A stretch of 42,408 nt of DNA, from the NCBI GenBank assembly GCA_012964435.1, contig DTTX01000047.1, positions 1,737 through 44,144 on the forward strand. The letters run 5' to 3'. Made by a program: the position numbers and the translations under genes. The DNA comes from Mesonia sp. Lineage in GTDB: Bacteria > Bacteroidota > Bacteroidia > Flavobacteriales > Flavobacteriaceae. This document shows positions 1-42,408 of the stretch, piece after piece; position 1 is the stretch's first letter, and the number at the start of each line of letters is the position of its first letter. A model generated the notes under the pieces. That model was given only the letters and a program-made list of their open reading frames with translations. It was not told the DNA's origin and made no database searches.

Positions 1-133
1 AAAATAGATCATACATTTCTTCCATACTTTTGGTAAGAAACTTTTGCTCTACCTGAAGGCTATCGTTATTAGATTGATTAAATGCATAAATAGATTGCAT
101 TACTTTTACTCGAATATGTCTTCTTGTTAACAT
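1..133 (-). CDS. nusB: Transcription antitermination factor NusB (5' part, runs off left edge)
   Basis: An ATG at 133-131 on the minus strand opens a frame that stays open to the window edge, giving about 44 residues that begin MLTRRHIRVKVMQSIYAFNQ. This arginine-rich start, followed by the first helix, matches the N-terminus I know for NusB proteins of Flavobacteriaceae. NusB is an all-helical RNA-binding protein that joins NusE (S10) on boxA RNA to support antitermination in rRNA operons. Only the first helical segment is visible, so most of the fold cannot be checked. It lies downstream of leucine dehydrogenase on the same strand but is separated from it by a hairpin terminator. The identification rests on a short stretch that is quite specific. 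Confidence 0.8.
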   Translation of the reverse strand, partial: MLTRRHIRVKVMQSIYAFNQSNNDSLQVEQKFLTKSMEEMYDLF

Positions 134-157
134 AGCTTTTAAAGAACATTTTTAAAT

Positions 158-183
158 TAAAAAAGGGCGAAAAATTTCGCCCT
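158..183 (-). terminator. Rho-independent terminator of the leucine dehydrogenase gene
   Basis: An 8-bp stem, GGGCGAAA (165-172) with TTTCGCCC (175-182), is followed on the minus strand by a run of T (complement of the A run at 159-164). It sits about 45 bases after the stop codon at 228 and before nusB, so it should separate the two minus-strand genes. Confidence 0.75.
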
Positions 184-227
184 GCAAAAATAGAATTTTA
201 TTTATGGTTTTAAATCTTATTAGAAAT

Positions 228-1319
228 TTATTTTTTAGCTGCTAAAATTCTGTTTTTAGCGATTTGTAAAGTAGCTTGATGAGTCGTCATTTGCTCCAGC
301 TCTGCTTTGGCTAAAATTTCTAAAGTTGTGTTGTAAATATTTTCGGTTTTTTTAATTATTTCAGCTCGATCGTACTTCACTATTTCAGCATACACATTAA
401 TAATTCCGCCGGCATTAATTAAGAAATCAGGTGCGTAAACTATTCCTTTTTGCTGAAGTAACTCACCGTGAATTAACTCGTCTGCTAATTGATTGTTAGC
501 TGCTCCGGCAACTACTTTAGCTTTTAACTGCGGAATAGTTTGATCGTTTAAAGTTGCTCCCAAAGCACAAGGTGCATAAATATCTACATCTAGATCGTAT
601 AGATTATCGCCCTCAAAAATCTTAGCTCCGTATTTTGCACTTACTTCTATTAATCGTTCCTGATTAATATCGGCAATAATTACTTCTGCTCCTTCTTCAG
701 AAACATATTTTACTAGAGTTTCACCAACGTGACCAATACCTTGTACTAATACTTTTTTACCTTCAAGATTGTCGGTTCCAAATTTATATTTAGCGGCCGC
801 TTTCATTCCCATAAAAACACCATAAGCAGTAATAGGAGAAGGATTACCTGCACCACCTTTTTCTTCAGAAATACCGGCTACAAACGGAGTAACTTCACTT
901 ACGATATCCATATCTTCAGTTTCCATACCCACATCTTCAGCAGTGATATACTTACCACCCAACGAATGTACAAACTCCCCAAATCTTCGCATTAAAGCCG
1001 GAGTTTTTTGTGTTTTGGCATCACCAATAATAACAGCTTTTCCTCCACCAAGGTTTAAACCGGTGATCGCACTTTTAAAACTCATCCCGCGAGAAAGTCG
1101 AAGTACATCGTTGAGCGCTTCATACTCACTTTCATAATTCCACATACGTGTACCGCCTAAAGCAGGACCTAAATTTGTATTATGAATCCCAATTATTGCT
1201 TTTAAACCTGTATCTTTGTCGTTGCAAAAAACCACTTGTTCGTGGTTATCAAATGAAAGTTGCCCGAATACCGGAGCGACTTTTTTTAATTCATTTGCTT
1301 TTAAAATTTCAGCATTCAT
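228..1319 (-). CDS. ldh: Leucine dehydrogenase (Glu/Leu/Phe/Val dehydrogenase family)
   Basis: This 363-residue protein has the length of NAD-dependent leucine dehydrogenases, which reversibly deaminate branched-chain amino acids to their 2-oxo acids in the cytoplasm. The substrate region carries GTRMW (about 56-60), Lys82 and the glycine-rich GLNLGGGK with Lys94; the two lysines match the substrate-binding and catalytic lysines of the family. The Rossmann fold follows, with GIGHVG at 194-199. The ATG at 1319 gives the expected N-terminus. The gene is transcribed away from the ABC exporter and ends at a hairpin terminator at 158-183. A TATTTTTGC box at 1365-1373 is a plausible promoter. In marine Bacteroidota this enzyme could feed branched-chain fatty acid synthesis, but that is inference. 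Confidence 0.9.
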   Translation of the reverse strand: MNAEILKANELKKVAPVFGQLSFDNHEQVVFCNDKDTGLKAIIGIHNTNLGPALGGTRMWNYESEYEALNDVLRLSRGMSFKSAITGLNLGGGKAVIIGDAKTQKTPALMRRFGEFVHSLGGKYITAEDVGMETEDMDIVSEVTPFVAGISEEKGGAGNPSPITAYGVFMGMKAAAKYKFGTDNLEGKKVLVQGIGHVGETLVKYVSEEGAEVIIADINQERLIEVSAKYGAKIFEGDNLYDLDVDIYAPCALGATLNDQTIPQLKAKVVAGAANNQLADELIHGELLQQKGIVYAPDFLINAGGIINVYAEIVKYDRAEIIKKTENIYNTTLEILAKAELEQMTTHQATLQIAKNRILAAKK

Positions 1320-1364
1320 AAGCTGTTTTATTTAAGTTAAATTATTAAATTAATAAAATTTAGC

Positions 1365-1373
1365 GCAAAAATA
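1365..1373 (-). promoter_or_regulatory. Candidate promoter -7 box for leucine dehydrogenase
   Basis: On the minus strand this reads TATTTTTGC, matching the Bacteroidota sigma-factor -7 consensus TAnnTTTG. It lies about 46 bases upstream of the ATG at 1319. No clear TTG was found at the matching -33 distance, so the call rests on one box. Confidence 0.4.
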
Positions 1374-1446
1374 ATTAATTTTTCAATTTAAAGTGTTTAA
1401 AAATACATAAAATTGAATATTTAATAATTTGAAGCCTTAGCTTTTT

Positions 1447-3210
1447 ATGAAAGAATTACAATACCTCAACAAATTTTTCAGAAAATATAAGTGGCAAATG
1501 CTTTTAGGCTTCATTATTACAGTGGGTGCCAGAATTTTTGCAGTTTATGTTCCTAAATTTATTGGTGATTCTACCAATGTGATCGAAAGATATATTAATG
1601 GAGAAATTACAGAAATAGCTTTAGTTAAATCTGAATTAACCACCAATATTCTCTACATTTTAGGAGCGGCTTTACTCTCTGGTTTATTTACATTTTTAAT
1701 GCGCCAAACCTTCATCGTGGTTTCTCGACATATTGAATACGATCTAAAAAATGAGGTTTACCAACAATACCAAAATCTGTCGCTTAATTTTTATAAGAAA
1801 AACAGAACGGGAGATTTAATGAATCGTATTAGCGAAGATGTTTCTCGCGTACGGATGTATTTTGGGCCGGCGTTAATGAATAGTGTTTCTTCTGTGACGA
1901 TGTTTTTGGTCGTGATCGTTTATATGATCAACAAAGCGCCTTTACTTACCTTATATACCATTGCGCCCTTCCCTATTTTGTCGTTTGCAATTTACAAATT
2001 GAGTCGTGCAATTAACCAGCGAAGTACGATCGTACAAGAATATTTATCTAAGTTAAGTACGTTTACCCAAGAAAGCTTTAGCGGAATATCGGTCATCAAA
2101 TCTTACGGATTAGAATCTCAAACCAATACCGGTTTTGTAGAATTGGCAGATACGAGTCGGGAGAAGAACATCGATCTGGTAAAAGTGCAGGCTTTTTTCT
2201 TCCCGTTAATGGCTTTATTAATTGGCGGAAGTAACATCTTGGTAATCTACATTGGCGGGCAACGCGTGATCAATGGCGAAATTGAAAATTTCGGAGTTAT
2301 TGTTGAGTTTTTATTGTACGTAAATATGCTTACTTGGCCGGTTGCCAGTGTGGGTTGGATTGCCGATATGGTGCAACGTGCAGAAGCTTCTCAAAAAAGA
2401 ATCAACGAGTTTTTAAAGCAGAAAACTGAAATTAAAAATAAAACCAAAACTACCACTCCGGTAAAAGGCAAGGTTGAATTTAAAGACGTCACCTTTACTT
2501 ACGATGATACTAATATTACCGCGCTTAAGAAAGTTTCTTTTGAAATCGATCAAGGTGAAACCTTGGCGATCATCGGTAAGACCGGTTCAGGGAAATCGAC
2601 TATTTTAGAATTGATCGGTCGACTTTATGATGTTGAAAAACAAAACGGACATTTACTTATCGACGGGCAAGACATTGATCAATTCAACTTAAAAAATCTT
2701 CGAAATTCTATTGGTTACGTTCCGCAAGATGCTTTCTTATTTAGCGATTCTATTAAAAATAATATTCGCTTTGGTAAGAGTGATGCTTCAGATAAAGAAG
2801 TAATAGAAGCGGCTAAAAATGCGGCTGTTCATAAAAATATTGAAGGCTTTAGTAAAGGTTACGATACGGTTCTTGGTGAACGCGGTATTACACTTTCTGG
2901 CGGACAAAAACAACGGGTTTCGATCGCAAGAGCGATTATACAAGATCCGCAAATATTATTGTTTGACGATTGTCTTTCTGCGGTAGATACCGAAACCGAA
3001 GAAGAAATCTTAAGCAACCTGCACAAGATCTCTACTAATAAGACGACAATAATTGTAAGTCACCGTATTTCTTCAGCTAAAAACGCCGATAAAATCATCG
3101 TCTTAGAAGAGGGAGAAATTATACAAGAAGGAACTCACAATCAATTAGTAAAGCAAGAAGGTTACTATCAAGAGCTTTATTTGAAACAGTTAAGCGAAAA
3201 AGAAAGCTAA
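1447..3210 (+). CDS. ABC exporter, fused permease and ATPase
   Basis: A 587-residue half-transporter of the MsbA/MdlA/LmrA type. Residues 1-320 form the transmembrane domain with hydrophobic helices near 17-38, 68-86, 145-185 and 250-300. The nucleotide-binding domain spans about 340-580, with Walker A GKTGSGKS (377-384), Q-loop near 427, signature LSGGQ (483-487), Walker B ILLFDD (503-508) and switch His539. The residue after the Walker B aspartate is Asp508 where most ABC ATPases have the catalytic glutamate, a replacement known in some MdlA/BmrC-type half-transporters. It probably forms a homodimer, or a heterodimer with a partner not seen here. The substrate cannot be read from sequence; lipid or drug export is likely. 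Nothing in the neighbourhood narrows it further. Confidence 0.88.
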   Translation: MKELQYLNKFFRKYKWQMLLGFIITVGARIFAVYVPKFIGDSTNVIERYINGEITEIALVKSELTTNILYILGAALLSGLFTFLMRQTFIVVSRHIEYDLKNEVYQQYQNLSLNFYKKNRTGDLMNRISEDVSRVRMYFGPALMNSVSSVTMFLVVIVYMINKAPLLTLYTIAPFPILSFAIYKLSRAINQRSTIVQEYLSKLSTFTQESFSGISVIKSYGLESQTNTGFVELADTSREKNIDLVKVQAFFFPLMALLIGGSNILVIYIGGQRVINGEIENFGVIVEFLLYVNMLTWPVASVGWIADMVQRAEASQKRINEFLKQKTEIKNKTKTTTPVKGKVEFKDVTFTYDDTNITALKKVSFEIDQGETLAIIGKTGSGKSTILELIGRLYDVEKQNGHLLIDGQDIDQFNLKNLRNSIGYVPQDAFLFSDSIKNNIRFGKSDASDKEVIEAAKNAAVHKNIEGFSKGYDTVLGERGITLSGGQKQRVSIARAIIQDPQILLFDDCLSAVDTETEEEILSNLHKISTNKTTIIVSHRISSAKNADKIIVLEEGEIIQEGTHNQLVKQEGYYQELYLKQLSEKES

Positions 3211-3282
3211 TTTTTCTTTGTAGATGTTAATTTTTTTAAGATTTTTGACAATATCTAAAATTAAACCAATAATTTTTCGACT

Positions 3283-3657
3283 ATGAGCGATAATGGAACG
3301 ATGCAGAAAGAAGAAATATTCTCAAAAGTACTAAGAGCAGGTAGACGTACGTATTTCTTTGATGTAAGAGCAACAAAAGCCAATGATTATTATTTGACGA
3401 TTACAGAAAGTAAAAAGTTTACAAATGAAGATGGCTCTTTTTACTACAAAAAACACAAAATTTACCTTTACAAAGAAGATTTTGAAGGTTTTGCTGAAAT
3501 CTTAGAAGAAATGACTTCTTACATTATCAATGAAAAAGGAGAAGAAGTAATTAGCGAACGTCACCAAAAGAATTTTAAGAAAGAATACGAAACGAATGGT
3601 GAAGAAACTTCTACCGTAGCCGAAAAATTTACCGATGTAAGTTTCGACGATATTTAA
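3283..3657 (+). CDS. PUR-alpha-like nucleic-acid-binding protein (DUF3276)
   Basis: A 124-residue soluble protein. Residues about 10-85 show the single PUR repeat found in Bacteroidota and spirochaetes: a strand-rich segment with GRRTYFFDVRAT, YYLTITESKK and FYYKKHKIYLYKEDF, then a helix around EGFAEILEEMTSYI. The C-terminal 40 residues are acidic and probably disordered. Relatives such as Borrelia BpuR bind single-stranded DNA and RNA, so a nucleic-acid-binding or regulatory role is likely, but the target here is unknown. The gene lies 72 bases after the ABC exporter and is closed by a strong hairpin terminator, so it may be co-transcribed with the exporter. The ATG at 3283 is chosen; an in-frame ATG seven codons later is a less likely start. 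Confidence 0.85.
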   Translation: MSDNGTMQKEEIFSKVLRAGRRTYFFDVRATKANDYYLTITESKKFTNEDGSFYYKKHKIYLYKEDFEGFAEILEEMTSYIINEKGEEVISERHQKNFKKEYETNGEETSTVAEKFTDVSFDDI

Positions 3658-3676
3658 AAAATACTACTTTATCATT

Positions 3677-3709
3677 AAAAGCCGCTAAACAGTTTAGCGG
3701 CTTTTTTTA
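3677..3709 (+). terminator. Rho-independent terminator after the DUF3276 gene
   Basis: A perfect 9-bp stem GCCGCTAAA (3681-3689) with TTTAGCGGC (3693-3701), loop CAG, followed by seven T. It closes the DUF3276 gene and isolates the two-component operon that starts at 3814. Confidence 0.9.
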
Positions 3710-3813
3710 TGCTGAAAAAATTCATTCAACAAATAAATAGACACATTCAGAAAAAAGATATAGTTTTATAAGTTTTTGAAACTATTTTTAAGCTTTACCT
3801 TACAACTGTAAAC

Positions 3814-6708
3814 GTGTTTCAACGAGCCAACTATTTAATTCTGCTTCTTTTATGTATTTGCCAAGAAATGGTTTCGCAAGAACCTGCGGCAATCTCGTTA
3901 GGTTCTTTTTACCAACAACCCGATCTTACCTACTACGATGCTTTAGAGGATAAAAACAAAAATATTTGGCTATCGTCAGACAACGGACTTTATAAATTTA
4001 CCGGAACTAATTTTCAAGAATATTTTACGAGCGCACAAAAAAGCAATGCTTTTTTTTCACTTAAAGAAGTGAACCAATCGGTTTGGATGGTGAATCTTTA
4101 CGGGCAATTGCTTAAAACCCAAAAAGACTCTTTACAGGTTGTCGCTAATCTTTCGCCCTATTTAAAAGGAAAGCTTGCTGAAATTTATCCGGTAAAAAAC
4201 AAGCTTTACTTAACTTCACAAGCCGGTTTATTAACTTACGATTGTGATCGGGATAAATTACTTCAACTAAATACAGAAAGTATTTTAGCCACTTGGCAAG
4301 ATCAAAAAACTCAAGCCATATACTATTTTAATGACCGTAACGAATTTAAGCGAATCTCTGCAGAAAAAATTGAAACCTTAACGACATTAATTTCATTATC
4401 TTCTACAGAAAAACTTCATACCAGAATCTATAATTTTTGGGGCGAAATTTATTTATCATATGTAGAAAATAATCGTGCTGTATTAAGTAAATGGAACGCC
4501 CAAACCTCAAGTTTTGAAAAAATAGAGTTTTTTGATAACGATCAAGATTTACGGGTTTATAGTTATTTCGGCATAAAGGATAACATTTTATTAGCCACCA
4601 ATAAAGGCGTTTTAAAACTTGACCGCAATTTTAAACTTGTAGAACATAGTTTTAAAGAATTTGCAGTTTCTAAAATTTTTAAAGACTTTCAAGACAATAC
4701 TTGGATCACTACTTTAAAAAATGGTGTATTTGTTATTCCGCAACATCATTTTTTAAAAGTGAAACTGCCATTGGCCGAAGAAAGTGTGACCACATTTGCG
4801 CAATTAGATCACGATAAAGCAGTAATCGGCACCAGCAAAGGAAAACTTCTATGGCTTGATCACAATCTAGAAGTCGTTAAAAAAATTCAATTACCCGATC
4901 ATCAACCGGTAACTCAATTGCTTTATCGTGGTGAGCAACAAGAACTTTTAATTAGTTTAGAAAATTTAAGTGCTTATCGCTTCAACCTCAATAATCATCA
5001 AATACAAAATTTTCAAGAATTAGGAAGTTCTAAAGCGCTCACGGCTGTAAAGAAAGGATTTTTGCACCTTACCTATCGTGCGGCGTTTTATTACCTAAAT
5101 AATTCTGAAGAACCTCAACTTTTAAAAGATAAACGAGCGGTTAACGCTTTTTACGATCCGGTAACCGAAACCTTTTTTATTGCTTATATCGATGAGCTCA
5201 TTGCTTACGATAAAGATTTAAATGAAACAAAAATCACTTACCAAAACCAACCTGTTTTAGCCACTTCTTTTACGCTAAACAATGATCAATTACTTATTGG
5301 AACGCGGCAACAAGGAGTTTTGGCCTACAAAAATGCAATTACCAAAAGTTATTTAACTACGGCAAAAAATCTTTCGCACAACAGTATTTTAGATGTTGCT
5401 TCTTCATCGCGAGAATTATTTATACTTACGAAAGAAGGTTTACAGATCTACGATTTTCAGCTAAAAAAGATCACGAAAAACTTCAGTTATATTGATAAAG
5501 TAGATCTAAAAAAACTATTGATTTTTCAAGATCAACTTTTAATTGCCGGAAACAAAGATTTGCTTGCCGTAAATCTTTCTGAAGCTAGTTCTGCCCAGAA
5601 AAATAAATTACCACCAACTCCTATTTTACAAAAAATTACCACTGAAGATGCTACCCATACTTCTGCTGAAAATTTAAAATTTAAACCCGATCAAAAAAAC
5701 ATTCATATTACTTACCAAGCTCCGGGTTTACAATTGGGGCAAGCTTATCGTTACAAATACAGACTTTCGAATCTTTCAGATCATTGGGAAGAAACACTTA
5801 CCGGTTTAACGAGTTTAATTTTTAGTTATTTACCATCGGGAAATTACGATTTAGAAATTAAAACCATCGATGCTACCGGAACAGAAAGTGAAGAAAGCCT
5901 TTGCATTACTTTTGAAATTAAAACCCCTTTTTACCGAGAACTTTGGTTTTATCTTTTGGTTATCGTGCTAATTCTTATGCTTATTCTCGTAGGTTTTAAA
6001 GTGCTGTTGAATAGAAAAAATAAAAAGCAACAAAAAAAATTACTTCAACTGGAACACCAGAGTAAGATCAACGAATTGCGTTTAGAGAATATTCGTTCAC
6101 AAATGAATCCGCATTTTATTTTTAATGCTTTAAATGCCATTCAGGATTATATTTTATCGAACGAAAAGAAATTGGCGAGCTCATATTTGGTAAAATTTTC
6201 ACGACTTATTCGAATGTATCTTGAGCACAGCCAAAAAAACTTTATCTCGTTGGCAGAAGAATTAGAAGCGCTGAAACTTTATATTGAATTGGAAAAAATT
6301 AGAATTGAAGAAAGCTTCGATTTTAGTTTAGAAGTTTCAGAAAAAATTCAGCTGAATCACATTAAAGTGCCGTCGTTGTTTATTCAACCTTATGTTGAAA
6401 ACGCGATCAAACACGGCTTACTTCATAAAAAAGGAGCCAAACAATTAAAGATCAGTTTTGAGCAACAAGAAGATTTTATTTGTTGTAAGATTGAGGATAA
6501 TGGGATCGGCGTAGAAAATGCGCAACGTATTAATCGGCGCCAACTTACCAAACACAAATCTTTTGCGCTTGATGCCAACGAAGAACGCATACACCTTTAC
6601 AACCGACTTAAAGATTATAACATTGAAGTGAGCCTTAAAAACGCGGTAGAAGATGAAGAGAACCCGGGAACTTTGGTCACTTTAAAAATACCGATCAATT
6701 TAAAATGA
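3814..6708 (+). CDS. LytS-type sensor histidine kinase with periplasmic propeller and Y_Y_Y domain
   Basis: A 964-residue membrane sensor. The order is a signal peptide (about 1-21, ending VSQ), a long region of propeller-like strands (about 25-600, e.g. KNIWLSSDNGLYKF and DNTWITTLKNGVFVI), a Y_Y_Y domain (about 622-705, e.g. YRYKYRLSNLSDHWEE), one membrane helix (about 708-732), a short coiled coil, and a LytS-family kinase core. The phosphoacceptor is His767 in NPHFIFNALNAIQ; the ATPase domain has Asn863 in YVENAIKHG and DNGIG at 895-899. The start is GTG: no in-frame ATG precedes it before a stop near 3769, and this start gives a good signal peptide. It overlaps the response regulator by 4 bases, so they form a cognate pair. 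The propeller probably senses a periplasmic ligand, which cannot be named. Confidence 0.9.
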   Translation: MFQRANYLILLLLCICQEMVSQEPAAISLGSFYQQPDLTYYDALEDKNKNIWLSSDNGLYKFTGTNFQEYFTSAQKSNAFFSLKEVNQSVWMVNLYGQLLKTQKDSLQVVANLSPYLKGKLAEIYPVKNKLYLTSQAGLLTYDCDRDKLLQLNTESILATWQDQKTQAIYYFNDRNEFKRISAEKIETLTTLISLSSTEKLHTRIYNFWGEIYLSYVENNRAVLSKWNAQTSSFEKIEFFDNDQDLRVYSYFGIKDNILLATNKGVLKLDRNFKLVEHSFKEFAVSKIFKDFQDNTWITTLKNGVFVIPQHHFLKVKLPLAEESVTTFAQLDHDKAVIGTSKGKLLWLDHNLEVVKKIQLPDHQPVTQLLYRGEQQELLISLENLSAYRFNLNNHQIQNFQELGSSKALTAVKKGFLHLTYRAAFYYLNNSEEPQLLKDKRAVNAFYDPVTETFFIAYIDELIAYDKDLNETKITYQNQPVLATSFTLNNDQLLIGTRQQGVLAYKNAITKSYLTTAKNLSHNSILDVASSSRELFILTKEGLQIYDFQLKKITKNFSYIDKVDLKKLLIFQDQLLIAGNKDLLAVNLSEASSAQKNKLPPTPILQKITTEDATHTSAENLKFKPDQKNIHITYQAPGLQLGQAYRYKYRLSNLSDHWEETLTGLTSLIFSYLPSGNYDLEIKTIDATGTESEESLCITFEIKTPFYRELWFYLLVIVLILMLILVGFKVLLNRKNKKQQKKLLQLEHQSKINELRLENIRSQMNPHFIFNALNAIQDYILSNEKKLASSYLVKFSRLIRMYLEHSQKNFISLAEELEALKLYIELEKIRIEESFDFSLEVSEKIQLNHIKVPSLFIQPYVENAIKHGLLHKKGAKQLKISFEQQEDFICCKIEDNGIGVENAQRINRRQLTKHKSFALDANEERIHLYNRLKDYNIEVSLKNAVEDEENPGTLVTLKIPINLK

Positions 6709-7457
6709 AAGCAATAATTATAGACGATGAGCCTCGCGCAAGAAATTTGCTAGAGAAAATGTTGGAAGATATTCAGGAAATTCAACTTGAAATTTTTACA
6801 GCAAAAAATCTATTAGAAGGCGTTGAACTTATTAAAACCGAGCAACCGCAACTTGTATTTTTAGATATTGAAATGCCGGAACATTCGGGTTTAGAAATTT
6901 TCAATTTTATAAAACCACCGGTGTATTTTAAGCTTATTTTCACTACGGCATATAATCAATATGCGATTGAAGCTTTTAAGCAAAACGCCGTGGATTATTT
7001 ATTAAAACCTATTGATAGTGAAGAATTAGAACAGGCCGTTTTTAAAGCCAAAAAATTAATTGATAGTGAACAAATTACTCATCAAATTGAAGATCTGTCG
7101 AAGGCTTTGCAGAAAATCGCAATGAATAAAATTGCGCTAGAAGTACCTAAAGGAATTCTTTTTGTACCGCATGAAGAGATTTTATACTTTGAAGCTGACG
7201 GAATGTACACCAATGTATTTTTAAAAGACGGCGATAAAAAGTTAATCTGTAAACCACTGAAAAATTTTGTTGAGCAGTTACAAGAAGAAACTTTATTTTT
7301 TAAATGCCACCGGTCGTACTTAGTGAATTTACAATACGTAAAAGAATTTTCTAGAAAAGATGGTGACCAATTAATTATGAGCAATCAAAAATCGGTACCT
7401 ATTTCTAAATCGAATAAAGAGCATTTCTTAGAGCTTGTTCAGCAAATATTCAGATAA
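6705..7457 (+). CDS. LytTR-family response regulator
   Basis: A 250-residue cytoplasmic regulator. The receiver domain (about 1-120) has the acidic pair Asp7-Asp8, phosphorylation site Asp54 in FLDIEMP, Thr81 and Lys101 in LLKP. A linker (about 120-143) leads to a LytTR DNA-binding domain (about 145-250), shown by ILYFEADGMYTNVFLKDG, the FFKCHRSYLVNL motif and the VPISKSNK end. LytTR regulators bind direct repeats upstream of target promoters. It is translationally coupled to the sensor kinase by an ATGA overlap, so it should be phosphorylated by that kinase. The next gene is convergent (the leucine-rich-repeat secreted protein), and nothing nearby reveals the regulon. Confidence 0.93.
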   Translation: MKAIIIDDEPRARNLLEKMLEDIQEIQLEIFTAKNLLEGVELIKTEQPQLVFLDIEMPEHSGLEIFNFIKPPVYFKLIFTTAYNQYAIEAFKQNAVDYLLKPIDSEELEQAVFKAKKLIDSEQITHQIEDLSKALQKIAMNKIALEVPKGILFVPHEEILYFEADGMYTNVFLKDGDKKLICKPLKNFVEQLQEETLFFKCHRSYLVNLQYVKEFSRKDGDQLIMSNQKSVPISKSNKEHFLELVQQIFR

Positions 7458-7516
7458 AAAAAAGAGGTCGTAACCATAAAAGACTTCCCACAGATCTTTT
7501 AACCGGCAACAACCTC
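7455..7516 (-). terminator. Terminator of the leucine-rich-repeat gene
   Basis: On the minus strand AGAGGTTGT (complement of 7508-7516) can pair with ACGACCTCT (complement of 7462-7470) with one U-G wobble, enclosing an inner 7-bp TAAAAGA/TCTTTTA hairpin, and is followed by a run of seven T. It lies in the convergent gap and may also slow transcription from the response-regulator side. Confidence 0.6.
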
Positions 7517-7560
7517 TAAGAAATTACTTTAACAAACTAAATATCAGATTGGTTTAGAAT

Positions 7561-9081
7561 TTAGTTTTTTATAAATCTTTTTATCGTGCGATTGCCTTCA
7601 GCAAAAATCTCTACAAAATAAACTCCGCTAGGCAAATGACTAATTTCTATCGATGGATTTGCAGATGGAGTATGAACCAACTTCCCTAACGTATTGTAGA
7701 TTGTTATTTTTTCAATTTGAAAATTAGCATCGATATGTAAAAGATCTGTTGCGGGATTAGGATAAATACTTAACTGTTCCAAAGAAGTATCTTCAACACC
7801 TAAACTACAAGTAGTATATCCAAAAATAAGGTCCGGATCTTTATCTGGATCTATAGTCCAAGAAATACCCGGTCCAGAAGAAGGAGGAGTGAATCCGTTA
7901 TCTATTTGCACACAAGATAAGTTGGGACAGTTGTTTGCGAAAAATAAGTGAAGATAAGAATTATTACCGTTAGCCATATTCACAGTTTCTAAATTAGAAT
8001 TACCTACAAGGCGTAACTCATTAATAGCTGGCACCATTGAAACATCTAAACTAGAGAAAAGATTATCTCCTAAATAAACCTGCATTAAACTTAAATTATT
8101 TGTGAAATCTAAATCGGTTAAATCATTTTCTTGTAAGTGTAAAGTATAAATTAGCGGATTGTTAGAAAGATCTATACTACTTAGATCGTTGTCTCCTAAT
8201 TTTAAAGTAGCAAGTTGAGTAAGCGCTGAAAGATCTATAGATGTAAAGTTATTTGTACCAGCTTCTAATTCTTCTAAAACCGTGTTGCTAGAAAGATCGA
8301 TCGTACTAAGATTGGTATTGTTTACTTTAAGTATTTCTAAATTAGTAAAATTACTAACATCTATACTTCCTAATGGATTATCACTCAAATAAGCAGTAGC
8401 AACAGTTGATGTATTGGGTAAGGTTAAGTTAGAAGCAGTTAAATTATTAGAATTTATAGCTAACCCAGTTAAATTAGTTTGATTGCTTAAGTCTAAACTG
8501 CTTAGGTTATTTTGGTGCAAGCTTAAGCTTTCAATAGCCGGGTTATTAGATAAATCTATCGTCGTTAATTGATTAAGCCCTGCCGAAAAATTGACCAAAT
8601 TTGGATTATTAGAAACATCTAAAGAGGTTAATTGATTATTATTTAAATTTAAGACTTCTAAATTTACGTTGGTACTTAAATCTACAGAAGCAAGACTTAG
8701 CGTATAATCTGCTCCTAATATGGTAAGATTGGTAAGTCCTGTTATATCTAAATTTGTTAATGGGTTTAAGCCTATCGAAATTTTGGTTAAAGCAGTATTT
8801 GCGGTAAAATTGGCAAAATTAATATTGTTATTAGGTATAAATACTTCTGTAATATTTGTAAAAGCCTCTAAACCGGTAAGATCTTGAATGTTTAAATTAG
8901 GAGCAGAAATTATACCCGTAAAAGCCTGTGCTTCCGCATAAGTAATTTCGTTATCTTGATTAGTATTTATTCCAGTGTGCGTAAGTAAATAAGCACTTAA
9001 ATCAGGATCCGGGATATAGACATTTTGTGCAAAAAGGCTAGCACTAGCTAAGCAGAATAAAGAAAGTAAAGTTCGTTTCAT
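7561..9081 (-). CDS. Secreted leucine-rich-repeat protein with T9SS sorting domain
   Basis: The start is placed at the ATG at 9081, not the possible ATG at 9126, because it gives a clean signal peptide (residues 1-19, ending SLFAQ). The 506-residue protein then has an acidic segment NTNQDNEITYAEA (about 39-51) resembling an EF-hand or dockerin-like calcium loop. About 15 repeats of roughly 21 residues follow, of the form NxLxxLDLSNNPxL, typical of leucine-rich repeats. The last 73 residues (434-506) are a type IX secretion Por sorting domain beginning LSIYPNPATDLLHI and ending in a basic tail. It should cross the outer membrane through the T9SS and stay on the surface or be released. An adhesion or binding role is inferred from the repeats only. 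Transcription ends in the hairpin at 7455-7516. Confidence 0.88.
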   Translation of the reverse strand: MKRTLLSLFCLASASLFAQNVYIPDPDLSAYLLTHTGINTNQDNEITYAEAQAFTGIISAPNLNIQDLTGLEAFTNITEVFIPNNNINFANFTANTALTKISIGLNPLTNLDITGLTNLTILGADYTLSLASVDLSTNVNLEVLNLNNNQLTSLDVSNNPNLVNFSAGLNQLTTIDLSNNPAIESLSLHQNNLSSLDLSNQTNLTGLAINSNNLTASNLTLPNTSTVATAYLSDNPLGSIDVSNFTNLEILKVNNTNLSTIDLSSNTVLEELEAGTNNFTSIDLSALTQLATLKLGDNDLSSIDLSNNPLIYTLHLQENDLTDLDFTNNLSLMQVYLGDNLFSSLDVSMVPAINELRLVGNSNLETVNMANGNNSYLHLFFANNCPNLSCVQIDNGFTPPSSGPGISWTIDPDKDPDLIFGYTTCSLGVEDTSLEQLSIYPNPATDLLHIDANFQIEKITIYNTLGKLVHTPSANPSIEISHLPSGVYFVEIFAEGNRTIKRFIKN

Positions 9082-9201
9082 GTGAAGATGTTTTTTATAA
9101 TTACATCTCAAATTTCTACTAATCAATGCATAACCTCCCTACTAACTTTCTCAATACCGTTATTTTATTGCTGAATGACACAAATAGCTTTTAAATGAAA
9201 A

Positions 9202-9540
9202 TTAACTCACTTTTAAACCATTTTCTATTGAAGCTTCCGGTTGAATAATAGTGACCTCATCACCATTAACAGCGCCCATTAATAAACATTCGCTCATAAA
9301 ATTTGCAATTTGCTTTTTGGGGAAGTTCACGACCGCAATGGTTTGTTTTCCTAAAAGATCTTCTTTGGTATAACGTTTTGTTATTTGAGCTGAAGTTTTT
9401 CTAATTCCGATTTCTTCCCCAAAATCTATACGCAATTGGTAAGCCGGCTTTCGTGCTTTAGGAAAATCGTTAACCTCTATAATCGTTCCTACACGCATAT
9501 CTATTTTTACAAAGTCTTGCCAAGTAATCTCTTTTTCCAT
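9202..9540 (-). CDS. csaA: CsaA-type tRNA-binding / chaperone-like protein
   Basis: A 112-residue single-domain protein with the OB-fold tRNA-binding domain also found at the C-terminus of methionyl-tRNA synthetase. The N-terminal WQDFVKIDMRVGTIIEV and central ARKPAYQLRIDFGEEIGIRKTSAQI, then VVNFPKKQIANFMSECLLMG, fit CsaA, described in Bacillus as a secretion-related chaperone-like protein able to bind tRNA. The length is normal for the family. It is divergent from the thioredoxin-like gene at 9628 with an 87-base gap, and 120 bases upstream of the leucine-rich-repeat gene on the same strand. No terminator was seen between those two, so some read-through is possible. Confidence 0.88.
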   Translation of the reverse strand: MEKEITWQDFVKIDMRVGTIIEVNDFPKARKPAYQLRIDFGEEIGIRKTSAQITKRYTKEDLLGKQTIAVVNFPKKQIANFMSECLLMGAVNGDEVTIIQPEASIENGLKVS

Positions 9541-9627
9541 CCTTAAGTTTTCTATTGAACTTTAAAGCAGAAGCGCTTTAGAAATAATCCAAATTTTAGT
9601 ATTTTGTAATTCAAATTTAAAAATATA

Positions 9628-10191
9628 ATGGCAAGAACCTATTCCTTAGATATAGATCTGGGCACAAAAGCTCCAGAATTTGAACTTCGAGACAGCGTCA
9701 CCAATAACTTAGTTAACCTTTACGATATTAAAGGTGAAAAAGGTACGGTGGTGATGTTTATTTGCAATCACTGTCCGTTTGTAAAACACGTGAACGACGA
9801 GATCGTAAGACTTGCTAACGATTACCGCGTATTGGGCTTTGGTTTTGTAGCTATTTCTAGTAATGATGTAGAAAACTACCCGGAAGATCACCCTAAATTG
9901 ATGCACGAGAATGCCAGAAAACATAATTTCACCTTTCCGTATCTGTATGATGAAACGCAAGAAGTTGCCAAAGCTTATCAAGCAGCTTGCACACCAGATT
10001 TCTATGTTTTTGACGGAGAGTTAAAATTGGTTTATCACGGACAATTAGACGATTCTCGCCCTCAAAACGGAATTCCTGTAACCGGAAGAAGTATTCGTGA
10101 AGCTCTAGACGCCATTCTTAATAACAGAAAAGTAGCAGAGGTACAGAAACCTAGTTTGGGATGCGGGATTAAATGGAAACCTGAAAACTAA
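9628..10191 (+). CDS. Thioredoxin-fold (AhpC/TSA-like) redox protein
   Basis: A 187-residue cytoplasmic protein (no signal peptide) with a peroxiredoxin/TlpA-like thioredoxin fold. The N-terminal APEFELRD is the usual entry strand, and the active-site region FICNHCPFVKHV carries Cys46 and Cys49 in a CxxC arrangement rather than the single peroxidatic cysteine of classical peroxiredoxins. A third cysteine lies in AACTPDFYVFDG (the cis-proline region) and a fourth near the end in LGCGIKW. Such proteins are usually annotated as thioredoxin family or PRX-like. The substrate is unknown. It lies 102 bases upstream of a peroxiredoxin gene on the same strand, which suggests a role in thiol redox or peroxide defence. 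Confidence 0.85.
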   Translation: MARTYSLDIDLGTKAPEFELRDSVTNNLVNLYDIKGEKGTVVMFICNHCPFVKHVNDEIVRLANDYRVLGFGFVAISSNDVENYPEDHPKLMHENARKHNFTFPYLYDETQEVAKAYQAACTPDFYVFDGELKLVYHGQLDDSRPQNGIPVTGRSIREALDAILNNRKVAEVQKPSLGCGIKWKPEN

Positions 10192-10293
10192 GATAAGTTA
10201 AGCTTATGCTAAAGTAACTGAAAACAATGCTTCATTTTGAAAAGCTAGTGATATAATTTTTAAATTTATAATACTAATAAAAAATGTATTGAA

Positions 10294-10932
10294 ATGAGCA
10301 CTTTAAGATTAGGCGATACCGCCCCAAATTTTGATGCGGAAACTACCGAAGGAAAACTTAACTTTTACGATTATTTAGGAGATAGTTGGGGAGTTCTTTT
10401 TTCTCACCCATCAGATTATACTCCCGTTTGTACCACAGAATTAGGAACGGTAGCCAACTATAAACCAGAATTTGATAAGCGAAATACAAAAGTTATTGCG
10501 CTAAGCATCGACGATCTAGCCTCCCATAAAGGTTGGGTAAAAGACATTGAAGAGACTCAAAACGTAAAACTGAATTACCCGATTATTGCAGATGAAGATA
10601 AAAATGTATCTACTTTATACGATATGATTCATCCTGACGAAGATAATAAAGCAACGGTAAGATCGGTATTTATTATAAGTCCCGACAAAAAGGTGAAATT
10701 AACTTTAACCTACCCACCAAGTACCGGAAGAAATTTTGAAGAATTACTTCGGGTGATCGATTCTTTACAATTAACGGCTTACAAAAAAGTAGCCACTCCT
10801 GCCAATTGGAAACACGGAGAAGATGTAGTGATTAGTCCTTCAGTTTCTAATGAAGAAGCAGAAAAATTATTTCCGAAAGGTTTTAAAGAAATTAAGCCTT
10901 ACTTAAGAATGACATCGCAACCGGAAGATTAA
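10294..10932 (+). CDS. 1-Cys type (Prx6-like) peroxiredoxin
   Basis: This 212-residue protein matches the Prx6 subfamily in length and motifs. The active site SHPSDYTPVCTTELG gives the pattern P39-x3-T43-x2-C46, with Cys46 as peroxidatic cysteine. The TYPPSTGRNFEELLRVIDSLQ segment supplies the conserved arginine and the start of the C-terminal extension typical of Prx6, ending KEIKPYLRMT. No other cysteine is visible, so resolution must use an external thiol. It reduces hydrogen peroxide and organic peroxides in the cytoplasm. It follows the thioredoxin-like gene, which could be a functional partner, and ends at a 13-bp-stem terminator. Confidence 0.92.
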   Translation: MSTLRLGDTAPNFDAETTEGKLNFYDYLGDSWGVLFSHPSDYTPVCTTELGTVANYKPEFDKRNTKVIALSIDDLASHKGWVKDIEETQNVKLNYPIIADEDKNVSTLYDMIHPDEDNKATVRSVFIISPDKKVKLTLTYPPSTGRNFEELLRVIDSLQLTAYKKVATPANWKHGEDVVISPSVSNEEAEKLFPKGFKEIKPYLRMTSQPED

Positions 10933-10989
10933 TTTTTGATAAATATAGTGAGATTCTGAGCTTAATTCAGAATTTCATCCTGTTAAAAA

Positions 10990-11023
10990 TAAAAACCTCA
11001 AAGTGAAAACTTTGAGGTTTTTA
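10990..11023. terminator. Bidirectional hairpin terminator
   Basis: A 13-bp perfect stem, AAAAACCTCAAAG (10991-11003) and CTTTGAGGTTTTT (11010-11022) with a 6-base loop, has A runs on one side and T runs on the other. It sits between the convergent peroxiredoxin and PPIase genes and should stop transcripts from both. Confidence 0.9.
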
Positions 11024-11054
11024 TGTAAAGATTATTTTTCTTTAAGAGAAAAAA

Positions 11055-11987
11055 TTATTTAGCTTGAACCAATTCTACATCAAATACTAATGTTGCGTTT
11101 GGCGGAATTACACCACCGGCTCCTCGCTCACCGTAACCTAAATGTGAAGGAATCACAAAACTAGCCTCATCTCCTTCTGAAAGTAATAAAATTCCTTCGT
11201 CCCAACCGGCGATCACGTGACCTACACCAACAGGAAACTCAATAGGTTGATTTCTTTTAAAAGAAGAATCGAAAACGGTTCCATCAGTTAACTTTCCACG
11301 GTAGTGTACTTTTACCGGTTTTCCTTTTTCGGCCTGTTTCCCTTCTCCTTTTTTAGTGATTTTGTAATACAAACCACTATCGGTTTTAGTAAAACCTTCA
11401 GTAAGTTGAGCTAAAGCTTCTTCTTCTCTCTTTTTAGCTTCTGCTTCACGTTTTGCTTTTTCAGCATTAAAGGTTTCAAAAGCTTTTGCTCCGTCAAAAT
11501 TTTGAGCTTCTTCACCTACTCTTTCGATGCTTACGCTTTCCATTTTATCGCCTTGAGCAACTTTATTTACGACATCTTGTCCTTCAACCACTTCACCAAA
11601 AACAGTGTGTTTACCGTCTAACCAAGGGGTTTCTACGTGAGTGATAAAAAACTGGCTCCCGTTGGTTCCCGGCCCTGCATTGGCCATCGATAAAATACCA
11701 GGTTTATCATGTTTTAGTTCGGGATGAATTTCATCATCAAAATTATATCCGGGTCCGCCGGCTCCTGTACCATCAGGATCTCCACCTTGAATCATAAAAT
11801 CTGGGATCACTCGGTGAAACGATAAACCGTCGTAATAAGCTTCGCCTTCTTTTTTAGCGTCATTAGGCTGATTTCCTTCAGCTAAAGCCACAAAATTACC
11901 TACCGTTCCCGGAGTTTTATCGTGATGAAGTTTAACTACAATTTCTCCTTTTGAAGTATTAAATTTTGCGTATAATCCGTTTTCCAT
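11055..11987 (-). CDS. Cyclophilin-FKBP fusion peptidyl-prolyl isomerase
   Basis: A 310-residue protein with two unrelated prolyl isomerase domains. Residues about 5-160 are cyclophilin-type: [19 protein letters not shown], then [27 protein letters not shown], holding the catalytic arginine, glutamine and phenylalanine. A charged Lys/Glu/Ala-rich helix (about 168-200) links to an FKBP domain (about 205-310), with [31 protein letters not shown] and [24 protein letters not shown]. There is no signal peptide, so it should act in the cytoplasm on folding proteins. Dual-family immunophilins of this order are known from Flavobacterium relatives. A TATCTTTG box at 12011-12018 is a likely promoter. 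It is transcribed separately from recQ because a strong terminator lies between them. Confidence 0.93.
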
Positions 11988-12010
11988 GTGTCTATTTTTT
12001 TCTGAAAGTA

Positions 12011-12018
12011 CAAAGATA
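12011..12018 (-). promoter_or_regulatory. Candidate promoter -7 box for the PPIase fusion gene
   Basis: The minus strand reads TATCTTTG, an exact TAnnTTTG match, 24 bases upstream of the ATG at 11987. A clear -33 TTG is not visible. Confidence 0.5.
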
Positions 12019-12052
12019 GAATTTCATCAGTCATCTTCCTAATGAAGATCAA

Positions 12053-12089
12053 GAAACAAAAAAACCGAATGCAAAAGCATTCGGTTTTC
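12053..12089 (-). terminator. Rho-independent terminator of recQ
   Basis: A 12-bp perfect stem, AAAACCGAATGC (12061-12072) and GCATTCGGTTTT (12077-12088), loop AAAA, with an extended T run on the minus strand, located 55 bases after the recQ stop. Confidence 0.88.
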
Positions 12090-12143
12090 TATCTATATTA
12101 ATAACTTATAATTCTAATTTGTCATCTTAATGAAATCAAAACA

Positions 12144-14339
12144 TTAATTAGCAACTTCACTTATAAACTTGATACGATATAAACGAATTTCTTCGTCTTC
12201 ATAATCGCCATCAAATTCTTCCATCGCTTCATCGATCTTATCGGTTTCTGCTTCTAAAAAATATTCGTGCAGCTCTTCTTGTTGATCTTCATCTAAAACC
12301 TCATCGACCCAATAATTAATATTCAACTTTGTACCGCTATACACGATCGCTTCCATCTCTTTTATAAAATCGGGCATTTCTAAACCTTTCGCGTTCGCGA
12401 TATCGGGTAAAGGTAATTTTCGATCTACACTTTGTATGATAAAAAGTTTTAAAGCACTATTGGCGCCCGTTGTTTTTACAACAAAATCGTCGGGACGCAT
12501 AATATCGTTCTCTTCTACATAGCGTGCAATGAGCTCAATAAAATCTTTCCCGAATTTTTTTGCTTTCCCTTCTCCTACTCCGTGAATATTGGCCAACTCA
12601 TCTTTAGTCACCGGATATTTAGTTGCCATATCTTCTAACGATGGATCTTGAAAAACCACAAATGGCGGAACATCTTTGCGCTTGGCAACTTTCTTACGAA
12701 GATCTTTGAGCATTTTCATAAGTTGCTCGTCGGTAGAGCCGCCACCACCTTTTTGCGCCGTCACAATATTGTCTTTAGATTCGCTGTCGTAAACGTGATC
12801 TTCGGTCATCATAAATGATGTGGGTGCTGCTAAATATTCTTCACCGGCCGGAGTTACTTTTATAATTCCGTAAGTTTCGATATCTTTTTTAAGCAGACCG
12901 GAAACTAAAACTTGTCGCAATAAAGCCATCCAGTAATTGGCTCCTTTTTCTTTTCCTTCACCAAAAAGCTCAATCTCGTCGGTTTTATGTGATTTTATTA
13001 AAGCGTTAGATTTACCAATAAGGGTATTTACAACTTCTTTCGCTTTATAAATTGCATTGGTTTCTTTCACCACCTTCAACAACAACTCGACATCTTCTTG
13101 TGCTTCGTGCTGTTTTTTAGGGTTTCGAACGTTATCATCCATATCTCCGCCATCACCGGTTTCTGTATCGAAATCTTCTCCAAAATAATGAAGTATGAAT
13201 TTTCTTCTAGAGATAGATGTTTCAGCAAACGCAACAACATCTTGTAGCAGCGCGTGACCAATTTCTTGCTCGGCCACAGGTTTACCACTCATAAACTTCT
13301 CTAGTTTCTCAATATCTTTATACGCATAATAGGCTAAACAATGTCCTTCACCACCATCACGACCGGCACGACCGGTTTCTTGATAGTAACTTTCTATACT
13401 TTTAGGGATATCGTGATGAATTACGAAGCGCACATCTGGTTTATCAATCCCCATACCGAAAGCAATCGTCGCAACAACAACATCAATATCTTCCATTAAG
13501 AACATATCTTGATGTTTAGCGCGCGATTTTGCATCTAAACCTGCGTGATACGGTACGGCTTTTATGCCGTTAACTTGTAAAGTTTGAGCAAGCTCTTCTA
13601 CTTTTTTTCGGCTTAAACAGTAGATTATTCCACTTTTACCAGAATTTTGCTTGACAAACCTAATAATATCTGCATCTACTTGTGCAGTTTTAGGCCTGAT
13701 CTCGTAGTATAAATTTGGACGATTGAAAGAAGCTTTAAAGGTTTTAGCATCGCTAATCCCCAAATTCTTTAAAATATCTTCTTGTACTTTTGGTGTCGCC
13801 GTCGCAGTAAGCGCGATGATTGGTATATTGTCACCAATTCGCTTTATAATTCTACGTAAATTTCTGTATTCTGGTCTAAAATCGTGCCCCCATTCACTAA
13901 TACAATGTGCTTCGTCGATCGCTAAAAAAGAAATATTTTGTTTTCTTAAAAAATCGACATTCTCATCTTTAGTTAAAGACTCCGGAGCTACATAAAGTAA
14001 TTTCGTAATTCCGTTAGAAATATCGGCTTTAACTTGTTTGATTTCTGTTTTGTTTAAAGAAGAATTGAGTACATGTGCAATACCGTGTTCAGAAGAGATG
14101 CTTCGAAGTGCATCTACTTGGTTCTTCATTAAAGCAATAAGTGGGGATACGACAATTGCAGTTCCATCTTTAATTAATGCGGGAAGTTGGTAACAGAGTG
14201 ATTTTCCTCCGCCGGTTGGCATAATCACAAATGTGTCTTTATTTGTAATAATGCTTTTAATAACATCTTCCTGCAGGCCTTTAAACTGGCTGAATCCAAA
14301 ATACTTTTTTAATTCTTGATGTAAATTGATTTCTGTCAA
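12144..14339 (-). CDS. recQ: ATP-dependent DNA helicase RecQ
   Basis: A 731-residue superfamily 2 helicase. Core motifs are clear: the Q-region FGFSQFKGLQ, Walker A PTGGGKS with Lys46, DEAH at 142-145 followed by the aromatic-rich CISEWGHDFRPEY loop, TATATP, and the motif V-VI region ATIAFGMGIDKPDVRFVIHHD and YYQETGRAGRDG. An RQC region follows, then an HRDC domain (about 540-620) and a C-terminal helical domain of about 100 residues. The zinc-site cysteines of E. coli RecQ are missing: the segment after ISRRKFILHYFGE reads MDDNVRNP where C-x2-C-x-NP is expected. The start is TTG at 14339; it gives the usual NLHQELKKYFGFS beginning and no ATG is nearby. It acts in recombination and repair. 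It is divergent from kdsD. Confidence 0.95.
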   Translation of the reverse strand: MTEINLHQELKKYFGFSQFKGLQEDVIKSIITNKDTFVIMPTGGGKSLCYQLPALIKDGTAIVVSPLIALMKNQVDALRSISSEHGIAHVLNSSLNKTEIKQVKADISNGITKLLYVAPESLTKDENVDFLRKQNISFLAIDEAHCISEWGHDFRPEYRNLRRIIKRIGDNIPIIALTATATPKVQEDILKNLGISDAKTFKASFNRPNLYYEIRPKTAQVDADIIRFVKQNSGKSGIIYCLSRKKVEELAQTLQVNGIKAVPYHAGLDAKSRAKHQDMFLMEDIDVVVATIAFGMGIDKPDVRFVIHHDIPKSIESYYQETGRAGRDGGEGHCLAYYAYKDIEKLEKFMSGKPVAEQEIGHALLQDVVAFAETSISRRKFILHYFGEDFDTETGDGGDMDDNVRNPKKQHEAQEDVELLLKVVKETNAIYKAKEVVNTLIGKSNALIKSHKTDEIELFGEGKEKGANYWMALLRQVLVSGLLKKDIETYGIIKVTPAGEEYLAAPTSFMMTEDHVYDSESKDNIVTAQKGGGGSTDEQLMKMLKDLRKKVAKRKDVPPFVVFQDPSLEDMATKYPVTKDELANIHGVGEGKAKKFGKDFIELIARYVEENDIMRPDDFVVKTTGANSALKLFIIQSVDRKLPLPDIANAKGLEMPDFIKEMEAIVYSGTKLNINYWVDEVLDEDQQEELHEYFLEAETDKIDEAMEEFDGDYEDEEIRLYRIKFISEVAN

Positions 14340-14367
14340 ACTGATAATTTAGTGTTACAATTTTACC

Positions 14368-14375
14368 TACCTTTG
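14368..14375 (+). promoter_or_regulatory. Candidate promoter -7 box for the kdsD-tatC operon
   Basis: TACCTTTG exactly matches TAnnTTTG and lies 57 bases before the ATG at 14433. A transcript starting just after it cannot include the upstream in-frame ATG at 14352, which supports the shorter kdsD start. Confidence 0.5.
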
Positions 14376-14432
14376 TCTATTCTAAAGATACATATTTCTT
14401 TAGGACTTACAAATTCAAATATTATAAAATTA

Positions 14433-15395
14433 ATGCTTCAAAACAATATATTATCGGTCGCAAAAGAAACAATTTCTAATGAGGCTCACGCGATTGAAGA
14501 ATTAATCAACTTATTAGACGACCAATTTACTCAAGCGGTCGAACACATTTATAACTCTAAAGGCAGGGTAATTATTACAGGTATTGGCAAAAGTGCTATT
14601 ATCGCTACAAAAATTGTTGCCACTTTAAATTCTACCGGAACTCCGGCGATCTTTATGCATGCAGCAGATGCTATTCACGGAGATCTAGGTACAATTTTGA
14701 AAGATGACACGGTAATCTGTATTTCTAAAAGCGGAAACACGCCTGAAATTAAAGTTCTTGTTCCGCTCATCAAAAATTTTGAAAATACGCTTATTGCGAT
14801 TACCGGTAACAAAGATTCTTTTTTAGGAAAGCAATCTGATTTTGTATTAAATGCGTATGTAGAAAAAGAAGCGTGTCCAAATAATTTGGCGCCAACCACA
14901 AGTACTACCGCACAATTAGTAATTGGTGATGCACTTGCGGTTTCTTTATTACACCTGCGAGGTTTTAGTAGTAAAGATTTTGCGAAATATCATCCCGGTG
15001 GTGCATTAGGTAAAAAACTTTATTTACGAGTTGGAGATATTACTAAAGAAAATCAACAACCAAAAGTAAACCCAGATACAGCTATAACCGATGTTATTGT
15101 TGAGATTTCTGAAAAAATGTTAGGTGTAACCGCCGTGATTGAAGAAGATAAGATCGTTGGGATTATAACCGATGGGGATTTACGAAGAATGCTTACGGCT
15201 AATAAAGATTTCACAAATCTTACCGCTAAAGATATTATGGGTAAACACCCTAAAGTTATTAGCAACAAAGCGATGGCTGTAGATGCAATGGAACTTATGG
15301 AAGAAAATGGCATCTCCCAATTACTGGCTGAAGAAAAAGGAAAATATGTAGGCGTTGTGCACCTTCATAATCTTATTAAAGAAGGAATTATTTAA
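14433..15395 (+). CDS. kdsD: D-arabinose-5-phosphate isomerase, KpsF/GutQ family
   Basis: A 320-residue protein in the length range of KdsD. It has an N-terminal SIS sugar-isomerase domain (about 35-180), with ITGIGKSAIIATKIVATLNSTGTPA, HAADAIHGDLG and ISKSGNTPEI, then LAPTTSTTAQLVIGDALA and AKYHPGGALGKKL. Two CBS domains fill the C-terminus (about 205-320). It converts ribulose-5-phosphate to arabinose-5-phosphate, the first step to Kdo for lipopolysaccharide. A longer frame begins at 14352, but its extra 27 residues are hydrophobic and unlike the family, and a promoter box falls inside it, so the ATG at 14433 is preferred. It is separated from tatC by a single base, so they form an operon. 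Confidence 0.92.
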   Translation: MLQNNILSVAKETISNEAHAIEELINLLDDQFTQAVEHIYNSKGRVIITGIGKSAIIATKIVATLNSTGTPAIFMHAADAIHGDLGTILKDDTVICISKSGNTPEIKVLVPLIKNFENTLIAITGNKDSFLGKQSDFVLNAYVEKEACPNNLAPTTSTTAQLVIGDALAVSLLHLRGFSSKDFAKYHPGGALGKKLYLRVGDITKENQQPKVNPDTAITDVIVEISEKMLGVTAVIEEDKIVGIITDGDLRRMLTANKDFTNLTAKDIMGKHPKVISNKAMAVDAMELMEENGISQLLAEEKGKYVGVVHLHNLIKEGII

Positions 15396-15396
15396 T

Positions 15397-16245
15397 ATGG
15401 CAAAAAAGAATAAAGTTAATCCGGATGAAATGTCTTTTCTCGATCATCTGGAAGAATTAAGATGGCATTTAATTAGAGCGACCATAGCCGTGGTAATTGC
15501 CGGTATCGCTGCTTTTATTGCTAAAGAATTTATTTTCGATGTAGTTCTATTAGGTCCAAAACAACCCGAGTTCATTACTTATCAAGTGTTATGTGATGTA
15601 GCAAAATCTATAGGATTAGATGAGAGTTTTTGTTATACAGAAATCCCTTTTTCTGTACAAAACAGAGAAATGGCCGGTCAATTTAGTATACATATGTGGA
15701 CGGCCATTACTGCCGGTTTCATTATTGCTTTTCCTTATATTTTATATGAATTCTGGAGATTTATTGCTCCGGCACTTCATGAGAACGAACGTAAAGCTTC
15801 ACGAGGTTTTATTGTAATCGCTTCACTTCTATTTTTTATTGGAGTATTGTTCGGTTACTATGTAATTTCGCCATTATCCATTAACTTTTTAGGTAGTTAC
15901 CAAGTAAGTGAAGAAGTCGTTAATGAGATCGATCTTTCCAGCTATATGGGCTTGATCAGAGCTTCTGCCTTAGCCAGCGGAATTGTTTTTGAGCTTCCAA
16001 TTATTATTTTCTTGCTCACTAAAATAGGATTGGTAACGCCAGAAATCTTAAAACAGTACAGAAAATTTGCTTTGGTGGGTATTTTAATTGTTTCTGCAAT
16101 TATTACTCCGCCAGACATTGCCAGCCAAATTGTAGTGGCTATACCCGTTCTAATTTTATACGAAATAAGTATTTTCATTTCTAGAATGGTCTTAAAAAAA
16201 GAAAGAAAAAAAGTAATTGAAGAGAAAAGTATCACTAAAAATTAA
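15397..16245 (+). CDS. tatC: Sec-independent protein translocase TatC
   Basis: A 282-residue inner-membrane protein. The N-terminus carries the TatC signature SFLDHLEELRWHLIRA just before the first helix. Hydrophobic helices lie near 28-46, 105-130, 145-170, 195-218, 225-245 and 247-268, fitting the six-helix family; the loop FWRFIAPALHENERKAS is also typical. TatC binds twin-arginine signal peptides and, with TatA, moves folded proteins across the inner membrane. The ATG at 15397 is used because the longer frame from 15355 overlaps kdsD and adds nothing TatC-like. TatA/TatB genes are not in the window. The gene lies between kdsD and an AhpD-like gene 7 bases downstream. Confidence 0.95.
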   Translation: MAKKNKVNPDEMSFLDHLEELRWHLIRATIAVVIAGIAAFIAKEFIFDVVLLGPKQPEFITYQVLCDVAKSIGLDESFCYTEIPFSVQNREMAGQFSIHMWTAITAGFIIAFPYILYEFWRFIAPALHENERKASRGFIVIASLLFFIGVLFGYYVISPLSINFLGSYQVSEEVVNEIDLSSYMGLIRASALASGIVFELPIIIFLLTKIGLVTPEILKQYRKFALVGILIVSAIITPPDIASQIVVAIPVLILYEISIFISRMVLKKERKKVIEEKSITKN

Positions 16246-16252
16246 GTAAACA

Positions 16253-16597
16253 ATGATCGATCAAGTAGATGAGTTTAACGCTTATCGCCAGAAGATGAAT
16301 GATAAAATTCTAGGGGAAAATAACAAAGTGCTTAAACGCATTTTTAACCTAGACACTAATGCTTTTGCGGAAGGAGCTTTAGATATTAAAACAAAAGAAT
16401 TATTAGGTTTAGTAGCATCTTTAGTGCTAAGATGTGACGACTGTGTTAAATATCATTTAGAGTCAAGCCATAAATCTGGAGTGACTAAAGACCAAGTGAT
16501 GGAAACCCTAAGTATTGGCACATTAATTGGAGGTACCATCGTGATCCCACACTTACGTAGAGCATACGAATATTGGGAAACCTTAGAAAGTAAATAA
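16253..16597 (+). CDS. AhpD-like carboxymuconolactone decarboxylase-family protein
   Basis: A 114-residue all-helical protein. Residues about 35-105 match the CMD/AhpD fold, with RCDDCVKYHLESSHKSGVTKDQVMETL holding a CxxC pair (near Cys61 and Cys64) and the downstream histidine of the AhpD-type redox site. These proteins are small disulfide reductases or thiol-based peroxidase partners; a decarboxylase role is unlikely given the CxxC motif. It is the third gene of the kdsD-tatC operon (7-base gap). The substrate is not known. A short hairpin at 16603-16623 follows. Confidence 0.82.
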   Translation: MIDQVDEFNAYRQKMNDKILGENNKVLKRIFNLDTNAFAEGALDIKTKELLGLVASLVLRCDDCVKYHLESSHKSGVTKDQVMETLSIGTLIGGTIVIPHLRRAYEYWETLESK

Positions 16598-16602
16598 TCG
16601 TT

Positions 16603-16629
16603 AGGGAGCTTTCTCGGCTCCCTTTCATT
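16603..16629 (+). terminator. Weak hairpin terminator after the kdsD-tatC-CMD operon
   Basis: A 7-bp stem AGGGAGC (16603-16609) and GCTCCCT (16617-16623) is followed by TTCATTT. The T tract is interrupted, so termination may be partial and some transcription could enter lptB. Confidence 0.5.
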
Positions 16630-16634
16630 TCATT

Positions 16635-16642
16635 TAAATTTG
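16635..16642 (+). promoter_or_regulatory. Candidate promoter -7 box for lptB
   Basis: TAAATTTG matches TAnnTTTG exactly, 10 bases before the ATG at 16653. It would give a very short leader, so the call is tentative. Confidence 0.35.
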
Positions 16643-16652
16643 CTATTAAAAT

Positions 16653-17396
16653 ATGATGAAGTTAAGAGCAGACAATCTTATAAAAGCCTATAAAGGAAGA
16701 AAAGTAGTAAAAGGTATTTCTGTAGAAGTAAACCAAGGTGAAATCGTAGGATTACTTGGTCCTAACGGAGCCGGAAAAACTACTTCTTTTTATATGATTG
16801 TTGGCCTCATTAAACCAAATAGCGGACATATTTACCTCGATAAAACAGACATTACCAAATTCCCGATGTACAAACGAGCCCAGAACGGAATTGGTTACCT
16901 GGCTCAAGAAGCATCAGTTTTTAGAAAGTTAAGTATTGAAGATAATATTATGAGCGTGCTTCAGCTCACCAAGCTTTCTAAAAAAGAACGTGAAATGAAG
17001 ATGGAAAGTCTTATCGAAGAATTTAGCTTAGGTCATATTCGTACCAACCGTGGTGATTTACTTTCGGGAGGTGAACGTCGTAGAACAGAAATTGCTCGTG
17101 CTTTAGCGACCGACCCTAAATTTATTTTGTTAGATGAACCTTTTGCCGGCGTAGACCCTGTGGCGGTAGAAGATATTCAGCGTATTGTTGCGCAATTAAA
17201 GGATAAAAACATTGGTATTCTTATTACCGATCACAACGTACAAGAAACCCTCGCCATTACTGATAGAACTTATTTGATGTTTGAAGGAAGTATCTTAAAA
17301 CACGGTCAACCGGAAGAACTTGCCGCAGACGAAATGGTACGTAAAGTGTACTTGGGGCAAAACTTCGAATTGCGTAAGAAAAAATTATTTCAGTAG
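16653..17396 (+). CDS. lptB: LPS export ABC transporter ATPase LptB
   Basis: A 247-residue ABC ATPase with no membrane segments. It shows Walker [10 protein letters not shown] (36-44), the LptB-type Q-loop region [21 protein letters not shown], signature LSGGE (137-141), Walker [13 protein letters not shown] with catalytic Glu162, and switch histidine in [10 protein letters not shown]. The phrase [13 protein letters not shown] and the C-terminal YLGQNFEL are typical of LptB. With LptF and LptG (not in this window) it powers extraction of lipopolysaccharide from the inner membrane. Two ATGs stand in tandem at 16653 and 16656, and either could be used. It converges with pssA, leaving only 12 bases between the stop codons. 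Confidence 0.93.
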
Positions 17397-17408
17397 AAAT
17401 ATAATCGG

Positions 17409-18167
17409 TTAATCTTCAGTTTTACTTCCTGAAAAATTCAAAATTACCGAAAGTAACACGTAGCTAACAATAATTATAGGTAAAGCTAAGTACTGAAATA
17501 ATACTAAAGTCGCTAACGCAAAAATCAAAAATGCAAAGCGATACCAGTTATCTTTTAAGCTGAAGTTTTTAAATTTTAAGGCGAATAAAGGAATTTCAGC
17601 ATTCAGCATAAAACAACTCAACACACTTACAGCAAGTAAAAACCATTTATTTAAAATAAGGTCAAATACCCAAGCTTCTGACTGGTAAATCAAAATAAGC
17701 GGTAAGCTCAATATAAAAATAGCATTAGCAGGAGTGGGCAGACCAATAAAAGAGGTAGTTTGTCGATCGTCGATATTGAATTTCGCCAAACGGTAAGCAG
17801 AGCCTAGTGTAATTAATAGACCAAGCAAAGCAAATACAGGAAAATTAAAATCTAGCACAGAACCACTTCCCCATTCTCGGGTCATTTCATATTCCGCACC
17901 AATCGATTTTTTCATCAATTGAAACATCACAATTCCCGGCACTAATCCGCTAGTAATTAAATCGGCTAACGAATCTAACTGCAATCCTAATTCACTTTGT
18001 ACTTTTAAGCTTCTCGCCGCCAAACCATCAAAAAAATCGAAAAATATACCTAAACCTACAAAAATCGCAGCACCGACTAAGTTATTTTGCATTGCGAGAA
18101 TTACCCCAATACAACCCGATAGTAAATTTAAAAGCGTAATTAAATTAGGTACTTGTTTCTTCAGCAT
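17409..18167 (-). CDS. pssA: CDP-diacylglycerol-serine O-phosphatidyltransferase
   Basis: A 252-residue integral membrane enzyme of the CDP-alcohol phosphatidyltransferase family. The catalytic motif is complete: D44-x2-D47-G48-x2-A51-R52-x8-G61-x3-D65-x3-D69. About seven hydrophobic helices follow the typical pattern, and the N-terminal KKQVPNLITLLNLLSGC is characteristic of the PssA type. It makes phosphatidylserine from CDP-diacylglycerol and serine, leading to phosphatidylethanolamine. The ATG at 18167 is preferred over an upstream in-frame start at 18227, whose 20 added residues are not family-like. It is divergent from the PorV/PorQ-like gene. The phosphatidylserine decarboxylase gene is not nearby. 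Confidence 0.92.
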   Translation of the reverse strand: MLKKQVPNLITLLNLLSGCIGVILAMQNNLVGAAIFVGLGIFFDFFDGLAARSLKVQSELGLQLDSLADLITSGLVPGIVMFQLMKKSIGAEYEMTREWGSGSVLDFNFPVFALLGLLITLGSAYRLAKFNIDDRQTTSFIGLPTPANAIFILSLPLILIYQSEAWVFDLILNKWFLLAVSVLSCFMLNAEIPLFALKFKNFSLKDNWYRFAFLIFALATLVLFQYLALPIIIVSYVLLSVILNFSGSKTED

Positions 18168-18272
18168 AGATTTAGATTTTAAAGTAAAAGTACAAAAACT
18201 GATGAAAGCACTATTACGTAAAGACAATATATAACAAGAATAAAAGTTTATATTATAAATTAATTAAGATAT

Positions 18273-19367
18273 TTGCGCAAAATTTACCAAGTGAACGCCA
18301 AACTACTGCTATTTTTTTTACTTACAGGCTCAGTTCTTACAGCCCAAAGTGTTAGAAAATATTCAAATGAATTTTTGAATATTGGGGTCGATGCTGCCGC
18401 TTTTGGTATGGCCAACTCGGTGGTTGCCACAACTAACGATGTAAATGCATCTTATTGGAACCCGGCAGGTTTGATGGATATTGAAGATAATGAGATCGCA
18501 TTAATGCACGCGAGTTACTTTGCAAATATTGCTAATTATGATTATTTAGCAGGAGCAATGCCTATAGACGATCGAAGTGCAGTAGGTTTTAGTGTAATTC
18601 GCTTTGGAGTCGATAATATTATGAACACCACACAGCTTATTGAACAAGATGGGCAAATTAATTACGATAACATCACCTATTTTTCGGCAGCAGATTATGC
18701 GTTCAATCTTTCTTATGCAAGAAATGTGTTACTAATAGATGGTTTAAGTTATGGTGTAAACGCAAAAGTTATTCGTAGAATTATTGGTGAATTTGCTACT
18801 TCTTGGGGTTTTGGTTTCGACGCCGGTATACAATACAAAACCGATAGATCTGGCTGGCGTTTTGGAGCGATGGCAAGAGATATTACCACTACATATAACA
18901 CTTGGACTATTGATGAAGATGAATACAGTACCGTACAAGAAGCGGTAGAAGGTCAAAACCAAGAATTACCGGAAACTACCGAGATCACTTTACCTAAACT
19001 TCAATTGGGTGTAGCAAAGACATTTACCGTGCGTTACGATTTTGATGTAAAAGCTGAGTTTGATATGCATATGCGTTTTGCAGAGACTAACGATATAATT
19101 TCAACTTCCTCAATTAGCGCTACTCCGTCTTTCGGATTTGAGGTGGGCTATATCGACTTGGTATATTTACGTGGTGGCGTGGGTAATTTTCAGAATGTAG
19201 AACAATTTGACAGCACATACCAAGTTGGCTTTCAACCGGGATTTGGTGTTGGTTTTCAATACAGAGGTATTCATTTAGATTATGCTTTTACAGATATTGG
19301 CGATCAAAGCGTGGCTTTATATTCAAATGTGTTTTCGTTGAAAATCGATTGGAGTTTGTTTAGATAA
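18273..19367 (+). CDS. PorV/PorQ-family outer-membrane beta-barrel protein
   Basis: A 364-residue predicted outer-membrane protein. A signal peptide (hydrophobic LLLFFLLTGSVL, cleavage near TAQ) is followed by SNEFLNIGVDAAAFGMANSVVATTNDVNASYWNPAGLM, the hallmark N-terminus of the PorV/PorQ family, then alternating amphipathic strands ending in a final phenylalanine-arginine strand (KIDWSLFR), as in FadL-like barrels. PorV proteins shuttle type IX secretion cargo to the attachment complex, but this paralogue may have another role. No ATG fits: the candidates are TTG at 18273 and GTG at 18291. TTG is kept because its MRKIYQ start resembles relatives, but a near-consensus promoter box just upstream would favour GTG. 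The next ATG in frame would remove the signal peptide. Confidence 0.82.
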   Translation: MRKIYQVNAKLLLFFLLTGSVLTAQSVRKYSNEFLNIGVDAAAFGMANSVVATTNDVNASYWNPAGLMDIEDNEIALMHASYFANIANYDYLAGAMPIDDRSAVGFSVIRFGVDNIMNTTQLIEQDGQINYDNITYFSAADYAFNLSYARNVLLIDGLSYGVNAKVIRRIIGEFATSWGFGFDAGIQYKTDRSGWRFGAMARDITTTYNTWTIDEDEYSTVQEAVEGQNQELPETTEITLPKLQLGVAKTFTVRYDFDVKAEFDMHMRFAETNDIISTSSISATPSFGFEVGYIDLVYLRGGVGNFQNVEQFDSTYQVGFQPGFGVGFQYRGIHLDYAFTDIGDQSVALYSNVFSLKIDWSLFR

Positions 19368-19402
19368 TCGATATCAAGTTTACATATCTGCTACAACTTT
19401 TC

Positions 19403-19410
19403 TAAATTTG
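19403..19410 (+). promoter_or_regulatory. Candidate promoter -7 box for lnt
   Basis: TAAATTTG exactly matches TAnnTTTG and is 23 bases upstream of the lnt ATG at 19433. No clear -33 TTG is present. Confidence 0.45.
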
Positions 19411-19432
19411 AACTCTATTTTATTCAGCATTT

Positions 19433-21016
19433 ATGAAGAATTTTCTTTTAGCTCTTTCTAGTGGAATTTTATTAGCACTAGCTTGGCCTACTTACGGTTT
19501 TCCACTGCTTTTATTTTTTGCTTTTGTACCGTTTCTTTTAGCTGAATTTAATCTTAGACAAAAAGATCAAAAAGTAGGTATTAAGGTATTTTTATTTAGT
19601 TACCTCACTTTCTTTATTTGGAATATCATCACTACGAATTGGCTATATTTTTCGACTCCGTTCGGGATGTGGTTTGCAGTATTAGCGAATAGTTTATTAA
19701 TGACCTTGGTGTTTTTTATCTATCATAAAATTGCTAAAAAAGTCAATTTTACTGCCGGGGCTACATTTTTAGTTTCACTTTGGATGTGTTTTGAAAAAAT
19801 GCACCTTAACTGGGAGTTCTCCTGGCCTTGGTTGAACTTAGGAAATGGTTTTTCAGAATATATATCTTGGATCCAGTGGTACGAATACACCGGAACTTTT
19901 GGAGGTACGCTTTGGGTTTGGTTACTGAATTTGGTAATTTTTAAATCAGTCATACTTTACCTTCAGCATCGTGATAGAACCATAATTTTTAGAGGAATTT
20001 TTAAAAGCATTTTACTCATTATTATTCCTCTAAGTATTTCAATCTTCTTATTTTATACGGAAGAAGAAGTTTCAGAAGAAATGGAAGTAGTGATACTTCA
20101 GCCTAACATTAACCCATACACTGAAAAATATTACACGAGCGATCGGAATATTGGCGAATTATTGGTAAAACTTTCTAATGAAAAAATTACAGACTCTACA
20201 AAGCTTGTTTTAGCTCCGGAAACTGTATTTGCCGATGGAACGAAAATTGACCAATTTAAATATAGTAATGCTTTTTTCTACGGAAAAGAGATGAGCATTC
20301 AACATCCACAAACTAATTTTTTAGGAGGTATATCTTTTATAAAAGTAATTAATGATGAAAAAGAAACTACTCCTCAATCTAACTTTTATAAAGAAGGGCT
20401 TTGGTTTAACGATTATAATTCGGCCTTTTTAATTAATCAAACAAATCCGGAACAGATTTACCATAAGTCTAAATTGGTGGTGGGCGTAGAAAACTTCCCT
20501 TATCAATCTACACTTAAACCAATTTTAGGCGATGCGATGATCGATCTTGGAGGTACAGTTGCAATGAAAACTACACAAAGAGATCGAGAAGTTTTTGCGT
20601 TGAATTCCGGAGAAAAAGTAGCGCCGATCATTTGTTACGAATCGGTTTACGGCGATTATATAACCAAATATGTTAAAAACGGAGCGCAACTCTTAGCGAT
20701 TATCACAAATGATGCTTGGTGGGGCAATACGCAAGGCCACCAACAACATTTAAGTTATGCTAGATTACGCGCAATAGAAAACCGTAAAAATGTTGTAAGA
20801 AGTGCCAATACTGGAATTTCTGCAGTGATTAATTCAAAAGGTGAAATTCTAAATTCTTTGGGCTACGAAGAGCAAGGAAGTTTAAAAGTTAAAGTAAACC
20901 TGAATAATGAACTTACTTTTTATACTCAATACGGAGATTACCTTCCAAGAATCGCTCAGTTTTTAGCTCTATTTATTTTCCTTTTCGCCTTAACCCGCAG
21001 AAGAAATCAAGTTTAG
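19433..21016 (+). CDS. lnt: Apolipoprotein N-acyltransferase
   Basis: A 527-residue inner-membrane enzyme of normal family length. Hydrophobic helices occupy about 4-205, then a periplasmic nitrilase-type domain (about 215-495) and a final helix (about 505-522). The catalytic triad is visible: Glu263 in LAPETVFADG, Lys345 in YHKSKLVV and Cys401 in PIICYESVYGD. The ITNDAWWGNTQGHQQHLSYARLRAIENRKNVVRSANTG segment is also characteristic. Lnt transfers an acyl chain to the N-terminal cysteine of lipoproteins before outer-membrane sorting. The N-terminal basic residues and the ATG at 19433 fit the usual start. No terminator is visible downstream; the 415-base repeat-rich gap begins directly after the stop. 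Confidence 0.93.
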   Translation: MKNFLLALSSGILLALAWPTYGFPLLLFFAFVPFLLAEFNLRQKDQKVGIKVFLFSYLTFFIWNIITTNWLYFSTPFGMWFAVLANSLLMTLVFFIYHKIAKKVNFTAGATFLVSLWMCFEKMHLNWEFSWPWLNLGNGFSEYISWIQWYEYTGTFGGTLWVWLLNLVIFKSVILYLQHRDRTIIFRGIFKSILLIIIPLSISIFLFYTEEEVSEEMEVVILQPNINPYTEKYYTSDRNIGELLVKLSNEKITDSTKLVLAPETVFADGTKIDQFKYSNAFFYGKEMSIQHPQTNFLGGISFIKVINDEKETTPQSNFYKEGLWFNDYNSAFLINQTNPEQIYHKSKLVVGVENFPYQSTLKPILGDAMIDLGGTVAMKTTQRDREVFALNSGEKVAPIICYESVYGDYITKYVKNGAQLLAIITNDAWWGNTQGHQQHLSYARLRAIENRKNVVRSANTGISAVINSKGEILNSLGYEEQGSLKVKVNLNNELTFYTQYGDYLPRIAQFLALFIFLFALTRRRNQV

Positions 21017-21040
21017 TTTAAGAGTTAGTTTTGGGAGATG

Positions 21041-21086
21041 AGTTGACAGTTGACAGTTGACAGTTGACAGTTGACAGTTGACAGTT
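21041..21086. repeat. Perfect 7-bp tandem array, TTGACAG x6
   Basis: Six identical TTGACAG units occupy 21043-21084, with flanking partial units AG and TT. Read on the minus strand the unit is ACTGTCA, which fits the ACTGNNN pattern of the degenerate array at 21368. A perfect short tandem array of this kind can gain or lose units by slippage. Confidence 0.95.
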
Positions 21087-21156
21087 AAAAAAACAAAAAT
21101 TAATTTTCAGATTGAACTGAAACCTTTTTTAAGATACTATTTAGTGCGGAATGAAT

Positions 21157-21211
21157 TAACTTTTCAACTTGTACTTCAACTTCAACTTCTTGAAATTCTA
21201 AGCCTTTCGAA
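21157..21211. repeat. Composite repeat copy A: hexamers plus CTAAGCCTTTCGAAAG
   Basis: Six-base units in phase at 21163 (TTCAAC), 21169 (TTGTAC), 21175 and 21181 (TTCAAC), and 21187 (TTCTTG) lead to CTAAGCCTTTCGAAAG at 21198-21213. Copy B at 21310 has the same layout, with the same 12-base step from TTCTTG to TAAGCC. Confidence 0.8.
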
Positions 21212-21309
21212 AGATCACATCTTTACCATATACAATTTACAAAATATTGCATAGCGTATATCATATACTGTATCTGTTGACTGTGCTTTCAGTAGTTACC
21301 AAAAAATAT

Positions 21310-21366
21310 TTCATCTTCAATTTCAAGTTCAACTTCAATTTCTTGTCATACTAAGCCTGTCGAAGG
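21310..21366. repeat. Composite repeat copy B: hexamers plus CTAAGCCTGTCGAAGG
   Basis: Units TTCATC, TTCAAT, TTCAAG, TTCAAC, TTCAAT and TTCTTG lie in exact 6-base phase from 21310, followed by CTAAGCCTGTCGAAGG at 21351-21366. It is 153 bases from copy A and leads directly into the heptad array. Confidence 0.85.
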
Positions 21367-21367
21367 A

Positions 21368-21430
21368 ACTGCCTACTGACCACTGCAAACTGATTACTGT
21401 AAACCGAACACTGTCTACTAATCACTAATA
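21368..21430. repeat. Degenerate 7-bp array, ACTGNNN x9
   Basis: Nine consecutive units start exactly 7 bases apart at 21368, 21375, 21382, 21389, 21396, 21403, 21410, 21417 and 21424. The first four bases are ACTG in six units, ACCG in one and ACTA in two, while the last three vary freely (CCT, ACC, CAA, ATT, TAA, AAC, TCT, ATC, ATA). The array ends at the stop codon of the minus-strand sugar transferase gene (21432-21434). Confidence 0.9.
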
Positions 21431-21431
21431 C

Positions 21432-22823
21432 CTACTGTCCTCTAAAGAAAATAACTGTACTTAAGGTTTTTAAGAAAATTCGAAGATCAAGAAACAATCC
21501 TCTCTTTTTAATATAATATAAATCGTATTGAAGTTTATGCAAACTATCCTCAATAGTTGAACCATAACTAATGCTCACTTGCGCCCAACCTGTTAAACCT
21601 GGTTTAATTACATGGCGAATTTCGTAGAACGGTATCTCCTTTGCTAATTCTTCAACAAAAACAGGACGCTCCGGTCTCGGACCAATCACACTCATATCTC
21701 CTTTCAACACATTATAAAACTGCGGAATTTCATCGAGACGTGTTTTTCTTAAAAACTTTCCGAACTTGGTGATTCGTGTATCATTTGCTTGCGCCCATTG
21801 TGCTCCTTTAGCTTCTGCATTGGTAACCATCGTACGCAGTTTTACAATTTTAAAATTTTCACCGTGCCTGCCTACTCGAATCTGTGAATAAAATAGCGGA
21901 CCCCGATTCCCTATTAAATTACCAATAAATACAAAAGGTATAAGTAATGAACCTAACAAAATACCGATTATAGAAAATATGATATCGTAGAGTCTGTGAA
22001 AGAATAAATAAAGCTTATTGTGATTACTTCTACTAAAAGGGAAGTACTTATAGAAATCTTCTTTTAAGCGAGATACCGGAATCTTGCTATTTAACTCTTC
22101 ATAAACTTGATCGTATTCTCGAATTGAAAATCCGGCTTCTAACAGATCGATTAGAACATCATAAAGATTTTTTTCCATCCCGGAAGAATACCCCGTAGAA
22201 ACTACGATTTCTCCTACCTGATTTTTTTTAATAAACTCAATTAATTCTTCAACACTAATCTTCGGGATAGTTTTATTACCTTTTGAATTTTCAAGTTCTT
22301 TTGTATCTACATAACCCGCGACCATATAATTGGGATCGGCAGTCTGTAACTCATTAGCAATAATTTGGATATTAAATGAATCTCCCACAACTACCACCTT
22401 TTTATGGAAACGTGGTGAAGAAATAAATCTGATGTAAGCAAATCGCCATAAAATTAATGTACATAACAATGTAAAATAAAATACAACGATTTGAAATCTA
22501 TTGGCAGGCAATAGCGGAGTATAAAATGGTGTAAGTAAATAAAATAAAACCGTAACAGAACTTGCCAATACCAAGTTTTTAAAGACTTTTATATAATTAT
22601 TGGTTTTCTGAAGGTTATACAATTCGAATATTGTATTGAAAATCGTGAGGTAAATCGCTAGTACAATGATCCAAGCCCAATGAGCATTTGAAACCTGAAA
22701 ATAATCAAAATCTAAAAAGTGACTTACTAATTGTAATCCACCAAGTACAAAAACGACATCTAAGATTCGAAGCAAGACTTTTCGCTCTGATATTTCAAAG
22801 TGTATTTTTGTTTTTTTCGGCAT
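21432..22823 (-). CDS. Polyprenyl-phosphate sugar-1-phosphate transferase (WcaJ/WbaP type)
   Basis: A 463-residue initiating enzyme for surface polysaccharide. Four hydrophobic segments (about 18-36, 48-66, 83-100 and 110-130) precede a Rossmann-like CoA-binding domain (about 140-245, VVVVGDSFN). A reentrant helix (about 278-304) is followed by the bacterial sugar transferase domain with KLRTM (328-332), the Asp364-Glu365 catalytic pair in RLDEIPQFYNVLKGDMS, the GPRPER motif (381-386) and PGLTGWAQV. It transfers a sugar-1-phosphate, often glucose-1-phosphate, to undecaprenyl phosphate; the sugar cannot be read here. It is the last gene of the minus-strand cluster, 42 bases after the preceding glycosyltransferase, and its stop codon adjoins the ACTGNNN array. 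Confidence 0.93.
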   Translation of the reverse strand: MPKKTKIHFEISERKVLLRILDVVFVLGGLQLVSHFLDFDYFQVSNAHWAWIIVLAIYLTIFNTIFELYNLQKTNNYIKVFKNLVLASSVTVLFYLLTPFYTPLLPANRFQIVVFYFTLLCTLILWRFAYIRFISSPRFHKKVVVVGDSFNIQIIANELQTADPNYMVAGYVDTKELENSKGNKTIPKISVEELIEFIKKNQVGEIVVSTGYSSGMEKNLYDVLIDLLEAGFSIREYDQVYEELNSKIPVSRLKEDFYKYFPFSRSNHNKLYLFFHRLYDIIFSIIGILLGSLLIPFVFIGNLIGNRGPLFYSQIRVGRHGENFKIVKLRTMVTNAEAKGAQWAQANDTRITKFGKFLRKTRLDEIPQFYNVLKGDMSVIGPRPERPVFVEELAKEIPFYEIRHVIKPGLTGWAQVSISYGSTIEDSLHKLQYDLYYIKKRGLFLDLRIFLKTLSTVIFFRGQ

Positions 22824-22865
22824 TTTTATGAATAGATTTTAAAGTGCTAAGATATGGTTTTTCTT

Positions 22866-23882
22866 TTACTGTAAGACTTCATGCCATTTTTCTTTGACTA
22901 CTTCCCAATCAAATTTTTCTACTTTTTCTCGAGCATTAATACTCAATTGCTGAGCTAATTCAGGATGTTCTATTAATTGATTTATAGCTTTTATAGACGC
23001 CTCGCTATCATTCTTTGGAACAAGCAAACCATCTTTCTGGTCATCAATTAAATAAGGCAATCCACCTACATTGGTTGAGATCACCGGTAAACCTAAAGCC
23101 ATCGCTTCTATAACGCTTACCGGAGTATTATCGAAATTAGTAGTATTGATGAAAATATTATATTCTTTAGCTAAAGTTGTCCATTCTTCTTTTGAAAGTT
23201 TTCCGGTGAATTCTACAGACAAGTTTTTTTGTTTTGCTAAAGTTTTACATTTTGCTAAACTTCCATCTTTTTCTGGACCTACCATACAAAGTTTTGCATT
23301 AGGAAATTTTTCATTAATTTTTTCAAAAACTTCAATTGCTAAAGTTGGATTATAAATTTCAGCAAAAGACCGAACCCAAAGAAGCTTAGGAGTATCAACT
23401 TTTCTGTAAAAAAATGGATAATTCTCTATTTCTATAGTATTAGGTATAAATTTCAAGTTTTTGAATCCTTTTTCTTGAAATTCTGAAATTAAATAACCCG
23501 ACGGCGCCACGTTATATTTGGCATTAGAAAATAACTCTTTAGTTTTCGTTGGAGAATTTTTAAGCCTATTCGGCAAATTACCTCCGTGAAGTATACAGAT
23601 ATACGGTAATTTTAGATTTCTAGCCAATTTAGCTGAAAGGTAAGCATACCAAAAATTTGCAGTGCTATACGTATCAAGTAATAAAACATCTGATTTCTTA
23701 CTTTTTATAATTACTGTTGATAGCATATGTATAAGCCTTACTAATTTATTAGAAAAAGCAGATACAGAAACTACTTGATACCCCACTTGTTCGAGCTGCT
23801 TCCCTAAGGTTTCTACACCTGTTGAATTTCTACCTTTGTGGGAGAGCTTGTTTCCTAGATATAGTATTTTCTTTTTTACCAT
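22866..23882 (-). CDS. GT4-like glycosyltransferase
   Basis: A 338-residue GT-B fold enzyme without membrane segments. The N-terminal KKKILYLGNKLSHKGRNSTG is the usual first strand and glycine-rich loop, ILHGGNLPNRL marks the acceptor side, and TGKLSKEEW precedes the donor site. In the E-x7-E motif the first glutamate is aspartate (Asp251) and Glu259 is conserved, followed by AMALGLPVISTNVGG. Donor and acceptor sugars are unknown. It overlaps the end of the polymerase gene by 53 bases, much more than the 4-base overlaps elsewhere in the cluster; the conserved N-terminus argues that the start is real. Confidence 0.85.
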   Translation of the reverse strand: MVKKKILYLGNKLSHKGRNSTGVETLGKQLEQVGYQVVSVSAFSNKLVRLIHMLSTVIIKSKKSDVLLLDTYSTANFWYAYLSAKLARNLKLPYICILHGGNLPNRLKNSPTKTKELFSNAKYNVAPSGYLISEFQEKGFKNLKFIPNTIEIENYPFFYRKVDTPKLLWVRSFAEIYNPTLAIEVFEKINEKFPNAKLCMVGPEKDGSLAKCKTLAKQKNLSVEFTGKLSKEEWTTLAKEYNIFINTTNFDNTPVSVIEAMALGLPVISTNVGGLPYLIDDQKDGLLVPKNDSEASIKAINQLIEHPELAQQLSINAREKVEKFDWEVVKEKWHEVLQ

Positions 23883-25218
23883 TATTATATATTAAGCCTA
23901 ACAAGGATAGTCCGTAAATAAATCCGGGTGCTGCAATTCTCATAGAGGAATGCGAAACGGTTAGTAGCCAAAATAACAAGAGTGGGAAAAAAAATACATT
24001 TTTTCTTCCTTGAAATTTAGAAATCACAGGAGCAAAAAGAAGTATAATTAATGCTAAAAAACCAAAAACCCCGTGTTCAGAAAACATTCTACTAATTTCG
24101 TTATGAGTAGGTAAAGAAGTACCTAATATTTCTTCATGATAGCTTTTAACTTTCCCAATACCTATCCCAAAAATTGGACTATCTAAAAATGCATCATATT
24201 CCGCTAATAACAAATCTAATCTACCGGTAGTGATATCTTCTTTTTCTCGACCTAAGCTATCCTTATTTTCATAGCGATTACCTAGCATACCACCGGTTTG
24301 AATTAAAGTAAAAAACCAAATACCAAAGGTTACACCTAATGTCCCTAATAACTTTAGTGTAACTTTAGCTTTACTTTTTATCCCTGTGGTTGAGTAAATA
24401 ATTATTGTAAAAATACCTGCCATAAGTATAGCTACGAAAACTCCACCTCTTGAAAATGTAAGTAATGCCCGATAAGCCATTGCTACTAAAAAAAACATCA
24501 TAATAAAATGTATGAGTTTATTCTTATATGGAATTAAAAATCTTGCATATAGTATAAACACACCTAATCCGAGCATAGTAGAAACTTGATTTGGCCCGTA
24601 TCCTCCTGATAAAGAAGGATTTGACGCTGCTGTAATTGCCAGTTTATCTACTTGCCCAGAACCATATAGAAATACATATATGGTCATAGAGATTAAAGGA
24701 TATATCAAAGCATCTAATATCTTTAAAAAAGATTTGAAATCTAATTTCCTTCCATAACAGAAAATTCCAGCAAATGCCAACGACAAAGGACCACTCAGAT
24801 TAAACATAATAGTGGTTCTAAAATTCTCATCATATCCTAGGGTTTGCATAGCTACAAAAATACCGGGTATCAATAGTAGTATATAAATCGCATAAGGGTA
24901 GGCTTTCCTTTTAAAGCCTCTATAAAACATCCCAAATAATAAAAATAATATTACGAGGTATTTACCGGTTTCATAAAAAACTAAGGCTTTAGTCATTCTA
25001 AAAAAGACTTCGGCGCCTGTAATATATGCCGCTGCAAATAAAACTTCCTTTTCCTTGTCTTTTTTTCTAATTAACCTTACAACAAAATAGATAACTACGA
25101 CCGGCACGTAAAACATTACGATAGGTCTATATACATCGGCTAGAAAACCTAAACCTATATGAAATATAATCGCAAGTAATTGATTATTAACTTTTTTATT
25201 TTTCTTTTTAGCTACCAA
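23830..25218 (-). CDS. O-antigen ligase/polymerase-family membrane protein (Wzy or WaaL-like)
   Basis: A 462-residue polytopic membrane protein with about 11-12 hydrophobic helices. The O-antigen ligase signature region is present: ALLTFSRGGVFVAI, a periplasmic loop (about 310-375) with TGRLDLLLAEYDAFLDSPIFG and GIGIGKVKSYHEEI, then PTHNEISRMFSEHG. Such proteins either polymerise lipid-linked repeat units (Wzy) or ligate chains to a carrier (WaaL). In a cluster with an initiating transferase and many glycosyltransferases, Wzy is the more likely role, but sequence alone does not separate the two. It begins one base after the preceding glycosyltransferase gene. Its last 17 codons overlap the next gene by 53 bases. 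Confidence 0.82.
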   Translation of the reverse strand: MVAKKKNKKVNNQLLAIIFHIGLGFLADVYRPIVMFYVPVVVIYFVVRLIRKKDKEKEVLFAAAYITGAEVFFRMTKALVFYETGKYLVILFLLFGMFYRGFKRKAYPYAIYILLLIPGIFVAMQTLGYDENFRTTIMFNLSGPLSLAFAGIFCYGRKLDFKSFLKILDALIYPLISMTIYVFLYGSGQVDKLAITAASNPSLSGGYGPNQVSTMLGLGVFILYARFLIPYKNKLIHFIMMFFLVAMAYRALLTFSRGGVFVAILMAGIFTIIIYSTTGIKSKAKVTLKLLGTLGVTFGIWFFTLIQTGGMLGNRYENKDSLGREKEDITTGRLDLLLAEYDAFLDSPIFGIGIGKVKSYHEEILGTSLPTHNEISRMFSEHGVFGFLALIILLFAPVISKFQGRKNVFFFPLLLFWLLTVSHSSMRIAAPGFIYGLSLLGLIYNNGKKENTISRKQALPQR

Positions 25219-25219
25219 T

Positions 25220-26347
25220 CTATCTTAACTCTAATATTTCAGTCCAAATTCTCTCATTGTAACGGGCAAAGGTAAAATTTTCAGCTATTTGATAAGCTTT
25301 AAAAGCTTTCTCTTTGAGCTTTAATTGATCTATACTGCTTAATTCATTCAATATAGCTACAAGTTTTTCTGCTGTTATAGGGTTTACTATAAATCCATTT
25401 TTAGGGTTAATATATTGACCAATACTCGATACATCTGAAACTATAGGTATACAACCATAATTCATTCCTTCTGCAATCACTTTAGGAAAGCCTTCTGAAG
25501 CGGTACTTGGTAATAATAAAAAATGAGCGCTTCTATAAATTTCAAAAACTTCAGTTCTACTTAAAAATCCATGAAACCGAATAGGTAGTTTTTTTATTTT
25601 AACTTGTTGCTCATATGACTCTCTTTTAGCACCATTCCCGATTAAATGTACTTTTTCTACATAATCGTTTATATTTTCAAAAGTCGAAAAAGCATCGATG
25701 ATTCGTTGCACACCTTTTTCATCTTCTAATCGACCTACAAAACAAAACGTAAATTTTGGTTGATAGGTTTTGTTTTCAATCACATTTCTTCCTTCCGCAC
25801 GTTCAGCTAAGGTCAAACAAGGGTTTTCAAAAGTTAGGCATTGCTGCGGTTGGTCTGGCCATTTCCCATTAATAGTAACTTTACGAGATTGATTTTTAAG
25901 CATTTTGCGCTGAAGAGCATAACCCAAAGGAGCATTTTCTTGAGTCCAATTTCCTGCATACTTAAACCATCCTTTTTTCTTCACCATGTAAGTGAGATAG
26001 GGTATTAAATAAACACCAATCCCCACAGGAGCACGAAATTGAAAGACATCTACTTTTTTTAATACGTTTTTGACGACCGAAAGTGTTTTAGGTAAATTAG
26101 AAATTACCGTAAATTTTTCTCGTAAACTTCTCCCTCCGGAAGGTGGTAACGCCACAAACTTCACACGATCAGATTGGTAAGAAATTGAACTCGGTGGCGG
26201 TGTTATTTCATGAAAAAAAGCGACATGATAAATCTCTTCGAAGCGATCTAATAGATGATTAATTTCTGTAATGGTGGGTCCCCACCCTACAATATCTCCA
26301 TCTTGATTACGATAATGCTCGGTATGTGAAATGATCGCTAACTTCAT
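25220..26347 (-). CDS. GT4-like glycosyltransferase
   Basis: A 375-residue GT-B protein. The N-terminal half is unusual for GT4: MKLAIISHTEHYRNQDGDIVG, then FKYAGNWTQENAPLGYALQRK, a combination also seen in some uncharacterised polysaccharide-cluster enzymes. The C-terminal half is standard, with FCFVGRLEDEKGVQRIIDAF and the E-x7-E motif Glu285 to Glu293 in SEGFPKVIAEGM. It overlaps the upstream glycosyltransferase gene by 4 bases and is followed one base later by the polymerase gene, so the three are likely translated together. Sugar specificity is unknown. Confidence 0.82.
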   Translation of the reverse strand: MKLAIISHTEHYRNQDGDIVGWGPTITEINHLLDRFEEIYHVAFFHEITPPPSSISYQSDRVKFVALPPSGGRSLREKFTVISNLPKTLSVVKNVLKKVDVFQFRAPVGIGVYLIPYLTYMVKKKGWFKYAGNWTQENAPLGYALQRKMLKNQSRKVTINGKWPDQPQQCLTFENPCLTLAERAEGRNVIENKTYQPKFTFCFVGRLEDEKGVQRIIDAFSTFENINDYVEKVHLIGNGAKRESYEQQVKIKKLPIRFHGFLSRTEVFEIYRSAHFLLLPSTASEGFPKVIAEGMNYGCIPIVSDVSSIGQYINPKNGFIVNPITAEKLVAILNELSSIDQLKLKEKAFKAYQIAENFTFARYNERIWTEILELR

Positions 26348-27441
26348 AAAACCACTTTTAAATATTGCTGAATAATCTTATCCCAAGTGAAATGTTGCGT
26401 CCACTCTATTGCGTCTTCACTAAATTGAGAATAATTGCCTAAAATAGTATCGATAGCGTCAACAATTTCTTTTTTATCCTTATTATCCACTAAAATACCA
26501 GATTTTTGATGAGCAATCGCATCTTCAATTCCACAATCTCTAGCGCCAATTCCCGGTAAACCTAAGGCATTCCCTTCTAAAATAGCGATCCCAAAACCTT
26601 CTACATCTCCTTCTGAAGTGTGTTCACTCAGCATCATAAAAATAGTTGCCTGCTTCAATAAATCATGTTTCTCTTCTTCTGAAACTCTTCCGTGAAACAC
26701 TAAATGCTGCGCTACATTTAAATTTTCAGCTAAATCTACTAAGCCATCTTTTGTAGTCGGTATTCCAACGATATGATACTTAACCTGCGGATATTTCTTT
26801 TTGATTTCCGGCAAGACTTCGATGATATTATGTTGACCTTTTCGCGGAGTCACATTACCTACCGTAACTAAATTCAATTTAAAATCTGGTGATAAAGTTC
26901 GAGGTTGGTTAGCAAATTCAAAAATCTCAAAACCATTAGGAATCACTTCAACTTCTAAATTTAAGTGATCGATCAAACTCTTCGTATAATTAGATACGGC
27001 GATAAGTCGATCAAAACGTTGTAAACAAAAATCGGTAAATTTTCGCTGACTTTTCGAAGGCAACAATACTTCACTACCGTGTAAAACAGCTACATATTTT
27101 TTAGATAAAAATAAACTGAGTAAACCGCCAATCCAAATAGAGAATTTCCCTGAAAGTAAGACGATATCAGTTTTTTTTGAAAGCTGAAATGATTTCAAAA
27201 TACGATCAACATAACTTAAAAAAATAAGCTTCTTTCGAGGAATGCGAATAACATCAAAATCTTGAACGCTGTCAAAATCACGTTCTTCTTTTCCTTCACC
27301 GGAACGCTGATCTGAGATAACCTTCACGTCGATTTGGTTATCTTGAAACGAGCGAGCCAAATGCCAAGCATGATTCCCAATTCCACCTGGTTGCGGAGGG
27401 AATTCAGAAGTGACCAGTAAAAGTTTTTGTTTAGATTTCAA
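26344..27441 (-). CDS. GT4-like glycosyltransferase
   Basis: A 365-residue GT4 enzyme. The first strand and loop read KLLLVTSEFPPQPGGIGNHAWHLA, the nucleotide-sugar half begins LVTVGNVTPRKGQHN, and the E-x7-E motif is Glu281 to Glu289 in VEGFGIAILEGNALGLPGIG. HGSEV near 121-125 is a common acceptor-side motif. It is the first gene after a 106-base gap that holds a dispersed heptad/REP-like repeat, so it may begin a separate transcription unit. A 4-base ATGA overlap links it to the next gene. The transferred sugar is unknown. Confidence 0.88.
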   Translation of the reverse strand: MKSKQKLLLVTSEFPPQPGGIGNHAWHLARSFQDNQIDVKVISDQRSGEGKEERDFDSVQDFDVIRIPRKKLIFLSYVDRILKSFQLSKKTDIVLLSGKFSIWIGGLLSLFLSKKYVAVLHGSEVLLPSKSQRKFTDFCLQRFDRLIAVSNYTKSLIDHLNLEVEVIPNGFEIFEFANQPRTLSPDFKLNLVTVGNVTPRKGQHNIIEVLPEIKKKYPQVKYHIVGIPTTKDGLVDLAENLNVAQHLVFHGRVSEEEKHDLLKQATIFMMLSEHTSEGDVEGFGIAILEGNALGLPGIGARDCGIEDAIAHQKSGILVDNKDKKEIVDAIDTILGNYSQFSEDAIEWTQHFTWDKIIQQYLKVVL

Positions 27442-27478
27442 GTTAATTATGCTACTTTTTTTAATTTATGCTCTCACC

Positions 27479-27548
27479 CTAAGCTTGTCGAAGGATACTT
27501 CTCACTACTATTTACTTTTTCAAACTGCAAACTGTAAATTATACACTT
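27479..27548. repeat. Third copy of the REP-like/heptad element inside the cluster
   Basis: CTAAGCTTGTCGAAGGA at 27479-27495 matches the CTAAGCCTGTCGAAGGA form at 21351 in 16 of 17 positions. It is followed by ACTA at 27507, ACTT at 27514, then ACTG at 27524 and 27531, ATTA at 27538 and ACTT at 27545, mostly in 7-base phase. As at 21431, the array reaches the stop codon of a minus-strand gene (27548). Confidence 0.75.
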
Positions 27549-28876
27549 CAAAACGTTCCAATTCGATCTCCTTCTTTTAGCTTCTTACTCGATAATTTCC
27601 AAGACTTATAAACTTGAATAAAAATGACCGGCAGCAAGAATACAGATAAAATTGCCCCTACCAAAAGCATTAACTTATTCTTTTTAAATTTATAAGGAAT
27701 AATAGAAGGCGGAACCGTTTTTAGCAAAGCTAACCTAGCTTGATGATTACCGTGATATTTTCTGAATAAATACAAAACACTAGGAATGGGTCGAGGAGCA
27801 AACCATTTTTTAGTTCTAAAAGCATCCCAACTACCCATTTCTCGAAGTCCGCCGGAACCTACTTTTAAATGCAGACGTTTAGCATACGGATTTGACACAT
27901 TTAAAAAATGATGCAAATATAACCGTAAACCAAATTCACCATCGCCCATGCGTTGCTTTTCAAATTGACGATCGAATAATCCGGTGGTTTTAAAAATTTC
28001 TTTTTTTATTAGAACATTACCGGTATCTAATTGGTCAGAAATCCTGAAAAATGAATAATTCTGTGGCACTTCTGCTCCGGAAGTTGAAATAGAAACGCCT
28101 GAAGATACTTCCGCCTTAAAAAAATCTAGGGTTTTTAGGTGATGCGTGATCCAATCGGGGTCTACGCGACTATCGTCATCATACAACAAAATGTAATCTC
28201 CTTTTGATTGCTGAATAGCACGATTTCGAGCGAGCCATAAAGCTTTCTCTTCTTGATGGATCGGTTTGAGATCTAAATTCCAGCCATCGTAAAATTCACT
28301 TTGAAAAGGTGTTGATTGATCGACAATAATCACTTCAAAATGCGAGTAGTCTTGTTCTTCAAGATCTTTTAAGACATCTTTTAAATAAGTATACCGATTT
28401 AAAGTCGGAATAATGATACTTATAAAAGGCTTCGATTCAATAAGACTAGACTGAAAATTTTCATAAGCAGGATATAGAAGCGGTGATTGTAAATATTGAC
28501 TCCGCTGAGTTTTTCTCCCTTTCAAGTAAGATGAAATCTCTCGAAAAGGATTTTTAAAACTAAATAGTCGTAATAATAACACATAAATACACCAAACCGG
28601 ATGAAAATATTTATGAAGAAATCGATATTCATCGGCTAACGGAAGTTGCTCAAAGCTTTGATAAGTTTCAGCATCGCCAATATAACCTTTCTGCAAAGCT
28701 TGCCAAGATAGATCGTAAGCCTTCGCTTTTTCTGAAACAAAACCTTTATCTTTTTCTAACTGTTGAAGTATTGCTTTCGGCAAGGCGTCAACTTTAGGAA
28801 ATGCAAAAGTTTGATCATAACGAATTAATCCGAAATAATTGGCTGGTTGCAAGTATTTGAGGAAGGTAAAGATCAT
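27548..28876 (-). CDS. GT2-family glycosyltransferase with long N-terminal extension
   Basis: A 442-residue GT-A enzyme. About 150 residues precede the catalytic domain, containing a hydrophobic stretch near 95-106 and no family I recognise. The GT2 domain begins SIIIPTLNRYTYLKDVLKDL (about 153-172), with IIVDQSTP and the metal-binding DDD at 233-235 in LLYDDDSRVDPDW. A C-terminal hydrophobic helix (about 404-424) suggests membrane anchoring. A conserved arrangement KQRMGDGEFGLRL near 300-312 may provide the catalytic base region. It overlaps the upstream GT4 gene by 4 bases. Its stop codon is where the heptad repeat at 27479-27548 begins. Specificity is unknown. Confidence 0.85.
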   Translation of the reverse strand: MIFTFLKYLQPANYFGLIRYDQTFAFPKVDALPKAILQQLEKDKGFVSEKAKAYDLSWQALQKGYIGDAETYQSFEQLPLADEYRFLHKYFHPVWCIYVLLLRLFSFKNPFREISSYLKGRKTQRSQYLQSPLLYPAYENFQSSLIESKPFISIIIPTLNRYTYLKDVLKDLEEQDYSHFEVIIVDQSTPFQSEFYDGWNLDLKPIHQEEKALWLARNRAIQQSKGDYILLYDDDSRVDPDWITHHLKTLDFFKAEVSSGVSISTSGAEVPQNYSFFRISDQLDTGNVLIKKEIFKTTGLFDRQFEKQRMGDGEFGLRLYLHHFLNVSNPYAKRLHLKVGSGGLREMGSWDAFRTKKWFAPRPIPSVLYLFRKYHGNHQARLALLKTVPPSIIPYKFKKNKLMLLVGAILSVFLLPVIFIQVYKSWKLSSKKLKEGDRIGTF

Positions 28877-29961
28877 TCTATATTTTTTATGTATTGATCT
28901 AATACGTTAAAATCTCTTTCAATAGCATTTTGATGTTCGTAAGTACTCATAAAACGCTGATAACCTCTTTCTGCTAATTCAATCGTTAAGCTTTCATCTA
29001 ACAATAAACGCCTCATTTGTTGAAATAAATCAGCATCATTTTGAGGTTCAAACAAAAGACCGTCTTGTTCATTTCTAATAATTTCAGCAATTCCAGAGGT
29101 TTTAGAGCCAATAACCGCAGTTTTAACGCTCATAGCTTCAATAGTTACAAAACCAAAAGCTTCAGTAATACTGGGCACGACAACCATATAAGAATTTTTA
29201 AAGATCTCTAAAACATTATTTTTAGATTGGAAACCATGAAAAACAACAGAATCATTTAAATTTAACTGACCTACTAAGTTTATTAGTTTACTTTTCTCTT
29301 CGCCATCGCCAATTATATTTAAACGCAAAGTTTTATCGATGATCAAACAATCTTTAAAGGCTTTTAATAATGTATCAATACCCTTTGAAGCATGTAGCCT
29401 TCCTGCATAAGAAATCTCTTTTACAGAGGTCTTATTTTTTTCGATAGTATTAGCATATGGCTTAATGGAATTGGGTAACACTTTTACTTTTGAAGATGAT
29501 ATTTTATAAACATCTTGTACATCACGATTTGTTGCTTCAGAATTTACAAAGATATGTGTCGCTAATTTATAAATTAGCTTTTTCCGCTCCATTAACCATT
29601 TTTTATTGTGATATTGAGAAGAAAGTGTTCGTATCCAAGAAATTCTCAAAGGTACCTTTGTGAACCAGCCAACTAACGTCATTAAGTTAACCGAGCCAAA
29701 TAAAGAAATCGTCATTACAGGTTGATATTTTTTGATTTGGCTGTACAAAAACTTAGCATCTTTAAAACCGGTCGGGCGTTTAGACGGCCAGAATACCGTA
29801 TTTACCTGATCTGAAAAATCGGGATCAATTTTTGGTTTTTTATTTGTAAAAACGATGACACGATAATCTTCAGATAATCGTTTTGTTAAACCAACGAAAA
29901 AATCTGATAGTGAAGAAGAATTAATAGTAAAACCTATAAATATGTATTTATTATTATTCAA
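28873..29961 (-). CDS. GT4-like glycosyltransferase
   Basis: A 362-residue GT-B enzyme with a full GT4 C-terminal half: EISYAGRLHASKGIDTLLKAF, VVFHGFQSK and the E-x7-E motif Glu267 to Glu275 in TEAFGFVTIEAM. The N-terminal half has FINSEATNRDVQDVYKI-like acceptor features (FVNSEATNRDV at about 138-148). It starts 12 bases after the sulfotransferase-like gene and overlaps the next GT2 gene by 4 bases, so it belongs to the same transcription unit. Which sugar it adds cannot be read. Confidence 0.87.
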   Translation of the reverse strand: MNNNKYIFIGFTINSSSLSDFFVGLTKRLSEDYRVIVFTNKKPKIDPDFSDQVNTVFWPSKRPTGFKDAKFLYSQIKKYQPVMTISLFGSVNLMTLVGWFTKVPLRISWIRTLSSQYHNKKWLMERKKLIYKLATHIFVNSEATNRDVQDVYKISSSKVKVLPNSIKPYANTIEKNKTSVKEISYAGRLHASKGIDTLLKAFKDCLIIDKTLRLNIIGDGEEKSKLINLVGQLNLNDSVVFHGFQSKNNVLEIFKNSYMVVVPSITEAFGFVTIEAMSVKTAVIGSKTSGIAEIIRNEQDGLLFEPQNDADLFQQMRRLLLDESLTIELAERGYQRFMSTYEHQNAIERDFNVLDQYIKNIE

Positions 29962-29973
29962 AAAATTAAAATT

Positions 29974-30834
29974 TTACCATTTATTATTCTCTTCGTAACC
30001 TAAATCTATTAACTCACTACCCGCTATTTTCTTAAATATCGATTTTTTACGAGATTTCCAATGCCCCCATTTTCCGGTAAAACTAAATTTAGATTTATCG
30101 TAATCGGGTTGCCAGTTGGGTTTAGTTACTTTCTTATTTTCTACTCCATAAGAACTGCCCATTACAGGAGCTCCTAAACATTTCTCTACATTTTCACGAG
30201 TATGATCAAGCTCGTAAAATTCTAAAAGAGTTTTAATACCTTCAAAAGAATCATTTAATTCTTCGTATTTAAACTTTTTCAGATTTGAATTCTCCTCAAT
30301 ACTACTAAAAATCCTTGCCTTTTCTGCCCAATCTTTAGTGAAATTCAAAAAATACCGACCAGAATAAAAATTAAATTTCTTTTTGACTATATGAGAAGTT
30401 TTATGCCAATTTCTACGATCGTTAGAAGCTTTGATCGAAGAAATCACATTATCACGACCATCTCTGCATAATAAAGCTATTTTAGCATTTGGGAAAGCTA
30501 ATTGCCATAGATAAGTTTCTTTAACTCTTGGTGACTTTATAAAAAGTGTTTTTTCTTCATCTAAATTGAACTTTTCTTTTAAGAACTGTTGCCACAAGTT
30601 TCCATAAAGTCTCATAAAATGAGGAAAATCTTTTTTATTTACTCCAGATGAAAAGCTATTTGTACTTATACTTTTAAAAACTTTATTTTTAATATGTTCT
30701 TCTCTAAACAAATTAAATTCACCTAAAGATGTATGAGGCGGAATTGTTTGCACTTCCGGATGCTGTTTTAACGTTGTGCCAACAAAATTTGTCCCACTCC
30801 TTACCCGTAATCCTAACAGTATTATAACCTTCAT
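29974..30834 (-). CDS. Sulfotransferase-like protein
   Basis: A 286-residue soluble protein of the PAPS-dependent sulfotransferase fold. The 5'-phosphosulfate loop is RVRSGTNFVGTTL (about 10-22), close to the SxRSGT form of bacterial sulfotransferases. The 3'-phosphate site is shown by LCRDGRDNVISSIKAS with Arg124 and Ser132/Ser133. A late Trp-rich segment, FTGKWGHWKSRKK, fits the region that closes over PAPS. It would move sulfate from PAPS to a sugar hydroxyl or amine, probably in the cytoplasm before export. It sits between the SGNH-like gene (4-base gap) and a GT4 gene. No PAPS synthesis genes are in the window. Confidence 0.8.
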   Translation of the reverse strand: MKVIILLGLRVRSGTNFVGTTLKQHPEVQTIPPHTSLGEFNLFREEHIKNKVFKSISTNSFSSGVNKKDFPHFMRLYGNLWQQFLKEKFNLDEEKTLFIKSPRVKETYLWQLAFPNAKIALLCRDGRDNVISSIKASNDRRNWHKTSHIVKKKFNFYSGRYFLNFTKDWAEKARIFSSIEENSNLKKFKYEELNDSFEGIKTLLEFYELDHTRENVEKCLGAPVMGSSYGVENKKVTKPNWQPDYDKSKFSFTGKWGHWKSRKKSIFKKIAGSELIDLGYEENNKW

Positions 30835-30838
30835 CGAT

Positions 30839-31717
30839 TTAATTTATTTTTTCAGCGATTTTTTTAGTGGCTCCAGTTTTCCCGAGTGTATTCACATGGA
30901 TCTCATCGTAAAAATACTTCGTTTCTTTTAGAGCATTGGTTAAATTCAAAATTTCTAAAGTTGATGATTCCCAATATATTTCTGTATTATAAATAGGAGG
31001 AAAGTATACCAATAATTCTATACTGTTTGATTGACATGTAGCTACAATCCTTTGAAAATAATCATTTTTAAAATCTATTTTTTTTGTTTCAAATTCTTTA
31101 GAAGACTTAAATTTTCTACTGGGGTAAGTATAATCTCCTACCTCATCAAAACGATTGTGTTTTTTGGGTTTTAAAGCACTTACCAAAGAAGGAAAAAATA
31201 ATTCAACATTATAATAAGAAATTCCTAAAAACGGGAGATATTTGGTACTACTTAGTACCGGAAAACGATCGCCATTCTCTAACTCATCATAATAATTATG
31301 AGTATAACCTCTTTTATTATACATCAAAAAACGATAATCGTTATCACCTAAAGTCCCACTAGTTTCTTTAAGAGAAGACAAAGTTGGTACTAAAATCACC
31401 TTTTTGGTTTGATGATCAGTGTTTAAAAAGTGCTGTAACATCAAGTAGTTATTAGGCAATCCGGTATCATCGATCGCTAAATTATAGCCCTTTAATCCTG
31501 TTAAAGAATCTAATAACTTCGTATCGATACCCGTTAAAGCGGTTGAAGCGCCTAAAATAATATAATCTACTTCCTTTTCTTTAATTGAATTTTCAACGAA
31601 GCTAGGTTTATAGAAGTTACCTCGACGAAGCGACCAAAAACTAAATTCTGCAATAGCATAGGCCAAAACAAGTCCGGTTAAAAATACTTTTAATATGTAA
31701 AAAAGAAACTTCTTCAT
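30839..31717 (-). CDS. SGNH-like protein paired with the MBOAT acyltransferase
   Basis: A 292-residue protein with one N-terminal membrane helix (about 5-27) and a soluble domain probably in the periplasm. It has features of SGNH hydrolase folds: GAS (56-58) after a hydrophobic strand, as in block I; an Asn in GYNLAID; and DEIHVN near 271-276, matching the Asp-x-x-His block V. It resembles the partner proteins that accept acyl groups from MBOAT transporters (AlgJ/AlgX, DltD, PatB), but overall similarity is too low for me to assign a named family. Its start codon directly adjoins the MBOAT stop, so the pair should be co-translated and function together. It is most likely the final O-acyltransferase on the polysaccharide. 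Confidence 0.7.
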   Translation of the reverse strand: MKKFLFYILKVFLTGLVLAYAIAEFSFWSLRRGNFYKPSFVENSIKEKEVDYIILGASTALTGIDTKLLDSLTGLKGYNLAIDDTGLPNNYLMLQHFLNTDHQTKKVILVPTLSSLKETSGTLGDNDYRFLMYNKRGYTHNYYDELENGDRFPVLSSTKYLPFLGISYYNVELFFPSLVSALKPKKHNRFDEVGDYTYPSRKFKSSKEFETKKIDFKNDYFQRIVATCQSNSIELLVYFPPIYNTEIYWESSTLEILNLTNALKETKYFYDEIHVNTLGKTGATKKIAEKIN

Positions 31718-33145
31718 TTAAAATTGAAAATATATAAAATCACTCGGATTTTTGAATACGCCTAAAAATAAGATTAGTAAAAAGACACCTATCGAACTTA
31801 ATACAGAAAGTTTCACTTCAGCTTGCGAACGTTTAAAAGCTTTAAATTCAAAAAACAATAAAGCTATAATACCAAAGACAATAATCAAACTGAACAACAG
31901 CATTTTAGAACTTCCCGTAAATAAAGAAATATCTGCTGAATTTAAATTAATGATTCGATAAAGATAATCTAATGCTTGACTAACATTGGCGGCTCTAAAA
32001 AACACCCAAGCCAACATTACAGCAATAAATGTATAGAGCATTGCCGGTAATTGCGAAAACTTAAATTCGTTATTTGAGACCTTTCTCTTAGGAGCTTTTG
32101 ATAATAAAGTTGGTAAATACAGTGAAGCGTGAATACCGCCCCAAATCACAAACGTCCAATTAGCTCCGTGCCAAAGACCACTGACTAAAAAAATAGCAAA
32201 TATATTTCTAATCTTCATCAATAAACCTCCACGGCTACCGCCTAAAGGAATATACAAATAATCTCGGAACCAAGTCGAAAGCGAAATATGCCATCTGCGC
32301 CAAAATTCAGGGATATTTTTTGAAAAATAGGGAAATCTAAAATTTGTCATTAAGTCAAACCCGAAAAGTCTTGCTACCCCAATCGCAATATCGGAATAAC
32401 CGGAAAAGTCTCCATAAATCTGAAAACCGAACAACACGGCTCCAATCGCTAATTCTGCAGAAGAATGCCCTGAAATATCATTAAAAATTTGATTCACAAA
32501 AAAAGCACAATTATCAGCAATCACTACTTTCTTGAACATACCCCATAAAATCAAAGAAATTCCACTTTTAGCATATTCAAAATCAAAAATTCTTTTGCGG
32601 TCAAACTGCGGAAGTAAATGTGCAGCTCTTTCTATGGGTCCTGCTACTAACTGCGGAAAGAATGCCACATAAGTAGCAAACCTAAAAAAACTAGGAGTTG
32701 GCTGTAATTGTTTTCGATAAATATCGATGGTATAACTTAGGGTCTGAAAAGTATAAAATGAAATCCCTACCGGTAAGATAACACTTAAACTAGAGATATT
32801 AAAATTTACACCAACACTACCCCAAGCTTCTACCCAAGAATCAATAAAAAAATTAGCGTATTTAAAGTAACAAAGTAAACCTAAATTAAATAGAAGACTT
32901 ACAGCTAATAACCATTTTCGAGAAGCTTTCTTTTCAGTTTCACTCAGTTTTAAGCCTACAAAGTAATCGACTAAGGTGCTGACCAGAATTAATGATAAGA
33001 AACGATAGTCCCACCAACCGTAAAAAACATAGCTCGCAATGAGCAATAAAATATTTTGAGCTCTAAAAGATTTTTTGAGTAAAAACCAATACAGTATAAA
33101 AACAATAGGCAAAAAAATAAGAAACGTAAAAGAGTTGAATAACAT
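31718..33145 (-). CDS. MBOAT-family O-acyltransferase (AlgI-like)
   Basis: A 475-residue membrane protein with about ten or more helices. The N-terminal MLFNSFTFLIFLPIVFILYW and SYVFYGWWDYRF are typical of AlgI relatives. Family hallmarks follow: PQLVAGPIERA, GYSDIAIGVARLFGF, FWRRWHISLSTWFRDYLYIPLGG with His286, and LWHGANWTFVIWGGIHA with His326, the expected catalytic histidine. It should move acyl groups, usually acetyl, across the inner membrane for O-acylation of the exported polysaccharide. It lies 3 bases after a GT4 gene and abuts the SGNH-like gene, its likely partner. Confidence 0.93.
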   Translation of the reverse strand: MLFNSFTFLIFLPIVFILYWFLLKKSFRAQNILLLIASYVFYGWWDYRFLSLILVSTLVDYFVGLKLSETEKKASRKWLLAVSLLFNLGLLCYFKYANFFIDSWVEAWGSVGVNFNISSLSVILPVGISFYTFQTLSYTIDIYRKQLQPTPSFFRFATYVAFFPQLVAGPIERAAHLLPQFDRKRIFDFEYAKSGISLILWGMFKKVVIADNCAFFVNQIFNDISGHSSAELAIGAVLFGFQIYGDFSGYSDIAIGVARLFGFDLMTNFRFPYFSKNIPEFWRRWHISLSTWFRDYLYIPLGGSRGGLLMKIRNIFAIFLVSGLWHGANWTFVIWGGIHASLYLPTLLSKAPKRKVSNNEFKFSQLPAMLYTFIAVMLAWVFFRAANVSQALDYLYRIINLNSADISLFTGSSKMLLFSLIIVFGIIALLFFEFKAFKRSQAEVKLSVLSSIGVFLLILFLGVFKNPSDFIYFQF

Positions 33146-33148
33146 AGC

Positions 33149-34315
33149 CTAATTTTTATAAAAATTTACGAACTCTCGTTGCTGTTTCTCAATATTGAAT
33201 TCTACCTTAACTCGAGCCATCGCACGAGAAGTGATTTTATTTTTTTCTTCCCCGGAAAGTTGACTTACCGTTATAATTTTTTCAGCGAGTAATTCTGGTT
33301 GTAATTTAGGTACCACCCAACCGGTTTGCTCGTGTAGGACATTCTCCGATAGACCTTCAGCATCAGAAACGATACAAAGTTTACCTAAAGCTTGCGCCTC
33401 CAACACCGCATTACAAAAACCTTCTTGAATACTATATTGAATATAAATTTCAGCAGCTTCTACTTCTCTTTTTACTTCTTCCCGAGAAAGTTTCCCTAAA
33501 AAACGAACTTGTTCTAAAAAACCAAACTCATAAGCCGCATAGGCAATTCGTTCATATTGATCTCCTTCGCCAATGATCGTATAAGTGAAGTCATATCCGG
33601 CCTTTTTTATAATATTCAAAGCACGCATGGTTTCTTCGAAACCCTTTTTCCAATGTAAACGACCTACCGAAATTAATTTTAAGGAAGATGAATTTTGAAC
33701 TTGAGCTGGTTCATTCGGTTTAAAAAAATGAACATCGATCGCAGGAGTAATCTTAACCACAGGAATTGACGAAGGTAAACCTTCTTTAATCGCTAACTGA
33801 TGTAAATCATTAGAGATCACGTGTAATTGATCTAAATATCTCCAAGCTTTTTGATAACAGTTTGGATGTTTTATAGGATAAATACCAATATCAAAACCCC
33901 GAAAGCTGACACCCATTTTTGCATCGATCACTTTCGCTAAAGATTCTTTACCTAATGCCATAGTTCCAAAACCAAAGTGCAACCAATCTAGATCTGCTTT
34001 TAATAAAGGAGCATTTAAGTAAACCCGAGTTGAAAATGCAATGAAACTGCTCGGCTTCTCGAGTCGATACCACTTGACGATTCTTCCTAAATAAGGAAGT
34101 AATGATATATAAGTAGTTAAGAAGGAAAATGCTAAAGTAATTGGATTTCTTTTCTTAGCAGGAAAGGTTTCGACTTGACAAGCTTTAAAGTCACTCCTAT
34201 TTTTTTGACAAAATAAAGTAACTTCAAAACCTTGCTCTTGCAATCCATTAATTTTGGAATTGAAAAACGTTTCTGAATAGCCCGGAGGCTGTGCAAGTAC
34301 GATCCCTATCTTCAT
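33149..34315 (-). CDS. GT4-like glycosyltransferase
   Basis: A 388-residue GT-B enzyme. The N-terminal MKIGIVLAQPPGYSETFF, acceptor-side FGFGTMALG and SFRGFDIG, and the GT4 donor half with LISVGRLHWKKGFEETMRAL are clear; the E-x7-E motif is Glu298 to Glu306 in QEGFCNAVLEAQ. The RxHWKKG form recurs in the two glycosyltransferases at the right end of the window, so these three may share a donor type or ancestry. It overlaps the sulfotransferase-like gene by 4 bases and precedes the MBOAT gene by 3. Donor and acceptor are unknown. Confidence 0.88.
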   Translation of the reverse strand: MKIGIVLAQPPGYSETFFNSKINGLQEQGFEVTLFCQKNRSDFKACQVETFPAKKRNPITLAFSFLTTYISLLPYLGRIVKWYRLEKPSSFIAFSTRVYLNAPLLKADLDWLHFGFGTMALGKESLAKVIDAKMGVSFRGFDIGIYPIKHPNCYQKAWRYLDQLHVISNDLHQLAIKEGLPSSIPVVKITPAIDVHFFKPNEPAQVQNSSSLKLISVGRLHWKKGFEETMRALNIIKKAGYDFTYTIIGEGDQYERIAYAAYEFGFLEQVRFLGKLSREEVKREVEAAEIYIQYSIQEGFCNAVLEAQALGKLCIVSDAEGLSENVLHEQTGWVVPKLQPELLAEKIITVSQLSGEEKNKITSRAMARVKVEFNIEKQQREFVNFYKN

Positions 34316-35169
34316 GAAAGTGTTTTCCTTGGATACAATTCTACTTCAAATTGATCTAAAATAGCATTGATCTTTAGCAATTCTTCTTCTGCTAATTTCT
34401 TTTGCACAGCATCGGTATTTCTCACTTCACTTTTAGGATGTGCTTTGGTAGAAGGTCGAACGTAAGCTTTTTCTATATCTCTTACCGGTTCTAAATCAAA
34501 TTGCTTGCATAAATTCTTGAATACCTCAACATTCCCTCTCAACTCTTCGTGTTTGATAATCGCAGACTTATATTGATAAGGTTCTTCTAATTGTAAAGGA
34601 ATTACATTTTCTATGCACCAACGCAGAGTTAAGATCTCAACTTCGTTTAGCTTTTCAATCTCTTTTAAATTGAAATTGAATTGTTCCTGAACCAGATCGA
34701 CCAAATGATCTTGAGCTGTAAAATGACTTAGATCGTATAACCACGGAAATTTTACTCGTTGTTGTGATTTGATCACATCGTAAGGATTTCGAATGATATG
34801 AATAACCGGAATTTTAAAATGCTCGTTAATATATTTAGCCGATAAATTACAACGCACAAACTTGATCACAAACTTCTTAGGGATAAACGGCCATAAATGT
34901 CGTTTCCATTTTCGGTTACTGCTTTGCGCGATCCAATCGCAATCTACGCGATTAGCAAAGACTTTTTTTAAATAATGATTTGCCTTTGCATTATTATATT
35001 CATTAGTAAAATATTTGTCGCAAAGTAATTTACCGTTTTTGGTCTGAGTTTCTTGCTCCGGTTCAAATAATAAACGATATCGATGTTGTTGCGCTATAGT
35101 TTCTGCCAACCAACTTGTACCACTTCTAGCAGAACCAATCACGACTATATGTTTATTGTAACTACTCAT
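34312..35169 (-). CDS. Sulfotransferase-like protein
   Basis: A 285-residue PAPS-dependent sulfotransferase candidate. The phosphosulfate loop is GSARSGTSWLAETI (about 12-25), a close match to bacterial and eukaryotic carbohydrate sulfotransferases, and the 3'-phosphate site is IHIIRNPYDVIKSQQ with Arg127 and Ser135. There is no signal peptide. It is distinct from the second sulfotransferase at 29974, so two positions may be sulfated, or one may act on a different group. It overlaps both neighbouring glycosyltransferase genes by 4 bases, which ties it to polysaccharide assembly. The substrate is inferred from context only. Confidence 0.85.
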   Translation of the reverse strand: MSSYNKHIVVIGSARSGTSWLAETIAQQHRYRLLFEPEQETQTKNGKLLCDKYFTNEYNNAKANHYLKKVFANRVDCDWIAQSSNRKWKRHLWPFIPKKFVIKFVRCNLSAKYINEHFKIPVIHIIRNPYDVIKSQQRVKFPWLYDLSHFTAQDHLVDLVQEQFNFNLKEIEKLNEVEILTLRWCIENVIPLQLEEPYQYKSAIIKHEELRGNVEVFKNLCKQFDLEPVRDIEKAYVRPSTKAHPKSEVRNTDAVQKKLAEEELLKINAILDQFEVELYPRKTLS

Positions 35170-36257
35170 AAGTTGGCCATATTTTTATAGAGCTTTTCGT
35201 GTTCATCGATAAATTGCTTCATCGTAAAATTTTTCACGCAATATTCTCGAAGTTCTTTACCTAACAAATTACGCTCTTCTTCAGTTTTAGACTTTAATGC
35301 TTTTATTTTTTCAGCTAATACCTGTGCATTCGAAGCTTCAAATAATAGATCAGAAAAGTCTTTCAACACATAGTTAATGCCTGAAATATCAGATCCTAAT
35401 GTTGGCGTTGCCATACACATCGCTTCGACTAAAGCCATTGGCATTCCTTCTTTTCTTCCTTTGTTTAATGTCGGGATCACGTACACATCACTAGCTACCA
35501 AATAAGGGCGAACATCGGGCTTTTTACCTAAAAATTTAATTTGTTGTTGTTTGCCTTTTTCTTCAATAGACTTGATCAAGTTTTGCGCATAATCACTTCG
35601 GGTATCACCGACAATGCTCACTTCAATTTCGTCATCGTTAAGCAATTCAACCGCCTCGATAAGAACTTCAATCCCTTTCACTTCAACTAAATTAGCAACA
35701 CTAACAATTTGAAATTTTTCATTTGAACTCTTTGGAAAATCTTGCGGACTGTAATATTCGGTATCGATTCCCAACGGAATTAGTTTCTGTGCACTTTTCT
35801 TCGGAAAATAATTAACCATTTCGTGATTAATAGTGACGATAAAATCGCTGAGGTAACTACGTATTTTCCAATGCTTATTACCCCAACTCATCGCCTTTTT
35901 TGTATAAACAAATTTTGCTCTACCTAATTTCGCGGCTAAAACCTCGGTCCAATCGCTACTCCAATGCCAAGAATGCACCACATCAAATTGATGTTCTTTA
36001 ATAAAAGAAGCGATTTTCTTGATACGACCATACAAACTTAAGTAAGGTCGATAAGTTGTGGAAACCGGTTGAATATAAATAGAAACTCCCAACTTTTCTA
36101 CTTCTTTAAAAAAGTGGCCTCTCGAATGTTCTACAGCAATGGCAATATCGAATTTCGTACGATCTAAACCATTAATAAGGTCGTAAACCACTTTACCACT
36201 ACCGGCAGTATCAAAATTAGGAATCGTATATAAAACCTTGATTTTTTTATTAGGCAT
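35166..36257 (-). CDS. GT4-like glycosyltransferase
   Basis: A 363-residue GT-B enzyme with a typical GT4 layout: KVLYTIPNFDTAGSGKVVYDLING at the N-terminus, VHSWHWSSDW on the acceptor side, VSVANLVEVKGIEVLIEAV opening the donor half and the E-x7-E motif Glu270 to Glu278 in KEGMPMALVEAM. The start overlaps the asparagine-synthase-like gene by 8 bases and the end overlaps the sulfotransferase gene by 4. It therefore sits in a tightly packed operon. Donor and acceptor cannot be read. Confidence 0.9.
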   Translation of the reverse strand: MPNKKIKVLYTIPNFDTAGSGKVVYDLINGLDRTKFDIAIAVEHSRGHFFKEVEKLGVSIYIQPVSTTYRPYLSLYGRIKKIASFIKEHQFDVVHSWHWSSDWTEVLAAKLGRAKFVYTKKAMSWGNKHWKIRSYLSDFIVTINHEMVNYFPKKSAQKLIPLGIDTEYYSPQDFPKSSNEKFQIVSVANLVEVKGIEVLIEAVELLNDDEIEVSIVGDTRSDYAQNLIKSIEEKGKQQQIKFLGKKPDVRPYLVASDVYVIPTLNKGRKEGMPMALVEAMCMATPTLGSDISGINYVLKDFSDLLFEASNAQVLAEKIKALKSKTEEERNLLGKELREYCVKNFTMKQFIDEHEKLYKNMANL

Positions 36258-37641
36258 CGTTAAATTTTTTATTCCAAACCGATAAAGTTAATAACATACT
36301 CACAGGGTGCGAGTAAAACACATCATCTTCCTCTTTAAACTTATCGTAGAATTTTTTAGTGGTGGCTGAAGGTAAAAATTCAGCAAATTTTTGATCAAAT
36401 AGATAACTTTCTAATTGACGCTCATTTTCTTCTCCTACAAATTGAAGTTCCCAATTACGCTGAATAAATTTTTTCTGTTGAATTTTTTGAATTCCTGCTC
36501 TAAATTTTCTTCCTAACTTAAAAGCAAGATTGTAGGGCATTTTATTATAGTGATAATTATTTAAATTAAAGGGACGGTGATCTTCCCATGTAATATTTGC
36601 AACTGCAGGGTTTCTTTTTTGGATATAAGCGATTTGCAATTTTCGATTCGCCAAATATTCTTCCGGCACTTTGCAAATAAACTCACACATACGATTATCA
36701 TAATAGGGTAAAGTTATAGGATGAGCCTTTTCAAAAACAGAAAGATTGGTCGAGGTCCATCGTGGTGCCCAAAATAAAGATTTAAAAGCACGCATCTTGG
36801 CGCCAACGTGATCAATATCAATTTTATTGAGTAGCGCTTGAATTCGCTCTTCTAAGTAAGTTTCAAAATCACCTTCGAGTTTCCAATCTTGCCAAAGCGC
36901 AGTTCCTAATTCTAGTCCACCCTTTTTGATCACTTTTTTTTTGACTAATTGCACCAAATCTTTCTCAGTATAATGTTCCGGTGCGCCAAGATCAAAAAGC
37001 ACATCGCCCCAGTGACCTAAAGAAAAAACACCTTCCATCTTTTCAAATTCTGGCAACACGGCCATTTGCCTTGGATGTGTAAATTCTGAATAACATTGAT
37101 TAATCTCTGCAAGATCTTCAATAACATTCCACAAATAACCATTCGGAATAAAAAATTCTTGAAATTGAAAGTCGCATACTTTAGCAATTTGTTTAGCAAT
37201 ATCACTTTCAGCATATCCGCCACTAAAAGAATAGCTATAGGCAGTTACTTTTTTCCCTAAATGTTTTAAGGCTACCGCTTGCGTACGACTATCTAAACCT
37301 CCGGAAATTGGCAGAATCGCTTGTCGATCTCCAATTTGCTCATCGATGATCGTTTCAAACAACTCCGTAAAATCCTCTAAAGCTTCTTTAAATGAATAAT
37401 TTTTTTTAGGAGTGTAATTCCATTTAAAATAAGGGTAACTAGAAACTAAACGATGGTTCTCGTCAATCTCGTTACTGGTGGCAGGATACAAAGTTTTTTT
37501 ATTCTCCCAATACGTATCGGTCTCCCAAAAAAAACCAGTCGCCGCAAAGAGACAAATAGCTTTATGGTTGATAGCTTTGTTTTTTGTGGTTTCAACAAAA
37601 TCTGGTTGTACCGGAATAATGGGAGTGGTAATGTTTTTCAC
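36250..37641 (-). CDS. Asparagine-synthase-like protein lacking a glutaminase domain
   Basis: A 463-residue protein. The asparagine synthetase ATP-pyrophosphatase domain is evident from the P-loop SGGLDS (113-118) and the following SRTQAVALKHLGKK, with SLGHWGDVLFD and later substrate-side segments. The N-terminal class II glutamine amidotransferase domain of true AsnB is absent: there is no Cys at position 2 and only about 100 unrelated residues precede the P-loop. Without it the enzyme would need another nitrogen source or use AMP-forming chemistry for a different amide or ligation. Relatives occur in polysaccharide clusters, where sugar amidation is one proposed role; here that is inference. 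It is the first gene of the left-running operon, with a promoter box at 37664-37671. Confidence 0.8.
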   Translation of the reverse strand: MKNITTPIIPVQPDFVETTKNKAINHKAICLFAATGFFWETDTYWENKKTLYPATSNEIDENHRLVSSYPYFKWNYTPKKNYSFKEALEDFTELFETIIDEQIGDRQAILPISGGLDSRTQAVALKHLGKKVTAYSYSFSGGYAESDIAKQIAKVCDFQFQEFFIPNGYLWNVIEDLAEINQCYSEFTHPRQMAVLPEFEKMEGVFSLGHWGDVLFDLGAPEHYTEKDLVQLVKKKVIKKGGLELGTALWQDWKLEGDFETYLEERIQALLNKIDIDHVGAKMRAFKSLFWAPRWTSTNLSVFEKAHPITLPYYDNRMCEFICKVPEEYLANRKLQIAYIQKRNPAVANITWEDHRPFNLNNYHYNKMPYNLAFKLGRKFRAGIQKIQQKKFIQRNWELQFVGEENERQLESYLFDQKFAEFLPSATTKKFYDKFKEEDDVFYSHPVSMLLTLSVWNKKFNDA

Positions 37642-37663
37642 TAAAATATCTTATAAATGTTCG

Positions 37664-37671
37664 CAAAAATA
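37664..37671 (-). promoter_or_regulatory. Candidate promoter -7 box for the main polysaccharide operon
   Basis: The minus strand reads TATTTTTG, matching TAnnTTTG, 23 bases upstream of the ATG at 37641. With the opposed box at 37786, this gap would be a divergent promoter region. No clear -33 TTG. Confidence 0.45.
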
Positions 37672-37785
37672 GAAAGCTTACCTAAAGAAGTTTAAGTCTT
37701 AACTCAATATTAATACTTTTAAAATTAATTAAGAAATAAGGTTTTAATTTAGTTTTATTAAACACTTAACTCTTTTAATTAATTC

Positions 37786-37793
37786 TATATTTG
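37786..37793 (+). promoter_or_regulatory. Candidate promoter -7 box for the pyruvyltransferase-like gene
   Basis: TATATTTG exactly matches TAnnTTTG, 32 bases before the ATG at 37825. The surrounding 180 bases are very AT-rich, which limits specificity. Confidence 0.45.
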
Positions 37794-37824
37794 CTAAATT
37801 CTAATATTAATTTCAAAGTAGTTA

Positions 37825-38760
37825 ATGAGCAATTTAAAAGTTTTTTGGTGGAAATTAGATAAAGGACACGGAAATTTTGGAGATGAATTAAATCCATATA
37901 TCATCGAAAAACTTTCTAAAAAAAATGTAGAACATGTTCAGGTTAATTTTTTGAAAAATAGTGTTTTTGAAACCTTAGTTTCAATCGCAAAAAAAATTAA
38001 AAGAAAAAAATACAAACTTAAAAACTTTTTCAATTATAAGGAATGGAAATATATTTCAACAAATTCTAAAGTAATTGTTGGTATAGGTAGTGTTATTTCT
38101 GTTTATAAATACGATAAAACTATAGTTTGGGGAGCAGGAATCATAAAACGAGATGCAAACATTCATCCTGCAGATTTTAGAGCTGTACGAGGTAAGTATA
38201 CGCAAGCAAGAATGAATGAATTAGGACTAACCCCTCCTAATGTTATCGGTGACCCCGCATTATTATTACCTCTAATTTATAACCCAAAAACAACTAAGAA
38301 ATATAAATTAGCAATTATCCCTCACTATAAGCATTTTGAAAAAATAAATGAGGCAAATACATCTAAGGATATAAAAATAATCAATCTTTTAGACAGCATC
38401 GAAACGATAATATCTCAAATAAAATCAAGCGAAATTACTCTATCTACTTCTTTACATGGAGTTATAGTTTCTCACGCTTATAATATTCCATCTCTTTGGA
38501 TCAAGTTTAATGAAACTCAAAATTCTATTGGCGGTGACGATATCAAGTTTAAAGATTATTTCTCTTCCGTCAATCTTTCTGAATATGAAGCATTAAATGG
38601 TAAAAATTTTAGCGAAAGAAGTTTGGAAGACCTATTAGAACAAATTAATTCGCAACCAAAAGATCAACTACTCGCTAATCAAACTTCAATCAAACATATA
38701 CAAGAAAATTTAATTAGGGTATCTCCCTTTAAAGTCTTAGAAGAATATAAAAACTTTTAG
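37825..38760 (+). CDS. Polysaccharide pyruvyltransferase-family protein
   Basis: A 311-residue protein with the polysaccharide pyruvyl transferase fold: KVFWWKLDKGHGNFGDELNPYIIEKL at the start, VVGIGSVISVY-like and VWGAGIIKRD in the middle, ARMNELGLTPPNVIGDPALLLP, and LSTSLHGVIVSHAYNIPSLWIKF near 220-245. The family adds pyruvate ketals to sugars using phosphoenolpyruvate, though many members are uncharacterised. It is the only plus-strand gene in the cluster, has its own likely promoter, and its stop overlaps the stop of the convergent acyltransferase gene by 4 bases (38757-38760). It looks more lysine- and AT-rich than its neighbours, which could mean separate acquisition, but this was not computed. 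Confidence 0.8.
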   Translation: MSNLKVFWWKLDKGHGNFGDELNPYIIEKLSKKNVEHVQVNFLKNSVFETLVSIAKKIKRKKYKLKNFFNYKEWKYISTNSKVIVGIGSVISVYKYDKTIVWGAGIIKRDANIHPADFRAVRGKYTQARMNELGLTPPNVIGDPALLLPLIYNPKTTKKYKLAIIPHYKHFEKINEANTSKDIKIINLLDSIETIISQIKSSEITLSTSLHGVIVSHAYNIPSLWIKFNETQNSIGGDDIKFKDYFSSVNLSEYEALNGKNFSERSLEDLLEQINSQPKDQLLANQTSIKHIQENLIRVSPFKVLEEYKNF

Positions 38761-39332
38761 ATTGACTTTATGACTTTTGCCGGATTTCCTGCGGCTATAC
38801 TATTTGAAGGTATATCTTTTACCACCACAGAACCGGCACCAATGATAACGTTGTCACCAATATTAATTTTACCGATAATTACTACGTTTGCTCCTACCGT
38901 AACATTATGACCAATCGTTGGCAATAAAGTGTTGTCGTTAGCTTTGTTACCAATAGTTAAACCATTTCTAAACTGAAAATTCTCTCCAATTTTTTTTGCA
39001 TTGATAACAGTTGCATAAGGATGATAACATGACAAACCGCCTTCGATTTGAGTACTACCAAAAATTTTACATAGGTAATCTTGTTTCAAGAAATAATTAC
39101 TATACCAGTGGTTCCTTACCTTAGTTCTCCAAAAAAAGATAAAGGCAAACTCCGGGTAATAGATCATTAGGTGTTCGAATTTTTTTTGAACCGAGTTTTT
39201 ATTTGCTTTACATCCCCTTACCTCAAAAGTTTGTTCTACATCTTTTTGAATAACTTCATTCTGTTGTACATATTCTCGGTAAAGACGATGAACGATTAAT
39301 TTCTTTAAAATATGGGTTAATTTCTTTTTCAT
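38757..39332 (-). CDS. Serine-acetyltransferase-like hexapeptide-repeat acyltransferase
   Basis: A 191-residue protein with a left-handed beta-helix. The C-terminal half (about 85-190) has hexapeptide repeats: LSCYHPYATVINAKKIG, FRNGLTIGNK, LLPTIGHNVTVGANVVIIG, KINIGDNVIIGAGSVVVKD and SNSIAAGNPAKVIKSI. This pattern matches serine acetyltransferase and the related sugar O-acetyltransferases of polysaccharide clusters. The N-terminal 80 residues are basic and helical. In this context an acetyl-CoA-dependent sugar O-acetyltransferase is more likely than cysteine synthesis. It follows the GT2 gene by 4 bases and converges, with a 4-base overlap, with the pyruvyltransferase-like gene. Confidence 0.85.
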   Translation of the reverse strand: MKKKLTHILKKLIVHRLYREYVQQNEVIQKDVEQTFEVRGCKANKNSVQKKFEHLMIYYPEFAFIFFWRTKVRNHWYSNYFLKQDYLCKIFGSTQIEGGLSCYHPYATVINAKKIGENFQFRNGLTIGNKANDNTLLPTIGHNVTVGANVVIIGKINIGDNVIIGAGSVVVKDIPSNSIAAGNPAKVIKSI

Positions 39333-39336
39333 GAAA

Positions 39337-40335
39337 TTATATTTTTTTTGATTCCGCAGGAACTAAATAATATAAGTAAAATTTCAGCAAATACCCTTGA
39401 GGTAAGACAACTAATATTTTTAAAGCACTTTTTAATAATGAGGGTGTTTTTAAAGGCCTAATATCTTGGCACAATTGGTTTAAAACATTTTTTCTTTGCT
39501 GAAAAGTTTTCTTTTCGCAAATCATTTTTCCCATCGAGCTAAAAATTTTTCTATATAAAATTTTTCCGAATTCACTATTTGCGTTACCAGAAAGATAAAA
39601 TGGCAGGTGAGATTTAGTTATTCTAGGCCATTGCATAAACTCCCTACTTTTTTTCTTTTTTAAAATATCTGTTGTAGAAGAATCGTGCTTTAAATATAGG
39701 TAAATGTATTTATCGATCTTTGCGATGTTCGCCAAAAACCCTAATTTAATATCTAATGCCGTATCTTCTCCTGTATAAAGGTTTTCTTCATAATTACCAA
39801 TTTTATCGAAGACAGTTTTTCGATACATAAATGCCGGTGGACCTACAACAGAACTCAAATCCTTAAACCATTTCATCCCCCAATAAGGTTTTTCTTTTAA
39901 AATTAGTTGATTAGTTTCATCAAGATCTAGAGAGTTGATCTGATTAACACTTTTATTGGATTTCAACATTTTACCGAAAACAGCTTCTACACTTGGATTT
40001 TCAATTAAAGCTTGACTTAGAGCTTTTAGGGAATCTCTAAATAACTGATCATCAACATCAAAAAAATAAATAAATTCTCCTTTAGCTTCTTGTAATCCTT
40101 TATTTCTAGTAGCTGCGGCTCCTTGAATTGTTTGTTGATAAATAAAAACATTCTCGTGAGAACTACTTAATTCGGATAACATTTCAAAAGAATTGTCTGT
40201 TGAATTATTATCCACAAATATAATTTCGAGAGTTAAATCTACATTTTGATCTTTAATAAATTGAAATGCATTATGAATAAAGTTTTGAGCGTTATAAACA
40301 GGAATAATAACACTTATAAGAGGAAGATTTTTCAT
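39337..40335 (-). CDS. GT2-family glycosyltransferase
   Basis: A 332-residue GT-A enzyme. The catalytic domain opens SVIIPVYNAQNFI (about 8-20), with VDNNSTDNSF (41-50), the GAAATRNKGLQEAKGEFIYFFDVDD segment containing the DxD metal motif at 93-95, and a later TGEDTALDIKLG (about 182-193). The last 60 residues are amphipathic and end in a hydrophobic stretch that may touch the membrane. It lies 11 bases after one GT4 gene and 4 bases before the acyltransferase, so it belongs to the same unit. Specificity is unknown. Confidence 0.9.
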   Translation of the reverse strand: MKNLPLISVIIPVYNAQNFIHNAFQFIKDQNVDLTLEIIFVDNNSTDNSFEMLSELSSSHENVFIYQQTIQGAAATRNKGLQEAKGEFIYFFDVDDQLFRDSLKALSQALIENPSVEAVFGKMLKSNKSVNQINSLDLDETNQLILKEKPYWGMKWFKDLSSVVGPPAFMYRKTVFDKIGNYEENLYTGEDTALDIKLGFLANIAKIDKYIYLYLKHDSSTTDILKKKKSREFMQWPRITKSHLPFYLSGNANSEFGKILYRKIFSSMGKMICEKKTFQQRKNVLNQLCQDIRPLKTPSLLKSALKILVVLPQGYLLKFYLYYLVPAESKKI

Positions 40336-40346
40336 CTCAGTTTTAT

Positions 40347-41522
40347 TTAGCTTATTGATTTGGCAGAAATTACCGTTTGATAGAGCGCTAACATATCTTT
40401 CACCATATTAGATTCTGTAAAATTTTCTTCAACTTTTTTTCTAGCATTGATAGAAGTTTGTTGAATTTGAGACTCTTCTAATTTAGAAAATTTAATAACA
40501 GCAGTTGCAATTTTTGCTTCGCTACGCGTTGAAATTAGAAAACCATTCACATTATTTTCAATTAACTCTTCCATACCACCACAATCTGTAGAAATAACCG
40601 GAGTGCCCAGAGCCATAGATTCAACTGCTACATTTGCAATTCCTTCTTCTAAACTTGGCAATAAAAATAGTGAAGATTCACGTACTAGATCAAAAACCTG
40701 ATCTTGAGGCAATTTACCTGTTAAAGTGACTTTACGTTCTAAATTAAATTCTCTTATTAGATACAACAACTCTTCATCTTCATTGCCTCCTACAATAGTA
40801 TAGTGAAAATCTAAATTTTGTTTATTTAGTATATCACAAGCTCGAATTGCGTAACTATAGCCTTTTTTCCAGTGAGGTCTACCAACAGATATAATTTCTA
40901 TTTTACTCTGCTTTTTAAAATTTTTATCAAAAGTAAAGTCATCTAAATTTAATCCTGTATAAACAACTTTGTCTATCCTTGTTTTAGGCATTCCGATTTT
41001 CTGTCCCGCTTTAGCTATTGCTTGAGAAACAGAATGAAGCCCGGATAATTGCGGGTAAAGATTTTGTAAATACTGGTAATTTTCTTTTTTAACAAAGGGT
41101 CGTACATTGGTATGATAACCACGTTGACTTAGTATTACAGGATATTTTTGATTTTGAAGATATGGTTCTAACCAAGATAATACAGATGGCCATTGAGCGT
41201 GAATGACATCCGGTTGAATATCGTTTAAAACTTTATCAAGATTTTTCTTTTGAATTTTTTTTCGTTTTCCTTTGATTAGGTTTTTCAATAGAGTTAAAGA
41301 TAAGCCTTGAGCATTAACAGAGGTTTTTATAAAACTTAATTTATGTTGATTGCTACCTAATTTGACATAACGTACTCTTTCAACCTGATTTTTAAGATTT
41401 TCGTTGAAACCGATCACAAAGACTTGATGATCTTTAGTTAGTCCCTTCATAAGTCTTCTTATAAAAGCTGTGGTTTCAAAAGAACCATCAAAAATTACAA
41501 TTTTTAATTTTGAAGAGTTCAT
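40347..41522 (-). CDS. GT4-like glycosyltransferase
   Basis: A 391-residue GT-B enzyme. It starts KIVIFDGSFETTAFIRRLMKG, has VIHAQWPS and ILSQRGYHTNVRPF on the acceptor side, and a GT4 donor half with SVGRPHWKKGYSYAIRACDIL and the E-x7-E motif Glu293 to Glu301 in LEEGIANVAVESM. The start ATG shares one base with the stop of the upstream glycosyltransferase (TAATG), so translation is probably coupled. The two share the xVHWxKGY/RPHWKKGY form and may be related duplicates. Donor and acceptor are unknown. Confidence 0.9.
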   Translation of the reverse strand: MNSSKLKIVIFDGSFETTAFIRRLMKGLTKDHQVFVIGFNENLKNQVERVRYVKLGSNQHKLSFIKTSVNAQGLSLTLLKNLIKGKRKKIQKKNLDKVLNDIQPDVIHAQWPSVLSWLEPYLQNQKYPVILSQRGYHTNVRPFVKKENYQYLQNLYPQLSGLHSVSQAIAKAGQKIGMPKTRIDKVVYTGLNLDDFTFDKNFKKQSKIEIISVGRPHWKKGYSYAIRACDILNKQNLDFHYTIVGGNEDEELLYLIREFNLERKVTLTGKLPQDQVFDLVRESSLFLLPSLEEGIANVAVESMALGTPVISTDCGGMEELIENNVNGFLISTRSEAKIATAVIKFSKLEESQIQQTSINARKKVEENFTESNMVKDMLALYQTVISAKSIS

Positions 41523-42408
41523 TAAAATGTATTAATATCAAGTAATTTAGTATACATATTTTTATAGGCATTAATTTCTTTACTTGCTGATATTTCTTTA
41601 ATACTATATTTTTCTAATGTTACTTTATCTTCAATTATTAATTGTAGAGATTCTGCGATTTTTTCAAAATCACCTACGTCTACCATTAAGCCGTGTTTAT
41701 TTTCAACAAATACCTCCGGGATACCTCCCGCATTTGTAGCTACAATAGGAATATGAAAATGTATAGCTCGAAGTAAAGTATTTGGTACGCCTTCTGTTAG
41801 TGAACACTGAAGATAAACATCTGTTTCACTTAAAAGCTCATTTATTTTTTGGTTATTAACGTGACCGTGAAATATAATATCGTTTTCTAATTTATATTTT
41901 CTTATCCAGTAATTAAGCTCATCAAATAAATCTATTTCATACCCACCACAAATATGATATTTAAAATTAACTCCATTACTTTTCAAAACATTTAAGGCTT
42001 TTATTGCATCTACATAACCTTTAGTCCAGTGAACTCGTCCAATTGTAGTAATATTATAAAAATCTGTGGTTGCCTTTCTTTTTTTGGAAAAACCTATTTC
42101 ATCTATTTCTACGGTTCTATAAATAGTAAAAATTTTTTCTTTAGGTTTTCCTAAGTCTTCAACTGTTTGAGCTAAATTTTTAGCTACTGCGTGAATATAG
42201 TTAACTTTATTAAGAACATTCTGAATAAACTTTAAATGCTTATTATCTCTAAAAGGTCTAACTAATACATCACTACCTCTTACAGTTACAATGGTTTTAA
42301 TTTTCGTTGCTTTAAAAAAGTTAAGTAATGTATTATTTAAAATCTGAATATGATGTATATGAACTATATCGGGTTTTGCCACTAATAATGGTGCATATTT
42401 ACCAAAAG
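41522..42408 (-). CDS. GT4-like glycosyltransferase (5' end beyond window)
   Basis: The frame is open to the right edge; codons before the GTG at 42382 read FGKYAPLLV and continue family-like into AKPDIVHIHHIQI, so the real start lies outside the window. The visible 295 residues cover the late acceptor half and the whole donor half: TVRGSDVLVRPF, TTIGRVHWTKGYVDAIKAL, IIFHGHVNNQK and LTEGVPNTLLRAIHFHIPIVATNAGG. In the E-x7-E motif the second glutamate is replaced by arginine. The gene is coupled to the next by a one-base TAATG overlap. Specificity is unknown. Confidence 0.85.
   Translation of the reverse strand, partial: FGKYAPLLVAKPDIVHIHHIQILNNTLLNFFKATKIKTIVTVRGSDVLVRPFRDNKHLKFIQNVLNKVNYIHAVAKNLAQTVEDLGKPKEKIFTIYRTVEIDEIGFSKKRKATTDFYNITTIGRVHWTKGYVDAIKALNVLKSNGVNFKYHICGGYEIDLFDELNYWIRKYKLENDIIFHGHVNNQKINELLSETDVYLQCSLTEGVPNTLLRAIHFHIPIVATNAGGIPEVFVENKHGLMVDVGDFEKIAESLQLIIEDKVTLEKYSIKEISASKEINAYKNMYTKLLDINTF

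Follow-up and report, generated by a model that had tools for sequence, protein, structure and literature searches.

An ACTGNNN heptad array of Mesonia sp. is one arm of an inverted intergenic element

Introduction

Why a tandem array should hold four bases of each unit nearly constant and let the other three differ in every unit is the question raised by a short intergenic stretch of Mesonia sp. (Flavobacteriaceae). Within a window of 42,408 nucleotides, the whole stretch of DNA analysed here and the frame for all positions given without a locus name, nine heptads occupy 21368-21430, with unit starts at 21368, 21375 and onward to 21424 in strict 7-base phase. In order, the units are ACTGCCT, ACTGACC, ACTGCAA, ACTGATT, ACTGTAA, ACCGAAC, ACTGTCT, ACTAATC and ACTAATA. 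The tetranucleotide reads ACCG once and ACTA twice, and the nine trinucleotide spacers are all distinct, confirming the pattern reported in an initial annotation of the locus: units exactly 7 bases apart, a near-constant ACTG and a different spacer each time. The STRR sequences of heterocystous cyanobacteria are tandem heptanucleotides, and REP/BIME elements are linked to the RAYT transposase.

Results

An inverted element flush with two genes

The nine heptads make up the right-hand arm of an inverted element between genes, with the anatomy <-(NNNCAGT)n, centre, (ACTGNNN)n->. Its left arm at 21041-21086 is a perfect AGTTGAC repeat with one unit sequence throughout, and the arms lie 282 bp apart in the order written here as -+, a minus-strand array followed by a plus-strand one. 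Each edge of the gap that separates the convergent genes thus carries an ACTG arm, both arms reading outward and facing stop codons (Table 1). The initial annotation, which took the array for one direct repeat, was incomplete on this point, the inverted partner and the gene-flush geometry having been missed. Searched with up to 3 mismatches in 249 genomes of the family, a set that included one other genus member (a genome other than G005, discussed below), the window array matched only itself.

Table 1. Features of the element and of comparable loci (window coordinates unless a locus is named)
Feature	Position	Strand	Remark
Right arm, nine ACTGNNN heptads	21368..21430	+	Last unit stops 1 base short of the convergent gene's stop codon (ORF 21432-22823(-))
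Left arm, (AGTTGAC)6.6 on + = (ACTGTCA)n on -	21041..21086	-	Starts 24 bp past the upstream gene's stop codon
Centre between the arms	21087..21367	.	Two TTCAAN hexad tracts and two CTAAGCCTNTCGAA-type repeat copies
TTCAAC hexad tract, period 6	21163..21189	+	
TTCAAN hexad tract, period 6, final base free	21308..21342	+	
Dispersed repeat copy (TTGTCATACTAAGCCTGTCGAAGGA)	21343..21367	+	Many short matches to query 1102-1168 in G000 and other genus genomes
Apolipoprotein N-acyltransferase-like gene (LNT_N, CN_hydrolase), upstream	19433..21016	+	ORF and domain match
Bacterial sugar transferase gene (Bac_transf), convergent	21432..22823	-	Adjoins glycosyltransferase and O-antigen ligase genes
Inverted heptad pairs, non-ACTG words	L077 3486-3557; L108 3660-3823; L137 5574-5659; L148 697-786; L187 1965-2058		

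The same gap holds hexads of a related kind, since the TTCAAN tracts at 21163-21189 and 21308-21342 keep a 5-base word constant and leave one base free. TTCA every 6 bases headed the spaced-word scan of the own-genome sample, and the repeat (TTCAAN)n-TTGTCATNCTGAGCCTGTCGAAG at 21343-21367 has many short matches in G000, G005, G013 and G014.

Abundance and distribution of ACTG heptads

The window contains seven three-unit matches to ACTG at 7-base spacing, three in the array and four in the tract at 21047-21085, against none in 100 dinucleotide shuffles. The genome-wide count, which the initial annotation had named as a refuting condition, gave no refutation: in the own genome (3.05 million bases) the three-unit pattern matches 49 times with ACTG and 4 times with the reversed word, the latter pattern being one that perfect ACTGTCA arrays also match. 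With spacers of 0-14 bases allowed, ACTG triples numbered 80 and reversed-word triples 15, and 49 of the 80 had a spacing of exactly 3+3; a hand count of the other 31 found 11 with 3/10 steps (one damaged unit) and 6 with 3/2 steps (one base short). All three heterogeneous triples at 7 in the own-genome sample fall inside the window, with none in 313,447 further bases of that genome, and the arrays are therefore clustered rather than dense. A 7-base periodicity of all intergenic DNA was rejected for the own genome (lag 7 z 0.5, 16,401 bases), and lag-7 periodicity is present in 12 segments of the genus loci (z 6.5).

Four-unit matches occur in 9 of 16 genus genomes, the own genome included, and in 148 of 395 genomes of a phylum sample. 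In the window's family, the word was present in 22 of 41 genomes and the reversed word in 5 of 41, as counted by eye from the table, whereas in other families the reversed word sometimes outnumbers ACTG (e.g. G136, G307). A five-unit scan of GTDB contigs returned at least 120 stretches, and those listed include Cyanobacteria, Bacteroidota, Planctomycetes, Chloroflexi, Acidobacteria and Beggiatoaceae; in three Microcystis genomes the four-unit pattern matches 601, 1268 and 1163 times. Spacers in the own-genome arrays (L001-L038) carry G at 1 of 144 positions; in the genus set G makes up 1.8% of 114 positions, but 13-15% in wider sets, and the GTDB set comprises 53 distinct spacers.

Word constancy and spacer variety

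Words were compared in viral contigs by seven scans that applied the same rule, five words with free spacers, and the arrays were gathered over all 693 viral loci. Among the arrays listed, the first four spacers of ACTG at 7 comprised 2.22 kinds on average and were all distinct in 28 of 221, against means at 7 of 1.51 for GTCA, 1.92 for AGTC (the nearest to ACTG), 1.48 for ATGC, 1.56 for CGAT and 1.77 for CCTA, and of 1.29 for ACTG at 8. Rank tests over these listed arrays separated ACTG at 7 from all six controls (p 0.003 to 6e-15). Four distinct spacers were found in 0 of 86 arrays listed for ACTG at 8 and in 4 of 144 for GTCA at 7, which rules out plain decay of a perfect tandem repeat for the class; 63 of the 221 ACTG-at-7 arrays listed contain a single spacer only and are plain repeats. 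For the class, the earlier proposal that word and spacing are the conserved part thus holds.

A constant word, a free spacer and a fixed phase would also result if a putative protein recognised ACTG in DNA (or RNA), each heptad taking up one molecule and its spacer going unread, in which case the order of arms relative to genes would point to a boundary role. Binding by S1, Csp or CsrA has been proposed for TAACTGA in Beggiatoaceae (MacGregor 2015, PMC4679880). We regard such binding as unlikely, given the patchy presence of the pattern within the genus (9 of 16 genomes, own included) and, for an RNA motif, the gene ends, which would differ (ACUG before starts, CAGU after stops).

ACTG as the sole heptad word is ruled out as well, other words making heptads and inverted pairs and the reversed word being abundant in some genomes. 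Non-ACTG heptads are common close to ACTG arrays, and on own contig 26 near 1700 the word drifts while the 7-base phase persists. Among 34 adjacent pairs of heptads other than ACTG/CAGT, 7 were alike only when inverted (for example GAGATTG/CAATCTC and TAGAGGT/ACCTCTA), 2 only in direct orientation, 1 in both and 24 in neither. Of 61 skewed non-ACTG arrays, 43 have the C-rich strand pointing at the closer gene, and adjacent non-ACTG arrays are ordered -+ in 14 pairs, +- in 3, -- in 3 and ++ in 1. Inverted pairing and C-rich direction as features of heptads beyond ACTG are suggestive only, because most of the searched loci had been picked for ACTG.

Outward order of the arms and their fit to genes

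Over all fetched loci, array pairs at most 150 bp apart were ordered -+ in 125 cases and +- in 2, a contrast present both in the 693 viral loci (94:1) and in the 365 others (31:1). Neighbours within 800 bp in the first locus set gave 37 -+, 20 ++, 9 -- and 2 +-; the later full set gave 145 -+ (median gap 33), 55 ++, 48 +- (median gap 420) and 37 --, and a gene lies between the arms in 27 of the 48 +- pairs. The 145 -+ pairs are distributed between tandem (79), convergent (21) and divergent (16) genes, with 8 having a gene between the arms, 3 lying in an ORF and 18 at contig edges. Where both genes were called (116 pairs), the median distance is 15 bp from each gene.

Arrays taken one by one are oriented too, the 3' side being nearer to a gene in 151 of 205 ACTG arrays and in 92 of 135 from viral contigs; the ORF calls behind these counts are crude, and 36 in-ORF arrays are excluded from the first count, a possible bias of the start-side counts of which the -+ to +- comparison is independent. 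This 3'-side nearness was seen, among the words, only for ACTG and CCTA at 7. No CAGT tract lies within 400 bp on the 5' side of 138 of the 205 arrays, and the 3' side is nearer to a gene in 97 of these 138 against 54 of the 67 that have such a tract.

Among control pairs within 150 bp in the viral loci (L366 upward), CCTA gave 22 -+ and 0 +-, GTCA 0 -+ and 11 +-, AGTC 3 -+ and 13 +-, CGAT 2 -+ and 6 +-, and ACTG at 8 4 -+ and 0 +-, with no inverted pairs for ATGC. Pairs of CCTA, GTCA and AGTC thus also keep one order, so that ACTG is not the only word with this property and heptads more widely tend to have a fixed outward strand. The opposite order of GTCA and AGTC would fit ACTGACT-type arrays read from the other strand.

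The two arms of a pair are independent in length (rho -0.01, n=125), and spacer likeness within a pair is 0.36 against 0.42 for other pairs of the same locus. Covarying hairpin arms were rejected on this ground: an earlier difference of 0.60 against 0.39 had used arms of other loci, and the same-locus control erased it.

In the viral contigs L398, L404 and L422, arms occupy 4 of 4, 5 of 5 and 4 of 4 inner gaps longer than 20 bp between crude ORFs (13 of 13), whatever the gene orientation; one left arm lies inside a called ORF, and arms are present in 5 of 6 end gaps. In L460, some gaps are without arms. L398 encodes a tape-measure-like protein and L422 portal and head-protease-like proteins, and among annotated proteins the L422 portal is closest to those of Brevundimonas phages, at about 41% identity; the two L404 proteins tested had no clear match. 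Centres of at most 60 bp (79 listed) include some palindromes, and AAAGGCAAA/TTTGCCTTT recur in several viral contigs. Tracts like AAAGGCAAA or TTTGCCTTT are common to the centres of L398, L404, L415, L430, L437, L460 and L538.

Divergence between relatives

At three orthologous loci compared between the own genome and the related genome G005, ACTG changed at 4 of 80 positions and spacers at 22 of 60, with units registered by hand from alignments and 15 of the 22 spacer changes coming from a single locus. That locus (spacers 15 of 24, ACTG 2 of 32) lies in a 1,109-bp stretch that is 93.8% identical overall. The expectation of a conserved word beside a variable spacer was upheld here, yet at the window locus conservation between the two species extends equally to spacers and ACTG: over 7 of the 9 units (the two in indels excluded), spacers changed at 1 of 21 positions and ACTG at 0 of 26. 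The alignment of 21360-21439 has 72 identical bases out of 75, with the spacers counted in, and two indels of 5 and 8 bp; in the left arm the number of repeats is not the same in the two species. The window locus reflects either selection at every position or recent exchange.

Ten G005 stretches were fetched. Five are 93-96% identical over long lengths to own array loci (L312, L314, L315, L317, L320), the window region is 78-79% identical, and the others match the compared own loci only weakly or over shorter lengths. As a separate observation, window positions 19394-23934 stand at 78-79% identity to G005 (third codon positions of the gene region 0.526), and because the five other loci stand at 93-96%, the comparison suggests that the Lnt/polysaccharide region may have been replaced in one lineage.

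Arrays gain and lose 7-bp units. Locus C41 has 4 units in one relative and 8 in the other, and Microcystis arrays differ by 7, 14 bp or more, one being unchanged and some sites holding a different element. At one Microcystis site compared in three genomes, the array is (GTTATCA)n, mostly (GTTACCA)n, or missing, so that whole words are replaced; the other edge of that gap carries ACCCYAC, AATTCAT or neither.

Such turnover, the swapped words at an orthologous site and the spacer-biased changes at the single locus above could all come from functionless heptad repeats made by replication slippage anchored on ACTG microhomology, units without ACTG being no longer copied and template switching bringing in spacers with word and phase kept. 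Heptads are reported to be the most abundant intergenic tandem DNA repeats in many prokaryotes (PMC6344855). This account is possible though doubtful, and it ranks close after the favoured reading given below. Slippage copies spacers, and saturated spacers beside intact words therefore require an outside source; functionless slippage also leaves the 125:2 outward order and the close fit to gene ends unaccounted for, gives no account of why ACTG at 7 differs from other words, and is at odds with the conserved window locus.

C-rich outward arms set head to head resemble fused telomere repeats, and the arms might instead be the ends of small mobile or end-healing events, grown by expansion. The C-rich direction (43 of 61) and the pair order of non-ACTG arrays (-+ 14, +- 3, -- 3, ++ 1) agree with such an origin, as does one Microcystis stretch in which two dispersed elements, about 195 and 145 bp long, are flanked by outward ACTG arms (L339 4877-5071 and 6088-6232). 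In the sister genome G484, however, the arms are kept where the 195-bp element does not align and about 175 bp of other sequence stands instead. With arm lengths and spacers independent and no target duplication or enzyme tied to the arms, we consider this origin quite improbable.

Predicted folding and regulatory sites

RNA folds were predicted for 94 close -+ elements. In them, the right arm pairs with 1403 of 1644 core bases of the left arm (85%) and with 514 of 951 spacer bases (54%). Redrawn spacers had little effect on the predicted fold (p 0.08), and flipping both arms changed its predicted stability slightly (-0.431 vs -0.410 kcal/mol per nt, p 0.012). Word and phase thus suffice for a hairpin with the spacers left free, which is the pattern required; the arm order needs another cause. 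The window arms pair in the predicted fold, yet its stability does not stand out (z -1.27; 8 of 100 shuffles did as well). Rfam 15 gave no matches for window 20900-21600 at E up to 1 or for L398, L404 and L422 at gathering score, and a simple consensus scan for an intrinsic terminator (GC stem and T run) found none in the window element.

Relation to described heptad repeats

TAACTGA direct repeats are described from Beggiatoaceae, Cyanobacteria and some Bacteroidetes (MacGregor 2015, PMC4679880), mostly in intergenic positions very near codons; of 170 sets, 147 point to a start codon and 12 to a stop, some are interrupted by a related 7-mer, and one inverted repeat occurs in the 170. TAACTGA is the ACTG heptad ACTGATA in another frame, and both are near and oriented to genes. 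It is, however, a single fixed heptamer whose related heptamers are rarely direct repeats (PMC4679880), whereas the ACTG class has a free spacer and common close inverted pairs; its sets mostly face start codons, whereas the window arms face stop codons and the class reads toward the nearer gene. The ACTGATA unit is absent from the window array.

In Xanthomonas, GGGAATC/GGGANTN heptads are found as closely spaced inverted pairs (70 and 75 cases), lie nearer to the 5' neighbouring gene (28 vs 160 nt) and vary in length between species (Rehm 2015, PMC4692102). They share with the ACTG class a 7-bp period, conserved and variable positions and close inverted pairs, but their word is a G-tract studied for quadruplex formation (PMC4692102), whereas ACTG has no G-tract and the genus spacers are G-poor; the window array contains no G-tract able to form a quadruplex. 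Calothrix, according to the same paper, has three tandem heptanucleotides.

Heptameric long simple sequence repeats are 7-bp tandem repeats, often intergenic, widespread and of unclear function (Mrazek 2007, as cited in PMC4679880 and PMC4692102; SPADE, PMC6344855). The window array likewise has 7-bp tandem units beyond chance; variation in unit number was seen at other loci of the class, the window right arm having indels of 5 and 8 bp. Such repeats are defined by one repeated unit, as in the left arm at 21041-21086; the nine units of the right arm are all different, and it is therefore not filed as an ordinary heptamer repeat. The available portions of PMC4679880, PMC4692102 and PMC6344855 contain no constant-word, free-spacer class and no outward order.

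The ACTG arrays are a variant of known heptad repeats, because TAACTGA and GGGANTN have similar habits, being intergenic, near codons, oriented, in part degenerate and, in Xanthomonas, paired in inversion. The initial annotation's statement that no such element had been described was too strong, these relatives being already in PMC4679880 and PMC4692102. A literature search over titles and abstract openings, with few subscription papers covered, found no description of an ACTG held constant beside a free spacer, nor of an outward order across words. What is added here is a constant-word, free-spacer heptad class set in close outward inverted pairs against genes, in bacteria and viral contigs.

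Discussion

The class is genuine and fairly specific, it belongs to a widespread inverted element, and the support for that anatomy is strong. For the mechanism the support is at most moderate, and we tentatively favour a hairpin that punctuates genes and grows by slippage of heptads. Whichever side transcription comes from, the element would fold back into an irregular hairpin made of 4-bp stems, each between an ACTG and a CAGT of the opposite arm, with facing spacers as internal loops, an arrangement that would hold word and 7-base phase and leave the spacer free. Heptad slippage would provide the units, and template switching between arrays would shuffle the spacers. The most likely role would be gene-boundary punctuation, a two-way hairpin marking, stabilising or processing mRNA ends. 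The outward order, the closeness to genes, the predicted pairing, the excess of spacer over ACTG changes, unit turnover and the inverted pairs of other words speak for this reading. Against it, pairing would leave the sign of the arm order unaccounted for, the arms are independent, 138 of 205 arrays lack a 5' CAGT tract and the order is not ACTG-only; at the window itself the fold is unremarkable, terminator-like sites are absent and the spacers are conserved.

A broader proposal, unlikely in our estimate, is that outward ACTGNNN arms are an orientation-coded punctuation common to several phyla and phages and served by one conserved machinery, acting on DNA or RNA. If this were true, a shared punctuation mark would help to account for the seven-base period that is so common between genes. 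If heptads of differing words share this geometry and ACTG keeps its free spacer, their role becomes testable in copy-rich strains such as Microcystis, where copies number in the hundreds.
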